Assembly (NCBI RefSeq): GCF_006715305.1
Contig: NZ_VFMY01000001.1
Span: 2,170,001-2,234,000 of the forward strand
Direction: 5' to 3'
Length of the DNA: 64,000 nucleotides
DNA from: Arthrobacter sp. SLBN-100
GTDB lineage: Bacteria > Actinomycetota > Actinomycetes > Actinomycetales > Micrococcaceae
The position numbers were made by a program, and so were the translations under genes. Of the stretch, positions 1 to 64,000 are shown one piece after another (position 1 is the first letter of the stretch; each line of letters starts with the position of its first letter). Below the pieces are notes generated by a model. It was given only the letters and a program-made list of their open reading frames with translations. It was not told the origin of the DNA and ran no database searches.

Positions 1-2
1 CC

Positions 3-1286
3 CTGGATTGGCGCAGCGGCCTGCTGGTGCTGGCCGCGGGTGTTCCGATGTTCTTCCTGGCCCGCTGGTACCAGAAGCACTCCCAGATCGTGTTCCGCGA
101 ATCCCGGGTGGTTTCGGCACGGCTGATCGTGCACTTCGTGGAGACCATGACCGGCATCCGCGCGGTGAAGGCGTTCCGCAAGGAGCAGGAAAATGCTGAC
201 CGCTACGGGAAGCTTGCCGAGGACTACCGCCGGGTCACCGTCCGCTCCATCAACCTCAACGGCATCTTCCAGCCGGGGCTGGTCCTGATCGGAAACGTCT
301 GCGTGGCCGTGGTGCTGCTCTTTGGCGGTTTCCGCGTCCTCACCGGGGACCTTGCGGTGGGTGTGCTGCTGGCGCTCATCCTGTCCACGAAGCGGTTCTT
401 CCAGCCCGTGGACCAGATGGCGATGTTCTACAACTCCTTCCAGAGTGCCCAGGCAGCCCTGGAAAAGGTGTCCGGGCTTCTTGAGGAAGTGCCCACCGTC
501 CGCCCGCCCAGGAACCCGATAGCCTTGGGCAACGCCAGGGGGGCGATCGATTTCAAGGGTGTGGAGTTCCGCTACGGCGACGGCCCGCTCATTGTTCCCC
601 AGCTGAACCTGCACATACCTGCCGGCCAAACAGTGGCCCTGGTGGGCCAGACCGGAGCCGGAAAATCCACCCTCGCCAAGCTGATCGCCCGCTTCTACGA
701 TGTTTCCTCCGGGTCCTTGACCCTCGACGGCGTGGATCTGCGCAACCTCAGCACCACCGACCTGAGGCGGAACATCGTGATGGTCACCCAGGAGGCCTTC
801 CTGTTCAGCGGTTCCGTTGCGGACAACATCGCCTTGGGCCGGCCGGAGGCATCGCGCGCCGAAATCGAGGAAGCAGCGAAGGCGGTGGGCGCGCATGGCT
901 TCATCCTGGAACTTCCCGAAGGATATGACACTGATGTCAATAAGCGGGGCGGCCGTGTATCGTCCGGGCAGCGCCAGCTCATCAGTTTCGCCCGGGCCTT
1001 CCTGGCCCGCCCGGCCGTGCTGATCCTGGATGAGGCCACGTCCTCACTGGACATCCCCTCGGAGAGGCTGGTGCAGCACGGGCTGGCCAGCCTTCTGGCG
1101 GGGACGGACGCGGCCAGCAGGACAGCACTGATCATCGCGCACCGGCTGTCCACAGTGGAAACTGCTGACCGGGTACTGGTAGTGCACGGCGGCCGGATCG
1201 TCGAGGATGGCTCACCTGCGGAGCTGATCGGCGGCGGCGGACGTTTCGCGGACCTGCATGGTGCGTGGAAGGACTCGCTGGTCTGA
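3..1286 (+). CDS. ABC transporter, fused permease/ATPase (5' truncated by window)
   Basis: This is the C-terminal part of an ABC exporter half-transporter; the reading frame is open back to base 3, so the start lies upstream of the window. Roughly the first 140 visible residues are the end of the six-helix membrane domain. The nucleotide-binding domain follows, with Walker [10 protein letters not shown], a Q-loop (MVTQEAFLF), a degenerate signature SSGQRQ in place of LSGGQ, Walker B AVLILDE and a switch histidine (IIAHRLST). Fused exporters of this type act as dimers or heterodimers in the cytoplasmic membrane and export drugs, lipids or peptides. The substrate cannot be told from sequence. 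A partner half-transporter is likely just upstream but is not visible. Confidence 0.93.
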
Positions 1287-1368
1287 CAGGGGGAAACCCG
1301 AGGGCTTTCAGGATTTCGCATCGGGGACCAGCATCGGCTATCCTTGTAAAGTTGCTTTTGCAGCGGAT

Positions 1369-1445
<77 letters not shown>

Positions 1446-1454
1446 AAAAGCGGA

Positions 1455-1483
1455 AGAGGGTCTCCCACGGGAGGCCCTCTTTT
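1455..1483 (+). terminator. Rho-independent terminator after tRNA-Pro
   Basis: A 12-bp stem (AGAGGGTCTCCC with GGGAGGCCCTCT, one G-T pair) with a minimal loop is followed by TTTT, ten bases after the tRNA CCA. Confidence 0.85.
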
Positions 1484-1531
1484 GCGCTGCCTGGCGGTCA
1501 CAGCGAGAGATAACTTTTTGGTAAAGGGAAA

Positions 1532-1557
1532 GGCCCCGAAGCAGTTGCTCCGGGGCC
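1532..1557 (-). terminator. Terminator hairpin of the small exported peptide gene
   Basis: GGCCCCG and CGGGGCC arms enclose a second short pairing (AGCA/TGCT). Read on the minus strand the stem is followed by TTTCCCTTT. It lies 30 bases downstream of the stop codon of the small peptide gene. Confidence 0.75.
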
Positions 1558-1586
1558 TCCCTCGCCTCCTGTGATGAGGAAGCTGG

Positions 1587-1802
1587 TTACGCAGGATCAG
1601 GCCAGTTACCGATGTATGTGACCGTGGTGTCGTTGCTCTTTTCCTTCTTAACCTTCTGGGAAGCCGGATCAGGCCAGTTCCCAATGGCTACGGAAGTCTG
1701 AGAGTTGTCAGCCAGCGAACCTGCAGACAGTACGGCCGGAGCCGCTGCGGAAAATGCCAGCGCCCCCGCCAGCACGGCGGCAGCAGCAATTTTCTTCAAC
1801 AT
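1587..1802 (-). CDS. Small Sec-exported peptide precursor with duplicated IGNWPDPA motif
   Basis: A 71-residue precursor. Residues 1-31 form a clear Sec signal peptide: two lysines, an alanine/leucine-rich hydrophobic core and an A-x-A type end. The secreted part, about 40 residues, carries IGNWPDPA twice, once in the middle (1662-1685) and once as the very C-terminus (1590-1613). The two DNA copies differ at four of eight codons, all synonymous, so the peptide rather than the DNA is conserved. TTGAGGAAC precedes the ATG as ribosome-binding site. It is divergent from an HTH-TPR regulator with 130 bp between the starts, as in peptide-pheromone systems where the precursor is exported, trimmed, re-imported and bound by the TPR domain. 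The pheromone role is inferred; the exported, repeat-bearing precursor is seen directly. Confidence 0.85.
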   Translation of the reverse strand: MLKKIAAAAVLAGALAFSAAAPAVLSAGSLADNSQTSVAIGNWPDPASQKVKKEKSNDTTVTYIGNWPDPA

Positions 1803-1862
1803 ATGAGTTCCTCAATACGAGTCGGATTCGTTACAAAGCCAGCACTGTCCTTGTTGACACCC

Positions 1863-1893
1863 ATTGTAAAATGTTTTCCACAGAGACTGTCAA
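1863..1893 (-). promoter_or_regulatory. Promoter of the small peptide gene
   Basis: On the minus strand TTGACA (1888-1893) and TACAAT (1863-1868) are separated by 19 bp, close to housekeeping sigma consensus. The predicted transcript would have a leader of about 55 nt before the ATG at 1802. The TTGACA is mirrored by a second TTGACA on the plus strand at 1854-1859, giving an inverted pair inside the divergent spacer that could serve as operator for the adjacent regulator. Confidence 0.55.
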
Positions 1894-1932
1894 GCATTCG
1901 TCAACTGACTGTCCGGAAGAGGAGGAAATCCC

Positions 1933-3192
1933 GTGGGCAACGGATTCGGGGAGAAGCTCCGGGCGGAGCGGCTCGAACGGGGACTAACACAGGCCGAACT
2001 GGGCAAAGACCTGTATTCACCCAGCTATATTTCATTGCTTGAGACCGGTCGGAGGGAACCGACGGCCGAGGTCATCGAGGAACTGGCGCGGCGCCTCGAA
2101 TTGGCGCCAAAGGCCCTGGAAGCCTGGAGCCAGCCAATTACCGTCAGTGACGCAGAGTACGTTCTGGCCGGCCTTTACGCCCGCCAGGCCTGGGATCTGC
2201 GTGACTACCCTTTGGCCGCCAGCCACGCTGCCACTGCAGCGCAAATTGCGCTGGAGGGCAAAAACACCAGCGCCTGGTGGAACATGACCTATATGCAGGC
2301 CGAGTGCCTGATGAAGCAAGGCGAACTGCTCGAATGCCAGAAGATCGTCGAGCGGCTGCTCGAGCACCCCATGGCGACAGAATCAGTGGGATTGGGTGTA
2401 CGGGCGCGGCAAATGTTGGCGGCCGTCTGCCACGGACAGGGGCAACTGGCCGTGGCGGTCCAGCATGGGCTGGAAGCTGTAGAACTTTCAGCTAAATTGC
2501 CGCGCAATTCAACCGTGCTCATTGGCGCCCACCGGATTCTCATTGGAGCACTGGCTGAAAGCGGGCGGCTCGACGAAGCCTGGAAGTACTGTATGGCCCT
2601 TTACGAACAGGTGGACGAACACGCGATGTCGCAGCTGGCCGGAGAGGTGGCCTGGGTTATTGGCAACGTCGCCTTCATGCGGCATGACTACGCCGAAGGG
2701 GTCAAGCACCACGAGCGTGCAGCCAAGCTTCTCTCCCCTGCCAACGACATCGAGCTCTGGGCGCGGTTCAACAAGGCGTCCGCAGCAGTCCGCCTGTCGT
2801 CGGGAATTGTCGAGCCCGAGACCCTGTCCTCCATCGAACGGGCAGAGCTCGCCTTCTCCATCGTCGGCGGAACCAAAAGCGACGAGCTGGAGGTCGCCTT
2901 CATCCGCGCCCGCTGGCTGTACCTGACCGGGGACATTGTTGCCGCCGTCGAAAAGCTGAGGGAAATCCACGCTGAACGCGACGCCCTCGCCAAGCACACG
3001 GCAGGCGAGGTTTCACTTCTCCTGGGCAAGTCCCTGAAAGCTGCCGGCGAAGCCGACGAAGCACTGGTCCACCTTGAGGAAGCCCAGAAGGCCTTCAGCG
3101 CGGCAGGAGCAGCGGACCGTGTCCAGCAGGCCCTGGACGCGGTGCTGGAAATCCGGCTGGCCCAGCGGCGGGCCGCGGCCGCCACGGCCTAA
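1933..3192 (+). CDS. XRE-type HTH regulator with TPR domain (RRNPP-like peptide receptor)
   Basis: A 419-residue protein starting at GTG behind AGGAGG (1920-1925, 7 nt spacing). Residues about 7-62 are a Cro/C1-type helix-turn-helix (LTQAELGKDLYSPSYISLLETG is the recognition region). The remainder, about 80-410, is all-helical with repeated TPR-like pairs (for example Y-x-x-A-x-x-H-x-x-A and E-A-L-x-H-L-E-E-A). This HTH-plus-TPR layout is that of the RRNPP regulators (PlcR, PrgX, Rgg, NprR), which bind small re-imported peptides. The adjacent divergent gene encodes an exported peptide with a repeated octapeptide, which supports that reading. It could instead be an orphan XRE-TPR regulator of the kind common in actinobacteria. 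Confidence 0.88.
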   Translation: MGNGFGEKLRAERLERGLTQAELGKDLYSPSYISLLETGRREPTAEVIEELARRLELAPKALEAWSQPITVSDAEYVLAGLYARQAWDLRDYPLAASHAATAAQIALEGKNTSAWWNMTYMQAECLMKQGELLECQKIVERLLEHPMATESVGLGVRARQMLAAVCHGQGQLAVAVQHGLEAVELSAKLPRNSTVLIGAHRILIGALAESGRLDEAWKYCMALYEQVDEHAMSQLAGEVAWVIGNVAFMRHDYAEGVKHHERAAKLLSPANDIELWARFNKASAAVRLSSGIVEPETLSSIERAELAFSIVGGTKSDELEVAFIRARWLYLTGDIVAAVEKLREIHAERDALAKHTAGEVSLLLGKSLKAAGEADEALVHLEEAQKAFSAAGAADRVQQALDAVLEIRLAQRRAAAATA

Positions 3193-3200
3193 GCTGCACG

Positions 3201-3236
3201 CCACTTGCCGGAGCCGCTGGGGCTCCGTACAAGTGG
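3201..3236. terminator. Hairpin between convergent regulator and purC
   Basis: CCACTTG pairs with CAAGTGG and, inside, CGGAGCC pairs with GGCTCCG. The long hairpin sits in the 52-bp gap between the two convergent genes. No T-run follows, so termination efficiency is uncertain. Confidence 0.6.
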
Positions 3237-3244
3237 GGCATCAG

Positions 3245-4183
3245 TCAGGCGAAGCTTTTCCCGGTCAGTTTCTCGTACGCCTCAACGTAGCGGCTGCGGG
3301 TGCGGGAAACGACCTCTTCCGGCAGCGCCGGGGGAGGCGTGTCCGTTGACCTGTCCCAGCCCGATTCGGCGGATGTGAGCCAGTCCCGGACGTACTGCTT
3401 GTCGTAGGAGGGCTGTGCCCGTCCCGGCTGGTACGTGGCGGCGTCCCAGAACCGCGAGGAGTCCGGGGTCAGCACTTCATCACCAAGGGTGATGGAACCC
3501 GAGACGGCGTCGTAGCCGAACTCCACCTTGGTATCGGCGAGGATAATCCCGCGCTCCCGGGCGGTTGCCTCCGCAGTGGCATAGATCTTCAAAGTGAGTT
3601 CGCTCAGGCGGCCAGCGATGTCGTCACCCACCATGGCCACAACGGCGTCGTAGGTGATGTTCTCGTCATGCTTGCCCACCTCAGCCTTCGCGGACGGCGT
3701 GAAGATGGGGCGCTCCAGCCGCGAACCGTCCACCAGGCCCTCCGGCAACGGGATGCCGCAGACGGTTCCGGACGCGCGGTATTCCTGCAGGCCGGATCCG
3801 GTGAGGTAGCCGCGGGCGATGCACTCCACCGGGAACATGTCCAGCTTCTTGCAGATCATGGCCCGGCCTTCCACAGCCGCCGGCACCCCGGCCTCCACGG
3901 TGGAGGCCAGCACGTGGTGCTCCACGTCCAGCTGGTCGAACCACCAGAGGCTCAACTGGGTGAGGATGCGCCCCTTGTCCGGAATCTCGCTGGCCAGGAC
4001 GTGGTCGAAGGCGCTGATGCGGTCGCTGGCCACCACCAGCACGCACTCCTGGCCCACCCGTTCGATGATGGAATCGTCGGCGGGCTCATAAAGGTCGCGC
4101 ACCTTGCCGGAGTAGACATGCTTCCAGCCCGGCAGGTCCAGGGTGCCGGTGCTCAATCCGCGTGCTGCGGGAGTTTCGCTCAT
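3245..4183 (-). CDS. purC: Phosphoribosylaminoimidazole-succinocarboxamide synthase (SAICAR synthetase)
   Basis: A 312-residue enzyme of de novo purine synthesis that joins CAIR and aspartate using ATP. The N-terminal GKVRDLYE substrate/ATP-loop motif, VVASDRISAFDHV, GSGLQEY, and ILADTKVEFG near residue 210 are all present and in family order. The length matches the longer actinobacterial/yeast type. The start lies one base after the purD stop codon, so the two genes form a tight purD-purC operon, presumably translationally coupled. Confidence 0.97.
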   Translation of the reverse strand: MSETPAARGLSTGTLDLPGWKHVYSGKVRDLYEPADDSIIERVGQECVLVVASDRISAFDHVLASEIPDKGRILTQLSLWWFDQLDVEHHVLASTVEAGVPAAVEGRAMICKKLDMFPVECIARGYLTGSGLQEYRASGTVCGIPLPEGLVDGSRLERPIFTPSAKAEVGKHDENITYDAVVAMVGDDIAGRLSELTLKIYATAEATARERGIILADTKVEFGYDAVSGSITLGDEVLTPDSSRFWDAATYQPGRAQPSYDKQYVRDWLTSAESGWDRSTDTPPPALPEEVVSRTRSRYVEAYEKLTGKSFA

Positions 4184-4184
4184 G

Positions 4185-5501
4185 CTATGCCTTCGCCTTC
4201 GTTATCGGCAGGGATCCGGTTGCGCCGGACGATACCCTGATCTCGCCGCGCGCGGCCTTGCGGCCAATATCTGTGCGGAACTGCGAGCCTTCAAGCTGAA
4301 CCAGTTCCACGCCGTCGTACGCCTTTTCACGCGCCTCCACCAGGTCGCTGCCCACCGCAACGACGGCGAGGACACGCCCGCCCGCGGAGATCACCTTGCC
4401 GTCCTCGTCAAAGGAGGTCCCCGCGTGGATCACGTGCACGCCTTCGAGTTCCTCCACCTTCTTCAGCCCGCGGATGCGGTCACCGGTGCGAGGAGTACCG
4501 GGGTAGTTCTCGGAAGCGACGACGACGGCGACAGCAGTTTCCTTCGCCCAGCGCAGCTCTTCCGCCTTGTCCAGTTCGCCCTTGGCGGCTGCCATCAGCA
4601 GGGCACCGAGGGGGGTCTGGAGCCGTGCCAGCACGGCCTGGGTTTCGGGGTCGCCGAAGCGGACGTTGAATTCGATCACGCGGGTGCCGCGCGAGGTGAG
4701 GGCCAGCCCCACGAACAGCACGCCCACAAAGGGGGTGCCGCGGCGGGCCATCTCGTTGACGGTGGGCTGGGCCACGCGGTCAATGACTTCCTGCACGAGG
4801 CCTTCGGGAGCCCACTCGAGCGGGGTGTAGGCGCCCATGCCGCCGGTGTTGGGTCCTTCGTCGTTGTCAAAGATCCGTTTGAAGTCCTGTGCCGGGGACA
4901 ACGGCACGGTGTTCTGGCCGTCGCAAAGGACAAAGAGGGAAACCTCCGGGCCGTCGAGAAACTCCTCTATCACCACGGAGCCGCCGGCATCGAAGCAGGA
5001 CTGTGCGTGGGCAATGGCTTCGTCCCGGTTCTTCGTGACCACTACGCCCTTGCCGGCCGCCAGCCCGTCGTCCTTCACCACATAGGGTGCGCCGAAGGTG
5101 TCCAGGGCTGATGCGGCTTCGTCTGGATTGGTGGCCACCATGGCCATGGCCGTGGGGACGCCCGCTTCCGCCATGACCTCCTTGGCGAATGCCTTGGAAG
5201 CCTCGAGTTGGGCTGCGGCCTTGCTGGGGCCGAACACCGGGATCCCGGCGCTGCGGACGGCGTCGGAAACACCTGCTGCGAGCGGCGCCTCAGGCCCCAC
5301 CACCACCAGGTCAACGGCGAGCTTGGCGGCCAGGGCGGCAACGGCTTCGGGATCGTTGCCGTTGATCCTGTGGGTGGGGACCAGCTTGCTGATGCCGGCA
5401 TTGCCGGGGGCTGCGTGGACCTCGGACACGTTGGGGTCGGCGAGCAGGGAGCGGACAATGGCGTGTTCGCGGCCTCCGGGGCCGATGACGAGTACCTTCA
5501 C
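4185..5501 (-). CDS. purD: Phosphoribosylamine-glycine ligase (GAR synthetase)
   Basis: An ATP-grasp enzyme catalysing the second step of de novo purine synthesis. It begins VKVLVIGPGGREHAI, the family N-terminus, and contains the ATP-grasp segments YVVKDDGLAAGKGVVV, EEFLDGPEVSLF and the metal-binding NVRFGDPETQ. I chose the GTG at 5501, preceded by TTGGAGACT, since the family starts at MKVLVIG. An ATG eight codons upstream is also in frame. The product from the chosen start is 438 residues, normal for PurD. It is first in the purD-purC unit. Confidence 0.95.
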   Translation of the reverse strand: MKVLVIGPGGREHAIVRSLLADPNVSEVHAAPGNAGISKLVPTHRINGNDPEAVAALAAKLAVDLVVVGPEAPLAAGVSDAVRSAGIPVFGPSKAAAQLEASKAFAKEVMAEAGVPTAMAMVATNPDEAASALDTFGAPYVVKDDGLAAGKGVVVTKNRDEAIAHAQSCFDAGGSVVIEEFLDGPEVSLFVLCDGQNTVPLSPAQDFKRIFDNDEGPNTGGMGAYTPLEWAPEGLVQEVIDRVAQPTVNEMARRGTPFVGVLFVGLALTSRGTRVIEFNVRFGDPETQAVLARLQTPLGALLMAAAKGELDKAEELRWAKETAVAVVVASENYPGTPRTGDRIRGLKKVEELEGVHVIHAGTSFDEDGKVISAGGRVLAVVAVGSDLVEAREKAYDGVELVQLEGSQFRTDIGRKAARGEIRVSSGATGSLPITKAKA

Positions 5502-5595
5502 AGTCTCCAAGGGTACTTTGTGCACCCTGCCCGCTCCTAAGCTGTGTCAGCCCCGTCAAAACAATCCAGGGAGCGGTCCGCTCCGAATCCATGGC

Positions 5596-7170
5596 ATGGA
5601 AAAGCTTCGCAACTTGCTCAAGGATTCCCCTGCCATGGCCGCGCTGGCAGGAGTGGTGGCGGCCGCCGTCGTGCTTGCCGTGGCCGAGCTGGTTGGAGCG
5701 TTTTTTACGGCCCGCGCCACCCCTGTGTTTGCACTGGGCTCCACCTTCATCGACTTCACGCCGTCATGGATGAAGGACTTCGCGATCGCCACGTTCGGCA
5801 CCAACGACAAGGCCGCACTTTTTGTGGGCATGGGCCTGACCATTGCGGTCCTGGCGTGCGTGCTGGGCGTGCTGGCTTACCGGCGGTGGGCACTGGGCGT
5901 GCTGGGGGTCCTGTTCATGGGCGCGGTCATCGTGGCCAGCGTGGTCACCCGGGCGGGCGTAGGGCCGGCGGATGCCATACCGTCCGTTGTGGGAACCATT
6001 GCCGGCCTGATTGTGCTGCGGCTCCTGGTGGCCCGTTTGAGGGGCTTGAAGGCGTGGCCCGAAGCGCCGGCGGGCACTACAGGCTCTGCCGTGCCGGGCG
6101 GCGCCACCCGCCGCCGCTTCTTCGCCGCCGCCGGGATCACCGCGGCTGCTGCCGGCATCGCCGCGACGGGAGGCCGGCTCCTGGGCGCGGCCCGCAGCAA
6201 CATCGCCCAGGCGCGGGAGGCGCTGCAACTGCCTGCACCGGCCAACGCAGCTGCCGCCCTTCCGGCAGGCGTCCAATCCCAGGTGCCGGGCGTGCCTGCG
6301 TGGCTGACCCCCAACGGTGAGTTCTACCGCATCGATACTGCCCTGAGCGTCCCTGAAATCAACGCCGACGAGTGGGAGCTGCGGGTGCACGGGCTGGTGG
6401 AAGAAGAAGTGAGGCTCACCTTCCGGGACCTGCTCGACGCCGACCTGATCGAATCGCACGTCACGCTCACCTGTGTCTCCAATCCCGTGGGTGGCAACCT
6501 CGCCGGCAACGCCAAATGGCTCGGCCTGCCCATCCGTGAGGTGCTGGCACGGGCCAGGCCCAAGGACGGGGCGGACATGGTGCTCTCCACTTCCATTGAC
6601 GGCTTCAGCGCGTCCACACCGCTGGAGGTCCTGCAGGACGGCCGCGACGCCATGCTGGCGATCGGGATGAACGGCGAGCCGCTGCCCCTCGAGCACGGCT
6701 ACCCGGTGCGGATGGTGGTTCCGGGCCTGTACGGATTCGTCTCCGCCACCAAGTGGGTGGTGGACCTCGAAGTGACACGGTTCGCGGACAACAAGGCCTA
6801 CTGGACCGAGCGCGGGTGGTCCGAGCGGGGGCCCATCAAGACCATGGCGCGGCTGGATGTTCCCCGGTCCTTCGCGAAGGTACCCCCGGGGAAGGTGGCC
6901 GTAGGCGGCACCGCCTGGGCCCAGACCCGGGGCATCACCAAGGTGGAGCTCCAGATCGACAACGCGGACTGGGTGGAAGTGGACCTCTCCGCTGAAGCGT
7001 CCCTGGTCACCTGGCGCCAATGGTCCTATGAGTGGGACGCCACGCCCGGCCCGCACTACCTCAAAGTCCGTGCCACGGACGGCACCGGCGAGGTGCAGAC
7101 CGAGCAGCGGGCGGATCCCGTTCCTGACGGCGCCTCCGGCTGGCAGTCGGTGATGGTCACCGTGGAGTAG
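5596..7170 (+). CDS. Membrane-anchored molybdopterin oxidoreductase, sulfite oxidase fold
   Basis: A 524-residue protein. The N-terminal third holds about four hydrophobic segments (near 14-36, 62-84, 88-106 and 115-140), then TRRRFFAAAG and another hydrophobic stretch that resembles a Tat-type anchor. Residues about 245-400 match the sulfite-oxidase molybdopterin fold, with the likely molybdenum-ligating cysteine in TLTCVSNPVGG. A C-terminal Mo-co dimerisation-like beta domain follows. The catalytic domain would lie outside the membrane. The substrate is unknown; YedY/MsrP-like or sulfite-oxidase-like roles are both possible. The ATG at 5596 is the first start beyond the divergent purD. No strong ribosome-binding site is visible and an ATG at 5591 is out of frame. 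Confidence 0.85.
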   Translation: MEKLRNLLKDSPAMAALAGVVAAAVVLAVAELVGAFFTARATPVFALGSTFIDFTPSWMKDFAIATFGTNDKAALFVGMGLTIAVLACVLGVLAYRRWALGVLGVLFMGAVIVASVVTRAGVGPADAIPSVVGTIAGLIVLRLLVARLRGLKAWPEAPAGTTGSAVPGGATRRRFFAAAGITAAAAGIAATGGRLLGAARSNIAQAREALQLPAPANAAAALPAGVQSQVPGVPAWLTPNGEFYRIDTALSVPEINADEWELRVHGLVEEEVRLTFRDLLDADLIESHVTLTCVSNPVGGNLAGNAKWLGLPIREVLARARPKDGADMVLSTSIDGFSASTPLEVLQDGRDAMLAIGMNGEPLPLEHGYPVRMVVPGLYGFVSATKWVVDLEVTRFADNKAYWTERGWSERGPIKTMARLDVPRSFAKVPPGKVAVGGTAWAQTRGITKVELQIDNADWVEVDLSAEASLVTWRQWSYEWDATPGPHYLKVRATDGTGEVQTEQRADPVPDGASGWQSVMVTVE

Positions 7171-7194
7171 CCGGGTATCCGGGATGCAGGCCCA

Positions 7195-7200
7195 TAGACT
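7195..7200 (+). promoter_or_regulatory. -10 box for a leaderless asparaginase transcript
   Basis: TAGACT ends exactly 6 nt before the ATG at 7207, the geometry of a transcript starting at its own start codon. No Shine-Dalgarno lies in the short spacer. Confidence 0.6.
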
Positions 7201-7206
7201 GGCAAC

Positions 7207-8223
7207 ATGCCGCATAACCCGCATGCCACCTTTACCGTGGACTCCGCCGTCGAACTGGCCGTGATCGAGCGCAGCGGCTTTGTGGAGTCCCGGCACATCG
7301 GCTCGGCCGTACTGCTTGCAGCGGACGGGTCAGTTGTCACAGAGCTTGGCGACATCAACACACCGATCTTCGCCAGGTCCGCCTTAAAACCGTTCCAGGC
7401 ACTGGCCTCGATGCAGTCCGGCGTCCCCCTCCGGGGTGCACAGGTGGCCTTGGCGTGCGCGAGCCACGTGGGTTCACTGGACCATATGGACGTGGTGTCC
7501 GGCATGCTGAAGGCGGCCGGGGTTCGCGAGGACCAGCTGCAGTGCCCGGAGGGGTGGCCGCAGGATGAAACAGCCCGGAACTGGCTGGTGCGGTCCGAAC
7601 GCGGCAAATCAAAGCTGGCGTTCAACTGTTCGGGAAAGCACGCCGCCTTCCTGTGGGCCTGCACCGAAAACGGCTGGGATACCCACAGCTACCTGGAGCC
7701 CAATCATCCGCTGCAGCAACGGGTCTGCAGCGTTATTGAGGAGTACACGGGCGAAAAGATAGCCCACCTGGGAATCGACGGGTGCGGCGCGCCGGTGGCC
7801 GCCGTCTCGTTGAAGGGCCTGGCCCGGGGTTTCTCACAGCTGGCCAAGGCGCCCGGCGACCAGAGCTTCAACGCCAGGGCCGCCACCATCGCAACATCAA
7901 TGCTTGATTACCCATGGGCAGTGCAAGGCCGAGGCGAGCCCAACACCCTGGTGATGGACGAATTGGAGATTATTGCCAAGGTTGGTGCCGAAGGTGTCCT
8001 CGCCATGGCCACGCCACAGGGCGTTTCCGTGGCCGTCAAAATATTGGACGGGAATGTCCGTGCCACTTCCCTGGTGGCCCTGACCCTCCTTGCTGCTGCC
8101 GGCGCCGTGGAGATTCCGGGGGTTGCCAGCGTCCTCGAGAAAGTGGTGGAGCCGGTGCTCGGCGGCGGAAAACCTGTTGGCCAGATCCGTCTTGGCCCGG
8201 CAGTTTCCGCGCTCCTCGACTAG
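7207..8223 (+). CDS. L-asparaginase, Rhizobium etli type II family
   Basis: A 338-residue protein of the asparaginase II family (thermolabile R. etli type, unrelated to E. coli AnsB). Visible hallmarks are FARSALKPFQAL near residue 60, LACASHVGSLDHM, SGKHAAFLWAC near 145 and GIDGCGAPVAAVSL near 190. It hydrolyses asparagine to aspartate and ammonia in the cytoplasm; no signal peptide is present. Transcription is probably leaderless. Confidence 0.9.
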   Translation: MPHNPHATFTVDSAVELAVIERSGFVESRHIGSAVLLAADGSVVTELGDINTPIFARSALKPFQALASMQSGVPLRGAQVALACASHVGSLDHMDVVSGMLKAAGVREDQLQCPEGWPQDETARNWLVRSERGKSKLAFNCSGKHAAFLWACTENGWDTHSYLEPNHPLQQRVCSVIEEYTGEKIAHLGIDGCGAPVAAVSLKGLARGFSQLAKAPGDQSFNARAATIATSMLDYPWAVQGRGEPNTLVMDELEIIAKVGAEGVLAMATPQGVSVAVKILDGNVRATSLVALTLLAAAGAVEIPGVASVLEKVVEPVLGGGKPVGQIRLGPAVSALLD

Positions 8224-8276
8224 GTTTTCCTCCAACTGCCTTTGCCATTCATGCCTGGAAGAAAGAACGCGCAAAC

Positions 8277-8657
8277 ATGCCTGTAGCCCGCCGTCGTATT
8301 GACCCCCAGGAAGGCGCTGCGGCGGTGGAGGCATGGCGGAATGCTGCCGGGCCGTCGTCGGACGTTCCTCCCGTTCCGCGGGCCGTCCTGGCCACCGCGG
8401 TGCGGTACACCCTGGAGGAAGTCACCGCGCGGGCGCCGGGGAACTCGGTGGAGGTGCGCGTGCCGCCTTTCGGCGTCACGCAATGCGTGGAAGGGCCCCG
8501 CCATACCCGCGGAACACCGCCCAACGTGATTGAGTGCGACGCCGCCACCTGGCTTGCGATGGCCACCGGGCAGTTGAACTGGGCGGAGGCAGTCGCGGCC
8601 GGCAGGGTGGCCGCCTCAGGCCTGCGCGCGGACCTCTCGGCCCTCCTTCCGCTGTAG
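8277..8657 (+). CDS. Sterol carrier-family (SCP-2-like) protein
   Basis: A 126-residue protein beginning MPVARRRIDPQEG. The middle and C-terminal part (RYTLEEVTARAPGNSVEVRVPPFG, then NVIECDAATWLAMATGQLNWAEAVAAGRVAASG) matches the bacterial sterol-carrier family architecture found next to purine and amino-acid genes in actinobacteria, a lipid-pocket fold of unknown ligand. The upstream open frame overlapping the asparaginase gene is a shadow. The start at 8277 is the only ATG that fits the conserved length. Confidence 0.8.
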   Translation: MPVARRRIDPQEGAAAVEAWRNAAGPSSDVPPVPRAVLATAVRYTLEEVTARAPGNSVEVRVPPFGVTQCVEGPRHTRGTPPNVIECDAATWLAMATGQLNWAEAVAAGRVAASGLRADLSALLPL

Positions 8658-8681
8658 CGCGGGAGTTTTGCGCCCCAGGGG

Positions 8682-9446
8682 TCAGCCGCGGCCGATGAAC
8701 GGCATGCCCGCCGCGGTGATCACCACGGACCCCACACTTGCCGACGGCGGCATGTTGGCCATCATCAGGACCGCGCGGGCAGCATCCTCCACCGGGAAAG
8801 TGGGCTCAACCCGGCGGCTGCCGTCGGCCTGGAGCGCCCCCGCGCCCACGCCGATGGTGTCCATGATCTCCGTGGCCGTGTTGCCGATGTCGATCTGTCC
8901 GCAGGTGATGCCGAACCCCCGCCCGTCCAGTTCGATGCTTTTGGTCAGCCCGGTCATGGCGTGCTTCGTAACGGCGTAGGCCACCGTCCGTGGGCGCGGC
9001 GAGTGCGCGGAGATGGAACCGTTGTTGATGATCCGGCCGCCCTGCGGATCCTGCGCCTTCATGGCGCGGACGGCGGCCGCGGCGCAGAGCATGGACCCCG
9101 TCAGGTTTACCGCGAGGGTAGCGTCCCAGTCGGCCAGCGAGATCTCGTCCACGCTGGCCGCCGGACCAAAAACGCCGGCGTTGTTGAACAGCAGGTCCAC
9201 CCGCCCCCACCTCTGGCGGGTGGCCTGGAAAAGGTGCTCGACGTCGTCGGGCCGGGTGACGTCACAGGTGACCGGAAGGGCATGCGGATGGCCGTCCGCC
9301 GTCTCCACCAGCTGCTGTTCGCGCCGGCCGGCGAGGGCAACGGCGTAGCCGTCGGCCAGGAGGAGGCGGGCGACCGCCCGGCCGATGCCGGAACCCGCTC
9401 CGGTGACCACTGCGATCCGGCCCTGCTGCTTCTGCGTGCTTCCCAT
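8682..9446 (-). CDS. SDR-family oxidoreductase
   Basis: A 254-residue classical short-chain dehydrogenase. It has [10 protein letters not shown] (cofactor glycine motif), NNAGVFG, a catalytic serine in NNGSISAHS, and YAVTKHA (Tyr-x-x-x-Lys). The start at 9446 is preceded by GGAGAG; a longer frame to 9503 has no ribosome-binding site. The cofactor is probably NADP given the AGRREQQ segment after strand 2. The substrate is unknown. It is divergent from aceE. Confidence 0.9.
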
Positions 9447-9496
9447 TCCACTCTCCTTCTCGCGGTCACAATTGACCATTCCACCTAGTCTAGCTA

Positions 9497-9535
9497 ATCT
9501 CACTAAGCGAAATAGTTTTCTCGTAATATGAGAAA
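9497..9535. promoter_or_regulatory. Candidate operators upstream of aceE
   Basis: Two elements lie in the SDR-aceE spacer. On the minus strand 9497-9513 reads ATTTCGCTTAGTGAGAT, close to a motif that recurs before the purine-catabolism genes (22817, 24801, 24879). At 9517-9535 TTTCTC and GAGAAA form an inverted repeat around a 7-nt centre. Either could bind a regulator of pyruvate dehydrogenase. Confidence 0.45.
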
Positions 9536-9570
9536 GAGTGCCTAGTATTCAACGACGAAATGAGGCTGCC

Positions 9571-12324
<2,754 letters not shown>

Positions 12325-12341
12325 AGGGACAGGAACTCCGC

Positions 12342-12347
12342 TAAGGT
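12342..12347 (+). promoter_or_regulatory. -10 box for a leaderless transcript of the MocA-like gene
   Basis: TAAGGT lies exactly 6 nt before the ATG at 12354; no Shine-Dalgarno is present in between. Confidence 0.5.
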
Positions 12348-12353
12348 GCAGCT

Positions 12354-12953
12354 ATGGGGAACACGGATGCCACCAGGACCACGGGGATTGTGCTCGCGGC
12401 CGGCGCCGGCACCAGGCTGGGCAAAGGCCCCAAGGCCCTGCTTCCGTATCACGGCCGGCCGCTCGTGGAATCGGTCGCCGGGGCGCTGCTCGGCGGCGGC
12501 TGCCGGGAGGTTGTGGTGGTCCTGGGGGCAGGTGCCCGGGACGTCGAGGCCGTCGCCGAACTGGACCGCTACCGGACCGTCGTGAACCATGAATGGGCGT
12601 CAGGGATGGGCAGTTCCCTCCTGCTCGGCAACACCTTTGCCGATCCCCGTGACCATCTGATGGTCGCCCTCGTCGACCAGCCGGGCATAACCACCCGGAC
12701 GGTGGAGCGGCTGCTTGCAGCCCACCGTCCTGGCCGGATCACCGCAGCCGCTTACGACCAAGGCCGCCGCCGGGGGCATCCGCTGGTCATCGACGCCGGG
12801 CTCCGGGACCGCGTGGCCGTCACAGTAACGGGCGACGCCGGGGCGCGCGGCTTCCTACGGGCCCATCCGGAGCTGGTGGACGAGGTGGACTGCAGCGACC
12901 TCTCCAGCGGACTGGATGTTGACACGCCGGCGCAGCTGTACCTCCTGGGTTAG
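12354..12953 (+). CDS. MobA/MocA-like nucleotidyltransferase (molybdenum cofactor)
   Basis: A 199-residue NTP-transferase-like protein. It starts with GIVLAAGAGTRLGKGPKALLPYHGRPLVE, the nucleotide-binding signature, and has WASGMGSSLLLG and VALVDQPGIT further on. The GMGSSL and DQPG motifs are typical of MocA-type CTP:molybdopterin cytidylyltransferases, which make the cytosine-dinucleotide cofactor of xanthine-dehydrogenase-family enzymes. The xanthine dehydrogenase genes are about 3 kb away, which fits. Its stop overlaps the convergent glycosylase stop by four bases. Confidence 0.83.
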   Translation: MGNTDATRTTGIVLAAGAGTRLGKGPKALLPYHGRPLVESVAGALLGGGCREVVVVLGAGARDVEAVAELDRYRTVVNHEWASGMGSSLLLGNTFADPRDHLMVALVDQPGITTRTVERLLAAHRPGRITAAAYDQGRRRGHPLVIDAGLRDRVAVTVTGDAGARGFLRAHPELVDEVDCSDLSSGLDVDTPAQLYLLG

Positions 12954-13603
12954 CGGCGGATCACCCCGGTGCTTAACAGCTCCTCCAGGCCCTGCTTGAA
13001 ACCGGTTCTTCCGCCGTGGGAGGGGTGCCGGACTTTTGGCACCTCCATTCCACTGGACAGCAGGCTGCGGTGTGCCACGTTGCCTACGGCCACCACTGTT
13101 TTAATGCTGAACAGCTCCGCGAGCGACTGCCAGAACGAGATCCCGAGCCTGGCGTCGGCAACCGTCGGCGTCCGGCTGGACTGCGGCTTCCCAGGAAGAT
13201 GGGTATGCCAGGGGCACGCACTCCACAGCAGGGGCAGGAACTGCAGTTCGGCCAGGACTTCCCACATCACGGTCGCCGTGGGCTCGGCCGCGACCTCCGC
13301 GGCCTCCGGCGGCAGCGAGTAGCCCTTGCCCGGGCCGAACAGGCCGAAGCTGTTGGCCGGCCCCTGGAACATGGTGCGGTTGGTGAACGGAACCCCGGTG
13401 ATCCTCATACCCCTGAAACCCGGGGCCTCGCCCAGCAGCAGCACCTTGGGCGAGCGGTCCAGCATCTCCTCGAGGTAAAGCTCCAGGTTCCAACGGCGCA
13501 GTGCGTTCTCCGGAACTGCAGGGTCAAAAAAGTTGTTGCAATCAGTCCCTGTTTCCACCGTCGCCAGCCGGTCTATAAAGGCGCCGATGGCAGAGCCGGT
13601 CAT
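12950..13603 (-). CDS. Uracil-DNA glycosylase superfamily protein
   Basis: A 217-residue protein starting at ATG 13603, which overlaps the stop of the preceding HEAT-repeat gene (ATGA). It has the uracil-DNA glycosylase-fold motifs LLLGEAPGFRGMRITGVPFTN (water-activating/uracil-binding loop) near residue 50 and VRHPSHGG near residue 195, the counterpart of the HPSP leucine-loop motif. The central WSACPWHTHLPGKPQSSR is not typical of UDG families 1-4. The enzyme is predicted to excise a damaged base; specificity cannot be assigned. The longer upstream frame is a shadow. Confidence 0.75.
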   Translation of the reverse strand: MTGSAIGAFIDRLATVETGTDCNNFFDPAVPENALRRWNLELYLEEMLDRSPKVLLLGEAPGFRGMRITGVPFTNRTMFQGPANSFGLFGPGKGYSLPPEAAEVAAEPTATVMWEVLAELQFLPLLWSACPWHTHLPGKPQSSRTPTVADARLGISFWQSLAELFSIKTVVAVGNVAHRSLLSSGMEVPKVRHPSHGGRTGFKQGLEELLSTGVIRR

Positions 13604-14340
13604 GCTTCGGAGTGATTCAGGATGGCGGCCACGCGGTCCGCTGCCGGGGCGTCCGCCTTGGCCAGGCGGGCCTTTCGGAGGTTTTCGCGCACGATCCAGC
13701 GCACGTCCTTGTCCTGGCTGGCTGCCCATCTCTCCAGGCGCGGGAAGCCCGTGGCCGGCCAGGCGGCCACGGCGACGCTCCAGCAGTAGCCGAGCCCCTG
13801 GCGCAGCACGCGGAACTGTTCCGCCCGCCGCGACGCCGGATCCGTTCCTTCGACTGAAGCCGTGATCAGCTCGAGGACCTCCACGGCCTTGGCTGCATCT
13901 TCCGGCGCGCGGAGCAGGCGGGGTTCGCAGATCCCGGCCGCTATGGCGCGCTGCACCAAGGGTCCATCGTCCAGCCATTGTTCCGTTAAAGCCCACAACG
14001 CCGGCATGTCCGCATCCCCCAGCCGCTGGAGGGCCATGGCAACGCCCTCACGGACCCGCCAACGGTCGTCTTCGGCCAGCACCCTCAGGCTTTCGGCAGC
14101 GTCCGGATCGCCTTCAGCAACCAGGCGGCCGAAGCCGACGGCGCCACACACGGCAAGGTACTCGTCCGGACTCTGGGCGAACAGGCGGATCAGGTCAGGA
14201 TCCGCCACGTCGCCGAACGCCTCAGCCAGTTCGATGTTGCCGCGGGGGCCGGGCAGCCCTGACTCGGCGCCGAGGTAGGCCACCCATTGCCCCGGCGGGA
14301 GCGATTCCAGCACAGCCCGATAATCCGACCGCTTGGTCAC
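13600..14340 (-). CDS. HEAT-repeat protein related to AlkD/AlkC-type repair proteins
   Basis: A 246-residue all-helical protein made of HEAT-like pairs, for example DPDAAESLRVLAEDDRWRVREGVAMALQRLG and WAASQDKDVRWIVRENLRKARLA. The pattern W-R-V-R-E-G-V-A and W-I-V-R-E-N-L resembles the DNA-alkylation-repair HEAT family, but I cannot identify catalytic Asp/Trp residues with confidence. It overlaps the downstream glycosylase gene by four bases, so the two are translated together and may act together on DNA. Confidence 0.7.
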   Translation of the reverse strand: MTKRSDYRAVLESLPPGQWVAYLGAESGLPGPRGNIELAEAFGDVADPDLIRLFAQSPDEYLAVCGAVGFGRLVAEGDPDAAESLRVLAEDDRWRVREGVAMALQRLGDADMPALWALTEQWLDDGPLVQRAIAAGICEPRLLRAPEDAAKAVEVLELITASVEGTDPASRRAEQFRVLRQGLGYCWSVAVAAWPATGFPRLERWAASQDKDVRWIVRENLRKARLAKADAPAADRVAAILNHSEA

Positions 14341-14390
14341 CGGTCACCTCCTCGCCCCCGACGTGCGCCTGGCCCCGGAGACCCCTTCCG

Positions 14391-15371
14391 CTACCAGCGC
14401 GGGTGGATGGCCTCGCGGAAGTAGTGGTCGTAGATCCAGCGGACGCCGCCGTCGAACTCTTCAGTGACGCCCACGGATGCCGCGGCAGCATTCGCCGCCG
14501 CCTGCTCAACGTTGCGTGCCCCGGGGATCACCGTGGTGACGCCGTCCTGCGCCGCGATCCAGGCGATGGCCGCCTGGGCAGTGCTGGCGCCGGCCGGAAC
14601 CAACTGCTCGAACTCCTTCACGGCCTTCAGCCCCAGCTCGTAGTCCACGCCCGAGAACGTTTCGCCGACGTCGAAGGAGTCGCCGTTGCGGTTGTAGTTC
14701 CGGTGGTCGTTCTCGGCGAAGGTGGTCTCTTTGGTGTATTTGCCGGAGAGCAGGCCGGACGCGAGCGGCACACGCGCAATGATGCCCACGTTGGCTGCCT
14801 TCGCCGCCGGAAGGACCTCATCCAGGGGCTTGAGCCGGAAAGCATTCAGGATGATCTGGACGGAGGCCGTCCCCTCGTGGCGGATTGCTTCCAGGGCCTC
14901 GTCGGTGCGCTCCACGCTGACGCCGTAGTTGCGGATGGCGCCCTCGGACACCAAGGTGTCCAGGGCGTCATAGACTTCGGCGTTGCTGTATACCGCAGTG
15001 GGCGGGCAGTGCAGCTGGACCAGGTCCAGGGTGTCGGTGCCCAGGTTCTTCCGTGACCGGTCCACCCATTGGCGGAAGTTGGCCAGCGTATAGTGCTCCG
15101 GCTTCTGGTCCACGCGGCGGCCCATCTTCGTGGCTACCGTGATGTCCAGCCCCGGGTTGTCTGCGAGGAACTTGCCGATAGCCTGCTCGCTCCTGCCGTC
15201 ACCATAGACGTCGGCGGTGTCAAAGAAATTCACTCCCGCTTCAACGGAAGCAGCCAGGATTGCCTGTGCCTGCGCCGGGTCCACATTGCCCCAATCCGCG
15301 CCAAGCTGCCAGGTTCCCAGCCCCACGATGGAGATGTTCCGTCCGGTCTTGCCTAAAATCCGATGTTCCAT
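14391..15371 (-). CDS. Aldo/keto reductase
   Basis: A 326-residue TIM-barrel NADPH oxidoreductase. The catalytic tetrad is visible: Asp in FFDTADVYGDGRSE (with Tyr four residues on), Lys in TVATKMGRR and His in LVQLHCPP. The C-terminal cofactor segment IPGARNVEQAAANA follows. It resembles the YajO/IolS-type general stress AKRs. Substrate unknown. A near-consensus -10 (TATAGT) sits 6 nt before its ATG. Confidence 0.92.
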   Translation of the reverse strand: MEHRILGKTGRNISIVGLGTWQLGADWGNVDPAQAQAILAASVEAGVNFFDTADVYGDGRSEQAIGKFLADNPGLDITVATKMGRRVDQKPEHYTLANFRQWVDRSRKNLGTDTLDLVQLHCPPTAVYSNAEVYDALDTLVSEGAIRNYGVSVERTDEALEAIRHEGTASVQIILNAFRLKPLDEVLPAAKAANVGIIARVPLASGLLSGKYTKETTFAENDHRNYNRNGDSFDVGETFSGVDYELGLKAVKEFEQLVPAGASTAQAAIAWIAAQDGVTTVIPGARNVEQAAANAAAASVGVTEEFDGGVRWIYDHYFREAIHPRW

Positions 15372-15377
15372 CCCTCG

Positions 15378-15383
15378 ACTATA
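15378..15383 (-). promoter_or_regulatory. -10 box for a leaderless aldo/keto reductase transcript
   Basis: Read on the minus strand, TATAGT is followed by six bases (CGAGGG) and the ATG at 15371. The six bases could double as a weak ribosome-binding site if transcription starts upstream. Confidence 0.55.
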
Positions 15384-15466
15384 TGGTGTGGCTGCGCAGC
15401 CGCTGGAATCTTACGGCCCCCGCCGCGCCGATGATGCCGCCGCCGCACGGGCCCGCACGTTGATCC

Positions 15467-18298
15467 TCAGATGGCTGAGCGCTGCAGGTTGGGTACCAGC
15501 CCCGCTTCCTTGAGTCCCAGGTAGATCTTGTCCCGCGCAATGGGCAGTGCAGCGAAGCGCACCCCGGTGGCGTTGCGGATGGCGTTCGCCAAGGCCGGCG
15601 CCACCGGATTGAAGGGGCTTTCGCTCATGGACTTGGCACCCAGCGGCCCCAGCTTGTCGTTGGTGTCCGCGAAGTACACTTCGCTGCGCGGCACGTCCGC
15701 AAAGGTGGGGATGTGGTACTGCCTCAGGATGTCCGTGGTGACCCGGCCGGCGTCGTCAACCACCACCTCCTCATACAGAGCCGCACCGATGGCCTGCGCA
15801 ATCCCGCCCTCGATCTGGCCGCGGCACTGGCGCGGGTTCACCACCACGCCGGCGTCCGCCGCCTGCACGCTCTGCAGGATTTTCAGCTCGCCGGTGCCGC
15901 GGTTCACCGCTACCCGGAAGCCGTGCACGTTGAAGGCCACGGATCTCGGCGTCCCGCCCCAGCGCCCTTCCGCTGCGAGTTCGACGCCGGCTTCCGCAGC
16001 CGCCCGCGCAAGTTCAGCCAGTGCCACGGACGCTCCGTCGATGATGACGGCGTCGCCGTCAAGGACGCACGCGGACGCCTGCGTCTGGTGGATCCCCGCC
16101 GCGAAAGCGCGGATCCGCACGGCCAGTTCCTCGGCGGCGGCCAGCGTTGCCTTTCCGGCAACCACCGTCCCGGCCGAACCGAACGCACCGGTATCGTGCT
16201 CCACCAGGTCGGTATCGGATTGACGCACCGCTACCCGTGCCGCTTCCGTGGACAGCGCCGTGGCCGCCAGTTGCGCGTGGACGGTGGTGGTGCCGTTGCC
16301 GAACTCGGCGGTTCCGACGTCAGCCTGGTACGTCCCGTCCGGCAGGAGCCGGAGCCTGGAGTGGGCAAAGTGGCCGCGCGGGGGCACGGTGTCAATCATG
16401 GACAGCGCCGTCCCCTCGCCTGTGAGCCAGTCCGGCCCCAGTTCGTCCAGGCCGGCGGCCCGGTAACGCTCGCGGCCGCGGGCCAGTGCGTCCCGGACGA
16501 GGTCCAGGCATTGGTCCAGCCCGTAGCTCCCATAGTGGACGTCCTCCTCGGGGTCCGGCTGGGTGGACAGCATCCGGTCGCCTTCGCGCACCATGTTCCG
16601 GCGGCGGAATTCCGAGGGATCCATCCCGATGCCAGCCGCGAGCTCGTCCATGGCGGATTCGATGGCGAAGATCATCTGGCTCAGCCCGTAGCCGCGGAAG
16701 GCCCCGGCCGGAACCGTGTTGGTGTACATCGCGTGGGCGTCCACCTTTTTGTTGGCGCAGTTGTAGACGCTCAAGGATTCGCCGCAGCCGTGGAACATCA
16801 CACCCGGCCCGTGGTTGCCGTAGGCGCCGGTGTTGGTCAGGACATCCAGTTCCAGGGCTGTCAGCCGGCCGTCATTACTGGTGCCGGCGCGGAGTTTGAT
16901 GGTGAACGGATGCCGCGTGGTGGTGGCGGTGAACTGCTCGGTCCTGGTCAATTCGAGCTGGACCGGCCGGCCTAATTTCAGGGCCGCGAGCGCCGCGATG
17001 TCCTCGGTCAGGACTTCCTGCTTGCCGCCAAAACCGCCGCCCACCCGGCCAGCCACCACGTGGACCTGCTCTTCAGGAAGCTTGAAGACCCGGCACAGGG
17101 TGCGCCGGACCAAGAAGGGAACCTGGCTGGAGGTGCGGACCTGAAGGCGTCCCTCGCTGTCCACCGACGCGATGGCCGCGTGGGTTTCCAGGGCAACGTG
17201 CTGGACGCGTTGGGTTTGGTACGTCTGTTCGTGGATGAAGTCGGCCTGGGCGAAGCCCTCGGCCACGCTCCCCAGTTCGGAGTGCAGCTCGGCCACCACG
17301 TTGCGTTCCGGGCGGGAAATGCGCGACACCGGTCCCTCCTTGTCCCCGTGCACCAGCGGCGCACCGGGGACCAGTGCATCCTGCGGTGTAAAGACAGCGG
17401 GCAGTTCCTGGTATTCAACTTCCAGTGCCCGCACTCCAGCTTCGGCGGCGGCTACTGTTTCAGCCACCACCGCGGCAACGCGCTGGCCCCGGAACCTCAC
17501 CACGTCATCGAGCACACGCGTGTCGTCAGGGTCATCGGTAAACAGTTCGTGCTGGGCGGTTGAAAACAGCTGTTCCGGAGCGTCCTGGTGGGTGAAGACG
17601 GCCAGCACGCCGGGGACCTTCATCGCGGCGTCAGTGTTGATGGACAGCACCCGGGCGTGCGCGTGCGGCGAGCGCAGGAGTTTGAGGTGGAGCAGGCCCT
17701 GCAGCTGGTCTGCCGGAACGTCCAGGGTGTAGCGGGCGGTGCCGGTAACCACTGCCCGGCTGGCAGGTGCGGGGACGTCGTCGCCCAGCTGCCCGGGCTC
17801 GGGATCCGGCTGCCCTGCTCCCGCTATCCCTGAGCCCTGCCCTTTCGGATCGGGATGGCCGGCCTGTCCGCAGACTGCGTCGGAGATGGCCCGGTATCCG
17901 GTGCAGCGGCAGAGGTTTCCCTTGAGGTTCCGGGGCAGGTTCTCCGTCTGTTCGTCGTCGAACGTTGCGGCCGTCATCACCATGCCCGCGGTACAGAACC
18001 CGCACTGGAAGCCCTGCCGCTCCATAAACTGCTGCTGGACAGGGTGGAGCTCCGCGCCGTCGCCTACAGTTAAAGCCAGACCCTCGATAGTGGTGACAGC
18101 GTGCCCCTCTGCCCGGATGGCGGGGTAGATGCAGCTGTGCACTGGAGTGCCGTCCACGTGCACCGTGCAGGCTCCGCAGTCGCCGCCGTCGCAGCCCTTC
18201 TTGACGCCGAGGTTGCCTTGCTCCCGCAGGAAGGTGCGCAAGCACTGGCCGGGGCGCGGCGCAATCCCAGCCGATACGCCGTTGATCTCAATGGCCAT
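15467..18298 (-). CDS. Xanthine dehydrogenase, fused 2Fe-2S and molybdopterin subunit
   Basis: A 943-residue fusion. Residues 1-160 are the iron-sulfur domain: CDGGDCGACTVH binds the plant-type cluster, and QCGFCTAGMVM with CRCTGY binds the second. After a proline/glycine-rich linker the rest is the molybdopterin subunit (RYTLDVP, GRVGGGFGGKQEVL, AGAFRGYGLSQ, and a C-terminal GAKSMSESPF with the catalytic Glu region). The enzyme hydroxylates hypoxanthine/xanthine to urate. In most bacteria these domains are separate chains or lie either side of the FAD domain. Start at ATG 18298 is 2 bp after the FAD-subunit stop; the open frame upstream of it is out of register with any real protein. Confidence 0.92.
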   Translation of the reverse strand: MAIEINGVSAGIAPRPGQCLRTFLREQGNLGVKKGCDGGDCGACTVHVDGTPVHSCIYPAIRAEGHAVTTIEGLALTVGDGAELHPVQQQFMERQGFQCGFCTAGMVMTAATFDDEQTENLPRNLKGNLCRCTGYRAISDAVCGQAGHPDPKGQGSGIAGAGQPDPEPGQLGDDVPAPASRAVVTGTARYTLDVPADQLQGLLHLKLLRSPHAHARVLSINTDAAMKVPGVLAVFTHQDAPEQLFSTAQHELFTDDPDDTRVLDDVVRFRGQRVAAVVAETVAAAEAGVRALEVEYQELPAVFTPQDALVPGAPLVHGDKEGPVSRISRPERNVVAELHSELGSVAEGFAQADFIHEQTYQTQRVQHVALETHAAIASVDSEGRLQVRTSSQVPFLVRRTLCRVFKLPEEQVHVVAGRVGGGFGGKQEVLTEDIAALAALKLGRPVQLELTRTEQFTATTTRHPFTIKLRAGTSNDGRLTALELDVLTNTGAYGNHGPGVMFHGCGESLSVYNCANKKVDAHAMYTNTVPAGAFRGYGLSQMIFAIESAMDELAAGIGMDPSEFRRRNMVREGDRMLSTQPDPEEDVHYGSYGLDQCLDLVRDALARGRERYRAAGLDELGPDWLTGEGTALSMIDTVPPRGHFAHSRLRLLPDGTYQADVGTAEFGNGTTTVHAQLAATALSTEAARVAVRQSDTDLVEHDTGAFGSAGTVVAGKATLAAAEELAVRIRAFAAGIHQTQASACVLDGDAVIIDGASVALAELARAAAEAGVELAAEGRWGGTPRSVAFNVHGFRVAVNRGTGELKILQSVQAADAGVVVNPRQCRGQIEGGIAQAIGAALYEEVVVDDAGRVTTDILRQYHIPTFADVPRSEVYFADTNDKLGPLGAKSMSESPFNPVAPALANAIRNATGVRFAALPIARDKIYLGLKEAGLVPNLQRSAI

Positions 18299-18300
18299 GA

Positions 18301-19236
18301 TCAGGCCCCTTCCTGCTGTGGGTAAAGTCCCTGGGCGTCGTGTCCACGGTCCGACGGCGGCCAGAAGTCGCCGGAGACCCGGAACCCGGGAGCCCCTGCA
18401 GGGGCAGCGAGCTCGGCACGGATCTCCTCGGCCAATCGGTAGGTCATGTCCCTGCGCCAGGCCGGCAGCCCGTGGATGTCGTTGTGGTAAAGGTCGGCGG
18501 GGACCGCCTCGTCGAGGGCCCCTGCCAGCGTGTCCGTGTTCGGCAGCGCGTCGAAGCGCAGCTGCACGGGCCGCTTGGTGGCAGCGGTGACGGTGAGGAC
18601 AAAGGAGGTGCCGGCGTCGAGCCTTCCGATCAGCAGCACCCCGGACCTGCCGAGGTTGCTCAGCGAAAGGCGACGGAAGGCCACCCGGGAGGCAAGGGCC
18701 GACGCCGGGAGCCGGATACTGCGCAGGAGCTCGCCGGGTGCCAGGCAGTTCGTCGCGTCGCCGGTGACGAATTCGGTCACCGGGACGGTGCGGGTGGTGC
18801 TGCCGGGGCCGAGGATGGTGGCGGTGCCATCCAGTCCGGCGCAGAGCGAGATGACGGGGCCGGCGGGCAGGGACGTACACAGGTTGCCGCCCGCCGTGGA
18901 CATGTTCCACACCTTGAAGGAGGCCACGAAGGAGTCGCAGCAGGGGCGGATGAGGTCCAGTGCCGGCCAGGTGTCCGGGGAGAGGCCCCGCTGCCCGGGA
19001 AGGCTGTAAAGCTCAGCAATGGTGCAGGTGGCGGCGAGCTCGATGCCGGCATCCGTAACAGTCACCGGTGTCCAGCCGGCGGAGCCCAGGTCCAGGAGGC
19101 GCCTCAACGGCCGTGGACCAAACGCCAAGCTGCCGTAGGAGAACAGCACGGTACCGCCAGCCAGCCAAGCGTCACCGTCGCGCCATTGTGCGGGGTCGGT
19201 GGTAGGGACCACCGCCTCGATGGTGTTCATGTCCAT
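18301..19236 (-). CDS. Xanthine dehydrogenase, FAD-binding subunit
   Basis: A 311-residue FAD domain of the CO-dehydrogenase/xanthine-dehydrogenase medium-chain family. It has AGGTVLFSYG and STAGGNLCTSLPAGP, the two FAD pyrophosphate-binding motifs, and the C-terminal domain (RVAFRRLSLSNLGRSGVLLI). It passes electrons from the Fe-S clusters to NAD. Start ATG 19236 is behind AGGAGA and overlaps the end of xdhC by 10 bp. Confidence 0.9.
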   Translation of the reverse strand: MDMNTIEAVVPTTDPAQWRDGDAWLAGGTVLFSYGSLAFGPRPLRRLLDLGSAGWTPVTVTDAGIELAATCTIAELYSLPGQRGLSPDTWPALDLIRPCCDSFVASFKVWNMSTAGGNLCTSLPAGPVISLCAGLDGTATILGPGSTTRTVPVTEFVTGDATNCLAPGELLRSIRLPASALASRVAFRRLSLSNLGRSGVLLIGRLDAGTSFVLTVTAATKRPVQLRFDALPNTDTLAGALDEAVPADLYHNDIHGLPAWRRDMTYRLAEEIRAELAAPAGAPGFRVSGDFWPPSDRGHDAQGLYPQQEGA

Positions 19237-20492
19237 GCGATCTCCTGCTGTTTAACGTTGGTGGGCGCCGGTGCGGGGGCGGGGGTGTTTAGCGGTGGCG
19301 CGGCCGGCTGGTGGATGGGGCCGGAGGTCTCGCTCAACGGCTGGTGCGATGCCGCCTTATTCCGGGCGGCGATGAGTTCGGCCAGGACGGATACCGCCAC
19401 CTCCGCCGGGGTTACTGCCCCGATGTCCAGGCCGAGCGGTGAATGGAGCCGGGCGAGCCGCTCAGGGCCCACTCCCCTGTCCAGAAGTGCGTCCACCCGT
19501 TGCACATGGCTGCGCCGTGATCCAAGTGCTCCGATAAAAGCGGTGTCCAATGCCAGTGCGGTTTGGAGCAGGGGAATATCAAACTTGGGGTCGTGGGTAA
19601 GGACGCAGATGACGGTCCTGCCGTCCACGCGTCCTGCGGCCGCTTCTGCTGCAAGGTACTGGTGCGGCCAGGCCGTGACTACTTCGTCGGCTGGTCCGAA
19701 ACGTGCCTGGCAGGCAAAGGCCGGGCGGGCGTCCACCAGGGTGACGTGGTAGCCCAGCGGTTTGGCGGCCGGTATTAATGCGGCGCTGAAGTCGTTGGCG
19801 CCGAAGACCAGCAGGCGGGGCGCCGCGAGCCGGGACTCCACCAGCACGATGGCCTCTCCAGCACACAGGCCTGCACCGGCCAGATTCAGGACGCCGGTGC
19901 CTCCGGCGTGCAGGAAGGACTCAAGCCGGGCGGCGCGCGCCCTTCGCGTGCCGGCGTTTCCGCCTGTGTCCGGCGATGTGTCCGGCAATGAGTCCAGCAG
20001 AGCAGCCAGTTCCGGATGCCCCGGGACACTGGCGGAACCAGGTTCGGGAATCACGACGGCGCTGCTGCCGCCACCACCGGGCTGCGGGTCCAGTCTCCGG
20101 ACCAGCGCCACCGGGTGGTCCGGCGCGCAGGCGCTTAACTGTTGCACCGCCTCTCCAAGCCGGCATCCACGGGTTCTGTTGGCCGGTTCAATATGCACGT
20201 CCAGCTCTCCCCCGCAGGTGAGCCCCACGGCGAAAGCATCTTCGGCACTGAAGCCGAACGTCTCACGGCGGGTGGCGCCGTCGTCCATTGATTCCAGCGC
20301 TGCCGCCACGACGGCTCCTTCCACGCAGCCGCCGGACAGGCTGCCAAGGATCGAGCCATCCTCGGACACCAGCATCGAGGTGCCCACCGGCCGGGGAACG
20401 GAGCCGCTGGCCCGCACGATGGTGGCCACCGCAAACCGCTGGCGGGCAAGGGCCGGGGCCCAGCCGCCGAGTGTTGGGATCAGGTCAAGCAT
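19227..20492 (-). CDS. xdhC: XdhC/CoxI-family molybdenum cofactor maturation protein
   Basis: A 421-residue protein. The N-terminal XdhC/CoxI domain (ATIVRASGSVPRPVGTSMLV, GSLSGGCVEGAVV) is followed by a C-terminal Rossmann-like XdhC_C domain (LLVFGANDFSAALIPAAKPLGYHVTLVDAR and FIGALGSRRSHVQR). XdhC binds the molybdenum cofactor and aids its sulfuration and insertion into xanthine dehydrogenase. Start ATG 20492 gives the family N-terminus MLDLIPTL. It leads the xdhC-FAD-Fe-S/Mo operon. Confidence 0.92.
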   Translation of the reverse strand: MLDLIPTLGGWAPALARQRFAVATIVRASGSVPRPVGTSMLVSEDGSILGSLSGGCVEGAVVAAALESMDDGATRRETFGFSAEDAFAVGLTCGGELDVHIEPANRTRGCRLGEAVQQLSACAPDHPVALVRRLDPQPGGGGSSAVVIPEPGSASVPGHPELAALLDSLPDTSPDTGGNAGTRRARAARLESFLHAGGTGVLNLAGAGLCAGEAIVLVESRLAAPRLLVFGANDFSAALIPAAKPLGYHVTLVDARPAFACQARFGPADEVVTAWPHQYLAAEAAAGRVDGRTVICVLTHDPKFDIPLLQTALALDTAFIGALGSRRSHVQRVDALLDRGVGPERLARLHSPLGLDIGAVTPAEVAVSVLAELIAARNKAASHQPLSETSGPIHQPAAPPLNTPAPAPAPTNVKQQEIAWT

Positions 20493-20544
20493 GGCGGCAC
20501 TCCTTCTTCCGCGCTGCGGTGGTGTCCATATTGTCGTTCCTATC

Positions 20545-20575
20545 GGGGGCCGGGCCAAGCTTTGGCCCGGCCCCC
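20545..20575 (-). terminator. GC-rich hairpin between the permease and xdhC
   Basis: GGGGGCCGGGCCAA pairs perfectly with TTGGCCCGGCCCCC around a 3-nt centre. No T-run follows on the minus strand, so it may attenuate or stabilise rather than fully terminate, leaving xdh expression partly coupled to the permease. Confidence 0.55.
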
Positions 20576-20590
20576 GTGTTTCGGGTGCGG

Positions 20591-22111
20591 TCAGGCGCCC
20601 AGCAGCAGGTTGATGGGTCCGCGGGCGAAGTACACCAGGAAGCCGGCACTGACCACCCACATCAGCGGATGGATCTTCTTCGCCTTGCCGGATGCGGCGC
20701 CGATGATGGCCCAGCTGACGAAGCCCACGCCGATGCCGTTGGCGATCGAGTAGCTCAGTGGCATGGTGACGATCGTGAGGAACGCCGGCAGCGCAACCGT
20801 GAACTTGTTGAACTTGATCTCCCGGATCTGCGCCATCATCATCGCGCCCACCACCACCAGCGCTGCGGCGGCCACCTCGAGCGGAACCACGCTGGTGAGC
20901 GGCGTGAGGAACATCGAGCCCAGGAACAGGACACCGGTCACCACTGACGCGAGCCCGGTCCGGGCGCCTTCGCCGATACCGGCGGCCGAGTCGATGTACA
21001 CCGTGTTGGACGAGCCCGAGGTGGCCCCGCCGGCCACCGCGCCAAGGCCTTCCACGATGAAGGCCGACTTCAGCCGGGGAAACGTTCCGTCCTTGTGGGC
21101 GACGCCGGCGCTCTTGGCCAGGCCGGTCATGGTGCCCATGGCGTCGAAGAAGTTGGTGAACACCAGGGTGAACACCAGCATGGTGGCCGCCAGTCCGCCG
21201 ATCCGGCCGAATGCTCCGAAGAGGTCGAACTGTCCCACCAGGCCCAGGTCCGGTGCGGATACCAGCTGGCCGGAGAGCACCGGGGTGTTCAGGTGCCAGC
21301 CGCCGGGGTTGGTGCTGCTGGCCGGTCCGAGCTTCAATATTGCTTCAACGAGGGCGGCCAGGAATGTGGTGGCCACAATGCCGATCAGCAGTCCGCCCTG
21401 GACTTTGCGGGCCACCAGGATGCCCATGGCCAGCAGGCCGACGACGAACACCAGGGTGGGAACGGAGGTGATGGAGCCGCCGTCGCCCAGCTGGACAGGC
21501 GGTCCGCCCGCCGTCGCCCGCACGAAGCCGGAATCCACGAAGCCGATGAAGGCGATGAACAGGCCGATGCCCACGGTGATGGCGGCCTTGAGCTCCTTGG
21601 GCACCGCCCGGAAAATGGCGGTCCGGGCGCCGGTGACCCCGAAGAGCACGATCAGGATGCCATTGATCACCACCAGTCCCATGGCCTCGGCCCAGGTGAC
21701 TTCCTGGATGACCGAAACGGCCAGGAAGGAGTTGATCCCGAGCCCGGCGGCGAGGCCGAAGGGCAGGTTGGCGATGAGCCCGAAGAGGATGGTCATCACA
21801 CCGGCGGTCAGCCCGGTGACGGCGCCCACCTGGGCGGCGGACAGCCATCCCCCGGCGACGTCGGTGGGGGCGTTGTCCGCGTTGAAACCGCCCAGGATCA
21901 GGGGGTTGAGGATGACGATGTACGCCATGGTGAAGAAGGTGACCAGGCCGCCGCGGAATTCGCGGGCCAGGGTGGAACCGCGCTGGGTGACCTGGAAGAA
22001 CCGGTCCAGGAAGGAGTCCGGCGCCGGTGGTTTGGGAGTGCCTGTTGCGGGCTGGCGAGTGCGGGTACTGGGAGCCGAATGCTCTTCGTGGGAGTTGTCC
22101 AGGATGGTCAT
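20591..22111 (-). CDS. NCS2 purine permease, AzgA type (guanine/hypoxanthine/adenine)
   Basis: A 506-residue multi-pass membrane protein with about 12-14 helices. GGLVTFFTMAYIVILNP near residue 60, GLGINSFLAVSVIQ, SGSSNTVYIDSAAGIGEGARTGLASVVTG and FFDAMGTMTGLAK are hallmarks of the AzgA branch of NCS2, which imports guanine, hypoxanthine or adenine with protons. It lies 9 bp after the guanine deaminase gene and upstream of xdhC, so imported guanine can be deaminated and oxidised by neighbouring gene products. Confidence 0.93.
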   Translation of the reverse strand: MTILDNSHEEHSAPSTRTRQPATGTPKPPAPDSFLDRFFQVTQRGSTLAREFRGGLVTFFTMAYIVILNPLILGGFNADNAPTDVAGGWLSAAQVGAVTGLTAGVMTILFGLIANLPFGLAAGLGINSFLAVSVIQEVTWAEAMGLVVINGILIVLFGVTGARTAIFRAVPKELKAAITVGIGLFIAFIGFVDSGFVRATAGGPPVQLGDGGSITSVPTLVFVVGLLAMGILVARKVQGGLLIGIVATTFLAALVEAILKLGPASSTNPGGWHLNTPVLSGQLVSAPDLGLVGQFDLFGAFGRIGGLAATMLVFTLVFTNFFDAMGTMTGLAKSAGVAHKDGTFPRLKSAFIVEGLGAVAGGATSGSSNTVYIDSAAGIGEGARTGLASVVTGVLFLGSMFLTPLTSVVPLEVAAAALVVVGAMMMAQIREIKFNKFTVALPAFLTIVTMPLSYSIANGIGVGFVSWAIIGAASGKAKKIHPLMWVVSAGFLVYFARGPINLLLGA

Positions 22112-22120
22112 CCCAGCCGC

Positions 22121-22615
22121 CTAGTAATCGATCCTGGTTTCGAGTGTGTTCCAGCTGTTGAACGGTTCCAGCGGGGCGGGAGCCTCGGGATCGTCCAGCA
22201 CCAGCTTCGAGACCGGCATCAGGGAATCCCTGTCCTGGTTGTCGAAGTATTCGTAGAAAACCGCGTCATCGAAGCCAGCGGAGGCGGCGTCATGCCGGTC
22301 GGCGGCGAAGACCACCTTTCCCACCCGGGCCCAGAGCGCGGAGGCCAGGCACATGGGGCATGGCTCGCAGCTGCTGTAGAGGACGGCGCCGGTGAGGTCG
22401 AAGGTGCCAAGTTCGCGGCAGGCCGTGCGGATGGCGGTGACCTCTGCGTGTGCGGTGGGATCGTTATCGGCCGTGACGCGGTTGACGCCCTCGAACGCCC
22501 GGCCGTCAGCCGTAACGATCATGGCTCCAAAGGGGCCCCCGCTGTTCAGGACGTTGGCCGTGGCCAACCTGATGGATCTGGCCAGAAATTGTTCGGCCGT
22601 GACGGTGGTACTCAT
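22121..22615 (-). CDS. Guanine deaminase, cytidine-deaminase fold
   Basis: A 164-residue deaminase of the Bacillus GuaD type. Zinc ligands and the catalytic Glu are in HAEVTAIRTAC and the Cys pair in SSCEPCPMCLAS. The C-terminal extension after DAVFYEYFD is longer than in tRNA adenosine deaminase (TadA), as in GuaD. It converts guanine to xanthine, feeding the xanthine dehydrogenase encoded downstream in the same direction. The context argues against TadA. Confidence 0.87.
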   Translation of the reverse strand: MSTTVTAEQFLARSIRLATANVLNSGGPFGAMIVTADGRAFEGVNRVTADNDPTAHAEVTAIRTACRELGTFDLTGAVLYSSCEPCPMCLASALWARVGKVVFAADRHDAASAGFDDAVFYEYFDNQDRDSLMPVSKLVLDDPEAPAPLEPFNSWNTLETRIDY

Positions 22616-22816
22616 GATGCGACTTCCTTTTGCCGGGAAGCCCGATGCCGCTTGCAGGACCAGTAGAACCAGGTGCGACGGTTACCAGGCTTCAGCATGT
22701 GCTGTGAAGGTTAAGTTGCGCCTGGTAGATAGCTTCCCGGTGACCGGGTGCCCGCCTTTGGCAAGATCGAGATTAGCACCTGAATGTGGGCTGCGCCATA
22801 GTCTTCTGGAAATTTA

Positions 22817-22833
22817 ATTTCGCCATGTGAAAT
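22817..22833 (+). promoter_or_regulatory. Candidate purine-regulon operator in the deaminase divergent spacer
   Basis: ATTTCGCCATGTGAAAT, with ATTTC/GAAAT arms, lies between the guanine deaminase and 8-oxoguanine deaminase genes. The same 17-bp pattern recurs at 24801, 24879 and, reversed, at 9497. An IclR-family regulator encoded at 27798 is a plausible binder. Confidence 0.55.
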
Positions 22834-22939
22834 CCATGTTTCGGGAGCTTCACCCGTCCCGGTCATAATCCGCAAGGCGTTGACGCTTGGTCCTCGCGCC
22901 TTCTAGCCTAGGTCCCAGCCGCGCGGCTTCCGGAAACTT

Positions 22940-22993
22940 CCTGCTTCGCGGGCACTGCCTGCTTCGCGGGCGCGGCCTGCTTCGCGGGCGCGG
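22940..22993 (+). repeat. Three tandem 18-bp repeats
   Basis: Three adjacent copies of CCTGCTTCGCGGGCGCGG; the first copy ends CACTG instead of CGCGG, i.e. 3 mismatches. The stretch lies in the 446-bp spacer between the two deaminase genes, about 70 bp upstream of the 8-oxoguanine deaminase start. No coding role on either strand is apparent. Confidence 0.85.
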
Positions 22994-23061
22994 CCACCTG
23001 GATCAGCAGACAGGGTCTCACTGAGCTGGAATAAATCAATTGCGCTCAGAGAAGGACAACC

Positions 23062-24429
23062 ATGACGCCATCCAACGCACCCGATTCCCGCTTGTGGATC
23101 AAAAACCCGCAAGCGGCTTTCACCGCCAACCATCTCGACGCCTCGGGCGGACTGGTGGTCAGCGGCGGGAAAATCGTGGAGGTCCTTATGGCCGGGCAGC
23201 AGCCGTCCGAACCGTGCAACGAGGCTTTTGACGCCCGAAACCATGTGCTGTTGCCGGGCCTGATCAACACGCACCACCACTTCTACCAGACCCTCACCCG
23301 CGCCTGGGGTCCGGTGGTGAACGCCCCCTTATTCCCTTGGCTGCAGAACCTGTACCCGGTGTGGGCCCGGCTCACTCCGCGGGACCTCGAGCTCGCCACC
23401 ACGGTGGCACTGGCGGAACTGCTGCTGTCCGGCTGCACCACGGCTGCCGACCACCACTACCTCTTCCCCGCGGGCCTTGAGGACGCGGTCGACATCCAGG
23501 TGGAGGCGGTCCGCCGGCTCGGCATGCGGGCCACGCTCACCCGCGGGTCCATGACGCTGGGAAGGGACGACGGCGGCCTGCCGCCGCAGTCAACGGTGCA
23601 GGCAGCAGAGGTGGTGCTGGCCGACAGCGAACGGCTGGTCCAGCAGTATCACGAGCGCGGCGACGACGCCGTGATCCAGGTTGCCCTGGCGCCGTGCTCG
23701 CCATTCTCGGTTACCAGGGAGATCATGGCCGAAAGCGCCGCCCTCGCCGAACGGCTGGACGTCCGGCTGCACACCCACCTCGCCGAGACCCTTGATGAGG
23801 AGGACTTTTGCCGGGAGATGTTCGGGCTTCGGACCGTGGACTACCTGGAAAGCGTTGGCTGGCTGACGGACCGTACCTGGCTGGGCCACGGCGTCCATTT
23901 CAGCGACGCGGAGATCACAAGGCTGGGAGCCGCGGGCACCGCCGTCGCGCACTGCCCCACCTCAAATATGAGGCTTGCCTCAGGCACAGCCCGGGTCCTG
24001 GAACTGGAGGACGCGGGAGTGCCCGTGGGGCTGGGAGTGGACGGCTCGGCGTCGAACGATGCCTCGAACATGATCCTGGAAGCACGCCAGGCGCTCTACC
24101 TCCAGCGGCTGCGCTACGGCGCAGATGTGCCGGTGGAGCGCGCCCTGTCCTGGGCCACCCGCGGGTCGGCTGCAGTACTGGGCCGTCCCGGGCTGGGCCA
24201 GATTGCTCCCGGAATGCAGGCAGATCTGGCGCTGTTCAAGCTCGATGACCTGCGCTTCTCCGGCAGCCACGATCCGGTTGCCGCACTGCTGTTGTGCGCC
24301 GCCGATCGGGCCGACCGGGTGATGGTGGGCGGGCAGTGGCGCGTGGTGGACGGCCTGATCCCGGGATTGGATGTTGGCAGACTTATCGCGGAGCACTCTG
24401 CGGCTGCCCGGCGGCTGGTGAACGGGTAG
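23062..24429 (+). CDS. 8-oxoguanine deaminase (amidohydrolase family)
   Basis: A 455-residue zinc amidohydrolase. Metal ligands are in PGLINTHHHFYQ (near 70), the HTHLAET histidine (near 235), LGHGVHFSD (near 275) and GVDGSASND (Asp near 320). The sequence pattern, especially THHHFYQTLTRAWGPV and SASNDASNMI, matches the 8-oxoguanine deaminase branch, related to guanine deaminase and AtzB. It converts 8-oxoguanine to urate and ammonia, bypassing xanthine dehydrogenase, consistent with uricase nearby. AGAAGGA precedes the ATG. Confidence 0.88.
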   Translation: MTPSNAPDSRLWIKNPQAAFTANHLDASGGLVVSGGKIVEVLMAGQQPSEPCNEAFDARNHVLLPGLINTHHHFYQTLTRAWGPVVNAPLFPWLQNLYPVWARLTPRDLELATTVALAELLLSGCTTAADHHYLFPAGLEDAVDIQVEAVRRLGMRATLTRGSMTLGRDDGGLPPQSTVQAAEVVLADSERLVQQYHERGDDAVIQVALAPCSPFSVTREIMAESAALAERLDVRLHTHLAETLDEEDFCREMFGLRTVDYLESVGWLTDRTWLGHGVHFSDAEITRLGAAGTAVAHCPTSNMRLASGTARVLELEDAGVPVGLGVDGSASNDASNMILEARQALYLQRLRYGADVPVERALSWATRGSAAVLGRPGLGQIAPGMQADLALFKLDDLRFSGSHDPVAALLLCAADRADRVMVGGQWRVVDGLIPGLDVGRLIAEHSAAARRLVNG

Positions 24430-24482
24430 GACTCCGGAGCTGCCGAAACCTTCCTCGACGCGCAAATTTGCCTTCGACGCGG

Positions 24483-24526
24483 AAAAGGACTGGCGACACC
24501 GGAATTTGGGTGTCGCCAGTCCTTTT
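24483..24526. terminator. Bidirectional terminator
   Basis: AAAAGGACTGGCGACACC pairs perfectly with GGTGTCGCCAGTCCTTTT around an 8-nt loop, giving A/T tails on both sides. It separates the plus-strand 8-oxoguanine deaminase from the convergent small minus-strand gene at 24566. Confidence 0.92.
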
Positions 24527-24565
24527 GGGCATCACCAATGAATATCTGCGTCGCTGCCCCGGCAA

Positions 24566-24751
24566 CTACGAGCGCGGGCCGAACCCCGCGAGCCCATGTA
24601 CCCAGCGCGAGAAGCGTCCGGGAACGTGCTCACGGTCCGCGGGAAGATAAAAATCCGGATCCGTCCCGCCGCCGAGGGGAAAGTAGAACTCCTGGACCGA
24701 GGGTGCCGCCACGGGCGCCGGTGCAACCGGCGCGGTGTCCTGCTGGTACAT
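24566..24751 (-). CDS. Small protein of unknown function next to urate genes
   Basis: A 61-residue protein: an Ala/Pro-rich start (APVAPAPVAAP), then a compact segment VQEFYFPLGGGTDPDFYLP and a C-terminal FSRWVHGLAGFG. It has an excellent ribosome-binding site (AAGGAGG, 5-6 nt before ATG), two motif-like operator sites just upstream (24781-24817) and a strong terminator downstream, so I regard it as a real gene. No signal peptide or cysteine is present. I recognise no family. Position suggests co-regulation with purine catabolism. Confidence 0.72.
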   Translation of the reverse strand: MYQQDTAPVAPAPVAAPSVQEFYFPLGGGTDPDFYLPADREHVPGRFSRWVHGLAGFGPRS

Positions 24752-24780
24752 CCGATCCTCCTTCGAGGTCGTTGGAATAG

Positions 24781-24817
24781 TTCCGCGAAATGGAAGACAA
24801 CTTTCGCTATGTGGAAT
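24781..24817. promoter_or_regulatory. Tandem candidate operators before the small urate-locus gene
   Basis: CTTTCGCTATGTGGAAT (24801-24817) and the related TTCCGCGAAATGGAA (24781-24795) start 21 bp apart, two helical turns, which would place bound proteins on one face of the DNA. They lie 30-66 bp upstream of the small gene's ATG. Confidence 0.55.
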
Positions 24818-24878
24818 AGGCTAAGGCGGCCCACGCCGCTTCGTCAAGGGTCGGCATCCGCCGCGGTCACAAAGTGAA

Positions 24879-24895
24879 TTTTCGCTGTGTGATGT
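24879..24895 (+). promoter_or_regulatory. Candidate purine-regulon operator before the uricase leader
   Basis: TTTTCGCTGTGTGATGT matches the pattern seen at 22817 and 24801. It lies about 30 bp upstream of the short leader ORF that precedes uricase, where a promoter for that transcript is expected. Confidence 0.5.
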
Positions 24896-24923
24896 ACACC
24901 ACCGGCATCCGGAGGTACGCTGG

Positions 24924-24977
24924 ATGTCAATTCGTGGCGTATGTCACGTAACCTGGGAGCAGCAGGCAGGGTCGTAA
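24924..24977 (+). CDS. Predicted 17-residue leader peptide upstream of uricase
   Basis: GGAGG (24911-24915) is followed after 8 nt by ATG and a 17-codon ORF, MSIRGVCHVTWEQQAGS, ending in TAA. One base after the stop begins a strong intrinsic terminator (24979-25010). The short translated leader followed at once by a terminator is the arrangement of transcription attenuation or ribosome-coupled control of the downstream gene, here uricase 93 bp beyond the terminator. I recognise no known leader-peptide family. It could also be a free-standing short transcript. Confidence 0.6.
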   Translation: MSIRGVCHVTWEQQAGS

Positions 24978-24978
24978 T

Positions 24979-25010
24979 GAGCTGGCATCAATGGATGCCG
25001 GCTCTTTTTT
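24979..25010 (+). terminator. Intrinsic terminator between the leader ORF and uricase
   Basis: GAGCTGGCATC pairs with GATGCCGGCTC (11 bp, one U-G) around AATG and is followed by six T. No full-length plus-strand gene ends here, so it most likely acts as an attenuator or ends a short RNA. Confidence 0.85.
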
Positions 25011-25063
25011 GTTGGGTCGGCTCCACCGGAAACGCGCTTGAAATGCGCGCTTAATCTCAGTGA

Positions 25064-25079
25064 TGGAACCTAGGTTCCA
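25064..25079. promoter_or_regulatory. Perfect 16-bp palindrome before uricase
   Basis: TGGAACCTAGGTTCCA is a perfect palindrome ending 23 bp before the uricase ATG. TGGAA/TTCCA half-sites are known for some IclR-family operators, so a repressor binding here would block the uricase promoter. Confidence 0.6.
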
Positions 25080-25102
25080 CATACCGGAAGTTGGGACAGA
25101 CC

Positions 25103-26011
25103 ATGAGCAGCAAATTCATCCTCGGCGAAAACCAGTACGGAAAGGCCGAGGTCCGGGTCGTCAAGATCACCCGCGACAACGACCGCCACGAAATCGAAGA
25201 CCTGAATGTCACCTCGCAACTGCGCGGAGACTTCGCGGCCGCCCACCTCGAAGGCGACAACGCCCACGTGGTGGCCACGGACACCCAGAAGAACACCATC
25301 TACGCCTTCGCCCGTGAAGGCGTCGGCTCCCCCGAGGCGTTCCTGCTTCGCCTCGGCGAGCACTTCACCTCCAGCTTCGACTGGGTCAGCGGCGGCCGCT
25401 GGGAAGCCGAATCCTACAGCTGGAACCGGATCCAGGCCCACGGCACCGGGCACGACCACTCCTTCGTGCGCAGCGGCCAGGAAGTCCGCACCGCCGTCCT
25501 GGTCCGCGGCGGCGGCGCCAGCCACCTCATCTCCGGGCTCAAGGACCTGACCGTCCTCAAATCCACCCAGTCAGGCTTCGTGGGCTACCCGAAGGACAAA
25601 TACACCACCCTGCCCGAGACCACCGACCGCATCCTGGCCACCGACGTCTCGGCCCGCTGGCGGTTCAAGACCGGCACCGACTTCAGCGCGCTGGACTTCA
25701 ACAAGAATTACGACGACGTCAAGGGACTCCTGCTCGAAGGCTTCACGGAGAAGTACTCCCACGCCCTCCAGCAGACCCTGTTCGACATGGGCACCAAGGT
25801 ACTGGAAGCCCACAGCGAGATCGACGAGATCAAGTTCTCCATGCCCAACAAGCACCACTTCCTCGTGGACCTCTCGCCGTTCGGGCTCGACAACCCCAAC
25901 GAGGTCTTCTACGCCGCCGACCGCCCCTACGGCCTGATCGAGGCCACCGTCCAGCGCGAGGACGCAACCCCCGCGGACATCGCCTGGTCCGGCATCGCCG
26001 GCTTCTGCTAA
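25103..26011 (+). CDS. Urate oxidase (uricase)
   Basis: A 302-residue cofactor-free uricase that oxidises urate to 5-hydroxyisourate. It has the tunnel-fold repeats with the conserved segments GKAEVRVVKI near residue 10, ATDTQKNTIYA (catalytic Thr region) near 60, LKSTQSGFVGYPKDKYTTLPET near 160 and MPNKHHFLVDL near 245. The C-terminus GFC lacks a peroxisomal signal, as expected in bacteria. I start at ATG 25103 (MSSKFILGENQYGKAEV); an in-frame TTG at 25091 is less likely. In relatives uricase often follows HIU hydrolase and OHCU decarboxylase genes; neither is adjacent here. Confidence 0.95.
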   Translation: MSSKFILGENQYGKAEVRVVKITRDNDRHEIEDLNVTSQLRGDFAAAHLEGDNAHVVATDTQKNTIYAFAREGVGSPEAFLLRLGEHFTSSFDWVSGGRWEAESYSWNRIQAHGTGHDHSFVRSGQEVRTAVLVRGGGASHLISGLKDLTVLKSTQSGFVGYPKDKYTTLPETTDRILATDVSARWRFKTGTDFSALDFNKNYDDVKGLLLEGFTEKYSHALQQTLFDMGTKVLEAHSEIDEIKFSMPNKHHFLVDLSPFGLDNPNEVFYAADRPYGLIEATVQREDATPADIAWSGIAGFC

Positions 26012-26027
26012 ACCCGCCCCCCGATGA

Positions 26028-26065
26028 TTGAGCTCGTCGAAATCCCTCGGTTTCGACGAGCTCAA
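26028..26065. repeat. REP-like palindrome/terminator after uricase
   Basis: TTGAGCTCGTCGAAA pairs perfectly with TTTCGACGAGCTCAA around an 8-nt loop, followed by CCACCGGGG. This type of extragenic palindrome is widely scattered in Arthrobacter-like genomes. It could end uricase transcription or be a mobile REP-type unit. Confidence 0.8.
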
Positions 26066-26155
26066 CCACCGGGGCCCCGCCTGCCGGGTTCCCTGACCGA
26101 ACTTGCGAGGTTAGGGGGCAGGTAGGGAGCGAAACCCCACGCCTTTTCAGCCACA

Positions 26156-26219
26156 CCGTTAGCCAGACCCCGTTAGCCAGACAATGACGTCTGCCATGAA
26201 CCAAGAAAGTCTGCCATGA
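26156..26219 (+). promoter_or_regulatory. Permease leader: two tandem duplications and a 7-codon mini-ORF
   Basis: CCGTTAGCCAGAC occurs at 26156 and 26170, and GTCTGCCATGAAC at 26189 and 26209. The second duplication creates a mini-ORF (ATG 26196, MNQESLP) whose TGA overlaps the ATG of the permease (26216). Translation of the permease may therefore be coupled to reading the mini-ORF. No good Shine-Dalgarno is visible for either ATG. Confidence 0.6.
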
Positions 26220-27721
26220 ACATCAGAAAGAAACCGGCCGCTGCTGCCGCCGGAAAAGGCACCCGCTCAACCCGGCCGGAGGACCAGCGGCTCCCCATCA
26301 CCAGCACATTTGCCTACGGCTTCCAGCACGTCCTGACCATGTACGGCGGCATCATCGCCCCGCCCCTGATCATTGGCGCCGCAGCCGGAATGTCCTCGCA
26401 GGACATCGGCCTGCTGATCGCGGCATGCCTTTTTGTCGGCGGGCTGGCGACTATCCTGCAGACCGTCGGCATCCGCTTCTTCGGCTCTCAGCTGCCGCTG
26501 GTCCAGGGCGTCTCCTTCGCGGGGGTCTCCACCATGGTTGCCATCGTTCACGGCGGCGGCGGGATCCAGGCGGTCTTCGGGTCCGTCATCGCGGCATCAT
26601 TGATCGGCCTGCTGATCACACCGCTCTTTTCGAAGATCATCCGGTTCTTTCCGCCCGTGGTCACCGGAACGGTCATCACCACCATCGGGCTGACCCTGAT
26701 GCCAGTGGCGGCGAACTGGGCCATGGGCGGCAACAGCAAGGCTGATAATTACGGCAGCATGGTCAACATCGGACTGGCCGCGGCCACCATGGCCATCGTC
26801 CTGCTGCTCAGCAAGGTGGGCAGCGCCGCCATCTCGCGCCTCTCGATCCTCCTGGCCATGGTCCTGGGCACCCTGATCGCGTTCGCCTTCGGCATGGCCG
26901 ATTTCTCCAAGGTGGGCCAGGGCGAGATCGTCGCCTTCCCCACCCCGTTCGCCTTCGGCCCGCCGGTCTTCGAGATCGCCGCCATCATCTCCATGCTCAT
27001 CGTCATCCTGGTGACCCTGACCGAGACTTCGGCGGACATCATCGCCGTGGGCGAGATCGTGGGCACCAAAGTCGATTCCAAGCGGATCGGCGACGGACTC
27101 CGGGCGGACATGCTCTCCAGCGCCATCTCGCCGCTGTTCAACTCCTTCACCCAAAGCGCATTCGCCCAGAACGTGGGCCTGGTGGCCATCACGGGTGTCA
27201 AGAGCCGCTTTGTGGTCAGCGCCGGCGGCCTGATCCTCGTTATCCTCGGCCTGCTGCCGGTGCTTGGCCGGGTGGTGGCAGCGGTGCCGACGCCCGTCCT
27301 CGGAGGTGCCGGCGTCGTACTCTTCGGCACGGTGGCCGCCAGCGGCATCCGCACCCTGTCCAAGGTGGAGTACCGGAACAACATGAACCTGATCATCGTG
27401 GCGGCCTCCATCGGGTTCGGCATGATCCCGATTGCCGCGCCGGCTTTCTACGACAAGTTCCCGTCCTGGTTCGGCACCATCTTCCACTCGGGCATCAGCT
27501 CCGCGGCGGTCATGGCCATCCTGCTGAACCTGCTCTTCAACCACCTCAAGGCCGGCAACTCCGAGAACCAGTCCGTGTTTGTTGCCGGCACTGAACGGGT
27601 TGTGCGGGAAGAGGACCTGAAATGCCTGGCCGACGGCGACCGCTTCGAAGGCGGCAAGCTCATCGACTGCGACGGCAAGGAAGTCCGTGTCGAGTCGTCC
27701 GAGAAGGCCTCAGAGCATTAG
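26216..27721 (+). CDS. NCS2 xanthine/urate permease
   Basis: A 501-residue membrane protein with about 14 hydrophobic helices. YGFQHVLTMYGGIIAPPLIIG near residue 35, GVSFAGVSTM, the NCS2 signature region GTKVDSKRIGDGLRADMLSSAISPLFNSF..FAQNVGLV near 290, and the EIVG..ETSAD segment place it in the nucleobase-ascorbate transporter branch, with bacterial xanthine/urate carriers (PbuX/PucJ/UacT-like). A hydrophilic C-terminal tail of about 45 residues follows the last helix. Adjacent uricase suggests urate or xanthine uptake. Confidence 0.92.
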   Translation: MNIRKKPAAAAAGKGTRSTRPEDQRLPITSTFAYGFQHVLTMYGGIIAPPLIIGAAAGMSSQDIGLLIAACLFVGGLATILQTVGIRFFGSQLPLVQGVSFAGVSTMVAIVHGGGGIQAVFGSVIAASLIGLLITPLFSKIIRFFPPVVTGTVITTIGLTLMPVAANWAMGGNSKADNYGSMVNIGLAAATMAIVLLLSKVGSAAISRLSILLAMVLGTLIAFAFGMADFSKVGQGEIVAFPTPFAFGPPVFEIAAIISMLIVILVTLTETSADIIAVGEIVGTKVDSKRIGDGLRADMLSSAISPLFNSFTQSAFAQNVGLVAITGVKSRFVVSAGGLILVILGLLPVLGRVVAAVPTPVLGGAGVVLFGTVAASGIRTLSKVEYRNNMNLIIVAASIGFGMIPIAAPAFYDKFPSWFGTIFHSGISSAAVMAILLNLLFNHLKAGNSENQSVFVAGTERVVREEDLKCLADGDRFEGGKLIDCDGKEVRVESSEKASEH

Positions 27722-27738
27722 CAACACCACCAAAATAG

Positions 27739-27777
27739 CGACGGCGGCCCGCTCCGGAATGGAGGGGGCCGCCGTCG
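27739..27777. terminator. Hairpin between the permease and the convergent IclR gene
   Basis: CGACGGCGGCCC pairs with GGGCCGCCGTCG, with an inner CTCC/GGAG pairing. It lies in the 76-bp gap between two convergent genes. Confidence 0.8.
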
Positions 27778-27797
27778 TGGTCAGCGCAGGAGTGGAT

Positions 27798-28553
27798 TCA
27801 GGTGCGGTTCAGTTCCAGCGAGATGGCCTCGGCAGCCTGGCGAAGGACGGGCACGGCCTTGTCGGCGAAGTGCTCGTCCACCCGGGAAACGGGTCCGGAA
27901 ACCGAGATCGCGGTGGGAGTGGGAGCATTGGGCACCGCCATGGCGAAGCAGCGCACGCCGAGCTCCTGCTCCTCCTCGTCGATGGAGTAGCCCCGTTCCC
28001 GGATGAGCTTGAGATCGGCCAGGAGGTCGTCAACGTCGCCGATGCTCTTGGAGGTTGGGGTCGGCATCCCGGCACGGGTCACGATGCCGCGCACCGTCTC
28101 GTCGTCCAGCTGGGCCAGGATGGCCTTGCCGACGCCGGTGGCATGGGTATGGGCGCGCCGGCCCACCTCGGTGAACATGCGCATGGAGTGCAGCGAGGGC
28201 ACCTGCGCCACGTAGATCACCATGTCCGAGTCCAGCACGGCCATGTTGGAGGTTTCGCCCAGCCGGTCCACCAGCGTTTTCAGCTGTGGACGGGCCACGG
28301 CACCGAGCTGCTTGCTGGCTCCTTCGCCCAGCCGGATAAGCCGCGGGCCCAGTGCGTAGCGGCGGTTCGGCAGCTGCCGGACATACCCAAGGGACACCAG
28401 CGTCCGCAGCAGCCGGTGGATAGTGGGCAGCGGAAGGTCGGTGGACGAGGACAGTTCGCTGAGCGTGACGTCCCCGCCCGCGTTCGTGATGAGCTCCAGC
28501 AGTTCGAAGACGCGCTCTACCGACTGCACACCGCCCGAGGCTTTTTCTGCCAT
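27798..28553 (-). CDS. IclR-family transcriptional regulator (AllR-like)
   Basis: A 251-residue regulator. Residues about 8-70 form the winged HTH (SVERVFELLELI, LSELSSSTDLPLPTIHRLLRTLVSLGYV). The rest is the IclR effector domain (HATGVGKAILAQL, GVRCFAMAVP, ISVSGPVSRV). Its position between urate and ureidoglycine/glyoxylate genes suggests an AllR-like role, with glyoxylate or allantoin-derived ligands controlling purine catabolism; this is inferred from context. Start ATG 28553 has AGGAGA upstream; the frame continuing to 28598 lacks a ribosome-binding site. Divergent from the malic enzyme operon. Confidence 0.9.
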   Translation of the reverse strand: MAEKASGGVQSVERVFELLELITNAGGDVTLSELSSSTDLPLPTIHRLLRTLVSLGYVRQLPNRRYALGPRLIRLGEGASKQLGAVARPQLKTLVDRLGETSNMAVLDSDMVIYVAQVPSLHSMRMFTEVGRRAHTHATGVGKAILAQLDDETVRGIVTRAGMPTPTSKSIGDVDDLLADLKLIRERGYSIDEEEQELGVRCFAMAVPNAPTPTAISVSGPVSRVDEHFADKAVPVLRQAAEAISLELNRT

Positions 28554-28608
28554 TCCGTTGTCTCCTACGGCTCGGAATCCGACAACTCTTATCCGCATCG
28601 TGAAAAGA

Positions 28609-28623
28609 GGTGTTTAGAACACC
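28609..28623. promoter_or_regulatory. Palindrome in the iclR-malic enzyme divergent spacer
   Basis: GGTGTT-TAG-AACACC is a perfect interrupted palindrome 56 bp upstream of the IclR-type gene, a plausible autoregulatory operator. Confidence 0.5.
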
Positions 28624-28682
28624 CAACATACCGCACGGCGCTACGCGGTGGGATGCATCCATCCCAGTCTTATTCCGAAGGC

Positions 28683-28711
28683 TTGTATTTCCATCTTGTA
28701 GATAATAATAT
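28683..28711 (+). promoter_or_regulatory. Promoter of the malic enzyme-malate synthase operon
   Basis: TTGTAT and TAATAT are separated by exactly 17 bp in an unusually AT-rich stretch. The start codon is about 77 bp beyond the -10, behind AGGAGG at 28775-28780. Confidence 0.6.
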
Positions 28712-28787
28712 CCATAATACGAAAACTTTGGTTTCAGAAAGACAGACCGGACAAGGCCCGATGCAAGGCCCAACAGGAGGACATTCA

Positions 28788-30245
28788 ATGGCGAACCCCA
28801 GCCCCGGAAATTCGATCACCCTGCGCGTGGAAGCACCGTCGAGCTTCAGCGCCACCAGCGAGCTCGCCGCAGCTGTGGGAGCAGCCGGCGCCGCCATCAC
28901 CGCGCTGGACGTCAGCGAATCCCACCACGAGACCCTCGTCGTGGACGTCACCTGCAACACCACCGACGACGAACACGCCGCCCGCGTCAAGGACGCACTG
29001 AACGCGCTCGACGGCGTCACGGTCCAGCACGTCTCGGACCGCACCTTTCTCATGCACCTGGGCGGCAAACTGGAAGTTGTCCCCAAAGTAGCCCTGCGCA
29101 ACCGCGACGACCTTTCCCGGGCCTACACTCCCGGCGTCGCCCGCGTCTGCCTCGCCATCGCTGAGGACCCTGCGGCGGCGCGCAACCTGACCGTCAAGCG
29201 CAACACCATCGCCGTGGTCACTGACGGCTCTGCGGTGTTGGGCCTGGGCAACATCGGGCCGGCCGCAGCACTGCCGGTGATGGAGGGCAAAGCGGCCCTG
29301 TTCAAGCAGTTCGCCAACGTGGACGCCTGGCCGGTCTGCCTGGATACCCAGGACACCGAAGAGATCATCAAAATCGTCAAGGCCCTCGCACCCGTCTACG
29401 GCGGCGTGAACCTCGAGGACATCGCCGCCCCGCGCTGCTTCGAAATCGAGAACCGGCTCCGCGCGGAACTGGACATCCCGGTATTCCACGATGACCAGCA
29501 CGGCACCGCCATCGTCACGCTCGCCGCCCTGGTCAACGCGCTCCGCGTGGTGGGCAAGAAGCTGGCCGAGGTGAAGATTGTGGTTTCGGGGGTGGGCGCA
29601 GCCGGCTCCGCCATCATCCAGCTGCTTAAGGCACAGGGCGCCCAGCACATCATCGCTGCCGGCCGCGCCGGCGCCATCCATTCCGGTGAGACCTATAGGG
29701 ACGAGCACCGCAGCTGGATCGCGGCCAACACGAACGAGGAAGGCTTCGCCGGCACGCTCCACGAGGCACTCGTCGGCGCGGATGTCTTCATCGGTGTCAG
29801 CGCCCCGCACGTCATCGGCGAGGAGCAGGTGGCCTCCATGGCCACGGACGCCATTGTGTTCGCCATGGCCAACCCGACGCCGGAGATCGACCCCGTCATC
29901 GCGTCCCGGCACGCCGCCGTCGTGGCCACCGGCCGCAGCGACTTCCCCAACCAGATCAACAACGTGCTGGCTTTCCCGGGCTTCTTCCGCGGCCTGCTCG
30001 ACGCCGGCGCCTCGGACATCACCCCCGAGATGCTGGTGGCCGCCGCGGAAGCAATCGCCAAGCGGGTAGCTGACGACGAGCTCAATGCCAGCTACATTAT
30101 CCCCAGCGTCTTCGATCCCCACGTCGCCGCCGATGTTGCCTCAGCCGTTGCCGCTGCCGCCCACGCCGCAAACGTGGCAACCGCAGCTGCTGCAACCTCG
30201 GCCGAAGCAGCCCAGGTTCCCGAAGCCGCCCTGGCCAGCGCCTGA
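28788..30245 (+). CDS. Malic enzyme with N-terminal ACT-like domain
   Basis: A 485-residue malic enzyme that decarboxylates malate to pyruvate with reduction of NAD(P). Residues 8-85 form an ACT-like ligand-binding domain. The catalytic part has the YTPGVARVC tyrosine, the metal-binding [12 protein letters not shown] and [20 protein letters not shown], and a nucleotide-binding GVGAAGSAI. The last 30 residues are an alanine-rich tail not needed for the fold. It heads an operon with malate synthase and allE, so it likely turns malate made from glyoxylate into pyruvate. Confidence 0.93.
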
Positions 30246-30282
30246 TTCACCGCCTGACTTCAGCACAAGGAAAGGACCAGAA

Positions 30283-31881
30283 ATGGCCATCACTGTCACA
30301 GACCCCCGGCCCATTGACCGCGCGGAGGAAATCCTCACCCCGAAGGCCCTGGCCTTCATCGAGGAGCTCCACAACCGCTTCGCCGGCACCCGCAACGAAC
30401 TCCTCGCGGCCCGTGCCGTCAAGCGGCAGCGCGTGGCCGAAACCGGCAAGCTGGATTTCCTGCCGGAGACGCAGGACGTGCGCGACGGCGACTGGAAGGT
30501 TGCGCCGGCACCGGCAGCTCTGCAGGACCGCCGGGTTGAGATGACGGGTCCAGCCTCACCGGCAAAGATGGCCATTAATGCACTGAACTCGGGCGCCAAG
30601 GTGTGGCTCGCGGACCTCGAGGATGCCAGCACGCCCACGTGGGGCAACGTCATCGACGCCATCCTGAACCTCCGTGACGCTGCCCAGGGCACCCTCAGCT
30701 ACACCTCGGACGAAGGCAAGGAGTACAGGCTCCGCACGGACGCGCCGCTCGCCGTCGTGGTGGCCCGTCCCCGCGGCTGGCACATGCCGGAGAGGCATCT
30801 GCTCCTCAACGGTGAACCTGCCGTGGGCGCGCTGGTGGACTTCGGCCTGCACTTCTTCCATGTGGCCAAGCAGCTGGTGCTCAACGGGCAGGGCCCGTAC
30901 TACTACCTGCCCAAGATGGAGAGCCACCTCGAGGCCCGGCTGTGGAACGATGTTTTTGTCTTCGCCCAGGAATACCTGGGATTGGGCCAGGGCACCATCC
31001 GCGCCACGGTGCTGATCGAGACCATCCCGGCCGCTTTCGAAATGGAGGAGATCCTGTACGAACTGCGGGATCACGCCTCCGGCCTGAACGCCGGCCGGTG
31101 GGACTACCTGTTCAGCATCATCAAGTACTTCCGCGACGCCGGCGAGGAGTTTGTGCTCCCGGACCGCGCCTCGGTTGCCATGACCGCGCCGTTCATGCGC
31201 GCCTATACCGAACTGCTGGTGAAGACCTGCCACAAGCGCGGTGCCTTCGCCATGGGCGGCATGGCGGCCGTGATCCCCAACCGCCGGCATCCCGAAGTCA
31301 CCGAGGCGGCCTTCGCCAAGGTCCGTGCGGACAAGACCCGCGAGGCAAATGACGGCTTCGACGGTTCCTGGGTTGCGCACCCGGACCTGGTTCCCACCTG
31401 CCGAGAGGTGTTCGACGCGGTGCTTGGCGACAAGCCGAACCAGCTGGACAAGCAGCGCCCCGAGGTTTCCGTTACGGCGGAGCAGCTGCTGGACGTCACG
31501 TCCGCTGAGGGCCAGGTCACCGAGGCCGGACTGCGGCTGAACCTTTATGTGGCCATCGCCTACACGGCGGTGTGGCTGTCCGGGAACGGCGCCGTGGCCA
31601 TCCACAACCTCATGGAGGACGCCGCCACAGCCGAAATCTCCCGCTCCCAGGTGTGGCAGCAGATCCGCAACAAGTCGGTCCTCGCGGACACCGGCAATAC
31701 CGTCACCCGCGAACTGGTGGAGCGGATCCTGGGTGAGGAAACCGAACGGCTGCGCGCGGAGTTCGGCGATGAGGCTTTCCGCCGCTACTACCAGCCCGCC
31801 AGCGAACTGATTGCGGACATCTGCCTCTCGGAGGATTACACCGACTTCCTCACCACCCCGGCCTACGAGCTGGTGGGCTGA
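30283..31881 (+). CDS. aceB: Malate synthase A
   Basis: A 532-residue malate synthase of the A type, condensing glyoxylate and acetyl-CoA. It has MTGPASPAKMAINALNSGAKVWLADLEDA, the family region holding a metal ligand; RPRGWHMPERH with the glyoxylate-binding Arg; PKMESHLEARLWNDVF; and the HNLMEDAATAEISRSQ signature with the catalytic Asp in MEDAATAEI. Here it lies with ureidoglycine aminohydrolase rather than isocitrate lyase, which suggests that its glyoxylate comes from purine breakdown. AAAGGA precedes the ATG. Confidence 0.96.
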   Translation: MAITVTDPRPIDRAEEILTPKALAFIEELHNRFAGTRNELLAARAVKRQRVAETGKLDFLPETQDVRDGDWKVAPAPAALQDRRVEMTGPASPAKMAINALNSGAKVWLADLEDASTPTWGNVIDAILNLRDAAQGTLSYTSDEGKEYRLRTDAPLAVVVARPRGWHMPERHLLLNGEPAVGALVDFGLHFFHVAKQLVLNGQGPYYYLPKMESHLEARLWNDVFVFAQEYLGLGQGTIRATVLIETIPAAFEMEEILYELRDHASGLNAGRWDYLFSIIKYFRDAGEEFVLPDRASVAMTAPFMRAYTELLVKTCHKRGAFAMGGMAAVIPNRRHPEVTEAAFAKVRADKTREANDGFDGSWVAHPDLVPTCREVFDAVLGDKPNQLDKQRPEVSVTAEQLLDVTSAEGQVTEAGLRLNLYVAIAYTAVWLSGNGAVAIHNLMEDAATAEISRSQVWQQIRNKSVLADTGNTVTRELVERILGEETERLRAEFGDEAFRRYYQPASELIADICLSEDYTDFLTTPAYELVG

Positions 31882-31884
31882 GGC

Positions 31885-33177
31885 ATGGCCGGATCACCCA
31901 AGCCGTCTTTGTCTCCGGGGGACCTGGCGCACATCGACGGGCAGCTCGCCGCGACAGACCGCCTGCTGGAGCAGAACTACCCGGGCGACGACGGCTCCCG
32001 CCAGCCCGTGCACACGGTGTACGTTCCCGCGGACCGGTTCACGCCGTCGTTCGCCTTGGACTGGGGCGCGGAGGCACAGGCTACGGCTGCCGCCCAGGGC
32101 GGGCTGGAAAAGCTCGGCGCGCTGCTGGGCCAGGACGCCGGACTGGCCGAGGCGGTCGCTTCGCGTGTCGAAGCCAAGCTCGCCAGCGAACCGATCGAGG
32201 ACCTGCGGCTTGATTTTGAGGACGGTTTCGGGGACAGGGGCGACGACGCCGAGGACGCCGCCGCGGTTGCCGCGGCTTCCGCGGTGGCCGCCGCCGCCGC
32301 GGCCGGCTCCGCTCCCCCATTCATCGGCATCCGCTTCAAGTGCTTCGAAGCGGCCACCCGTGCCCGCGGGCTGCGGACGCTGGACCTGTTCGTCTCCGGC
32401 CTGGCCGCGGCCGGCGAACTGCCCGAAGGGCTGATCCTTACCCTGCCCAAGGTCACCACCGTGGCCCAGGTACAGGCCATGGACTACGCCGTGTCCCGGC
32501 TCGAGGAGGTGCACTCGCTTCCGGCCGGACGGCTCCGTTTCGAGGTGCAGGTGGAAACGCCGCAGCTCATTCTCGGGCCGGACGGGACATCGCCGGTGGC
32601 GCAGTTGCCGCACGCCGTGCCGGGCCGGATCAGCGGGCTGCACTACGGCACCTACGATTACTCGGCATCGCTGCAGATCTCGGCTGAATACCAGTCGATG
32701 GAGCACCCGGTGGCGGACTTCGCGAAGGAAGTCATGCAGCTGGCCGTGGCCGGCACCGGCATCCGGCTCTCGGACGGCTCCACCAACATCATTCCTGTGG
32801 GCGACAACGTGGAGAACGCCTGGCAGCTGCACGGCCGCCTGGTCCGCCGGTCGCTGGAACGTGGCTTCTACCAGGGCTGGGACCTGCATCCGGCCCAGCT
32901 GCCCAGCCGCTTCTCCGCCACCTACGCCTTCTACCGGGAAGGCCTTCCGGCCGCCGCCGCCCGCCTGCGGAACTACGTGGAACGGGACAACGCAGGCGGC
33001 ACCGCTGGCGGCGTGATGGACGAACCGGCCACTGCCCGTGCACTGGCCGCCTTCGTCCTGCGCGGCGTCCAGTGCGGGGCCGTAGGTGCCGAGGAAGTCC
33101 AGGCGCTTGCCGGCGTCGGAATCCCCCAGCTCACGGCACTGGCGCACCCGCGGCTCGCCACCACTTCCAACTCCTAG
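31885..33177 (+). CDS. DUF6986 protein, HpcH/CitE aldolase-like TIM barrel
   Basis: A 430-residue protein starting 3 bp after the malate synthase stop. IEDLRLDFEDGFGDRGDDAE near residue 105 resembles the metal-binding acidic segment of CitE/HpcH-type lyases. RFKCFEAATRARGLRTLDLF, LTLPKVTTVAQVQAM and RFEVQVETPQLIL follow the order of phosphoenolpyruvate/acyl-CoA lyase barrels, and GLHYGTYDYSASLQIS is specific to this family. The reaction is not known to me. Placement between malate synthase and allE suggests a C2 or C4 substrate (glyoxylate, malyl-type or ureidoglycolate-derived). Confidence 0.8.
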   Translation: MAGSPKPSLSPGDLAHIDGQLAATDRLLEQNYPGDDGSRQPVHTVYVPADRFTPSFALDWGAEAQATAAAQGGLEKLGALLGQDAGLAEAVASRVEAKLASEPIEDLRLDFEDGFGDRGDDAEDAAAVAAASAVAAAAAAGSAPPFIGIRFKCFEAATRARGLRTLDLFVSGLAAAGELPEGLILTLPKVTTVAQVQAMDYAVSRLEEVHSLPAGRLRFEVQVETPQLILGPDGTSPVAQLPHAVPGRISGLHYGTYDYSASLQISAEYQSMEHPVADFAKEVMQLAVAGTGIRLSDGSTNIIPVGDNVENAWQLHGRLVRRSLERGFYQGWDLHPAQLPSRFSATYAFYREGLPAAAARLRNYVERDNAGGTAGGVMDEPATARALAAFVLRGVQCGAVGAEEVQALAGVGIPQLTALAHPRLATTSNS

Positions 33178-33192
33178 ATAAGGATCTCTTCC

Positions 33193-34005
33193 ATGGGCAA
33201 GTACTACTCCCCCACCGGCGGGCTGCCGCCGCAGACGCACCTGACCACCGAGCGGGCCATCGTCACCGAGGCGTACACGGTGATCCCGAAGGGCGTGATG
33301 ACGGACATCGTCACGTCCAACCTGCCGGGCTTTTCGAACACCCGGTCCTGGATCATCGCACGCCCCATCTCCGGCTTCGCCACCACGTTCTCGCAGCTGA
33401 TTGTGGAGATCGGTCCGGGTGGCGGCGCACCCAAGGCTGAGTTCGAGTCCGGCGTGGAAGGCGTCATTTTCGTGACCCAGGGCAAGGTCAACCTCACCCT
33501 CGACGGCGAACTGCACCAGCTGGAGGAAGGCGGCTACGCCTATCTGGCTGCCGGGTCAGAGTGGGGCCTGGAGAACGTTTCCGACGACGTCGTGTCCTTC
33601 CATTGGATCCGCAAGGCATACGAACGGCTTGAGGGTTTCGAGGCCAAGTCCTTCGTCACCAATGAAAAAGACGTGGAGCCGACGTCGATGCCGGACACCA
33701 ACGGCGCCTGGAAGACTACCCGCTTCACGGATTCCAACGATCTGGCACACGACATGCAGGTGAATATCGTGACGTTCCAGCCCGGCGGCGTCATTCCGTT
33801 CCCCGAAACCCACGTGATGGAGCACGGCCTGTACGTCCTGGAGGGCAAGGCCATGTACCTGCTGAACAACGACTGGGTTGAAGTGGAGGCCGGCGACTTT
33901 ATGTGGTTGCGCGCCTTCTGCCCGCAGGCCTGCTACGCCGGCGGCCCGGGCGAGTTCCGCTACCTGCTCTACAAGGACATGAACCGGCAGGTGCGCCTCA
34001 CCTAG
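33193..34005 (+). CDS. allE: (S)-ureidoglycine aminohydrolase
   Basis: A 270-residue bicupin. The first cupin spans residues about 50-125 (IVEIGPGGGAPKAEFESGVEGVIFVTQGKV) and the second about 170-260 (VTFQPGGVIPFPETHVMEHGLYVLEGKAMYLLNNDWVEVEAGDFMWLRAFCPQ), holding the manganese ligands Glu, His and Gln. It releases ammonia from (S)-ureidoglycine to give ureidoglycolate, late in allantoin breakdown. AAGGAT precedes the ATG. It is the last gene of the malic enzyme-aceB-DUF6986 operon. Confidence 0.93.
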   Translation: MGKYYSPTGGLPPQTHLTTERAIVTEAYTVIPKGVMTDIVTSNLPGFSNTRSWIIARPISGFATTFSQLIVEIGPGGGAPKAEFESGVEGVIFVTQGKVNLTLDGELHQLEEGGYAYLAAGSEWGLENVSDDVVSFHWIRKAYERLEGFEAKSFVTNEKDVEPTSMPDTNGAWKTTRFTDSNDLAHDMQVNIVTFQPGGVIPFPETHVMEHGLYVLEGKAMYLLNNDWVEVEAGDFMWLRAFCPQACYAGGPGEFRYLLYKDMNRQVRLT

Positions 34006-34025
34006 AACCCTCCCCAAGGGGCAAA

Positions 34026-35189
34026 ATGGGTCCTATGGGCACAACCCAGGGCCGGCAGTGGAAGCGGACCGCAGCAGTCCTGTGCACAGTCCTGCTGGTG
34101 GCACCGTCAGCCGGGTGCACCGGGGAACCGCGTCCGCCCGAACCGGACAAACCGGCTGCATTCGCCCTCCTGGAGTCCTTCAGCGCCCGGATGCTGGAGG
34201 AAGGCGCGCCCGCGGTATTGATCGCCGTCCGCAACAAGGGCAACAGCTGGACGCACGCTGCAGGCGTCCGGAATGTGGAAACGGGTGAGCGTGCAATGGT
34301 GTCCGATCCCGTCCACATCGGCGGCGTCACGGAATCCATGGTGGCGGTTTCGGTGCTCAAGCTGGTTGAGGAGGGCAAACTCGACCTGGACAGCCAGGCC
34401 AGCAACTACCTACCGGAATTCGGCAGCGTCCTCCATCCACCCGGGCCGATCACCGTCCGCCAGCTCCTGACCCACGAATCCGGCCTCCCCGACTTCTCCG
34501 TCCCCCTTCTGGCCTCCGGCACCTGGGAGGAGACAATGAACCGGCCGCTGAGCCTCGAACAGCAGCTCGCCCTGGCCGCCAGCATTCCTTGGGAACGGAG
34601 GCTGGCCCAGATTTTCGACTACTCGCGGTCCGATTACGCGGCCCTGGGGCTGATGATCGAGCGGCTGCGCGGCCAAAGCATCAGCCGGGTGCTGGCTGCA
34701 GATATCGCCCAACCGCTTGGCCTGACGGAAACCAGCCTTGGCGGCAGGCCTTCGGCCACCATGGTCCACGGTTACGTCACCGTCGAGGGTAAGCGGCTGG
34801 ACGTGGCGGATCCCGCCTGGCAGGGCGAACTGCCCTCCGGCGGAGCCGTCTCGACTGTGGAGGACGTCAACAGGTTCTACGCGGCGCTGTTGCAGGGCAA
34901 CCTGCTCCCGCCGGACAGGGTGACGGCGATGAAGGGCGGCGACTCGCAGTATTACGGCTTTGCCCTGCGCCGGTGGAACAACACCTGCAACAACCGTTTC
35001 TACTACGGCCTGCCCGGTGACACCGACGGCTACGGCATGATCACCATGACCAGCGAGGACGGCAGCAGGCAACTGACCTTGTCAGTCGCCTACCCGCCCG
35101 CGCCGCCAACCCTCCAGCTCAACCCGTTGATCTACGAGATGCAGGATGTGGCGCAGGAAGCCCTGAACAGCCTGTGTGAAGCAAACTAG
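34026..35189 (+). CDS. Beta-lactamase-fold lipoprotein lacking the catalytic residues
   Basis: A 387-residue exported protein: a twin-basic N-region, hydrophobic core, and SAGC lipobox-like end near residue 34, then the class C beta-lactamase/serine hydrolase fold (LVEEGKLDLDSQASNYLPEF, ITVRQLLTHESGLPDF, QPLGLTETSLG). The SxxK motif expected in IGSVTK is GGVTE here, so both the nucleophilic serine and the lysine are gone. YSN is replaced by YSR, and the final HxG motif is not recognisable in YYGLPGDTDGYG. It is probably a non-enzymatic binding protein. Start at 34026 has AAGGGG upstream; 34035 is an alternative. Confidence 0.85.
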   Translation: MGPMGTTQGRQWKRTAAVLCTVLLVAPSAGCTGEPRPPEPDKPAAFALLESFSARMLEEGAPAVLIAVRNKGNSWTHAAGVRNVETGERAMVSDPVHIGGVTESMVAVSVLKLVEEGKLDLDSQASNYLPEFGSVLHPPGPITVRQLLTHESGLPDFSVPLLASGTWEETMNRPLSLEQQLALAASIPWERRLAQIFDYSRSDYAALGLMIERLRGQSISRVLAADIAQPLGLTETSLGGRPSATMVHGYVTVEGKRLDVADPAWQGELPSGGAVSTVEDVNRFYAALLQGNLLPPDRVTAMKGGDSQYYGFALRRWNNTCNNRFYYGLPGDTDGYGMITMTSEDGSRQLTLSVAYPPAPPTLQLNPLIYEMQDVAQEALNSLCEAN

Positions 35190-36361
35190 GGGTTGAGGAC
35201 CACCTTGATGCAGCCGTCCTCCTTCTTCTGGAACTTCTCGTACAGCGCCGGCGCCCCCTCCAGGCCTGAGCGGTGGGTCACCAGATCCATCACACCCAGC
35301 GGATCGGCGTCGTCCTCCACCAGGGGCAGCAGGTAGTCCGTCCAGTGCCGCACGTTGCACTGGCCCATCCGCATCTGAAGCTGCTTGTCAAACATGGTGA
35401 GCATGGGCATTGGGCTGGCCTGGCCGCCATACACCCCGCTCAGGGACACGGTCCCGCCCCGGCGCACGGCGTCAATGGCGGTGTGCAGCGCTGCCAGCCT
35501 GTCCACGCCGGCTGTTTCCATCGCCTTCTGCGCCAGCTTATCCGGAAGCAGACCCAGTGCCTGGTGCGCGAACCCGGCCACAGGGGATCCGTGCGCTTCC
35601 ATGCCGACGGCGTCCACCACCGCGTCCGGTCCCCGTCCGGCAGTCATGTCCCGCAGCTGGTCCGCAACATCCTTGCTGTAGTCGAGGGTTTCCACCCCGT
35701 GCCGTGCTGCCATCTCGCGCCGTTCGCGGACCGGGTCCACGCCAATTACCCGGAAACCACGGTTGACGCCGATCCGGGCAGAAAACTGCCCTACGGGCCC
35801 CAGGCCGAAGACGGCCAGCGTGCCGCCAGGGGCGACGTTGGCGTATTCAACGGCCTGCCACGCGGTGGGAAGGATGTCGGAGAGGAACAGGTACCGTTCG
35901 TCCGGAAGCTCTGTTCCCACCTTGATTGGACCATAGTCGGCGTGCGGCACGCGCAGGTACTCGGCCTGGCCGCCGGGAACGGAACCGTAGAGCTCCGAGT
36001 AGCCGAAGAGGGCGGCTCCCGAGCCCTTGTCCTTAACCTGGGTCGTCTCGCATTGCGACTGCAGGCCCTGCATGCACATATAACAGTGGCCGCAGGAGAT
36101 GTTGAAGGGGACCACCACGCGGTCGCCCTTGCGCAGGTTGCTGACGCCGCTGCCCACTTCCTCCACGATGCCCATGGGCTCGTGGCCGATCACATCGCCC
36201 TTGTGCATGTACGGGCCCAGCACCTCGTACAGGTGCAGGTCCGATCCGCAGATCGCCGTGGAGGTGATCCGGACAATGGCGTCCGTGGGCTCCTGGATGA
36301 CGGGATCCGGCACCTCTGCCACGCTTACCGACCGCTTTCCTTGCCACGTCAGTGCTTTCAC
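35186..36361 (-). CDS. Zinc-dependent alcohol dehydrogenase (formaldehyde dehydrogenase-like)
   Basis: A 391-residue medium-chain dehydrogenase. It has CGSDLHLYE and GHEPMG (catalytic zinc), an unusual structural-zinc lobe CGHCYMCMQGLQSQC, and GLGPVGQFSARIG for NAD. The long insert after DAVGMEAHG (HQALGLLPDKLAQKAMETAGVDRLAALHTAIDAVRRGG) is typical of the glutathione-independent formaldehyde dehydrogenase branch. GTG at 36361 with GGGAGA upstream gives the family start VKALTW. The stop overlaps the convergent lipoprotein gene. Confidence 0.9.
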   Translation of the reverse strand: MKALTWQGKRSVSVAEVPDPVIQEPTDAIVRITSTAICGSDLHLYEVLGPYMHKGDVIGHEPMGIVEEVGSGVSNLRKGDRVVVPFNISCGHCYMCMQGLQSQCETTQVKDKGSGAALFGYSELYGSVPGGQAEYLRVPHADYGPIKVGTELPDERYLFLSDILPTAWQAVEYANVAPGGTLAVFGLGPVGQFSARIGVNRGFRVIGVDPVRERREMAARHGVETLDYSKDVADQLRDMTAGRGPDAVVDAVGMEAHGSPVAGFAHQALGLLPDKLAQKAMETAGVDRLAALHTAIDAVRRGGTVSLSGVYGGQASPMPMLTMFDKQLQMRMGQCNVRHWTDYLLPLVEDDADPLGVMDLVTHRSGLEGAPALYEKFQKKEDGCIKVVLNP

Positions 36362-36523
36362 AGTCTCCCTTTCTCTGGATCCGGGCGTCACGCCCTTTCC
36401 TCGACGCTAGCGGCTGTCGGACGAAAAAGTAAGCAGGCTGATGAAAGTCTTGTCGTCCCGGCTTGCTGCTCCTAGCGTAGGAAGGGCCAGACCACCAGAG
36501 ATGACGAATGAAAGAGGAACACC

Positions 36524-36772
36524 ATGTCGCTCTACCAGCCGGAACCCGTTGAAATTTCCACGCGGATGCGTCCCGGAGAATGGACGGAGGCCAGCCTGGA
36601 GGAGCTCGTCAACGAGTACCGGCAGAGGATTGTGGAGATGGGGGCCAGCGCCACCGACGTCGTCACCGACATTGAGCGGGGCGACGACGGTTCCGTGCGG
36701 GTGGCGGTTTCCTGGGACAAGCCGGCCAATGCCGGCGACGAGGACGCCGTCGCGGGCGGGCAGACGCTCTGA
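36524..36772 (+). CDS. Small acidic protein, unknown function
   Basis: An 82-residue acidic cytoplasmic protein with no signal peptide or cysteine. AAAGAGGAA lies just upstream of the ATG. The segment LEELVNEYRQRIVEMGASATDVVTDIERGDDGSVRVAVSWDKP suggests a short helix followed by two beta-strands. I do not recognise a family. It is divergent from the alcohol dehydrogenase and convergent with the HAD phosphatase gene. Confidence 0.7.
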   Translation: MSLYQPEPVEISTRMRPGEWTEASLEELVNEYRQRIVEMGASATDVVTDIERGDDGSVRVAVSWDKPANAGDEDAVAGGQTL

Positions 36773-36779
36773 GGCAGGA

Positions 36780-37493
36780 TCAGGAGGCCGGCGACAGCAG
36801 CCGGCCCACGGCGCTTGTGATCAAGTTATCCAGCAGGTCGCGCGGCCCCGCGTAGACTTCCACAGCGCCGGCTTCCCGAAGTTCCCCGGCATTGACCCCG
36901 CCGCAGGTGACCCCGATAGCCGGGATCCCCAGTGCGGCGGCGGCCTTCATGTCCCACACGGCGTCCCCCACGAATACAGCATCCGCTGCTTGAACGCCGA
37001 TGGCTTCAAGCGCAGCGGCAAGGATGTCGGGGGACGGCTTGCTTTCCTCGGCGTCGTTGGCACTGGTGGCGGCATCAATGAACGCATCGGCGTCGAGGGT
37101 GGACTTCATGACCTGCAGGTCCTGGTTGCGCGCAGAGGACGCGAGCGCGACGGCGAGACCCACCGCATGGCACTGGGCCAGCAGCTCCTTAGCGCCATCG
37201 AACCTGCGCAGTGCCGGCCAGTGCGAGGCGTAAAGCGCGGCATGGCTGGCCATGATCTCCGGATCAAGGGACTTGTCCCGGCCGGCCGGCAGGAGGCTGT
37301 CCACCAACCGGTCACCGCCCATACCCACAAAATGGTGGATCGACGCCATCGGAATGTCGTAGCCCTGCTGTCGGAAGGCGCCCCACCAGGAGATGGTGTG
37401 GATGTACGAGGAATCGATCAAGGTGCCGTCAACGTCAAAGAGAATCCCCCGGCGGCGCCCGCCGTCAGGGGATCCGGGTTCCTGCGGCGCCAT
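36780..37493 (-). CDS. HAD-superfamily hydrolase (phosphatase)
   Basis: A 237-residue HAD phosphatase of the phosphoglycolate-phosphatase-like branch. Motif I is LFDVDGTLIDSS (residues 19-30), motif II ALASSARN, motif III with the lysine in ESKPSPDIL, and motif IV VFVGDAVWDMKAA. The helical cap lies between motifs I and II. Substrate unknown. Its ATG overlaps the DUF1508 stop (TGATG), so the two are translationally coupled. Confidence 0.9.
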   Translation of the reverse strand: MAPQEPGSPDGGRRRGILFDVDGTLIDSSYIHTISWWGAFRQQGYDIPMASIHHFVGMGGDRLVDSLLPAGRDKSLDPEIMASHAALYASHWPALRRFDGAKELLAQCHAVGLAVALASSARNQDLQVMKSTLDADAFIDAATSANDAEESKPSPDILAAALEAIGVQAADAVFVGDAVWDMKAAAALGIPAIGVTCGGVNAGELREAGAVEVYAGPRDLLDNLITSAVGRLLSPAS

Positions 37494-37783
37494 CAGCTGA
37501 CCGCAGCCCGTTTGGCATCCGCGGTTTTCCGAGCCCGGGAGGCCTCCTCCTTGGGAGTGTTCACAGGACGCACGCGTTCCCTGATGACCGTACCGGCGCC
37601 GTCGTGGCTCTTATCCCTGATGAGGCCTGTGCCGGCAATCTCCCGCGCCATTGCCACCCCGGCAACGGCCGCCCGCTTAGTGGGAAAGGTGACCGAGATG
37701 GCCATCAGGTTTCCGGTACCGTCCATCATCCGGACCCTGTAGCCGCCGTCGGGCGCGTCCACGAGCTCAAAATAACCGGCCAT
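37493..37783 (-). CDS. DUF1508/YegP-like domain protein
   Basis: A 96-residue protein. Residues 1-55 (MAGYFELVDAPDGGYRVRMMDGTGNLMAIS...KRAAVAGVAMARE) are one YegP-type DUF1508 unit, a small beta-beta-alpha domain found in stress-linked bacterial proteins. A basic tail rich in Lys and Arg follows. Start at 37783 has AGGAG upstream; the frame extends further but without support. A perfect palindrome TAAGTATACTTA lies 61 bp upstream. Confidence 0.78.
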   Translation of the reverse strand: MAGYFELVDAPDGGYRVRMMDGTGNLMAISVTFPTKRAAVAGVAMAREIAGTGLIRDKSHDGAGTVIRERVRPVNTPKEEASRARKTADAKRAAVS

Positions 37784-37844
37784 TGCAATCACTCCTCCAT
37801 CAGTCACGGGATTGTGCTTCTGAGGGCACTCCATGAGGTGTTAG

Positions 37845-37856
37845 TAAGTATACTTA
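37845..37856. promoter_or_regulatory. Perfect palindrome TAAGTATACTTA
   Basis: A perfect 12-bp palindrome in the spacer between the DUF1508-HAD pair and GH15. A one-base variant, TAAGCATACTTA, is found at 61409-61420 upstream of the desaturase-reductase operon. Confidence 0.55.
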
Positions 37857-37896
37857 TCTATTTCGCGAAGGAGAAGCTGAACCCGAACGCGCCGCC

Positions 37897-39705
37897 TCAG
37901 CGCGTTTGCGCCGTTTCCGGCGGAATGGGGATGTCGCTTCGCCGAACCGTATCCTGATGCAGCTCCAAAGCGCTAGTCACAAGGGCGAAGTGGCTGAAGG
38001 CCTGGGGGGTATTTCCGAGTTGCCGGCCGAGCCGGACGCCCCATTCCTCGCTCAGGAGCCCCACATCGTTGCGCAAACCCAGGAGCCGCTCGAACAGTTC
38101 CCGGGATTCTTCGTGACGGCCTGCGCCCAGCAGCGCCTCCACCAGCCAGAAGGAACACGCCAGGAAGACGCCCTCGTCGCCCGGCAGGCCGTCGTCGGAC
38201 TCGGCGGGCCGGTAGCGGAGCACAAACCCGTCCTCGGTCAACTCCCGTTGGATTGCCTCGATGGTCCCGACCACCCGGGGATCGTCGGGTGGCAGGAAGC
38301 CCACCCGCGGAATCAGGAGCAGGCTGGCGTCCAGCTCCGGCCGCCCGTACGACTGCACAAAAGTGTTGCGCGCGGCGTCGAACCCGTTGGCCATCACATC
38401 CCGGCGGATGGTGTCCCGCAGCTTCTCCCAGCGCTCCACCGGCCCTGGAAGCCCCGAGTCCCGGACTCCCTTCACCATCCGGTCCGCTGCAACCCAGGCC
38501 ATCACCTTGGAGTGCGTGAAGTGCCGGCGCGGCCCGCGCATTTCCCAGAGCCCGTTGTCCGGCTGGTCCCAGATGGTCTCCAGGTGCTCCATCAGCGCAA
38601 TCTGGAGGTCCCACGCCTCGTCGGAGTGCGTGAGCAGGGAGTTTCGGGTGAGCGCGAGGCAGTCCAGCACCTCACCCCACACATCCAGCTGGAGCTGTTC
38701 GGCGGCGCCGTTGCCAATGCGCACCGGGGTGGAGTTTTCGTAGCCCTTCAGCCAGGGCAGCTCCATTTCCGGAAGGCGGCGTTCGCCGTGGATCCCGTAC
38801 ATGATCTGGAGGTCTGACGGGTCGCCGGCCACGGCCCGGAGCAGCCAGTCGCGCCATGCGGCCGCTTCGGCGGTGTAGCCGGCAGCCAGGAGCGCCTGGA
38901 GCGTCATGGTGGCATCCCGGAGCCAGCAGTAACGGTAGTCCCAGTTGCGGGGGCCGCCGGGCTGTTCCGGCAACGACGTGGTCACGGCCGCCACGATCCC
39001 GCCCGTGGGTGCATAAGTGAGGGCCTTCAGCGTTACCAGCGAGCGGATCACGGCGTCCACGTACTTTCCCTCCACCGTGCACTGCGAGGCCCAGCCCCGC
39101 CAGAACGAGTACGTGGTGCCCAATACTTCTTCCGCGTCGACGGTATGGGGCCGCCCCACGTGGCTCGGTGCCCAGGTGAGGACAAATGGGACACGTTCGC
39201 CTGCATTAACGGTGAAATCGCTGACCGTGTGCATGTTCTCACCGTGCAGCGGAGCACTGGTCACAAGATAGACGGCGTCCGGACCGGCGATGGCATGCAG
39301 GCCATACTGGTCCTTGCGCACCCAGGGGATGATGTGGCCGTAATCGAAGCGGAGGGTCAGTTCGCCGTGCATCTCCACGCTTCCGGTGACGCCTTCGACG
39401 ATGCGGACAATGTCGGCCACCGAGTCGCGCGGCGGCATGAAGTCGATGACCCGCACCGTGCCGTCCCCGGTTTCCCACTCCGTTTCCAGCACCAGGCTGC
39501 CGTCCCGGTACCGGCGGCGGGTGCAGGACCCCCCGCTTGCCGGCGCCAAAAGCCACCGCCCGGCGTCGGGTGTGTCCAGCAGCGCGTTGAAGCAGGCAGG
39601 CGAATCGAACCGCGGAAGGCAGAGCCAATCGATGGAACCTTCCTTGCTGACCAGTGCCCCGGTATGGAGGTCACCGACAACCGCATAGTCTTCAATTCGC
39701 GCCAT
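37897..39705 (-). CDS. Glycoside hydrolase family 15 protein
   Basis: A 602-residue cytoplasmic GH15 enzyme, the glucoamylase/trehalase family. The N-terminal beta-domain starts IEDYAVVGDLHTGALVSKEGSIDWLCLPRFDSPACF. The (alpha/alpha)6 barrel includes RNWDYRYCWLRDATMTLQALL (general acid region), WLKGYENSTPVRIGNGAAEQLQLDVWGE, and GLWEMRGPRRHFTHSKVMAWVAADRM with the second catalytic acid region near it. Actinobacterial members of this length include trehalases and alpha-glucan hydrolases; which one cannot be told here. Confidence 0.93.
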   Translation of the reverse strand: MARIEDYAVVGDLHTGALVSKEGSIDWLCLPRFDSPACFNALLDTPDAGRWLLAPASGGSCTRRRYRDGSLVLETEWETGDGTVRVIDFMPPRDSVADIVRIVEGVTGSVEMHGELTLRFDYGHIIPWVRKDQYGLHAIAGPDAVYLVTSAPLHGENMHTVSDFTVNAGERVPFVLTWAPSHVGRPHTVDAEEVLGTTYSFWRGWASQCTVEGKYVDAVIRSLVTLKALTYAPTGGIVAAVTTSLPEQPGGPRNWDYRYCWLRDATMTLQALLAAGYTAEAAAWRDWLLRAVAGDPSDLQIMYGIHGERRLPEMELPWLKGYENSTPVRIGNGAAEQLQLDVWGEVLDCLALTRNSLLTHSDEAWDLQIALMEHLETIWDQPDNGLWEMRGPRRHFTHSKVMAWVAADRMVKGVRDSGLPGPVERWEKLRDTIRRDVMANGFDAARNTFVQSYGRPELDASLLLIPRVGFLPPDDPRVVGTIEAIQRELTEDGFVLRYRPAESDDGLPGDEGVFLACSFWLVEALLGAGRHEESRELFERLLGLRNDVGLLSEEWGVRLGRQLGNTPQAFSHFALVTSALELHQDTVRRSDIPIPPETAQTR

Positions 39706-39791
39706 GACCTTACCCTGCCACAGCCAGTGCCGGAGTGGACCAGTGGGCGGGGTGTAGCCTCAAATAACGGCAGCGGTGACCGGAGGTACAT

Positions 39792-40523
39792 ATGGCAATC
39801 CACATCGGAACCTCCGGATGGAGCTACGACCACTGGGAGAACGTCCTCTACCCGCCCAAGCTGCCCGCGAAGGACAGGCTGCAGCATTACGTCGCCCGGT
39901 TCCATACCGTTGAACTCAACGCAAGCTTCTACCGCTGGCCCCGGGACACCACGTTTGCCGGCTGGAACCAGCGCCTGCCCGCCGGTTTCAGCATGTCCGT
40001 CAAGGCTCCCCGGGGCCTGACCCACGCGAAGAAATTGTACGAGCCGGACGTCTGGCTGGAGCGCATCACGCGGTGCTGGCATGTGCTGGGGGACAAACGG
40101 GCAGTCCTTTTAGTCCAGCTGCCGCCCGGCATGGAACGGGACGACGCCCGGCTGGACTACTTCCTCACCGCAACGCCGGACTGGATACGTGTCACGGTGG
40201 AGTTCCGGCATCCGAGCTGGGAATGCTCGGAGGTGTTCGCCCTGCTGGAGCGGCACCAGGCGGCGTACTGCATCATGAGCGGTGCGAATCTTCCCTGCAT
40301 CCTTCGAACCACCGCCCCGTTCGCCTACGTGCGGTTCCATGGTCCTGACCACCAGCACCTTTACGCGGGCTCCTACTCTGATGCGGACCTGCAGTGGTGG
40401 GCGGACCGCATCCGCGAGTGGGCGGGCAATGGCCTGGACGTCTTCGCCTATTTCAACAACGACGGCGGCGGGAACGCCGTGCGGAACGCCGAGACCCTGC
40501 GCGGGATCCTTGGCGAAGGGTAA
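39792..40523 (+). CDS. DUF72 family protein
   Basis: A 243-residue DUF72 (YecE-like) TIM-barrel protein: HIGTSGWSYDHWENVLYP at the N-terminus, FHTVELNASFYRWP, FSMSVKAPRGLTHAKKL, VTVEFRHPSWECSEV and a C-terminal DVFAYFNNDGGGNAVRNAETLR. The family is widespread and its activity is not established. GGAGG lies 4-8 nt before the ATG. Divergent from GH15. Confidence 0.93.
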   Translation: MAIHIGTSGWSYDHWENVLYPPKLPAKDRLQHYVARFHTVELNASFYRWPRDTTFAGWNQRLPAGFSMSVKAPRGLTHAKKLYEPDVWLERITRCWHVLGDKRAVLLVQLPPGMERDDARLDYFLTATPDWIRVTVEFRHPSWECSEVFALLERHQAAYCIMSGANLPCILRTTAPFAYVRFHGPDHQHLYAGSYSDADLQWWADRIREWAGNGLDVFAYFNNDGGGNAVRNAETLRGILGEG

Positions 40524-40590
40524 CGTCACGAAGCGTCAGCGGGCGCCTGGATTCTCCTCCGCCCGTGCCGCCCTGTGGCAGAGTGGAGCC

Positions 40591-41682
40591 ATGGACTCGG
40601 CTCCGAATGATTCGTCACAGAACACAGCGCCCGCCACGACTCGGGACGCGCTCTCCGGGAACCAGGTGTTCCGGCTGGCGCACTGGCTCTCCGACGCCGT
40701 TAACCTGGTTCGGATCCGGCTGGCCAGGCGCTGGAAATTCGTTCCCCAGACCGTCGCGTACCAGGGTTACGGCTCCACCAGCCAAGTGAGGGTGTTGGGC
40801 CGGGTGCTGCTGACGCAGAAGCCGCTGCCCGGAAGCAAGGCCGATCATGCGGCGCGCAACGGCAACCAGAACATCCGCGGGTGGCGTGCCTTCACGAGTG
40901 TCCCGCTGCAGTTTACCGACGTCGAAATCACCATCGGCGACGTTGTCACCCATGTCCGTGCGGACCGGGGTGGGCTCGTTGACACGGAAGTGGACGTCCG
41001 GCTTTCGCCGGGCTGGCACACTGCCATCCTGCGGGCGGAAGGCACAGAGCCAGTCGAGGCGCGGATCCACGTCATTGCGCCGGACGTGAAGTTCGGCATC
41101 GTCTCCGATATTGATGACACCGTGATGGTGACGGCGCTGCCCCGGCCTTTCCTGGCCCTCTGGAACACTTTTGTGCTGAGCGAACGGGCCCGCATGGCCA
41201 CGCCCGGGATGGCGGTCCTGCTGGACCGGCTCACCGTTGAGCACCCGGACGCTCCGGTGATCTACCTCTCCACCGGGCCATGGAACGCAGCGCCCACACT
41301 GGCCCGCTTCCTGAGCCGCAACATGTACCCGGCCGGACCCCTGCTGCTGACGGACTGGGGCCTGACGCAGGACCGCTGGTTCCGCAGCGGCCAGGACCAC
41401 AAGCTGCGCAACCTCGAGCGGCTCGCCAAGGAATTCCCGGACATGCGCTGGCTGCTGATCGGCGACAACGGCCAGCACGATGAGGCGATCTACTCAAGCT
41501 TCGCCCAGGACAACCCGGACAAGGTGGCCGCCATCGCCATCCGCCAGCTGTCCATCAGCGAGTCCGTATTCGCAGGCGGCCACTCCGAGGACGGGGACCA
41601 CACCACGTCCCGGGTGCCCTGGATCTACTCCCCTGATGGCGCCGGCATCGCCAAACGGCTGGCCGTGCTGGGCGTCCTCTAG
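40591..41682 (+). CDS. App1-family phosphatase domain protein (DUF2183)
   Basis: A 363-residue protein. The App1 catalytic domain carries the HAD-like motif VSDIDDTVMVT near residue 170, VIYLSTGPWNAAPTLARFL near 230, and LIGDNGQHDEAIY near 290. An N-terminal beta-domain (about 50-160) precedes it. Yeast App1 is a phosphatidate phosphatase; bacterial relatives are thought to act on lipid phosphates, which I cannot confirm. Start ATG 40591 is the first suitable one with GTGGAG upstream. Confidence 0.87.
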   Translation: MDSAPNDSSQNTAPATTRDALSGNQVFRLAHWLSDAVNLVRIRLARRWKFVPQTVAYQGYGSTSQVRVLGRVLLTQKPLPGSKADHAARNGNQNIRGWRAFTSVPLQFTDVEITIGDVVTHVRADRGGLVDTEVDVRLSPGWHTAILRAEGTEPVEARIHVIAPDVKFGIVSDIDDTVMVTALPRPFLALWNTFVLSERARMATPGMAVLLDRLTVEHPDAPVIYLSTGPWNAAPTLARFLSRNMYPAGPLLLTDWGLTQDRWFRSGQDHKLRNLERLAKEFPDMRWLLIGDNGQHDEAIYSSFAQDNPDKVAAIAIRQLSISESVFAGGHSEDGDHTTSRVPWIYSPDGAGIAKRLAVLGVL

Positions 41683-41740
41683 TTCTATTCTGGCGGCCAC
41701 CCCGGCCCGGCGGCGGCTGCCCTAAGCCCCACCCGGCGGC

Positions 41741-43303
41741 CTAAGCACTGGCACCCAACGGGGTGACGCCGTCGTCGGGCGATTCCGCATCCAGGACCTC
41801 CCGGTCCAGTGAGTCAGGCGCAGCGGCCGCCGCGATGGCAACGTCCGCCGCGGCGGCAAGGTCGCGTTCCTCGATGAGCTCCTGGTACCAGAAGTAGGAG
41901 GCCTTGGGGGTCCGCTCCAGGGTCTCCCGGTCCACGTGCAGCAGCCCAAATGGCTGGTTGTAGCCCGCGGACCACTCGAAATTGTCCATCAGCGACCACA
42001 CGTAGTAGCCGCGCAGGTCGATGGACTCGGCCTCGCCACCCGGGGCGGTGGCGCGCAGCGCAGCCTGAAGGTGGTCGGAGAGGTACTTCAGGCGGCGCTC
42101 GTCAGGGATGAACCGGGTGTTGGTGGACTTGTCCCGGACGATGATGTCCTCGAAGCTGGCCCCGCCCTCGGTGAGGATGACGGGCGGCAGGTTGGGGTAC
42201 CGTTCGGCCATCTCCTTCAGGGCAACTTCCATGTACTCGGGTTTCACCGGCCAGCCATAGGACGTGATGTCCGCTTCCGGCCAGGTTTCCACGTGGAAGG
42301 GGGTGCCGCCGCTGCCCGTTGCGCTGAGGTCGCTGCCCATGGCCTCCGCCATGCTCGCCGGCACCGCCCCGCCACCCGGGCCCACAGCCACCTTGGTGGG
42401 CATGTAGTAGTTGAGCCCGTAGAAATCGAGCGGCTGGGAAATGAGTTCCATGTCCTCTTCGGGGTGCTCGAACGAGCTGAAGAACTTGGCGGCCCGGATC
42501 AGGTCCGGATATTTCCCGGTGAGCACGGGGTCGGCGTAGAGCCGGTTCTGGGCCAGGTCCATCAGGCCCGCGCTGAGGTAGTCCAGCGGGTTGATGGAGT
42601 TGGGGACCATGGGCGAGTAGACGTTCGTCATGCCAATTTCGCCGGGCACCTTCGCGGCGCGCAGTGCCTGCACGGCGAGTCCGTGCCCCAGCAGCTGGTG
42701 GTGGACGGTAGGAAAGGCACCCAGGAGGAGCTCCTTGCCCGGCGAATGCAGGCCGAGGGTGTAACCGTTGGTACTCACCGTGGCGGGCTCATTAATGGTC
42801 ACCCAGCGGGCGACGCGGTCGCCGAAGGCATCGGCGAGGATGGCGGCGTACTCGCCCAGGCGGTAGGCCGTGTCCCGGTTCATCCACCCGCCGTCCTCGT
42901 CCAGCGCCAGCGGTGTATCCCAGTGGTAGATGGTGGCCATGGGCGAGATTCCGTTGGCCAGGAGTTCGTCCAGGAGCCGGTCATAAAAGGCCAGGCCGGC
43001 GCGGTTCGCCGGACCGCTGCCGGTGGGCTGGATGCGCGGCCAGGCGAACGAGAACCGGTACGAGTCCACGCCCAGCTGCTTCATGAGGGCCACGTCCTGG
43101 GGCATGCGGTGATAGTGGTCGCAGGCTGTCTTAGGGCTTTGGTCCTCCACGATGGCGCCGGGCTTGGCGGCGAACGCATCCCAGCCGGCGGGTCCACGGC
43201 CGTCCTCGTCCAGTGCGCCTTCGATCTGGAACGCTGCCGTGGCCACGCCAAGCGTGAACCCCTGCGGGATGAGTGCAGCGAGGTCCCTCGCGGATATATG
43301 CAT
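41741..43303 (-). CDS. Beta-glucosidase, glycoside hydrolase family 1
   Basis: A 520-residue GH1 (alpha/beta)8-barrel enzyme. GVATAAFQIEGALDEDGRG lies at the N-terminus. The acid/base Glu is in WVTINEPATV and the nucleophile in PPVILTEGGASF, where GG replaces the usual ENG; the barrel closes with YYVWSLMDNFEWSAGY. It cleaves beta-linked disaccharides such as cellobiose in the cytoplasm. The C-terminal 40 residues are an acidic, alanine-rich extension. No sugar transporter is adjacent. Confidence 0.94.
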   Translation of the reverse strand: MHISARDLAALIPQGFTLGVATAAFQIEGALDEDGRGPAGWDAFAAKPGAIVEDQSPKTACDHYHRMPQDVALMKQLGVDSYRFSFAWPRIQPTGSGPANRAGLAFYDRLLDELLANGISPMATIYHWDTPLALDEDGGWMNRDTAYRLGEYAAILADAFGDRVARWVTINEPATVSTNGYTLGLHSPGKELLLGAFPTVHHQLLGHGLAVQALRAAKVPGEIGMTNVYSPMVPNSINPLDYLSAGLMDLAQNRLYADPVLTGKYPDLIRAAKFFSSFEHPEEDMELISQPLDFYGLNYYMPTKVAVGPGGGAVPASMAEAMGSDLSATGSGGTPFHVETWPEADITSYGWPVKPEYMEVALKEMAERYPNLPPVILTEGGASFEDIIVRDKSTNTRFIPDERRLKYLSDHLQAALRATAPGGEAESIDLRGYYVWSLMDNFEWSAGYNQPFGLLHVDRETLERTPKASYFWYQELIEERDLAAAADVAIAAAAAPDSLDREVLDAESPDDGVTPLGASA

Positions 43304-43466
43304 CGAATCAACCCTTACTACGGACAGACGGTACCCGCGCCGGTGCTAGGGCCCGCGCGAGGTCAGGACCATATCCTCGCACGATTCCAGGGCTCTTTGC
43401 TGGGCGTCCTGCCACGGTCGGGGACTCAACGCAATTCCCCGCCTGCGGCGGCTGGTCCCCGCGCGG

Positions 43467-43847
43467 CTACTGCTGCTCGCCGAACAGGAAGTCCTTCGCG
43501 TGCGCCACGGCCTTGCGGAAAGCATCGTTGCGGAGCGTCACCAGGTGCTCGGTATCGCCGTCGGCCGGTTCAAGGTAGCCCGTGTACCCCGGCCGGAGGA
43601 CCCAGATGTCTCCCGCGGGCGGAAGATAGAAGACGCCAAAAGAGCGCTGCTGCTTTTCATCGGTTGTCCACACCGGCACCACGGCCAAGGCGGCGCCGGT
43701 TGCCGGGTTGATCCATTGGGCACGGGGCAGGGGTTCCTCATGTGCTTCGGGGTCCAGGAACGGCGCGGTGCCTTCGCCCCAGCGCTGTTCGAAACGCTCA
43801 TGGAACGCCGGCATCAGGTGTGAATCATAGCGGCGCCAGTCGCTCAT
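43467..43847 (-). CDS. Conserved hypothetical protein
   Basis: A 126-residue soluble protein, MSDWRRYDSHLMPAFHERFEQRWGEG at the N-terminus. It alternates short strands (AALAVVPVWTTD, SFGVFYLPPAGDIWVLRPGYTGYLEP) with a C-terminal helix. No family, catalytic motif or signal peptide is recognised. The 163 bp between it and the upstream GH1 gene contain nothing I can name. Confidence 0.75.
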   Translation of the reverse strand: MSDWRRYDSHLMPAFHERFEQRWGEGTAPFLDPEAHEEPLPRAQWINPATGAALAVVPVWTTDEKQQRSFGVFYLPPAGDIWVLRPGYTGYLEPADGDTEHLVTLRNDAFRKAVAHAKDFLFGEQQ

Positions 43848-43944
43848 GCAGTTCTCCGCCTCCTCAAGGTAAAACGCCGCACAGGTTGCTCCCGCGGCGG
43901 CTGAAGGTAGCCGTTGCGCCCCGGTGTCGGGGTGCTTCCGGCAG

Positions 43945-44337
43945 CTAGGCCCACGGTCCGCTTTCCCAATGCACCGGGCTGATCCTGATCGTGTTCCCGA
44001 TAAGTCCGCCTCGGCGCTGGACTTTGCGGACCGGAATATCCCGCGCAGTTTCCGACGCCGAGGCTGGCCGGGCCACCGGAGCAGCCTTTACCTCGCGGTC
44101 GTAGGCTGCCCGTCGGGCCGGATCACGCAGGACGGCGAAGGCCTGCATAATCCGCAGCAGTTCCGCCTCCGGTGGTGGCAGTCCCGCCACCGGATTTTGT
44201 TCAGCCGCGTTGGCCCGGCCCACGGACAGGTCCGGGTGGTGGCTGCGCATAAGGGCCCGGTAGGCACGCGAGATCTGCTGTTGCGTGGCGTCCCGCGGGA
44301 CGCGCAACGCCGTGTAGTAGTCCGGGATGTCGCTCAT
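43945..44337 (-). CDS. Small J-domain protein (DnaJ-like)
   Basis: A 130-residue protein with a J domain at residues 5-75: DYYTALRVPRDATQQQISRAYRALMRSHHPDL contains the HPD motif that stimulates DnaK ATPase, and AFAVLRDPARRAAYDRE closes the domain. There is no Gly/Phe-rich or zinc-finger region, so it is a type III J protein. The tail is basic. It is directly downstream of a decayed hsp20 and divergent from a MerR regulator, the usual layout of a small heat-shock locus. Confidence 0.9.
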   Translation of the reverse strand: MSDIPDYYTALRVPRDATQQQISRAYRALMRSHHPDLSVGRANAAEQNPVAGLPPPEAELLRIMQAFAVLRDPARRAAYDREVKAAPVARPASASETARDIPVRKVQRRGGLIGNTIRISPVHWESGPWA

Positions 44338-44350
44338 GTCAGCCTTCCGG

Positions 44351-44700
44351 TCAGACCTGTCCGGATTGGGTGGCGGCGCAGGGCAACCACCGTGGTTGCG
44401 CCGCGCTGCCGGAACCGTCCTGGCTTCCGGTCTGTTGCATTTCGTTCTGCTTGGCCTGGATTTCGATCTTGCGGGGCTTGGCCTGCTCCGCCATGGGAAC
44501 CCTCAGCGTCGGGACGCCCAGGTGGCAGCTCGCCTAGATGTTGTCCGTGTTCAACGTGTCGCCAAGGATCTGCTGGGGGCTGAAAACATCGCGGGGACGC
44601 TCGGAGGCCACCAGCTCCACCTTGGGCTGGGTGGGGTCCTGGCGTTCGGCGCGGAGCGTGAGAATGTTGGGCTCAACATCATGTCCCACTCCTTCAGCTT
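44351..44700 (-). pseudogene. Decayed Hsp20/alpha-crystallin small heat-shock gene
   Basis: Read on the minus strand the frame shows Hsp20 core sequence: ILTLRAERQDPTQ, then VELVASERPRDVFSPQQILGDTLNTDNI, then an in-frame TAG (44534-44536), then GVPTLRVPMAEQAKPRKIEIQ and a short tail to TGA at 44351. This matches the C-terminal half of an Hsp20 crystallin domain including the GVLTLRIP and A-K-P-R-K-I ends. The N-terminal half is missing, replaced by unrelated sequence. With a nonsense codon and 5' loss it should not give a functional chaperone. Confidence 0.82.
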
Positions 44701-44721
44701 CCCAGAAGTCGGTTCGGTACC

Positions 44722-44755
44722 ATATCCACTGGTCCTTATCTATAGTGGTGGATAT
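44722..44755. promoter_or_regulatory. Inverted repeat upstream of the MerR regulator
   Basis: ATATCCAC (44722-44729) and GTGGATAT (44748-44755) form perfect 8-bp arms 18 bp apart in an AT-rich island between hsp20 remnant and MerR gene; TTTTTTATAG follows. It may be the regulator's operator and promoter. It is not the classical HspR HAIR sequence. Confidence 0.5.
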
Positions 44756-44819
44756 AGATTTTTTATAGCACCCATGGGAAACTGAAGCAAGATCACCGCA
44801 GGGAAATTTTGGAGAACCG

Positions 44820-45140
44820 ATGGCAGAACGGGAAGCAGGACGGGCCCCCGTGCCCGCGAAGGGGCGTGCACTGTATGCCATTTCCGTTGCGGCGAAGCTG
44901 GCAGGCACCGGCCAGCAGAACATCCGCCTCTACGAGACGCGGGGCCTCGTGACCCCGTCCCGTACTTCCGGCGGGACGCGGCAGTACAGTGATGCGGACA
45001 TCACCGTGCTGCTAAGGATCGGCGAACTCCTTGAACAGGGCCTGAACCTCGCCGGAATCGCCAAAGTGCTGGAACTGGAGGAAGCCAACCTCAAACTCCA
45101 TCGGGCCCTGAAGCGGGCCCGGTCCCGGCCGCCCGCCTGA
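44820..45140 (+). CDS. MerR-family regulator, HspR-like
   Basis: A 106-residue regulator with an N-terminal winged HTH: LYAISVAAKLAGTGQQNIRLYETRGLVTPSRTSGGTRQYSDADI is the MerR/HspR recognition pattern, and the helix ISxAAxLxGxxxQxLRxYE is the HspR form. The C-terminus ends in a short helix without effector-binding cysteines. Neighbouring J-domain and hsp20 sequences make a heat-shock repressor role likely. Start ATG 44820 follows a weak AAATTTTGGAGAACCG ribosome-binding region. Confidence 0.86.
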   Translation: MAEREAGRAPVPAKGRALYAISVAAKLAGTGQQNIRLYETRGLVTPSRTSGGTRQYSDADITVLLRIGELLEQGLNLAGIAKVLELEEANLKLHRALKRARSRPPA

Positions 45141-45151
45141 ATGGCCGCCAT

Positions 45152-45964
45152 TCATTCCCGCGGAGTTTCAGCCTTAGAGAGTTCGCCGGTGATCCGTTCG
45201 CCCGGAATCCTTGCCGTCCGCCAGGTATCCAGGGCAATGACTCCACCAAGGATCACCAGCGACAGCGAGAGGGAGGCCAGAGCGTCGCTAAGCCAGTGGT
45301 AGCCCAGGTACAACCGGCTGACGGAGGCCAGCACAATGCCGATCCCCGCCCCGATGAACCCCAGAACCGCGGACTTCCGGTTCTTCCGGCGGGAGTAAAT
45401 CAAGAACGTTCCCACCAGCAGGAAGTCGCAGGCCCCCAGGACGTGTCCGGAGGGGAACGAGAAGGTGCGGTCTATGCCGAAGAGCATTTGCTCCACCGGC
45501 GGACGGGAGCGGCGCACAATCTGGAGGATGATCTGCGAAATGATTACCCCGGAGAGCATCGCGGACGCCAGGACGATGGGACGCCAGGCGTGCTTGGCTG
45601 CGATTCCCCATACGACAACCACCACCAGCACGATGATGGGCAGGGCAATCGGACCAAAGACTATGGCCAGGAAGATCATGATGACTGTCAGCGTCTGGGA
45701 CCTCAGCCCGAGCAGCCAGTCGCGGACGGGCACGTCGGCTGCGGAGAGTCCGTCGGCCTGGACCACGCTGATGAGGGTGGCGAGGAAGAGCGCCAGCCCC
45801 ACCGCCACCAGGACGGCAGCCGAGCGGTACAGGCTGTGCCTGTCGGCCGGGTCCACATAGCGCTCCTCCACCACGAACTTGTCGTGGAAGGCCCGCCATC
45901 TGCCGGTACTCTTCCCGCTGGTTCCCGAGCCTGCTGATCCCTGCTGTCCCACCGGCACGTCCAT
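45152..45964 (-). CDS. PAP2-family membrane phosphatase
   Basis: A 270-residue membrane protein with about six helices. The acid-phosphatase triad motifs are present: RRSRPP (KxxxxxxRP region) near residue 153, SFPSGHVLG near 170 and SRLYLGYHWLSD near 220. Such enzymes dephosphorylate undecaprenyl pyrophosphate or phosphatidate-type lipids at the outer face of the membrane. The substrate is not resolvable here. Confidence 0.9.
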   Translation of the reverse strand: MDVPVGQQGSAGSGTSGKSTGRWRAFHDKFVVEERYVDPADRHSLYRSAAVLVAVGLALFLATLISVVQADGLSAADVPVRDWLLGLRSQTLTVIMIFLAIVFGPIALPIIVLVVVVVWGIAAKHAWRPIVLASAMLSGVIISQIILQIVRRSRPPVEQMLFGIDRTFSFPSGHVLGACDFLLVGTFLIYSRRKNRKSAVLGFIGAGIGIVLASVSRLYLGYHWLSDALASLSLSLVILGGVIALDTWRTARIPGERITGELSKAETPRE

Positions 45965-46089
45965 CCCTTGGTAGTGAATTTTGCCTAGGGTGAAGATTAT
46001 CCCTGTTCCGCCGGGATGGCGCGGCGGCAGTGGGCAGGCGGTTTTCCTGCTGATGTTCGGCGGCGGCCGGAATCGTCATATCCCGGAGG

Positions 46090-46095
46090 TAGCCT
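46090..46095 (+). promoter_or_regulatory. -10 box for a leaderless alkC-like transcript
   Basis: TAGCCT is followed by six bases and the ATG at 46102. Confidence 0.45.
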
Positions 46096-46101
46096 GACTG
46101 C

Positions 46102-47244
46102 ATGGGCGTGATGAACGAACTGATTGACCCGCCGGCCATAGCCAACCTCGTCGATATCCTCAGGGAAACCTCGATGGGAGTGCGGTGGGAGCGGACCGCT
46201 GCCGCCGCTGCGGGCCTCGGTGACCTCAATTTGCGGGCCCGGACCGATCTGGTGGCCCGGGCGCTCGTGGCTGACATCCGGGAGTGCAGCGACGGCAAGG
46301 CGTATACGACGGCGGCCGGCAGCTTCCGCGCTGCCCTGTCCGTCCCGGAATTCACCGGCTGGGTCCTGTGGCCGGTCTCGGAGGCGGCCGTCACCCTCGC
46401 CCTGGATTCCGGAGCCTTGGAGGACTTTGACGACAGCCTGGCGCTGCTGGCCGGACTCACGCCGAGGCTTACCGGGGAATTCGCCATCCGGCGTCTCCTC
46501 GCCAAGGACCCGGACCGCGCCCTGGAAGCAGTCCAGGCGTGGACGGGGAGCCCGGATGAGCACGTGCGCCGGCTGGCGAGCGAGGGCACCCGGCCCTATC
46601 TGCCGTGGGCGGTCCGCGTTCCCGCCCTCGTCCAGCGTCCTGAAGCCACCCTCCCCATCCTTGATGCCCTCTACCGGGATTCCTCGGAGTACGTGCGGCG
46701 TTCGGTGGCGAACCACCTCAACGACCTTGCCCGGCACGCCCCGGATGCCGTTGTTGCCGCCGCCCGGCGCTGGCTCTCCGCAGCGGACAGCAACACAGAG
46801 TGGGTGGTCCGCCATGGGCTCCGCACGCTGGTCAAGAAGGGACATCCCGGCGCGCTGGCACTGCTGGGCTTCGCCCCGGCGTCGGTGGCCGTTACCGGGC
46901 CGCGGCTTGACCAGGAAACACTCACCGTGCCGGGTGAGCTGACGTTCGCCTTTGAGATTTCCAATACCGGGGCGCAGGACGTGCGGCTCGCGGTGGACTA
47001 CCTGGTGCACTACCGGAAAGCCAACGGCAGCCTGTCCGCGAAGGTCTTCAAGATCTCCACCCTGACCCTTGCCCCGGGAGAGAGCCGGAGCCTGTCCAAA
47101 CGCCACGCCTTCCGGCAGATGACCACCCGGGTGCACCATCCAGGACTGCATGCGCTGGAGCTGCAGATCAACGGCGCCGTGCACGGGCGCACCGAGTTCC
47201 TGCTGGAGACGGCCTGGACCGAACCTAGAAGGAGCCTGTGGTGA
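46102..47244 (+). CDS. AlkC-like DNA alkylation repair protein with C-terminal Ig-like domain
   Basis: A 380-residue protein. Residues about 20-250 are HEAT-like helices with DEHVRRLASEGTRPYLPWA (the conserved R-R-L-A-S-E-G region), YVRRSVANHLNDLARHAPDAV and TEWVVRHGLRTLVKKGHPGAL, all characteristic of AlkC-type 3-methyladenine glycosylases. Residues 265-378 form a beta-sandwich (LTFAFEISNTGAQDVRLAVDYLVHYRK) like the Ig-like appendage of longer AlkC proteins. It should remove alkylated adenine from DNA. The 3' end overlaps the convergent subtilase gene by 20 bp. Confidence 0.87.
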   Translation: MGVMNELIDPPAIANLVDILRETSMGVRWERTAAAAAGLGDLNLRARTDLVARALVADIRECSDGKAYTTAAGSFRAALSVPEFTGWVLWPVSEAAVTLALDSGALEDFDDSLALLAGLTPRLTGEFAIRRLLAKDPDRALEAVQAWTGSPDEHVRRLASEGTRPYLPWAVRVPALVQRPEATLPILDALYRDSSEYVRRSVANHLNDLARHAPDAVVAAARRWLSAADSNTEWVVRHGLRTLVKKGHPGALALLGFAPASVAVTGPRLDQETLTVPGELTFAFEISNTGAQDVRLAVDYLVHYRKANGSLSAKVFKISTLTLAPGESRSLSKRHAFRQMTTRVHHPGLHALELQINGAVHGRTEFLLETAWTEPRRSLW

Positions 47245-49099
47245 ACTGCCAGCTCCGGCCGGCGAAGGGGTTCCCGGCCAGGTCGCGCACTGCGGCGCCG
47301 CCGCCGGTCACAGTCACGGTGTACTTGGTTTTGGCGGCCAGCGACTGCGACGGGTCCAGGATCCACTGATTGGTGGTTCCGTTCCGGTATACGGAGGCCG
47401 GCACCAGGGCTCCGGTGGCAGCGTTCTTGATGGTGAACGTGGTTCCGGTGACGCCCTGGACAGCCTCGTTGAAGGTGACGCTGATGCTGTTGGTCCGGCG
47501 CACCAGCAGCGCGTTGCTGCCCGGGGTGGTGCTGGTGACAAGGGGCGCGGGCCCGGTCAGGAAGCTCCAGCTGGTGGAGGCCAGCGGGGTGCCCGCACTG
47601 TCACGGATGGCCGAGGTCCCGCCCACCAGTGTCGCCGTGTAGCGCATGTCGGCGGCCAGGCTGGCGGCCGGATCGAGGGTGGCTGTGCGGGTGGTGGCGT
47701 TGTAAGCGACGGTGGCGGGGATAGCGCTGCCGGCCGCGTTTTTGAGCACGAACGTTCCGCTGGTGACGCCCTGGACTGCGGCGCTGAAGGTGGCCGTTAC
47801 GTTGGTTCCGGCCACCACGGCTGTGGCATCGGTCCCCGGCCTAACCGCGGTGACGGTGGGCGCGGGGGCAACCGGAGCGGGAGCGGGGGCAGCAGCAACA
47901 GTGCCGGCGAACAGCAGGCGGTTGGGAGTTCCGCTGGTGGCACCGGTGATTACCCCGGCGGTGGCGTTGGATGTCAGCGCAGCACCCACCTGGGCCGGGG
48001 TGAGGGCAGGATTCTGGGACAGCAGCAGCGCGGCCGCCCCTGCCGTGTGCGGCGAGGCCATTGAGGTCCCGGACATGGAGGCTGTGGCGGTGGCCGAGGT
48101 GTAGTAGGTGGAGGTGATGCCAACACCGGGTGCGTAGAGGTCCACGCAGGAGCCGAAGTTGGAGAAGGAGGCCTGCCGGTCGGCAGAGTCGCTGGCAGCC
48201 ACCGTAACGGCGGCGGGGACCCGGGCGGGAGAACTGTTGCAGGCGTCCACGGCGGAGTTGCCGGCGGCAACCACCGCGGTGACGCCGTCGTTGATTACTG
48301 CCTGGATGGCCGCATCCACCGTGGTGCTCGCGCCGCCGCCCAGGCTCAGGTTGGCCACCGCGGGCGTACCGGCGGTGTGGTTGGCGGCCACCCAGTCGAG
48401 CCCGGCCACCACGTCGGAGTTGTAGCCGGAACCGTTGCAGTCGAGCACCCTCACCGGCACCACGGTGGCAGCCTTTGCCACACCGTAGGTGGAGCCGGCC
48501 ACTGAACCGGCGACGTGCGTGCCGTGTCCGTTGCAGTCGCTCGATCCACGGCCATCGGCCACGGCAGACCAACCGGCGGCCACCCTGCCTCCGAAGTCGG
48601 TGTGCGAGGCCAGGACGCCCGTGTCCACCACGTAGGCCGTCACGCCGGCGCCGGAAGAGGTCCAGGTGTAGGACCCGGACAGGGGCAAGGACTTCTGGTC
48701 GATCCGGTCCAGGCCCCACGGTGCCGGCTGCTCGGTCGCGGAAACGGTGACGGGCAGATCCACTTCCACCGAGACCACGCGGCCGGAACGTGCCAGGGCC
48801 GCCGCCTGGGCAGGATTGGCGGTGACCACCGCGGCGCGGACGGCGTGTGAGAAGGTACGGCCGACGGCGACGCCCTGCGCCCGCAGTCCGGCCGCCTCTG
48901 CTGCCACGTCGGCATTCGCGCTGTACTGCACGATGTAGCGGGTGGCACCGGTACCAGCCGGTGGGACTGCCGATGCAGGAACGGCAGTGGCGGCGAGCGC
49001 GACGGCGGAAACCAGAACTGCTGCGGCGGAGAGCACAAAGGCGGGAGTACGAATTTTGGGGTCCTTGTTTTGGCGTTGTGGGCTGCGTGAGCGAAACAT
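47225..49099 (-). CDS. Secreted subtilisin-family (S8) serine protease with two C-terminal Ig-like domains
   Basis: A 624-residue secreted protease. Residues 1-45 are a signal peptide ending VPASAV. An inhibitor-I9-like propeptide follows ([18 protein letters not shown]). The S8 domain has catalytic Asp in YVVDTGV, His in [14 protein letters not shown] and Ser in SGTSMASPH, and resembles the proteinase K/aqualysin group. The last 220 residues hold two related Big_5-type domains (each with [18 protein letters not shown] or [18 protein letters not shown]). AAGGGCGG precedes ATG. Confidence 0.95.
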
Positions 49100-49138
49100 C
49101 CATCCGCCCTTACCAAGAGATTAGGACCCCACAAGGGG

Positions 49139-49165
49139 CAGGATCCCGGTCCTTGCGGGATCCTG
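49139..49165 (-). terminator. Hairpin after the epimerase-adenylate kinase unit
   Basis: CAGGATCCCG pairs perfectly with CGGGATCCTG around a 7-nt loop. It lies 40 bp downstream of the epimerase stop. No T-run, so it may be a weak or factor-dependent terminator. Confidence 0.55.
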
Positions 49166-49204
49166 TGCCAACCTTGGGTTATTCCTGCGCCGGGCAGAAA
49201 TCCC

Positions 49205-50077
49205 TTAGTTCGTGGCGCCTGCGGGGGTACCCGCAAGGTGATCCCGCCAGGAGTGTTCGGGCTCGAAGCCGAGCAGCCGCCGGGCCTTGTCAATGGACAG
49301 CATGGTCTCGTGCTCGCCCAACTCCTTGGTGACTTTGACGCCGGGGAACACTTCAGCAGCGAGGCTTGCGCTTGACCGGCTCATTACCGTGTCCGCGTTT
49401 GCGATGATGTACGCCTCGAATCCGGGCTGGCCGTTCTCCAGCGCGCGGGCCACGGCCTGCGCCCCGTCGCGCCCGTCGATGTAGCCCCAGAGGTTCCACT
49501 TCCGCAATGTTGCGTCGGCGTCGAAGCTTGGGAACCTGGCATAGTCCCCGGCGTCCATGACGTTGGAGAACCTCAGGCCGGAGATGCTCAGCTCCGGGTC
49601 CCAGCGGGTCAGCTCCACTGCCATCTGCTCCTCAAGGTGCTTCACCAGGGAGTAGGTGCTTTCAGGCCGTGCCGGGTACTCCTCATCCACGGGAATGTAG
49701 GGCGGGTCGACGTCGAAAGGCAGTCCCAGCACCGTCTCGCTGGACGCGTACACCACCTTCTTGATCCCGGCCCGGCGGGCCGCCTGGAAAACGTTGTAGG
49801 TGGCGAGCATATTGTTCTCGAAGGTGGCCGCGTCCGGGATGATGCCCGGCGCCGGAATGGCACCGAGGTGGACCACGGCATCAAATCCGCTGTGCCGGTC
49901 ATCGACGCCCAGCAGGACGTCAAGGACCTGGCCGTAATTGCGCAGGTCCACCACCACCAGCCCGGGGTTCCGCTCCCCTTCCCGGTCCAGGTTCAGCACC
50001 TCGTGTCCGTCATCCGCCAGCCGCCGGACAACGTGCCGTCCCAGCTTTCCGCTTCCCCCGGTTACTGCCACCCTCAT
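49205..50077 (-). CDS. NAD-dependent epimerase/dehydratase family protein
   Basis: A 290-residue extended SDR. TGGSGKLGRHVV is the NAD-binding motif, VVHLGAIPAPG the family strand, and YSLVKHLEE holds the catalytic Tyr-x-x-x-Lys. Relatives of this length act on nucleotide sugars or uronate-derived substrates; I cannot tell which. The start overlaps the stop of the adenylate kinase-type gene (ATGA). Confidence 0.9.
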   Translation of the reverse strand: MRVAVTGGSGKLGRHVVRRLADDGHEVLNLDREGERNPGLVVVDLRNYGQVLDVLLGVDDRHSGFDAVVHLGAIPAPGIIPDAATFENNMLATYNVFQAARRAGIKKVVYASSETVLGLPFDVDPPYIPVDEEYPARPESTYSLVKHLEEQMAVELTRWDPELSISGLRFSNVMDAGDYARFPSFDADATLRKWNLWGYIDGRDGAQAVARALENGQPGFEAYIIANADTVMSRSSASLAAEVFPGVKVTKELGEHETMLSIDKARRLLGFEPEHSWRDHLAGTPAGATN

Positions 50078-50667
50078 GCGCGTTCTCCCTTTCCGTTGAT
50101 GAAGCGTTCGATGGCGGTTATCGCCAGTTCGGTGATTTCGCCCGGATCTCCGCTGCCGTTCACAGACACCAGCAATCCCCGGCCGGCGTAGACAGACACC
50201 ACTTCGTGGGTCTCCCGGTGATACAGGTCAAGGCGGCGCCGGAACACATCCACCGTATCGTCCCTGCGGCCCTCCTTTTGTGCACGCTGCAGCATCCGCT
50301 GTTCCAGCTCGGAGTCGGAGGCACGAAGTTCTATCACTGCATCGAGGGAACCGCCCTGCGAAACCAGGAAGTTGTCCAGTTCCACCACCTGGGGTGCGGT
50401 GCGGGGGTACCCGTCCAAAAGAAAGCCGGCGCGGACGTCGGCATCCTCGAGGCGATCCTTAACCAAGGCGTTGGTAAGGTGGTCCGGCACAAAATCCCCG
50501 CCGTCGAGATACCTGGCAGCTTCGTTGCCCAGTTCCGTCTGCCTGCTGACATTGCTCCGGAAGATCTCACCGGTGGAGACCGCTGGAATACCGAAGTGCC
50601 GGGCCAACTGTTCGGCCTGGGTTCCCTTGCCGGAGCCGGGCGGACCGATGATGAGCAGTCTTGTCAT
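50074..50667 (-). CDS. Adenylate kinase family protein
   Basis: A 197-residue nucleoside monophosphate kinase. It has the P-loop GPPGSGKGTQAEQLA, the AMP-binding STGEIFRSN, LDGYPRTAPQ and the short-lid RRDDTVDVFRRRLDLYHRET. The short lid is normal for actinobacterial adenylate kinases. It is outside the ribosomal-protein secY-adk-map setting of the housekeeping gene, so it is probably a paralogue. It is first in a two-gene unit with the epimerase. Confidence 0.88.
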   Translation of the reverse strand: MTRLLIIGPPGSGKGTQAEQLARHFGIPAVSTGEIFRSNVSRQTELGNEAARYLDGGDFVPDHLTNALVKDRLEDADVRAGFLLDGYPRTAPQVVELDNFLVSQGGSLDAVIELRASDSELEQRMLQRAQKEGRRDDTVDVFRRRLDLYHRETHEVVSVYAGRGLLVSVNGSGDPGEITELAITAIERFINGKGERA

Positions 50668-50823
50668 GTTCCTGTCCCTCCGCGGCGCAGCAAGCGCTTT
50701 TCCGGGTCGGCAGCCGGCAGCCCCGGCGCTGCCCTATTCTGCCCATAACGGGCAACACAATGCCAGCCTCGGACCGGGATCGACGAGGCCCGCGACGTGC
50801 CGCGCCAGTGGCGAAAAGCGGCG

Positions 50824-50850
50824 TTGCCAGAGGCAAGAGCTGTATATACT
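50824..50850 (+). promoter_or_regulatory. Candidate promoter/operator of the ANTAR gene
   Basis: TTGCC-AGA-GGCAA (50824-50836) is a perfect interrupted palindrome overlapping a possible -35 (TTGCCA), with TATATACT at 50843-50850 as a -10. Confidence 0.45.
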
Positions 50851-50941
50851 TCTGCATATCGGTTTAGCAGCAGGCCGTTGGAAAGTTCTTCGATCCAGCG
50901 ACTTCAGCCGCTTGCCGCCCCTTCGGGTGGAAGGGGTTCTG

Positions 50942-51727
50942 TTGCCGGGTCGTTTTAACCTGAGCGAATGGCACCAAGAAACCGTGGCCAGCGAGTCAAC
51001 AGCAAAAACCGATACTTCAATAACTGAGCACCTGCATGAACTCGTCCTCAACAGCTCTGACGTTGAGGACTTCCTTAACGAACTGGCGCAGGTGTCCGCC
51101 CGTAATCTCTCCGAGCCCGGCGACGAGGTGCTCTGCGCCATCACCCTGTTGCGGCAACGGAAGGCTGCCACGGTGACCAGCAGCAGTCCGGCCGCCGAGG
51201 CCGTCGCGCGGCTTGAGTACGAGTTCAGCCAGACACCCAGCATGGAGGCTTCCGCGTCCCAGGCCACGGTCTCTGTGCCCGACGTCCGGGAGGACGGCCA
51301 CTGGCCTGAGTACTCCGCGTCCCTGCTGAGCCAGGGCATCCGCTCCGTCCTTGCCGTTCCGTTCGAGCTGGAGGGCGAGACGAAAGCGGCGCTGTTGCTG
51401 TACTCGAGCCGCCCCAACCGCTTTGAGTCCCGGGTGCTCGAGTTTGCTGAGGACTTCGTCTCCCAGACGTCCCTCGCGCTGCGGCTTGCGGTGCGCGTCG
51501 CGAATTACAGCGAGACTGCGGCCAACCTCCGGGCCACCCTGGAATCACGGACAGTGATCGACATGGCCGTGGGCATCATCATGGGCCAAAACAGGTGCAG
51601 CCAGCATGACGCTTTTGAGATCCTGAAGACGGCGTCGAGCACCCGCAATTCCAAGCTGCATGACGTGGCAGCATCAGTGGTTAACTCGCTTGGCCAGGGC
51701 CCTGCCCGCACCCACTACGACGGGTAG
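50942..51727 (+). CDS. GAF-ANTAR domain RNA-binding antiterminator
   Basis: About 261 residues. A GAF-like domain (residues about 40-185; IRSVLAVPFELEGETKAALLLYSSRPNRF) is followed by a C-terminal ANTAR domain (about 200-255; LRATLESRTVIDMAVGIIMGQNRCSQHDAFEILKTASSTRNSKLHDVA). ANTAR proteins bind paired hairpins in nascent RNA to prevent termination. The start is uncertain: TTG 50942 has AAGGGG at good spacing, GTG 50984 is the alternative. It precedes a response regulator by 29 bp. Confidence 0.85.
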   Translation: MPGRFNLSEWHQETVASESTAKTDTSITEHLHELVLNSSDVEDFLNELAQVSARNLSEPGDEVLCAITLLRQRKAATVTSSSPAAEAVARLEYEFSQTPSMEASASQATVSVPDVREDGHWPEYSASLLSQGIRSVLAVPFELEGETKAALLLYSSRPNRFESRVLEFAEDFVSQTSLALRLAVRVANYSETAANLRATLESRTVIDMAVGIIMGQNRCSQHDAFEILKTASSTRNSKLHDVAASVVNSLGQGPARTHYDG

Positions 51728-51756
51728 ACTAATGCAAACTTTCGCCGGGGGCTCCA

Positions 51757-52164
51757 ATGGAAAAGAAACGCGTCTGCGTGGTGGTTGAAGACGACGACGA
51801 TATCCGCGGACTGATTAGCGTCGTCCTGAGACGCGCAGGATTTGAGGTCAAGGCTGTGGCCACCGGTGCCGAGGGCATCACCGCTGCAGCAGACCCTGCC
51901 GTCTCACTGATCACCCTGGATTTGGGCCTGCCTGACATGGACGGGCACGTGGTGGCCCGCGCCGTAGCCGCCTTGAGCAAGGCTCCGCTCCTTTTCCTCA
52001 CGGCCAGGTCTGAGAACGACGACGTGTTGGCAGGCGTGGTCTCCGGCGCCGCCGCCTACCTCACCAAACCCTTCAGCCCCAGGGAACTGCGGGACGTGGC
52101 CGAACAGCTGTGCCCGGCTCCGCTTTCACAGCTTCCGCACATACCCGGCAAATCCCTCTGCTAG
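51757..52164 (+). CDS. Single-domain response regulator
   Basis: A 135-residue CheY-like receiver: acidic pocket VVEDDDDIRG near residues 10-14, phospho-acceptor Asp in LITLDLGLPDMDG, the Thr in FLTARS and Lys in YLTKPFSPREL. No output domain follows. No histidine kinase is in the window, so its partner is elsewhere. It lies 22 bp before the envelope operon, which it may control through a kinase or the ANTAR protein. Confidence 0.92.
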   Translation: MEKKRVCVVVEDDDDIRGLISVVLRRAGFEVKAVATGAEGITAAADPAVSLITLDLGLPDMDGHVVARAVAALSKAPLLFLTARSENDDVLAGVVSGAAAYLTKPFSPRELRDVAEQLCPAPLSQLPHIPGKSLC

Positions 52165-52186
52165 TTTGCCTGCCTAGAAATGAGGC

Positions 52187-53179
52187 ATGACTCCTCAGCA
52201 GAACAAACCCCGTAAAGGCACCCGTTTCCGGCGCGCCGCCGTTGCAGGCGCTGTTGCCCTCGCCCTTTCAGCCGGCGGCGCCACCGCTTGGGCCCTGGAC
52301 CGCTTCGTCATCCAGCATGTGGAGATCTCGGACGTCTCCGCCTACGAGGCCAGCACGGGCACCTCCGCAGGAACGTCCAACGGCACTTCCACCAGCACGA
52401 CGTCGGACACGTCCTCCACGAGTGCCGTCACCACTGACACCTCCTACGTGTCAGACAGCTCCAACATCAACATCTCGACCGTGACCACCGGCAGCGGCGA
52501 CAGCATGGTCACCTTCTACGTGGCCGACGTCGTACTCGATGACGCCACCACCCTGCAATCCGCCTTCGCCAATGACAGTTTCGGTGAAAACATCACCGAA
52601 ACCACGTCAGCCATCGCCGAAGCCAACAACGCGGTTTTCGCCATCAACGGCGACTACTACGGCTTCCGCGATACCGGCATCGTGATCCGCAACGGCGTGG
52701 TGTTCCGGGACGAGCGCGCCCGCCAGGGCCTGGCCTTTTACCGCGACGGAACGGTAAAGGTTTACGACGAAACCGCCACCACCGCCGAACAGCTCGTGGC
52801 GGACGGCGTCTGGAACACCCTCTCCTTCGGTCCCTCCCTGCTGGACAACGGCGAGGTGGCCGCGGACATCGAGGACGTTGAAGTGGACACCAACTTCGGC
52901 AACCACTCCATCCAGGGCGAACAGCCGCGCACCGCCGTCGGAATTATTGATGAAAACCACCTGGTATTTGTGGTGGTGGACGGCCGCAGCCCCGGCTACA
53001 GCGCCGGCGTCACCATGACCGGGCTCGCCGAAATCATGCAGGGCCTTGGTGCCACCACTGCCTACAACATTGACGGCGGCGGCTCCTCCACGATGTATTT
53101 CAACGGCGGCCTGGTCAACAACCCGCTGGGTGAAAACAAGGAACGCGGCACCTCCGACATCCTGTACATCGGGCAGTAG
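52187..53179 (+). CDS. Secreted NAGPA-type phosphodiester glycosidase
   Basis: A 330-residue exported protein. An N-terminal signal/anchor (RRAAVAGAVALALSAGGATAWA) is followed by a Ser/Thr-rich low-complexity stretch (residues 52-90) and a phosphodiester glycosidase domain: ADVVLDDATTLQSAFAND, FAINGDYYGFRDTGIVIRNG, QPRTAVGIIDENHLVFVVVDGR, NIDGGGSSTMYFNG. NAGPA-domain proteins remove terminal GlcNAc phosphodiesters or process exopolysaccharides and wall teichoic polymers. First gene of a tight envelope operon. Confidence 0.88.
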   Translation: MTPQQNKPRKGTRFRRAAVAGAVALALSAGGATAWALDRFVIQHVEISDVSAYEASTGTSAGTSNGTSTSTTSDTSSTSAVTTDTSYVSDSSNINISTVTTGSGDSMVTFYVADVVLDDATTLQSAFANDSFGENITETTSAIAEANNAVFAINGDYYGFRDTGIVIRNGVVFRDERARQGLAFYRDGTVKVYDETATTAEQLVADGVWNTLSFGPSLLDNGEVAADIEDVEVDTNFGNHSIQGEQPRTAVGIIDENHLVFVVVDGRSPGYSAGVTMTGLAEIMQGLGATTAYNIDGGGSSTMYFNGGLVNNPLGENKERGTSDILYIGQ

Positions 53180-53187
53180 GCCCGGCC

Positions 53188-54285
53188 ATGATCATCCTGA
53201 TCCCGGCCTACGAGCCGGACCAGCAGCTCCCCGCCCTGATCCGCAGCATCCGGGACGCGGCACCCTGGGTTCCCATCCTGGTGGTGGATGACGGAAGTGG
53301 GCCGGACTACCGTGACGTGTTCGACGGCGCCAGGGCACTTGGGTGCCACATCGTCAGTTACGGGCGCAACCGCGGGAAGGGCTTCGCCCTCAAAACCGGT
53401 TTCGGCTATATTGCGGACAACCTTCCCGGCCACGATGTGGTCTGCGCCGACAGCGACGGCCAGCACATGGTGGTGGACATCCTCCGCGTGGGAGCGGCTT
53501 TGCAGGAGAACCGGGCGGAACAGCGCTGGGCCACCATGGTCCTCGGCAGCCGGTCCTTCACCGGCAACGTCCCCGTACGGAGCCGGCTCGGCAACAGCGC
53601 CACCAGGGCACTCTTCACTCTTGCCACCGGCGAGCGCATCGCCGATACCCAGACAGGCCTCCGCGGCTACCCCGCCGCGATGATCCCTTGGCTGAGGTCG
53701 GTCCGTGGCGACCGCTACGAGTATGAGCTGAACCTGCTGCTGGAAGCCCGGAACGGCGGCTATTCCATCCAGTCGGTGGAGATCGCCACTCTCTACCTGG
53801 ACCACAACTCGGGCTCGCATTTCCGGCCCCTTGCAGATTCAGTGCGCATCTATGCTCCGTTGCTGAAGTTCCTCGCTTCCTCCTTCACGGCCTTCGTGCT
53901 GGACACGGTACTGTTCCTGCTGCTCACGCTGGCCATCGATTCGCTGCTCCTGGCTGTGCTGGGCGCCCGCGTCGTAAGCTCCGCGGTGAATTTCCTGGTC
54001 AACCGGAACGTCGTCTTCGAACGCGGCAGGGACAAACCGGCCGCTACTGCCGGGGTGCGCTATTTCAGCCTGGCTGCCATGCTGCTGGCCGCGAATTTCG
54101 GCCTGATCTGGCTGCTCGAAGCCGCCGGGCTGCCTGCCCTGCCGGCCAAGATCCTGGCCGAGGTCCTCCTGCTGGCGGCCAGCTTCGCCGCACAGCAGCG
54201 CTGGCTCTTCGCCGGCAAAACAGCCCGTCAAAGTACTGACAGCACGCCCAGCGAAACACCAGCCCGCACTCATATACCCGGCTAG
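53188..54285 (+). CDS. Glycosyltransferase family 2 fused to GtrA-like membrane domain
   Basis: A 365-residue protein. Residues 1-225 are a GT-A domain, IILIPAYEPDQQLPALI, VVDDGSG, CADSDGQH (DxD-type), and DTQTGLRGYP, resembling polyprenyl-phosphate glucosyl/mannosyl transferases. Residues 230-345 are a GtrA-like four-helix domain (FLASSFTAFVLDTVLFLLLTL, SSAVNFLVNRNVVF). The fusion suggests that it makes a lipid-linked sugar and helps flip it. Starts 8 bp after the preceding gene. Confidence 0.92.
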   Translation: MIILIPAYEPDQQLPALIRSIRDAAPWVPILVVDDGSGPDYRDVFDGARALGCHIVSYGRNRGKGFALKTGFGYIADNLPGHDVVCADSDGQHMVVDILRVGAALQENRAEQRWATMVLGSRSFTGNVPVRSRLGNSATRALFTLATGERIADTQTGLRGYPAAMIPWLRSVRGDRYEYELNLLLEARNGGYSIQSVEIATLYLDHNSGSHFRPLADSVRIYAPLLKFLASSFTAFVLDTVLFLLLTLAIDSLLLAVLGARVVSSAVNFLVNRNVVFERGRDKPAATAGVRYFSLAAMLLAANFGLIWLLEAAGLPALPAKILAEVLLLAASFAAQQRWLFAGKTARQSTDSTPSETPARTHIPG

Positions 54286-54360
54286 GTCGCCGCACAGCAC
54301 CTGCACAGCTTGGGGCCGGAAAGTAAAGACAAGCCCACCGAAAACATCCCGGAGAATCCC

Positions 54361-55026
54361 ATGAACTCACTGATTTTTATCCTCGCCGACCTCGCGGCCA
54401 TCAGCATCCTGACCTTCGCCCTGTACCTCCGCCGGCACCGCCGCCGCGACCTGGTGGTGTCCTACCTGGGCATGAACGTCGGCGTCCTGGCCGTGGCCAC
54501 CGCGTTGTCCGGGTCGGCTGCCGGCCTGGGACTTGGGCTGGGGCTCTTCGGCGTCCTGTCCATCATCCGGCTCCGCTCCACCGAGCTGGCCCAGCACGAG
54601 GTGGCCTACTACTTCTCGGCCCTGGCCATGGGCCTCATCGCCGGCCTTGGCATCGAGCCGCTCTGGCTGACGGTATCCCTCATGGCCCTGATCCTGCTGG
54701 TGATGTTCGTGGGAGACCACCCCCGCGTCCTGCCCGCCTACCGCCACCAGACCGTCATCCTGGACCGCGCCATAGCCGAAGACGGCGAACTCTACGCCCG
54801 GCTGGAAGAAGTCCTGCACGGCAAGGTCCACTCCGCCACCATCCAGCAACTGGACCTGGTCAATGACAAAACCATCGTGGACGTCCGGTTTGCCTACTCC
54901 CCCGCAGCCTTTCCCACCCAGGTGACCATCCCGGCGGCTACTTCGGCAGCCCACCGGCTCACCCAACCCGCACACGCCCACACTGAGCCCGCATCCATGG
55001 TCCATTCCCAGGCAGGTGCCGCATGA
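54361..55026 (+). CDS. DUF4956 membrane protein
   Basis: A 221-residue protein with about four N-terminal helices (residues 1-125), then a cytoplasmic domain with YRHQTVILDRAIAEDGELYARLEEVLHGKVHSATIQQLDLVNDKTIVDVRF. GLGLGLFGVLSIIRLRSTELAQHEVAYYFSALAMGL is the family's central motif. DUF4956 genes are usually next to VTC-domain genes; their role is not established. Start ATG 54361. It overlaps the VTC gene by 4 bp. Confidence 0.87.
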   Translation: MNSLIFILADLAAISILTFALYLRRHRRRDLVVSYLGMNVGVLAVATALSGSAAGLGLGLGLFGVLSIIRLRSTELAQHEVAYYFSALAMGLIAGLGIEPLWLTVSLMALILLVMFVGDHPRVLPAYRHQTVILDRAIAEDGELYARLEEVLHGKVHSATIQQLDLVNDKTIVDVRFAYSPAAFPTQVTIPAATSAAHRLTQPAHAHTEPASMVHSQAGAA

Positions 55027-55808
55027 GCACCACCGGAACAGACGTCGTCGGCAACCTCCGCTTCCTTCCCCCGGTAGGCCTGGAAGAGCTCAACAGCGAA
55101 GCGGCACTACAGATCCGGGTGGACCGGAAGTATGTGGTTCCCTCAGGGCTCGCCCGCCAGCTCCTGGTCTCGTTCCGCACGGACGTGCGGGTGCTCGAGA
55201 TGGACGGTGCCCGTAGCTTCGCCTATGACTCCGTCTACTTCGACACCGCCGCCTTGGACAGCTACCTGCTGGCAGCCCACGGCCGCCGGCGCCGCTACAA
55301 GATCCGCACCAGGACCTATGTGGACAGCGCCGTGAGCTTCCTGGAGGTCAAGACCGAAGGCGCCCGCGAGGCAACCGTCAAGGAACGCATCCCCTACCAC
55401 CTGGCCGACCGCGCCCGCCTGACCGAGGAAGGACTGGACTACGTCCGTGAAACGCTGACGGCTTCCGTCGGCGCCATGCCTTCCGGCCGCCTTGAGCCGG
55501 TGCTGGAAACCAGGTACAACCGGACCACCTTGTTCCTCCCGGAGTCCGGCAGCCGGGCCACGATCGACAGTGGCGTGACCTGGCAGCGGCCCGACCAGCC
55601 GGCCTGGCTGCTGGACGATGCGGTAATCCTTGAGACCAAGTCAGGCTCCACCGCCGGTCCGCTCGACCGGCATCTCTGGGCCCACGGCGTGCGGCCGTCC
55701 CGGATCTCCAAGTTCGCCACCGGGATGGCGGCACTCTGCCCGGACCTGCCCGCCAACCGCTGGAACCGGACGCTGCGGTGCAGCCTGTCCCTCCGGCCTG
55801 CGGCTTAG
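55023..55808 (+). CDS. VTC-domain (polyphosphate polymerase-like) protein
   Basis: A 261-residue triphosphate-tunnel protein of the VTC family: IRVDRKYVVPSG, FAYDSVYFDTAALDSY, RRRYKIRTRTYVDSAVSFLEVKTE, LEPVLETRYNRTTLFLP and DDAVILETKSG supply the alternating basic and acidic residues of the tunnel. Eukaryotic Vtc4 makes polyphosphate from ATP. Bacterial VTC proteins beside DUF4956 and surface-protein genes are suspected to serve cell-envelope phosphorylation or polyphosphate synthesis; untested here. ATGA overlap with DUF4956. Confidence 0.89.
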   Translation: MSTTGTDVVGNLRFLPPVGLEELNSEAALQIRVDRKYVVPSGLARQLLVSFRTDVRVLEMDGARSFAYDSVYFDTAALDSYLLAAHGRRRRYKIRTRTYVDSAVSFLEVKTEGAREATVKERIPYHLADRARLTEEGLDYVRETLTASVGAMPSGRLEPVLETRYNRTTLFLPESGSRATIDSGVTWQRPDQPAWLLDDAVILETKSGSTAGPLDRHLWAHGVRPSRISKFATGMAALCPDLPANRWNRTLRCSLSLRPAA

Positions 55809-55885
55809 TCCCAGCCCGGCCGCTCAGCCAGCCCCGCCGCTAGACCACCTCAACTGCTTCCCCACTTTCCCAAAGGACCCTTGCC

Positions 55886-57484
55886 ATGAAGAACCTCCGT
55901 ACCTACCTCTCTGTCGCCGCCCTGGCCACCGCACTCGGGCTCACCGGCTGCTCCGTTGCCGGCACCACACCCACCGGTGTTTCCGCCATCAGCAGCACGT
56001 CGTCCGCTGCCACTTCGGGCACCACTTCCAGCACCACGCAGGCAGTTTCCCTGGACACCCTGGCCGAGGACACGCATTACGACGCCGACGACCTCACCTG
56101 GGACGCCGCCTCCGAAGTAGCCGTGACACTGGCGGACGGTACCAGCAAAACCGGCGGCTCGTCGTCGGACGCCGTAACGGTCGACGGCGACACGGTCACC
56201 ATCACCGCGGCAGGCACGTACCGCCTCAGCGGGTCACTCTCAAACGGCCAGGTGGTAGTGGCCGCCGGTGAAAAGGACGTGGTGCGGATCATCCTGGACG
56301 GTGCCAACGTCACCAGCTCCACCGGTTCCCCCTTCGTTGTGCAGAGCGCCAATGAGGCCATCGTCTACCTCCAGGACGGCACCACCAATACGCTCACTGA
56401 CGCGGCCACCTATGCGGACCAAGGGACGGACGCACCCAACGCAGCCCTGTACTCCATGGCGGACCTGACCATCGCCGGCAGCGGATCCTTGACCGTGGAC
56501 GGCAAGTACAACGACGGGATCTCTTCGAAGGACGGCCTGGTCCTCGCCGCCGGCACCGTGACCGTGGACGCCGCTGATGACGGCATCGTGGGCAAGGACT
56601 ACGCCGTGCTGCTGGACGGCGCCTACCAGGTGACCGCGGCCGGAGACGGCTTCAAGTCGGACAACGACGAGGAAGAGGGCCGCGGCTGGCTCCTGATCAA
56701 CGGCGGAACCATCAACGTCAGCGCCGGCGATGACGGCATCAAGGCGTACAACACCCTGACCATCGCGGCCGGCACGTCCACCGTGGAGGAATCGGAAGAA
56801 GGCCTCGAAGCCCAGCACATCGTGGTTTCCGGCGGCATCGCAACCGTCACATCCAACGACGACGGCGTGAACGCCTCGGGCGGCAGCTCCACCGCCGGCA
56901 CGTCCGCACAGGGCGGCGGCGGAATGGGCGGCGGGGGCATGGAAGTGGGCGACTACACCGTGGCGGTTACCGGCGGCCTGCTCACCATCAACGCCCAGGG
57001 CGATGGTCTGGATTCCAACGGCAACGCCAGCATCTCGGGCGGAACGGTGGTGGTGAACGGCCCCACCAACAGCGGAAACGGTGCGCTGGACGTCAACGGC
57101 GAGCTGGACGTGACCGGTGGAACTGTTGCCGCCGCCGGAAGCGCGGGGATGGTGGTCACGCCCGGCGAGTCCTCCACCCAGTCCGGGGTCCAGGTGACGC
57201 TGGGGTCGTCGGTTCCGGCCGGGACCGTCATCCAGCTTGCCGATTCAACCGGGAACGTAGTCGCCGCGTTCGTTACCGCCAAGGCCACGGCCTCGCTGGT
57301 GTTCTCCTCCGCCGCGATCACGGATGGCGAGCAATACACGGTGTACACCGGAGGCACCGCAACAGTGAGCGCGGGACTGGGCGAAGGCTCATTGGACGGC
57401 GCCAAGGAACAGGGCACCGTCACAGCCGGCGAGTACGCTGCGGCGCAGGGCCCGGGGGTAGGCGGCGGCGGCCCGCGCTGGTAA
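55886..57484 (+). CDS. Surface lipoprotein with beta-helix carbohydrate-binding domain (Cthe_2159-like)
   Basis: A 532-residue lipoprotein: MKNLRTYLSVAALATALGLTGCS has a lipobox (LTGC) at residues 19-22. After a Ser/Thr-rich stretch come repeated solenoid turns (VTVDGDTVTITAAGTYRLSG, INGGTINVSAGDDGIKA, VSGGIATVTSNDDGVNASGG, ISGGTVVVNGP) with recurring D-D-G-I/V-x-A calcium-binding-like motifs. This matches the Cthe_2159/DUF4353 family, beta-helix proteins binding acidic polysaccharides. A glycine-rich tail ends the protein. Last gene of the envelope operon, 77 bp after VTC. Confidence 0.88.
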   Translation: MKNLRTYLSVAALATALGLTGCSVAGTTPTGVSAISSTSSAATSGTTSSTTQAVSLDTLAEDTHYDADDLTWDAASEVAVTLADGTSKTGGSSSDAVTVDGDTVTITAAGTYRLSGSLSNGQVVVAAGEKDVVRIILDGANVTSSTGSPFVVQSANEAIVYLQDGTTNTLTDAATYADQGTDAPNAALYSMADLTIAGSGSLTVDGKYNDGISSKDGLVLAAGTVTVDAADDGIVGKDYAVLLDGAYQVTAAGDGFKSDNDEEEGRGWLLINGGTINVSAGDDGIKAYNTLTIAAGTSTVEESEEGLEAQHIVVSGGIATVTSNDDGVNASGGSSTAGTSAQGGGGMGGGGMEVGDYTVAVTGGLLTINAQGDGLDSNGNASISGGTVVVNGPTNSGNGALDVNGELDVTGGTVAAAGSAGMVVTPGESSTQSGVQVTLGSSVPAGTVIQLADSTGNVVAAFVTAKATASLVFSSAAITDGEQYTVYTGGTATVSAGLGEGSLDGAKEQGTVTAGEYAAAQGPGVGGGGPRW

Positions 57485-57489
57485 CCCCC

Positions 57490-57538
57490 AACGCTCTCTC
57501 ACTTAACGCAACGATTAACCCAACGCTCGCTCACTTCC
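57490..57538 (-). repeat. Two copies of a dispersed AAGTGAGAGAGCGTT element
   Basis: AACGCTCTCTCACTT (57490-57504) and AACGCTCGCTCACTTCC (57522-57538) are the reverse complement of the repeats at 58811 and 58843. They lie in the convergent spacer before the haloperoxidase gene. Confidence 0.75.
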
Positions 57539-57564
57539 GGCGACGGCGGCCTCCCGCCGTCGCC
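57539..57564. terminator. Hairpin between the envelope operon and the alpha/beta hydrolase
   Basis: GGCGACGGCGG pairs perfectly with CCGCCGTCGCC around a 4-nt loop, with GGGTCTTT following on the plus strand. It serves the convergent genes on both sides. Confidence 0.75.
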
Positions 57565-57588
57565 GGGTCTTTGAGCGTTAAGCAGGGG

Positions 57589-58791
<1,203 letters not shown>

Positions 58792-58810
58792 TCAATTATG
58801 CGCGGTGGAC

Positions 58811-58862
58811 GCGGAAAGTGAGAGAGCGTTCGTGGAAAACGCGCGGAAAGTGAGAGAGCGTC
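58811..58862 (+). repeat. Two copies of a dispersed GCGGAAAGTGAGAGAGCGT element
   Basis: GCGGAAAGTGAGAGAGCGT at 58811-58829 and 58843-58861 are identical and 32 bp apart. Inverted copies lie at 57490-57538. The 204-bp spacer holds this and the desaturase terminator, nothing else I can identify. Confidence 0.8.
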
Positions 58863-58883
58863 TGATGCGGCGGAGAAAAGAAT

Positions 58884-58921
58884 GCACCTCCGGTCCCGGT
58901 GGTTACCGGAGCCGGAGGCGC
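58884..58921 (-). terminator. Terminator of the desaturase operon
   Basis: A long hairpin (CACCTCCGG...CCGGAGG and an inner CCGGT/ACCGG) is followed on the minus strand by ATTCTTTTCT. It lies 44 bp after the desaturase stop. Confidence 0.75.
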
Positions 58922-58964
58922 AGTCAGTGCTTACGAGTAGGGGCGGGGCCCGGGCGGACTGTGC

Positions 58965-60149
58965 CTAGGCCCGCGCGGCCTTACCCGGGAGGGCCAGCTT
59001 GAAGACCTTCGCCCAGGAAGAGCCCACCTGCTTCAGCAGCGGCCCGGTGGTGTACTTCAGGCCGTAGCGCTGGCAGATTTCACGGACCCTCGGCGCCACT
59101 TCGGCATACCGGTTGGAGGGCAGGTCCGGGAAGAGGTGGTGCTCGATCTGGTGTGACAGGTTTCCGGTCATCAGGTGCATGAACTTCGAGCCGGAGATGT
59201 TGGCCGAGCCAATCATCTGGCGGACGTACCAGTCGCCGCGGGTTTCCCCCTCAACCATTTCCTCGGTGAAGGTGTCGGTGCCTTCCGGGAAGTGGCCGCA
59301 GAAGATGACTGCGTGGGCCCAGACGTTGCGTACGGCGTTGGCGGCAAGGGTGCCGTAGAGCGCCTGCTTCCCGGAGCCGGTCAGCATGGCGACGGCGGGC
59401 GTGGCGGCGTAGTCCTTGGTGAACTGGGTGACCACCTTCTTGCCCAGGGCCTTGAGGTCCTTGAGCAGCGCTTCCTTGGACTTGGTGCCTTCCTTGTACT
59501 CGGTGAGCTCAAGGTCGTAGATGGCGATGCCCCACTCGAAGACCGGGGCCAGGATGGCGTTGAACAGGGGGTTTGCCAGGTTGATGGGCTTCCAGGGCTG
59601 TTCTTCGTCCATCCGCAGGAGGTTGTATCCGACGTCGTTGTCCTTGCCCACCACATTGGTCCAGCGGTGATGGAGGTCGTTGTGGGTGTGCTGCCAGGAG
59701 CGTGAGGGGGTGACGAAGTCCCACTCCCACGTGGTGGAGTGGATGTCAGGATCCCGCATCCAGTCCCACTGGCCGTGCAGGATGTTGTGGCCCAGTTCCA
59801 TGTTCTCGAGGATCTTGGCCAGGCTCAGCAGCGTGGTTCCAGTGACCCAGGCGGCCTTGTTCTTGCTGACGAGCAGGGCAGCCCGGCCCGAAATCTCAAG
59901 GCCACGCTGGATCTTGATCATCCGCCGGATGTAGGCGGCGTCTTCCGCCCCGCGCTTGGCGAGGATTTCGTCGCGGATCGCGTCGAGTTCGCGTCCGAGC
60001 TCTGCCACCTGCTCATCACTGAGGTGGGCGGCCGCCGGCGGACGCACAGTGGGGCTGCCGGATTCGGCAAGCTTCCCGGGGCGCGTCCTCGAACTGTTGG
60101 TTGAACCGCCTCCGGCAGGGGTGGCCTTGCTGGGTGTAATTACAGACAT
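58965..60149 (-). CDS. Fatty acid desaturase, acyl-CoA type (DesA3-like)
   Basis: A 394-residue membrane di-iron desaturase. Three histidine boxes are present: GHNILHG near residue 112, HTHNDLHHR near 150 and HQIEHHLFPD near 335. They bind the di-iron centre on the cytoplasmic face. It introduces a double bond, probably delta-9, into acyl chains to adjust membrane fluidity. Start ATG 60149 with GAGGAG upstream yields MSVITPSK. It lies 13 bp after the reductase gene, its likely electron donor. Confidence 0.92.
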   Translation of the reverse strand: MSVITPSKATPAGGGSTNSSRTRPGKLAESGSPTVRPPAAAHLSDEQVAELGRELDAIRDEILAKRGAEDAAYIRRMIKIQRGLEISGRAALLVSKNKAAWVTGTTLLSLAKILENMELGHNILHGQWDWMRDPDIHSTTWEWDFVTPSRSWQHTHNDLHHRWTNVVGKDNDVGYNLLRMDEEQPWKPINLANPLFNAILAPVFEWGIAIYDLELTEYKEGTKSKEALLKDLKALGKKVVTQFTKDYAATPAVAMLTGSGKQALYGTLAANAVRNVWAHAVIFCGHFPEGTDTFTEEMVEGETRGDWYVRQMIGSANISGSKFMHLMTGNLSHQIEHHLFPDLPSNRYAEVAPRVREICQRYGLKYTTGPLLKQVGSSWAKVFKLALPGKAARA

Positions 60150-60162
60150 ACCGTAGTACTCC

Positions 60163-61308
60163 TCAGATTTCGAGGTTGACGGGTCCGGCGGCTGCCGAGA
60201 CACACGTTTGGATCAATTGGCCGGGCTCGCCATGGACTTCTCCGGTGCGGAGATCGCGGACCTGCCCCGACAGGAGCGGGGTCAGGCAGCTGTGGCAGAT
60301 GCCCATCCGGCAGCCGCTGGGCATCAGCACCCCGGCGTCCTCGCCCACGTCCAGGATAGGTGTGTCGCCGTCGGCTTCCACTTCCCGGTCGGAGGCTTCA
60401 AAGGTGACCAGCCCGCCGTCGTGCCCGACGCCACCTTCGAACGTGGTGTTGAAGCGCTCGATCATGAGGTTTCCCGGTGCGCCGACCTCTGCCACATCAG
60501 TGCCGGGCGCCGCTGTGGTGAGCGCGGCGCGCTTCCACAGCGCCTCGGCGTCGTCCAGGAAGCTGTCCGGGCCGCAGGCGTAGGCGGCGCGTTCCTTCCA
60601 GTCCGGGCAGATCTCGTCCAGCTGATCCGTGTTGGTCAGGTCCATCCGGCCCTGCTCGCCGGTAAACCAGTGGGCCAGGCGGAAGTTGGGGAACTGGTCG
60701 GCGAGCTCGGCGAGTTCCTCGCGGAAGAGGCTGTCACCGGGGGTGCGGGCCGAGTGGACCAGGACGACGTCGGCATCCGGACGCCGCGGAACAAGGGTGC
60801 GGATCATGGACATCACCGGAGTGATGCCGCTGCCCGCCGTGACCATCAGCAGGGGGCGGGGGTGCTCCGGGAGCACAAAGTCGCCCTGCGGGGGTGCGAG
60901 GAAGAGGACGTCGCCGGGTTTGGTGGTGCGCACCAGGGTGCCGGACACTGCGCCGACGTCGGTGACCGTGATGGCCGGGTCCTTGCCTGCAGGGGCGCTG
61001 AGCGAGTAGGACCGCCAGTGGCGCACGCCGTCGAGTTCGACGCCGATGCGCGCCCATTGGCCCGCGAGGTGCGAGTGCCAGCCGCGGCCGGGCCGGAAGA
61101 AGATGGTCGCTGACTGCGCGGTCTCCTGGACCACCCGGGTGACGACGCCGCGGAGTTGCCGGGCAGAGTAGACAGGGTTGAACAGCGCCAGGATGTCCTC
61201 GGGCGCCAAAGGGGTAGTAAGCACAGAGGCCGCCTGGGCCAGCTGACGTAGCCGGATCATGCGATAAAGCCTAAAACGGCGCGGGCCATATTTCTCTCTC
61301 TCCGTCAT
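60163..61308 (-). CDS. Ferredoxin reductase with C-terminal 2Fe-2S domain (desaturase partner)
   Basis: A 381-residue flavoprotein. FAD domain with RSYSLSAP near residue 120; NAD(P) domain with VTAGSGITPVMSMIRTL near 185 and YACGPDSFLDDAE near 270; C-terminal plant-type ferredoxin with MPSGCRMGICHSCLTPLLSG and QTCVSAA cysteines. The layout equals mycobacterial Rv3230c, which feeds the DesA3 desaturase. The pairing in one operon supports the same role. Confidence 0.92.
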   Translation of the reverse strand: MTEREKYGPRRFRLYRMIRLRQLAQAASVLTTPLAPEDILALFNPVYSARQLRGVVTRVVQETAQSATIFFRPGRGWHSHLAGQWARIGVELDGVRHWRSYSLSAPAGKDPAITVTDVGAVSGTLVRTTKPGDVLFLAPPQGDFVLPEHPRPLLMVTAGSGITPVMSMIRTLVPRRPDADVVLVHSARTPGDSLFREELAELADQFPNFRLAHWFTGEQGRMDLTNTDQLDEICPDWKERAAYACGPDSFLDDAEALWKRAALTTAAPGTDVAEVGAPGNLMIERFNTTFEGGVGHDGGLVTFEASDREVEADGDTPILDVGEDAGVLMPSGCRMGICHSCLTPLLSGQVRDLRTGEVHGEPGQLIQTCVSAAAGPVNLEI

Positions 61309-61408
61309 ATGACCGTTCCGCAGTCACGCTGTAATTCGGGCGCTAAGCCCCCAAAGCCGCACTCTAAGAGTAACGGCTGCGGTGTGCAGAAGGTTCCCTC
61401 AACTTCAC

Positions 61409-61420
61409 TAAGCATACTTA
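61409..61420. promoter_or_regulatory. Near-palindrome TAAGCATACTTA upstream of the reductase-desaturase operon
   Basis: Differs by one base from the perfect palindrome TAAGTATACTTA at 37845. It lies about 100 bp upstream of the reductase start, within an AT-rich patch containing TATGATAAG on the minus strand. Confidence 0.5.
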
Positions 61421-61494
61421 TCATACCCAAGGATACGGATGGGCAGGTTATTACTTAAGGGTCGGCGGCGACATGGCGGCCTGAACTTACCGGG

Positions 61495-62529
61495 TCAGGG
61501 CCGGGCCGACTTCCAGCCAAGGGCCGGGGCGATGTAGCGGGCCACGCTGCCCAGGAGCTTGGCGTTGAACTCGACGCCGAGCTGGTTGGGGACCGTGAGC
61601 AGCAGCGTGTCCGCGGCCTGGACGGCGGTATCGGCAGCGAGCTCTTCGGCCAGGGCATCTGGAGCGCCCACGTAGCTTTTCCCGAATCGTGCGGTCAGTC
61701 CATCGATGATGCCAACCTGGTCGCGGCTGTCCCGCAGCGCACTGCCGGCAAAGTAGCGGCTGTCCTCCGCATCAACGATGGGAAGGACGCTGCGGCTGAC
61801 CGAGACCCGGGGTGTGTGGCGGTGGCCCGCTGCTGCCCAGGCATCCCGAAAGAGCTGGATCTGTTCTGCCTGGAGTTCATGGAAGGGAACGCCCGTGTCC
61901 TCGGTCAGGAGGGTGGAGCTCATCAGGTTCATGCCCATTTCGGCGGCCCAGACGGCCGTCTTCCGGCTGCCGGCTCCCCACCAGATGCGTTCGGCCAGTC
62001 CTGGCGACTGCGGCTGAATGGGAAGCAATCCGGTGGCACCGCCGGCGTAGCGGGGGTCCGCTTCGGCCACTCCCGCACCGGCGATGGCCTTCCGGAAAAG
62101 CGCGGTGTGCCGGCGTGCCATGTCGGCGTCGGCCTCCCCCGGCTCCGGGCGGTAGCCAAACGCCGCCGCACCTTGCCGCGCCGGTTCGGGTGAGCCCCGG
62201 CTGATGCCGAGTTGAAGCCTGCCGCCGCTGATCAGGTCTGCAGCCGCGGCTTCCTCCGCCATGTACAGGGGATTTTCATAACGCATGTCGATCACGCCGG
62301 TGCCGATTTCGATCCGGCTGGTCCGGGCGCCAATGGCAGACAGCAAGGGGAACGGCGAGGCCTGCTGCCGGGCGAAGTGGTGAACCCGGAAAAACGCTCC
62401 GTCCACCCCCAACTCTTCAGCAGCGACGGCAAGGTCAATGGCCTGGAGGAGGGCATCTGCGGCCGTCCGCGTTTGTGAGCCCTGGCCTGGGCCCCAGTGG
62501 CCGAATGAAAGGAATCCGATGCGCTCCAT
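61495..62529 (-). CDS. LLM-class flavin-dependent oxidoreductase
   Basis: A 344-residue luciferase-like monooxygenase barrel: ERIGFLSFGHWGP at the N-terminus, AEELGVDGAFFRVHHFARQ, LLSAIGARTSRIEIGTGVIDMRYENPLYMAEEAAAADLISGGRLQLGISRGSPEPA, and IWWGAGSRKTAVWAAEMGMNLM. Uses FMN or F420; substrate unknown. Start ATG 62529 (MERIGF) is chosen by family length; an ATG three codons upstream is also possible. Confidence 0.9.
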   Translation of the reverse strand: MERIGFLSFGHWGPGQGSQTRTAADALLQAIDLAVAAEELGVDGAFFRVHHFARQQASPFPLLSAIGARTSRIEIGTGVIDMRYENPLYMAEEAAAADLISGGRLQLGISRGSPEPARQGAAAFGYRPEPGEADADMARRHTALFRKAIAGAGVAEADPRYAGGATGLLPIQPQSPGLAERIWWGAGSRKTAVWAAEMGMNLMSSTLLTEDTGVPFHELQAEQIQLFRDAWAAAGHRHTPRVSVSRSVLPIVDAEDSRYFAGSALRDSRDQVGIIDGLTARFGKSYVGAPDALAEELAADTAVQAADTLLLTVPNQLGVEFNAKLLGSVARYIAPALGWKSARP

Positions 62530-62714
62530 ACATCCCATAACTGCCCTGGCACCCGGGGCATTCCCCACGGCCCTCCTGCCGCGTGTTGAAGTTCGGGCCA
62601 ACCGCCGGCGGCGAATCCACAAAAATCGAGTACTGCCTACGCTGGCTGGGGCGCCGGTGGTGTTGCAGAATCGCAGGAACAAGCGGCCGCTTTGCGGCCG
62701 ACGGACCTTGGCAG

Positions 62715-63929
62715 ATGGGTGGACCCGTGGAGCAAGCTGACTACTGCATTGTTGGGGGCGGCATCGTGGGGCTCGCCACGGCCTACCAGCTGCTGTGCAA
62801 GGAGCCCGGAGCTTCGCTGATCCTGCTGGAGGCCGCGGATACGCTGGCCTCGCACCAGACCGGCCACAACAGCGGGGTGATCCACTCGGGCATCTACTAT
62901 GCGCCGGACAGCCTCAAGGCGCGCTTCAGCAAGGCCGGCGCCAAGCAGACCAAGGAATTCTGCCGAGAAAACGGGATCCCCTACCGGGAACCAGGCAAGC
63001 TGCTCGTCGCCACCACTCCCCTGGAGGTGGAGCGGCTGGACCAACTGGAAGAGCGTGCCGGTATCCATCACCTGGAGTGCGCTCGCGTTGACCAGGCGGA
63101 GCTGCACCGGCGGGAGCCCAACGTTTCAGGGCTCGCCGCATTGTTCATCCCGAGCACGGGGATTGTTGACTATAAAGCAGTAGCCGGGAAGCTCGCGGAG
63201 CTCATCACCGCCGCAGGTGGACAGGTCATCACCGGCGCCAGGGTCACCTCCATCACCGAACATGTGGACAGGGTTGAGGCGGGGACCGCCGAAAAACGCT
63301 ACAGCTGCGGCAAACTTGTGGCCTGCGCCGGGCTGCAGTCGGACCGGCTCGCGGAGCTGGCCGGCTTGGATATCGACGTGCAGATCATCCCCTTCCGCGG
63401 CGAGTACTTTGAGCTCCCGGCAGATAAATCCCGCTACGTCCGGCACCTGATCTACCCGGTCCCGGATCCCGCCCTGCCCTTCCTTGGCGTCCACCTCACC
63501 CCCACCGTGGCCGGCACCATCACCGTGGGACCCAACGCCGTGCTGGGACTGTCGCGGGAGGGGTACCCGAAGTTCTCCGTGGACCTCCGTGATGTTGGAC
63601 GGTACCTGAAGTTCCCAGGCCTCTGGCACGTGGCCCGCGCCAATGCGGCAACAGCAGTCCGCGAGGTCCGGAATTCCCTGCTTAAGGGCACCTATCTGCA
63701 GGAATGCCGGAAGTATGCGCCCGGTCTCACGAAAGAAGATCTGTTGCCGTACGAGGCTGGGATCCGGGCCCAGGCGGTCGGCCGCGACGGCACGCTCATC
63801 CACGATTTCCTCCTGGCCGAGACAGCCAGGATGATCCACGTCCTGAACGCGCCCTCACCCGCAGCCACAGCGGCGCTGCCCATCGGCGACCATCTGGCTT
63901 CGAAGGCAGGGCGGCTGCGCACGGCGTAG
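62715..63929 (+). CDS. lhgO: L-2-hydroxyglutarate oxidase
   Basis: A 404-residue FAD-dependent oxidase. YCIVGGGIVGLATAYQL is the dinucleotide-binding motif and TGHNSGVIHSGIYYAPDSLKA is characteristic of LhgO. YFELPADKSRYVRHLIYPVPDPALPFLGVHLTPT and GPNAVLGLSREGY occur later in family order. It oxidises L-2-hydroxyglutarate to 2-oxoglutarate at the membrane. Start ATG 62715 or GTG 62727; neither has a strong ribosome-binding site. Confidence 0.92.
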   Translation: MGGPVEQADYCIVGGGIVGLATAYQLLCKEPGASLILLEAADTLASHQTGHNSGVIHSGIYYAPDSLKARFSKAGAKQTKEFCRENGIPYREPGKLLVATTPLEVERLDQLEERAGIHHLECARVDQAELHRREPNVSGLAALFIPSTGIVDYKAVAGKLAELITAAGGQVITGARVTSITEHVDRVEAGTAEKRYSCGKLVACAGLQSDRLAELAGLDIDVQIIPFRGEYFELPADKSRYVRHLIYPVPDPALPFLGVHLTPTVAGTITVGPNAVLGLSREGYPKFSVDLRDVGRYLKFPGLWHVARANAATAVREVRNSLLKGTYLQECRKYAPGLTKEDLLPYEAGIRAQAVGRDGTLIHDFLLAETARMIHVLNAPSPAATAALPIGDHLASKAGRLRTA

Positions 63930-63945
63930 CCGGCCAGTCGGTGGC

Positions 63946-63951
63946 TAGACT
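63946..63951 (+). promoter_or_regulatory. -10 box for a leaderless gene at the window end
   Basis: TAGACT, six bases, then GTG at 63958: the same geometry and nearly the same sequence as in front of the asparaginase gene at 7207. Confidence 0.5.
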
Positions 63952-63957
63952 GGCACG

Positions 63958-64000
63958 GTGACCAACAGCGAGCAGCACGCCCATGGCGCCACCACGCCGT
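63958..64000 (+). CDS. Start of an unidentified gene (3' truncated by window)
   Basis: GTG opens a frame reading MTNSEQHAHGATTP to the window edge without a stop. The leaderless promoter geometry supports it. Too short to identify. Confidence 0.4.
   Translation, partial: MTNSEQHAHGATTP

Follow-up and report, generated by a model that had tools for sequence, protein, structure and literature searches.

A putative RRNPP-like peptide signalling locus with a repeated Trp-Pro octapeptide in Arthrobacter, and its relatives in Actinomycetota

Study of a 64-kb window from Arthrobacter sp. SLBN-100 (positions 2,170,001-2,234,000 of NZ_VFMY01000001.1, assembly GCF_006715305.1; this whole stretch is called the window below) revealed two divergent genes, one for a small precursor that carries the octapeptide IGNWPDPA twice and one for an XRE HTH-TPR regulator, which very probably form an RRNPP-like peptide signalling module. 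RRNPP signalling is known mainly from Firmicutes. In the mechanism that we propose, the precursor would be exported via Sec and its signal peptide removed, and proteases would release IGNWPDPA from both copies at predicted cleavage sites, a mature octamer being assumed because of the repeat boundaries. The octapeptide would then re-enter through an oligopeptide permease (the genome has ten SBP_bac_5 matches that might provide import, none of them being linked to IGNWPDPA) and bind in the concave groove of the TPR domain, where its residue 1 would be read near the first-helix ends of TPRs 2 and 3 (residues 127-132 and 164-168), while recognition of its residue 8 would fall to the first helix in TPR 4 (residues 196-202). 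Binding would alter the action of the HTH on a TTGACA-N28-TGTCAA element between the two genes, so that control by the regulator would extend at least to its own signal, and the two would probably form a feedback loop.

We also judge it likely that Actinomycetota possess a widespread RRNPP-like signalling of their own, in which XRE-TPR and TPR-only receptors are paired with exported precursors, often tandem, of two chemistries, Trp-Pro (GNWPDP, GDWPH, GIWPDS, GGSWPT, DIGWPV) and Cys-Cys (GPGPxCC, IWCC, HPPTCC), and which extends to plasmids of Streptomyces and to lineages of the class with small genomes. If the octapeptide is a signal, then a genetically encoded peptide language with a co-evolving receptor is present in 150/150 sampled genomes of a major soil genus, and this language is readable from sequence, cheap to synthesise and testable.

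The locus and its conservation in the genus

The features of the locus, in window coordinates, are as follows.

1587..1802, minus strand: precursor, 71 amino acids, with two octapeptide copies (homologue in 150/150 genus genomes)
1734..1802, minus strand: signal-peptide-like N-terminus, residues 1-23 (K3K4, then a hydrophobic run to A23; by eye)
1662..1685, minus strand: octapeptide copy 1, IGNWPDPA, residues 40-47 (ORF translation)
1590..1613, minus strand: octapeptide copy 2, IGNWPDPA, residues 64-71, the exact C-terminus (ORF translation)
1854..1893, unstranded: TTGACA-N28-TGTCAA, putative operator or facing pair of -35-like boxes (alignment of 72 distinct intergenic sequences of the genus)
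1933..3192, plus strand: XRE HTH-TPR regulator, 419 amino acids, putative receptor (Pfam; AF2 model; homologue in 150/150)
1945..2124, plus strand: HTH domain, residues 5-64 (Pfam HTH_31)
2143..3105, plus strand: TPR superhelix, about residues 71-391 (AF2 model; Pfam TPR)
2311..2328, plus strand: residues 127-132, several co-varying with peptide position 1 (co-change analyses)
2422..2436, plus strand: residues 164-168, several co-varying with peptide position 1 (co-change analyses)
2515..2538, plus strand: residues 195-202, of which 196 and 202 co-vary with position 8 and 195 with position 1 (co-change analyses)

The initial annotation had described a 71-residue Sec-exported precursor divergent from an HTH-TPR regulator, with IGNWPDPA occurring internally and as the exact C-terminus. 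Both ORFs are present, 130 bp apart, the octapeptide stands at the two places claimed, and the N-terminus of the precursor, MLKKIAAAAVLAGALAFSAAAPA, is signal-peptide-like as judged by eye and by a rule of our own; similar N-termini are found among the precursor loci of the genus. Comparison of the codons (ATT GGG AAC TGG CCT GAT CCG GCT for one copy and ATC GGT AAC TGG CCT GAT CCT GCG for the other) likewise agreed with the annotation: codons 1, 2, 7 and 8, i.e. 4/8, are unlike and every difference is synonymous. Among the 640 ORFs of 30-150 amino acids in the 64-kb window the precursor alone contains an exact repeated 7-mer, and a repeated 8-mer arose by chance in 2/200,000 shuffles of its peptide. 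No Pfam or NCBIfam model matched the precursor above cut-off, nor did any PHROG at E 1e-3. For the regulator, Pfam recognizes an XRE-type HTH (HTH_31, E 9e-12; HTH_3, E 4e-11) and TPR_12 (E 8e-8), and in the AF2 model the TPR region has a pLDDT of about 90. The locus stands between an ABC transporter gene and the genes purC and purD, and the window has a tRNA-Pro gene at 1369-1445.

Homologues of the regulator (81-100% identity; partial match only in 4 genomes) and of the precursor were found in all 150 genus genomes sampled, the two genes being side by side and divergent in 150/150 (114 by fetched loci and 36 by listed coordinates). The nearest proteins and loci carry the names Arthrobacter, Pseudarthrobacter and Paenarthrobacter. 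The neighbourhood is largely kept: in 81 loci, i.e. 80 named ones and the window, the ABC transporter is present in 80 and an essentially complete purC in 77. Two precursor matches were obtained in 11/150 genomes, some of which may be split matches to one precursor, and in one genome (locus L353 of G002, at about 1482-1706, minus strand) another ORF, not linked to the locus, carries IGNWPDPM four times and has no obvious signal peptide.

Octapeptide copies change in concert

Fetching of 135 genus loci (about 119 genomes, some loci having been fetched twice) provided 115 distinct precursors, in which the octapeptide is present once in 4, twice in 65, three times in 22 and four times in 24; the L199 precursor, whose degenerate copy IGNWPDTM falls outside the pattern, was scored as single-copy. 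Thus, the two tandem units of the initial annotation hold for this species but not as a general number, which is one to four in the genus and up to eight elsewhere. In L064 and L160 (genomes G144 and G121) the precursor ends after the first octapeptide copy, and these are natural single-copy cases.

Between species the octapeptide varies at position 1 (I, V, T) and at position 8 (A, M, V), with forms that include IGNWPDPA, VGNWPDPM and TGNWPDPV. Within a precursor, 246 of the 275 pairs of copies are protein-identical, and 233 of these 246 have synonymous codon differences; the other 29 pairs account for 30 residue differences, e.g. the last copy ends in V in seven precursors. This corresponds to a pS of 0.578, a pN of 0.0069 and a pN/pS of 0.012 among copies, copies and species being non-independent. 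The linkers between copies vary in length and sequence. Such concerted repeats are the outcome that selection on a released octapeptide would give. A double-copy GNWPDP pattern searched at the DNA level occurs in 2/296 phylum genomes, both in the genus of the window, so the exact octapeptide looks local.

Peptide and putative receptor change together

Among 113 distinct genus regulators, Ile at position 1 of the peptide goes with His167 in 64/64 cases, and Val or Thr with Gln167 in 49/49. Since relatedness alone could cause this pairing, a codon tree of the flanking genes (ABC transporter, purC and purD; 77/81 taxa, overlapping the sample of 113 regulators) was made, on which changes were placed by parsimony, the precursor being labelled by its first copy, the branches treated as equal and ties resolved arbitrarily. 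Position 8 has 7 changes on this tree, and residue 196, which has 9, is altered on all 7 branches; with a hypergeometric p of 1.1e-10 this residue is at the top of 175 variable columns. Position 1 has 12 changes, and they are shared by 8 of the 9 changes of residue 195, 7/7 of residue 129, 7/7 of residue 168 and 6/6 of residue 132. Two exceptions to the residue 167 pairing were noted, one H167/T pair among the 81 loci and, in the L091 alignment, a VGNWPDP peptide with His167 in g19 (our labels beginning with g designate genera).

A different reason for co-change could be that peptide and regulator recombine together as a cassette, their differences then co-occurring without direct contact. Some exchange is indeed likely, as indicated by the patchy distribution of the peptide types on the flanking-gene tree (the 12 and 7 changes above). 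Because exchange of whole cassettes could mimic co-change, trees based on the regulator itself were added for the 81 taxa, one from the regulator outside codons 110-230 and the other from its third codon positions. Residues 167, 132, 164, 165, 195 and 225 for position 1, and 196 and 202 for position 8, were still among the strongest on the repeat trees, so that the strongest columns stay within residues 110-260, whereas the mean -log10 p is just 0.1-0.5 in residues 1-66 and 331-419 (maxima 2.5 and 2.9). On the side of exchange, the third-position tree shows weaker co-change outside the groove region, in residues 261-330 (maximum -log10 p 4.4). Altogether, most of the signal comes from TPR residues of about 110-260 and little of it from the HTH or the C-terminus, and we consider it extremely improbable that cassette swapping is what produced this signal. 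It should be added that the likelihoods given here for the favoured reading and for its alternatives overlap, cassette exchange and the self-sensing discussed below being compatible with signalling. The initial annotation had named octapeptide variation unlinked to the TPR pocket as an outcome that would speak against it; the reverse was found, positions 1 and 8 both changing together with TPR residues. If the signalling reading is correct, a ready specificity code is available in the naturally occurring changes of the octapeptide and of the groove residues.

The putative intergenic control region

Over 72 distinct genus intergenic sequences, in which the distance from start codon to start codon is 124-146 bp, the TTGACA-N28-TGTCAA block is strongly conserved, and the same element with the same 28-bp spacing is present in loci of g7, g19, g24 and g29. 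It may represent facing -35 boxes, an operator or both; a consensus scan of 1450-2000 called no sigma-70-like promoter. From this arrangement we infer that the targets of the regulator include, at the least, its own signal. A regulon search found the 23-bp intergenic core once in its own genome at up to 3 mismatches, i.e. no targets beyond the locus.

This lack of a second copy of the block would also suit a secreted effector: the octapeptide might act outside the cell, as an antimicrobial or as a metal- or surface-binding peptide, with the XRE-TPR protein as a local repressor that senses something else. The export signal and the repeats fit such an effector, and import and binding are predicted only if the octapeptide is a signal. 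However, co-change of peptide residues 1 and 8 with patches of the TPR domain is not what an effector would predict, and neither is the retention of the peptide gene (16/17) beside TPR-only relatives that have no HTH, which are described in the next section. For us an effector is therefore a very unlikely explanation. As a minor point, the conserved block at window 1862-1884 contains TTTTCCACA, which we take to resemble a DnaA box.

Relatives in other genera of the family

The signalling reading was also considered in the light of more distant relatives. At a cut-off of E 1e-10 the regulator has homologues in 116/245 genomes of the family and in 17/32 genera, own genus included. Loci L079-L150 were hand-picked from the family list to cover genera, and a peptide ORF was called when it was divergent, within about 450 bp, and had a WP ending or two WP motifs, a signal peptide not being demanded. 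The initial annotation had proposed a search of Micrococcaceae for XRE-TPR genes with small flanking ORFs; in these loci of other genera, such a WP peptide ORF accompanies 35/56 HTH-TPR and 16/17 TPR-only homologues (51/73 genes). It had also regarded homologous regulators without an adjacent small ORF as contrary evidence. In the genus 150/150 are paired, but 21/56 HTH-TPR relatives from the other-genera loci have no WP peptide ORF by the family rule: six of the eight g24 loci (L103-L107 and L135), ten extra g7 paralogues, L121, L122, L130, L142 and L143. The ten g7 paralogues (L111-L119 and L146) are all those that were fetched; in L111 the HTH and TPR matches are in different reading frames, which possibly reflects a broken gene or a sequencing error.

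The peptides of these relatives are of the xGxWPx type, often in tandem. In g7, probably Sinomonas according to the identity of a single named protein, the precursors carry AIGNWPDPM three to six times. Two g28 loci have four or five FVGNWPDAV units, g17 has six to eight units of VGDWPH (some of them being VGNWPH), and g18 has two of VGIWPNS. The TPR-only proteins are about 345 amino acids long, without HTH in the alignment (and by Pfam in the 4 that were checked), and are 34-46% identical to the HTH-bearing receptor of the window; their peptides end in KIGDWPN, IGWWPN, INNWPY and similar sequences. These proteins may be regarded as the Rap-like counterpart of the HTH-bearing receptors, both being members of a single homologous family. 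In L133 and L134 a tandem of two TPR-only genes is present, and the WP peptide of each gene is unlike that of its neighbour (KVGNWPG and DDWPH in one case, KVGNWPD and IDNWPN in the other), and these tandem pairs look like a sign of duplication of the signal followed by divergence.

The weakest calls are in g10 and g32, whose short peptide ORFs, e.g. MKTIERLAAASTAVGDWPD, have no clear signal peptide. They are what one would expect if binding to the regulator took place within the producer, with the precursor or pieces of it as ligand, and if export served for removal rather than for signalling to neighbours; co-evolution, moreover, requires contact and not import. The signal-peptide-like N-termini of the genus precursors and of order and class relatives, as well as the repeats separated by variable linkers, which fit proteolytic release, argue against intracellular self-sensing, and we hold it to be unlikely.

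Order, class, plasmids and phages

Signalling in the RRNPP manner, our preferred reading, may extend beyond the family. Profile searches gave homologues in 49/396 order genomes (22 of the 49 belonging to the window's own family) and in at least 26/394 class genomes (4 of own family), the latter number being a lower bound since four candidates were scored per genome; several of the weak order and class matches cover the HTH or the N-terminal part only. By a loose rule, a divergent signal-like ORF is present at 28/32 order and class regulator loci and at 24/95 control ORFs, the controls being other ORFs of at least 200 amino acids in the same loci, of unverified gene status, and two of the 32 loci (L346 and L347) being from the window's own family. 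A divergent signal-like ORF that ends in WP or CC, or that has a pair of WP motifs, was observed for 21/32 regulators and 3/95 controls (Fisher p 3.7e-13), in a comparison that is post hoc, the rule having been written after seeing the loci. L332 was counted on a spurious ORF, and dropping it leaves 20/32 (p 2.8e-12), while the real L332 candidate ends in LNWPKCC; of the three control matches, the two found in L240 and L328 are possibly genuine peptides. A near-identical rule matched 1/94 ORFs of the window.

The peptides found comprise VGGSWPT (two or three times), DIGWPTP/DIGWPVP and DISWPVTP/DISWPSP, the single-copy endings GPGPACCTT, GGIWCC and HPPTCC, and the hybrid LNWPKCC; signal-peptide-like N-termini occur here also. 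Beside regulator homologues from other families of the order and class (L237-L239, L334, L335, L338 and L340-L344), small exported-type peptides have Cys-Cys at their end or close to it; they may represent a signal chemistry of their own, with disulfide or metal binding as examples. The distant order and class cases are candidates by their architecture. With related pairs at these levels, confinement to Micrococcaceae does not hold.

The regulator matched 36 plasmid records, 34 of them from Streptomyces. On the Streptomyces plasmid NZ_CP108000 (L243) an XRE-TPR gene is followed by a convergent ORF for the hypothetical protein WP_328698352.1, which contains IGWPVAP three times and IGWPNAA once; in the four other plasmid loci, of five examined out of the 36, the filter retained no repeat-peptide ORF. 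That the relatives in Streptomyces have a part in controlling development or antibiotics is speculation. At E 1e-5, none of the 50,697 phage records searched matched the regulator.

Comparison with known systems

The window regulator has the C-terminal TPR domain of RRNPP receptors (by Pfam, AF2 and fold; peptide binding is predicted) and the N-terminal XRE-type HTH of the DNA-binding members, and the HTH sets it apart from the TPR receptors of Rap-Phr type, which have none. An adjacent gene encodes a short precursor, exported as judged by eye and by rule, in 150/150 genomes, and co-specificity of signal and receptor is visible at the level of evolutionary co-change only. PlcR is the best natural PDB profile match spanning HTH and TPR (residues 3-207, E 3.5e-10). 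Fold matches include RapF, RapH, PlcR and NprR; eukaryotic LGN TPRs rank higher, so the fold is generic, and a viral fold search returned mainly TPR and other repeat proteins. The pairing of signal and receptor, initially deduced from architecture and adjacency, is now supported by adjacency, concerted change of the repeats, octapeptide-TPR co-change and the PlcR match. The case for a functional analogue of RRNPP signalling is strong. TPR and XRE domains are common, and membership by common descent with the Firmicutes members, rather than by shared architecture, is a likely but conjectural reading.

PlcR-PapR of the Bacillus cereus group, an RRNPP system, resembles the window in having an XRE HTH and TPR receptor beside a small exported precursor; the window differs by its tandem copies, its Gly-x-Trp-Pro signal, its phylum, Actinomycetota, and the divergent orientation of its genes. 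Rap-Phr of Bacillus is comparable to the TPR-only relatives, i.e. a receptor without HTH and a small exported-type peptide, but these relatives are homologous to an HTH-bearing receptor and their peptides have a terminal WP motif. The nearest parallel, to judge from the accessible part of PMC7425212, is AloR-AloP of Paenibacillus polymyxa, in which several HTH-TPR receptors each have a small Sec-type precursor, identified by adjacency; the phylum is another one, and that part of the text describes no repeated mature units for AloP.

In the literature, the signals described for Actinomycetota are mainly small molecules of enzymatic origin, gamma-butyrolactones among them (PMC10075063 and PMC4748050). 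One survey (PMC10075063) deals with Firmicutes and viruses, Actinomycetota signals being typically enzyme-made small molecules; a review of quorum sensing in Actinobacteria (PMC4748050) speaks in general terms of gamma-butyrolactones and of peptides that are cyclic or modified; RRNPP is treated as a Gram-positive family with Firmicutes examples in PMC13220807; and in Micrococcus luteus, according to PMC12849477, there is no evidence for a competence peptide. A search of open full text (without bioRxiv and with few subscription papers) returned no title or abstract that describes the family, and GNWPDP was absent. As far as searched, then, what is new is the phylum, the Trp-Pro and Cys-Cys signals, the common use of tandem multi-copy precursors, and the presence of DNA-binding and Rap-like receptors in one family. 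A last likeness is that of ComR-ComS and Rgg-SHP of streptococci to g10 and g32, where short precursor ORFs without a clear signal peptide lie beside the regulators; it holds for a minority of the Actinomycetota family only, and the ComR HTH is among the PDB profile matches.
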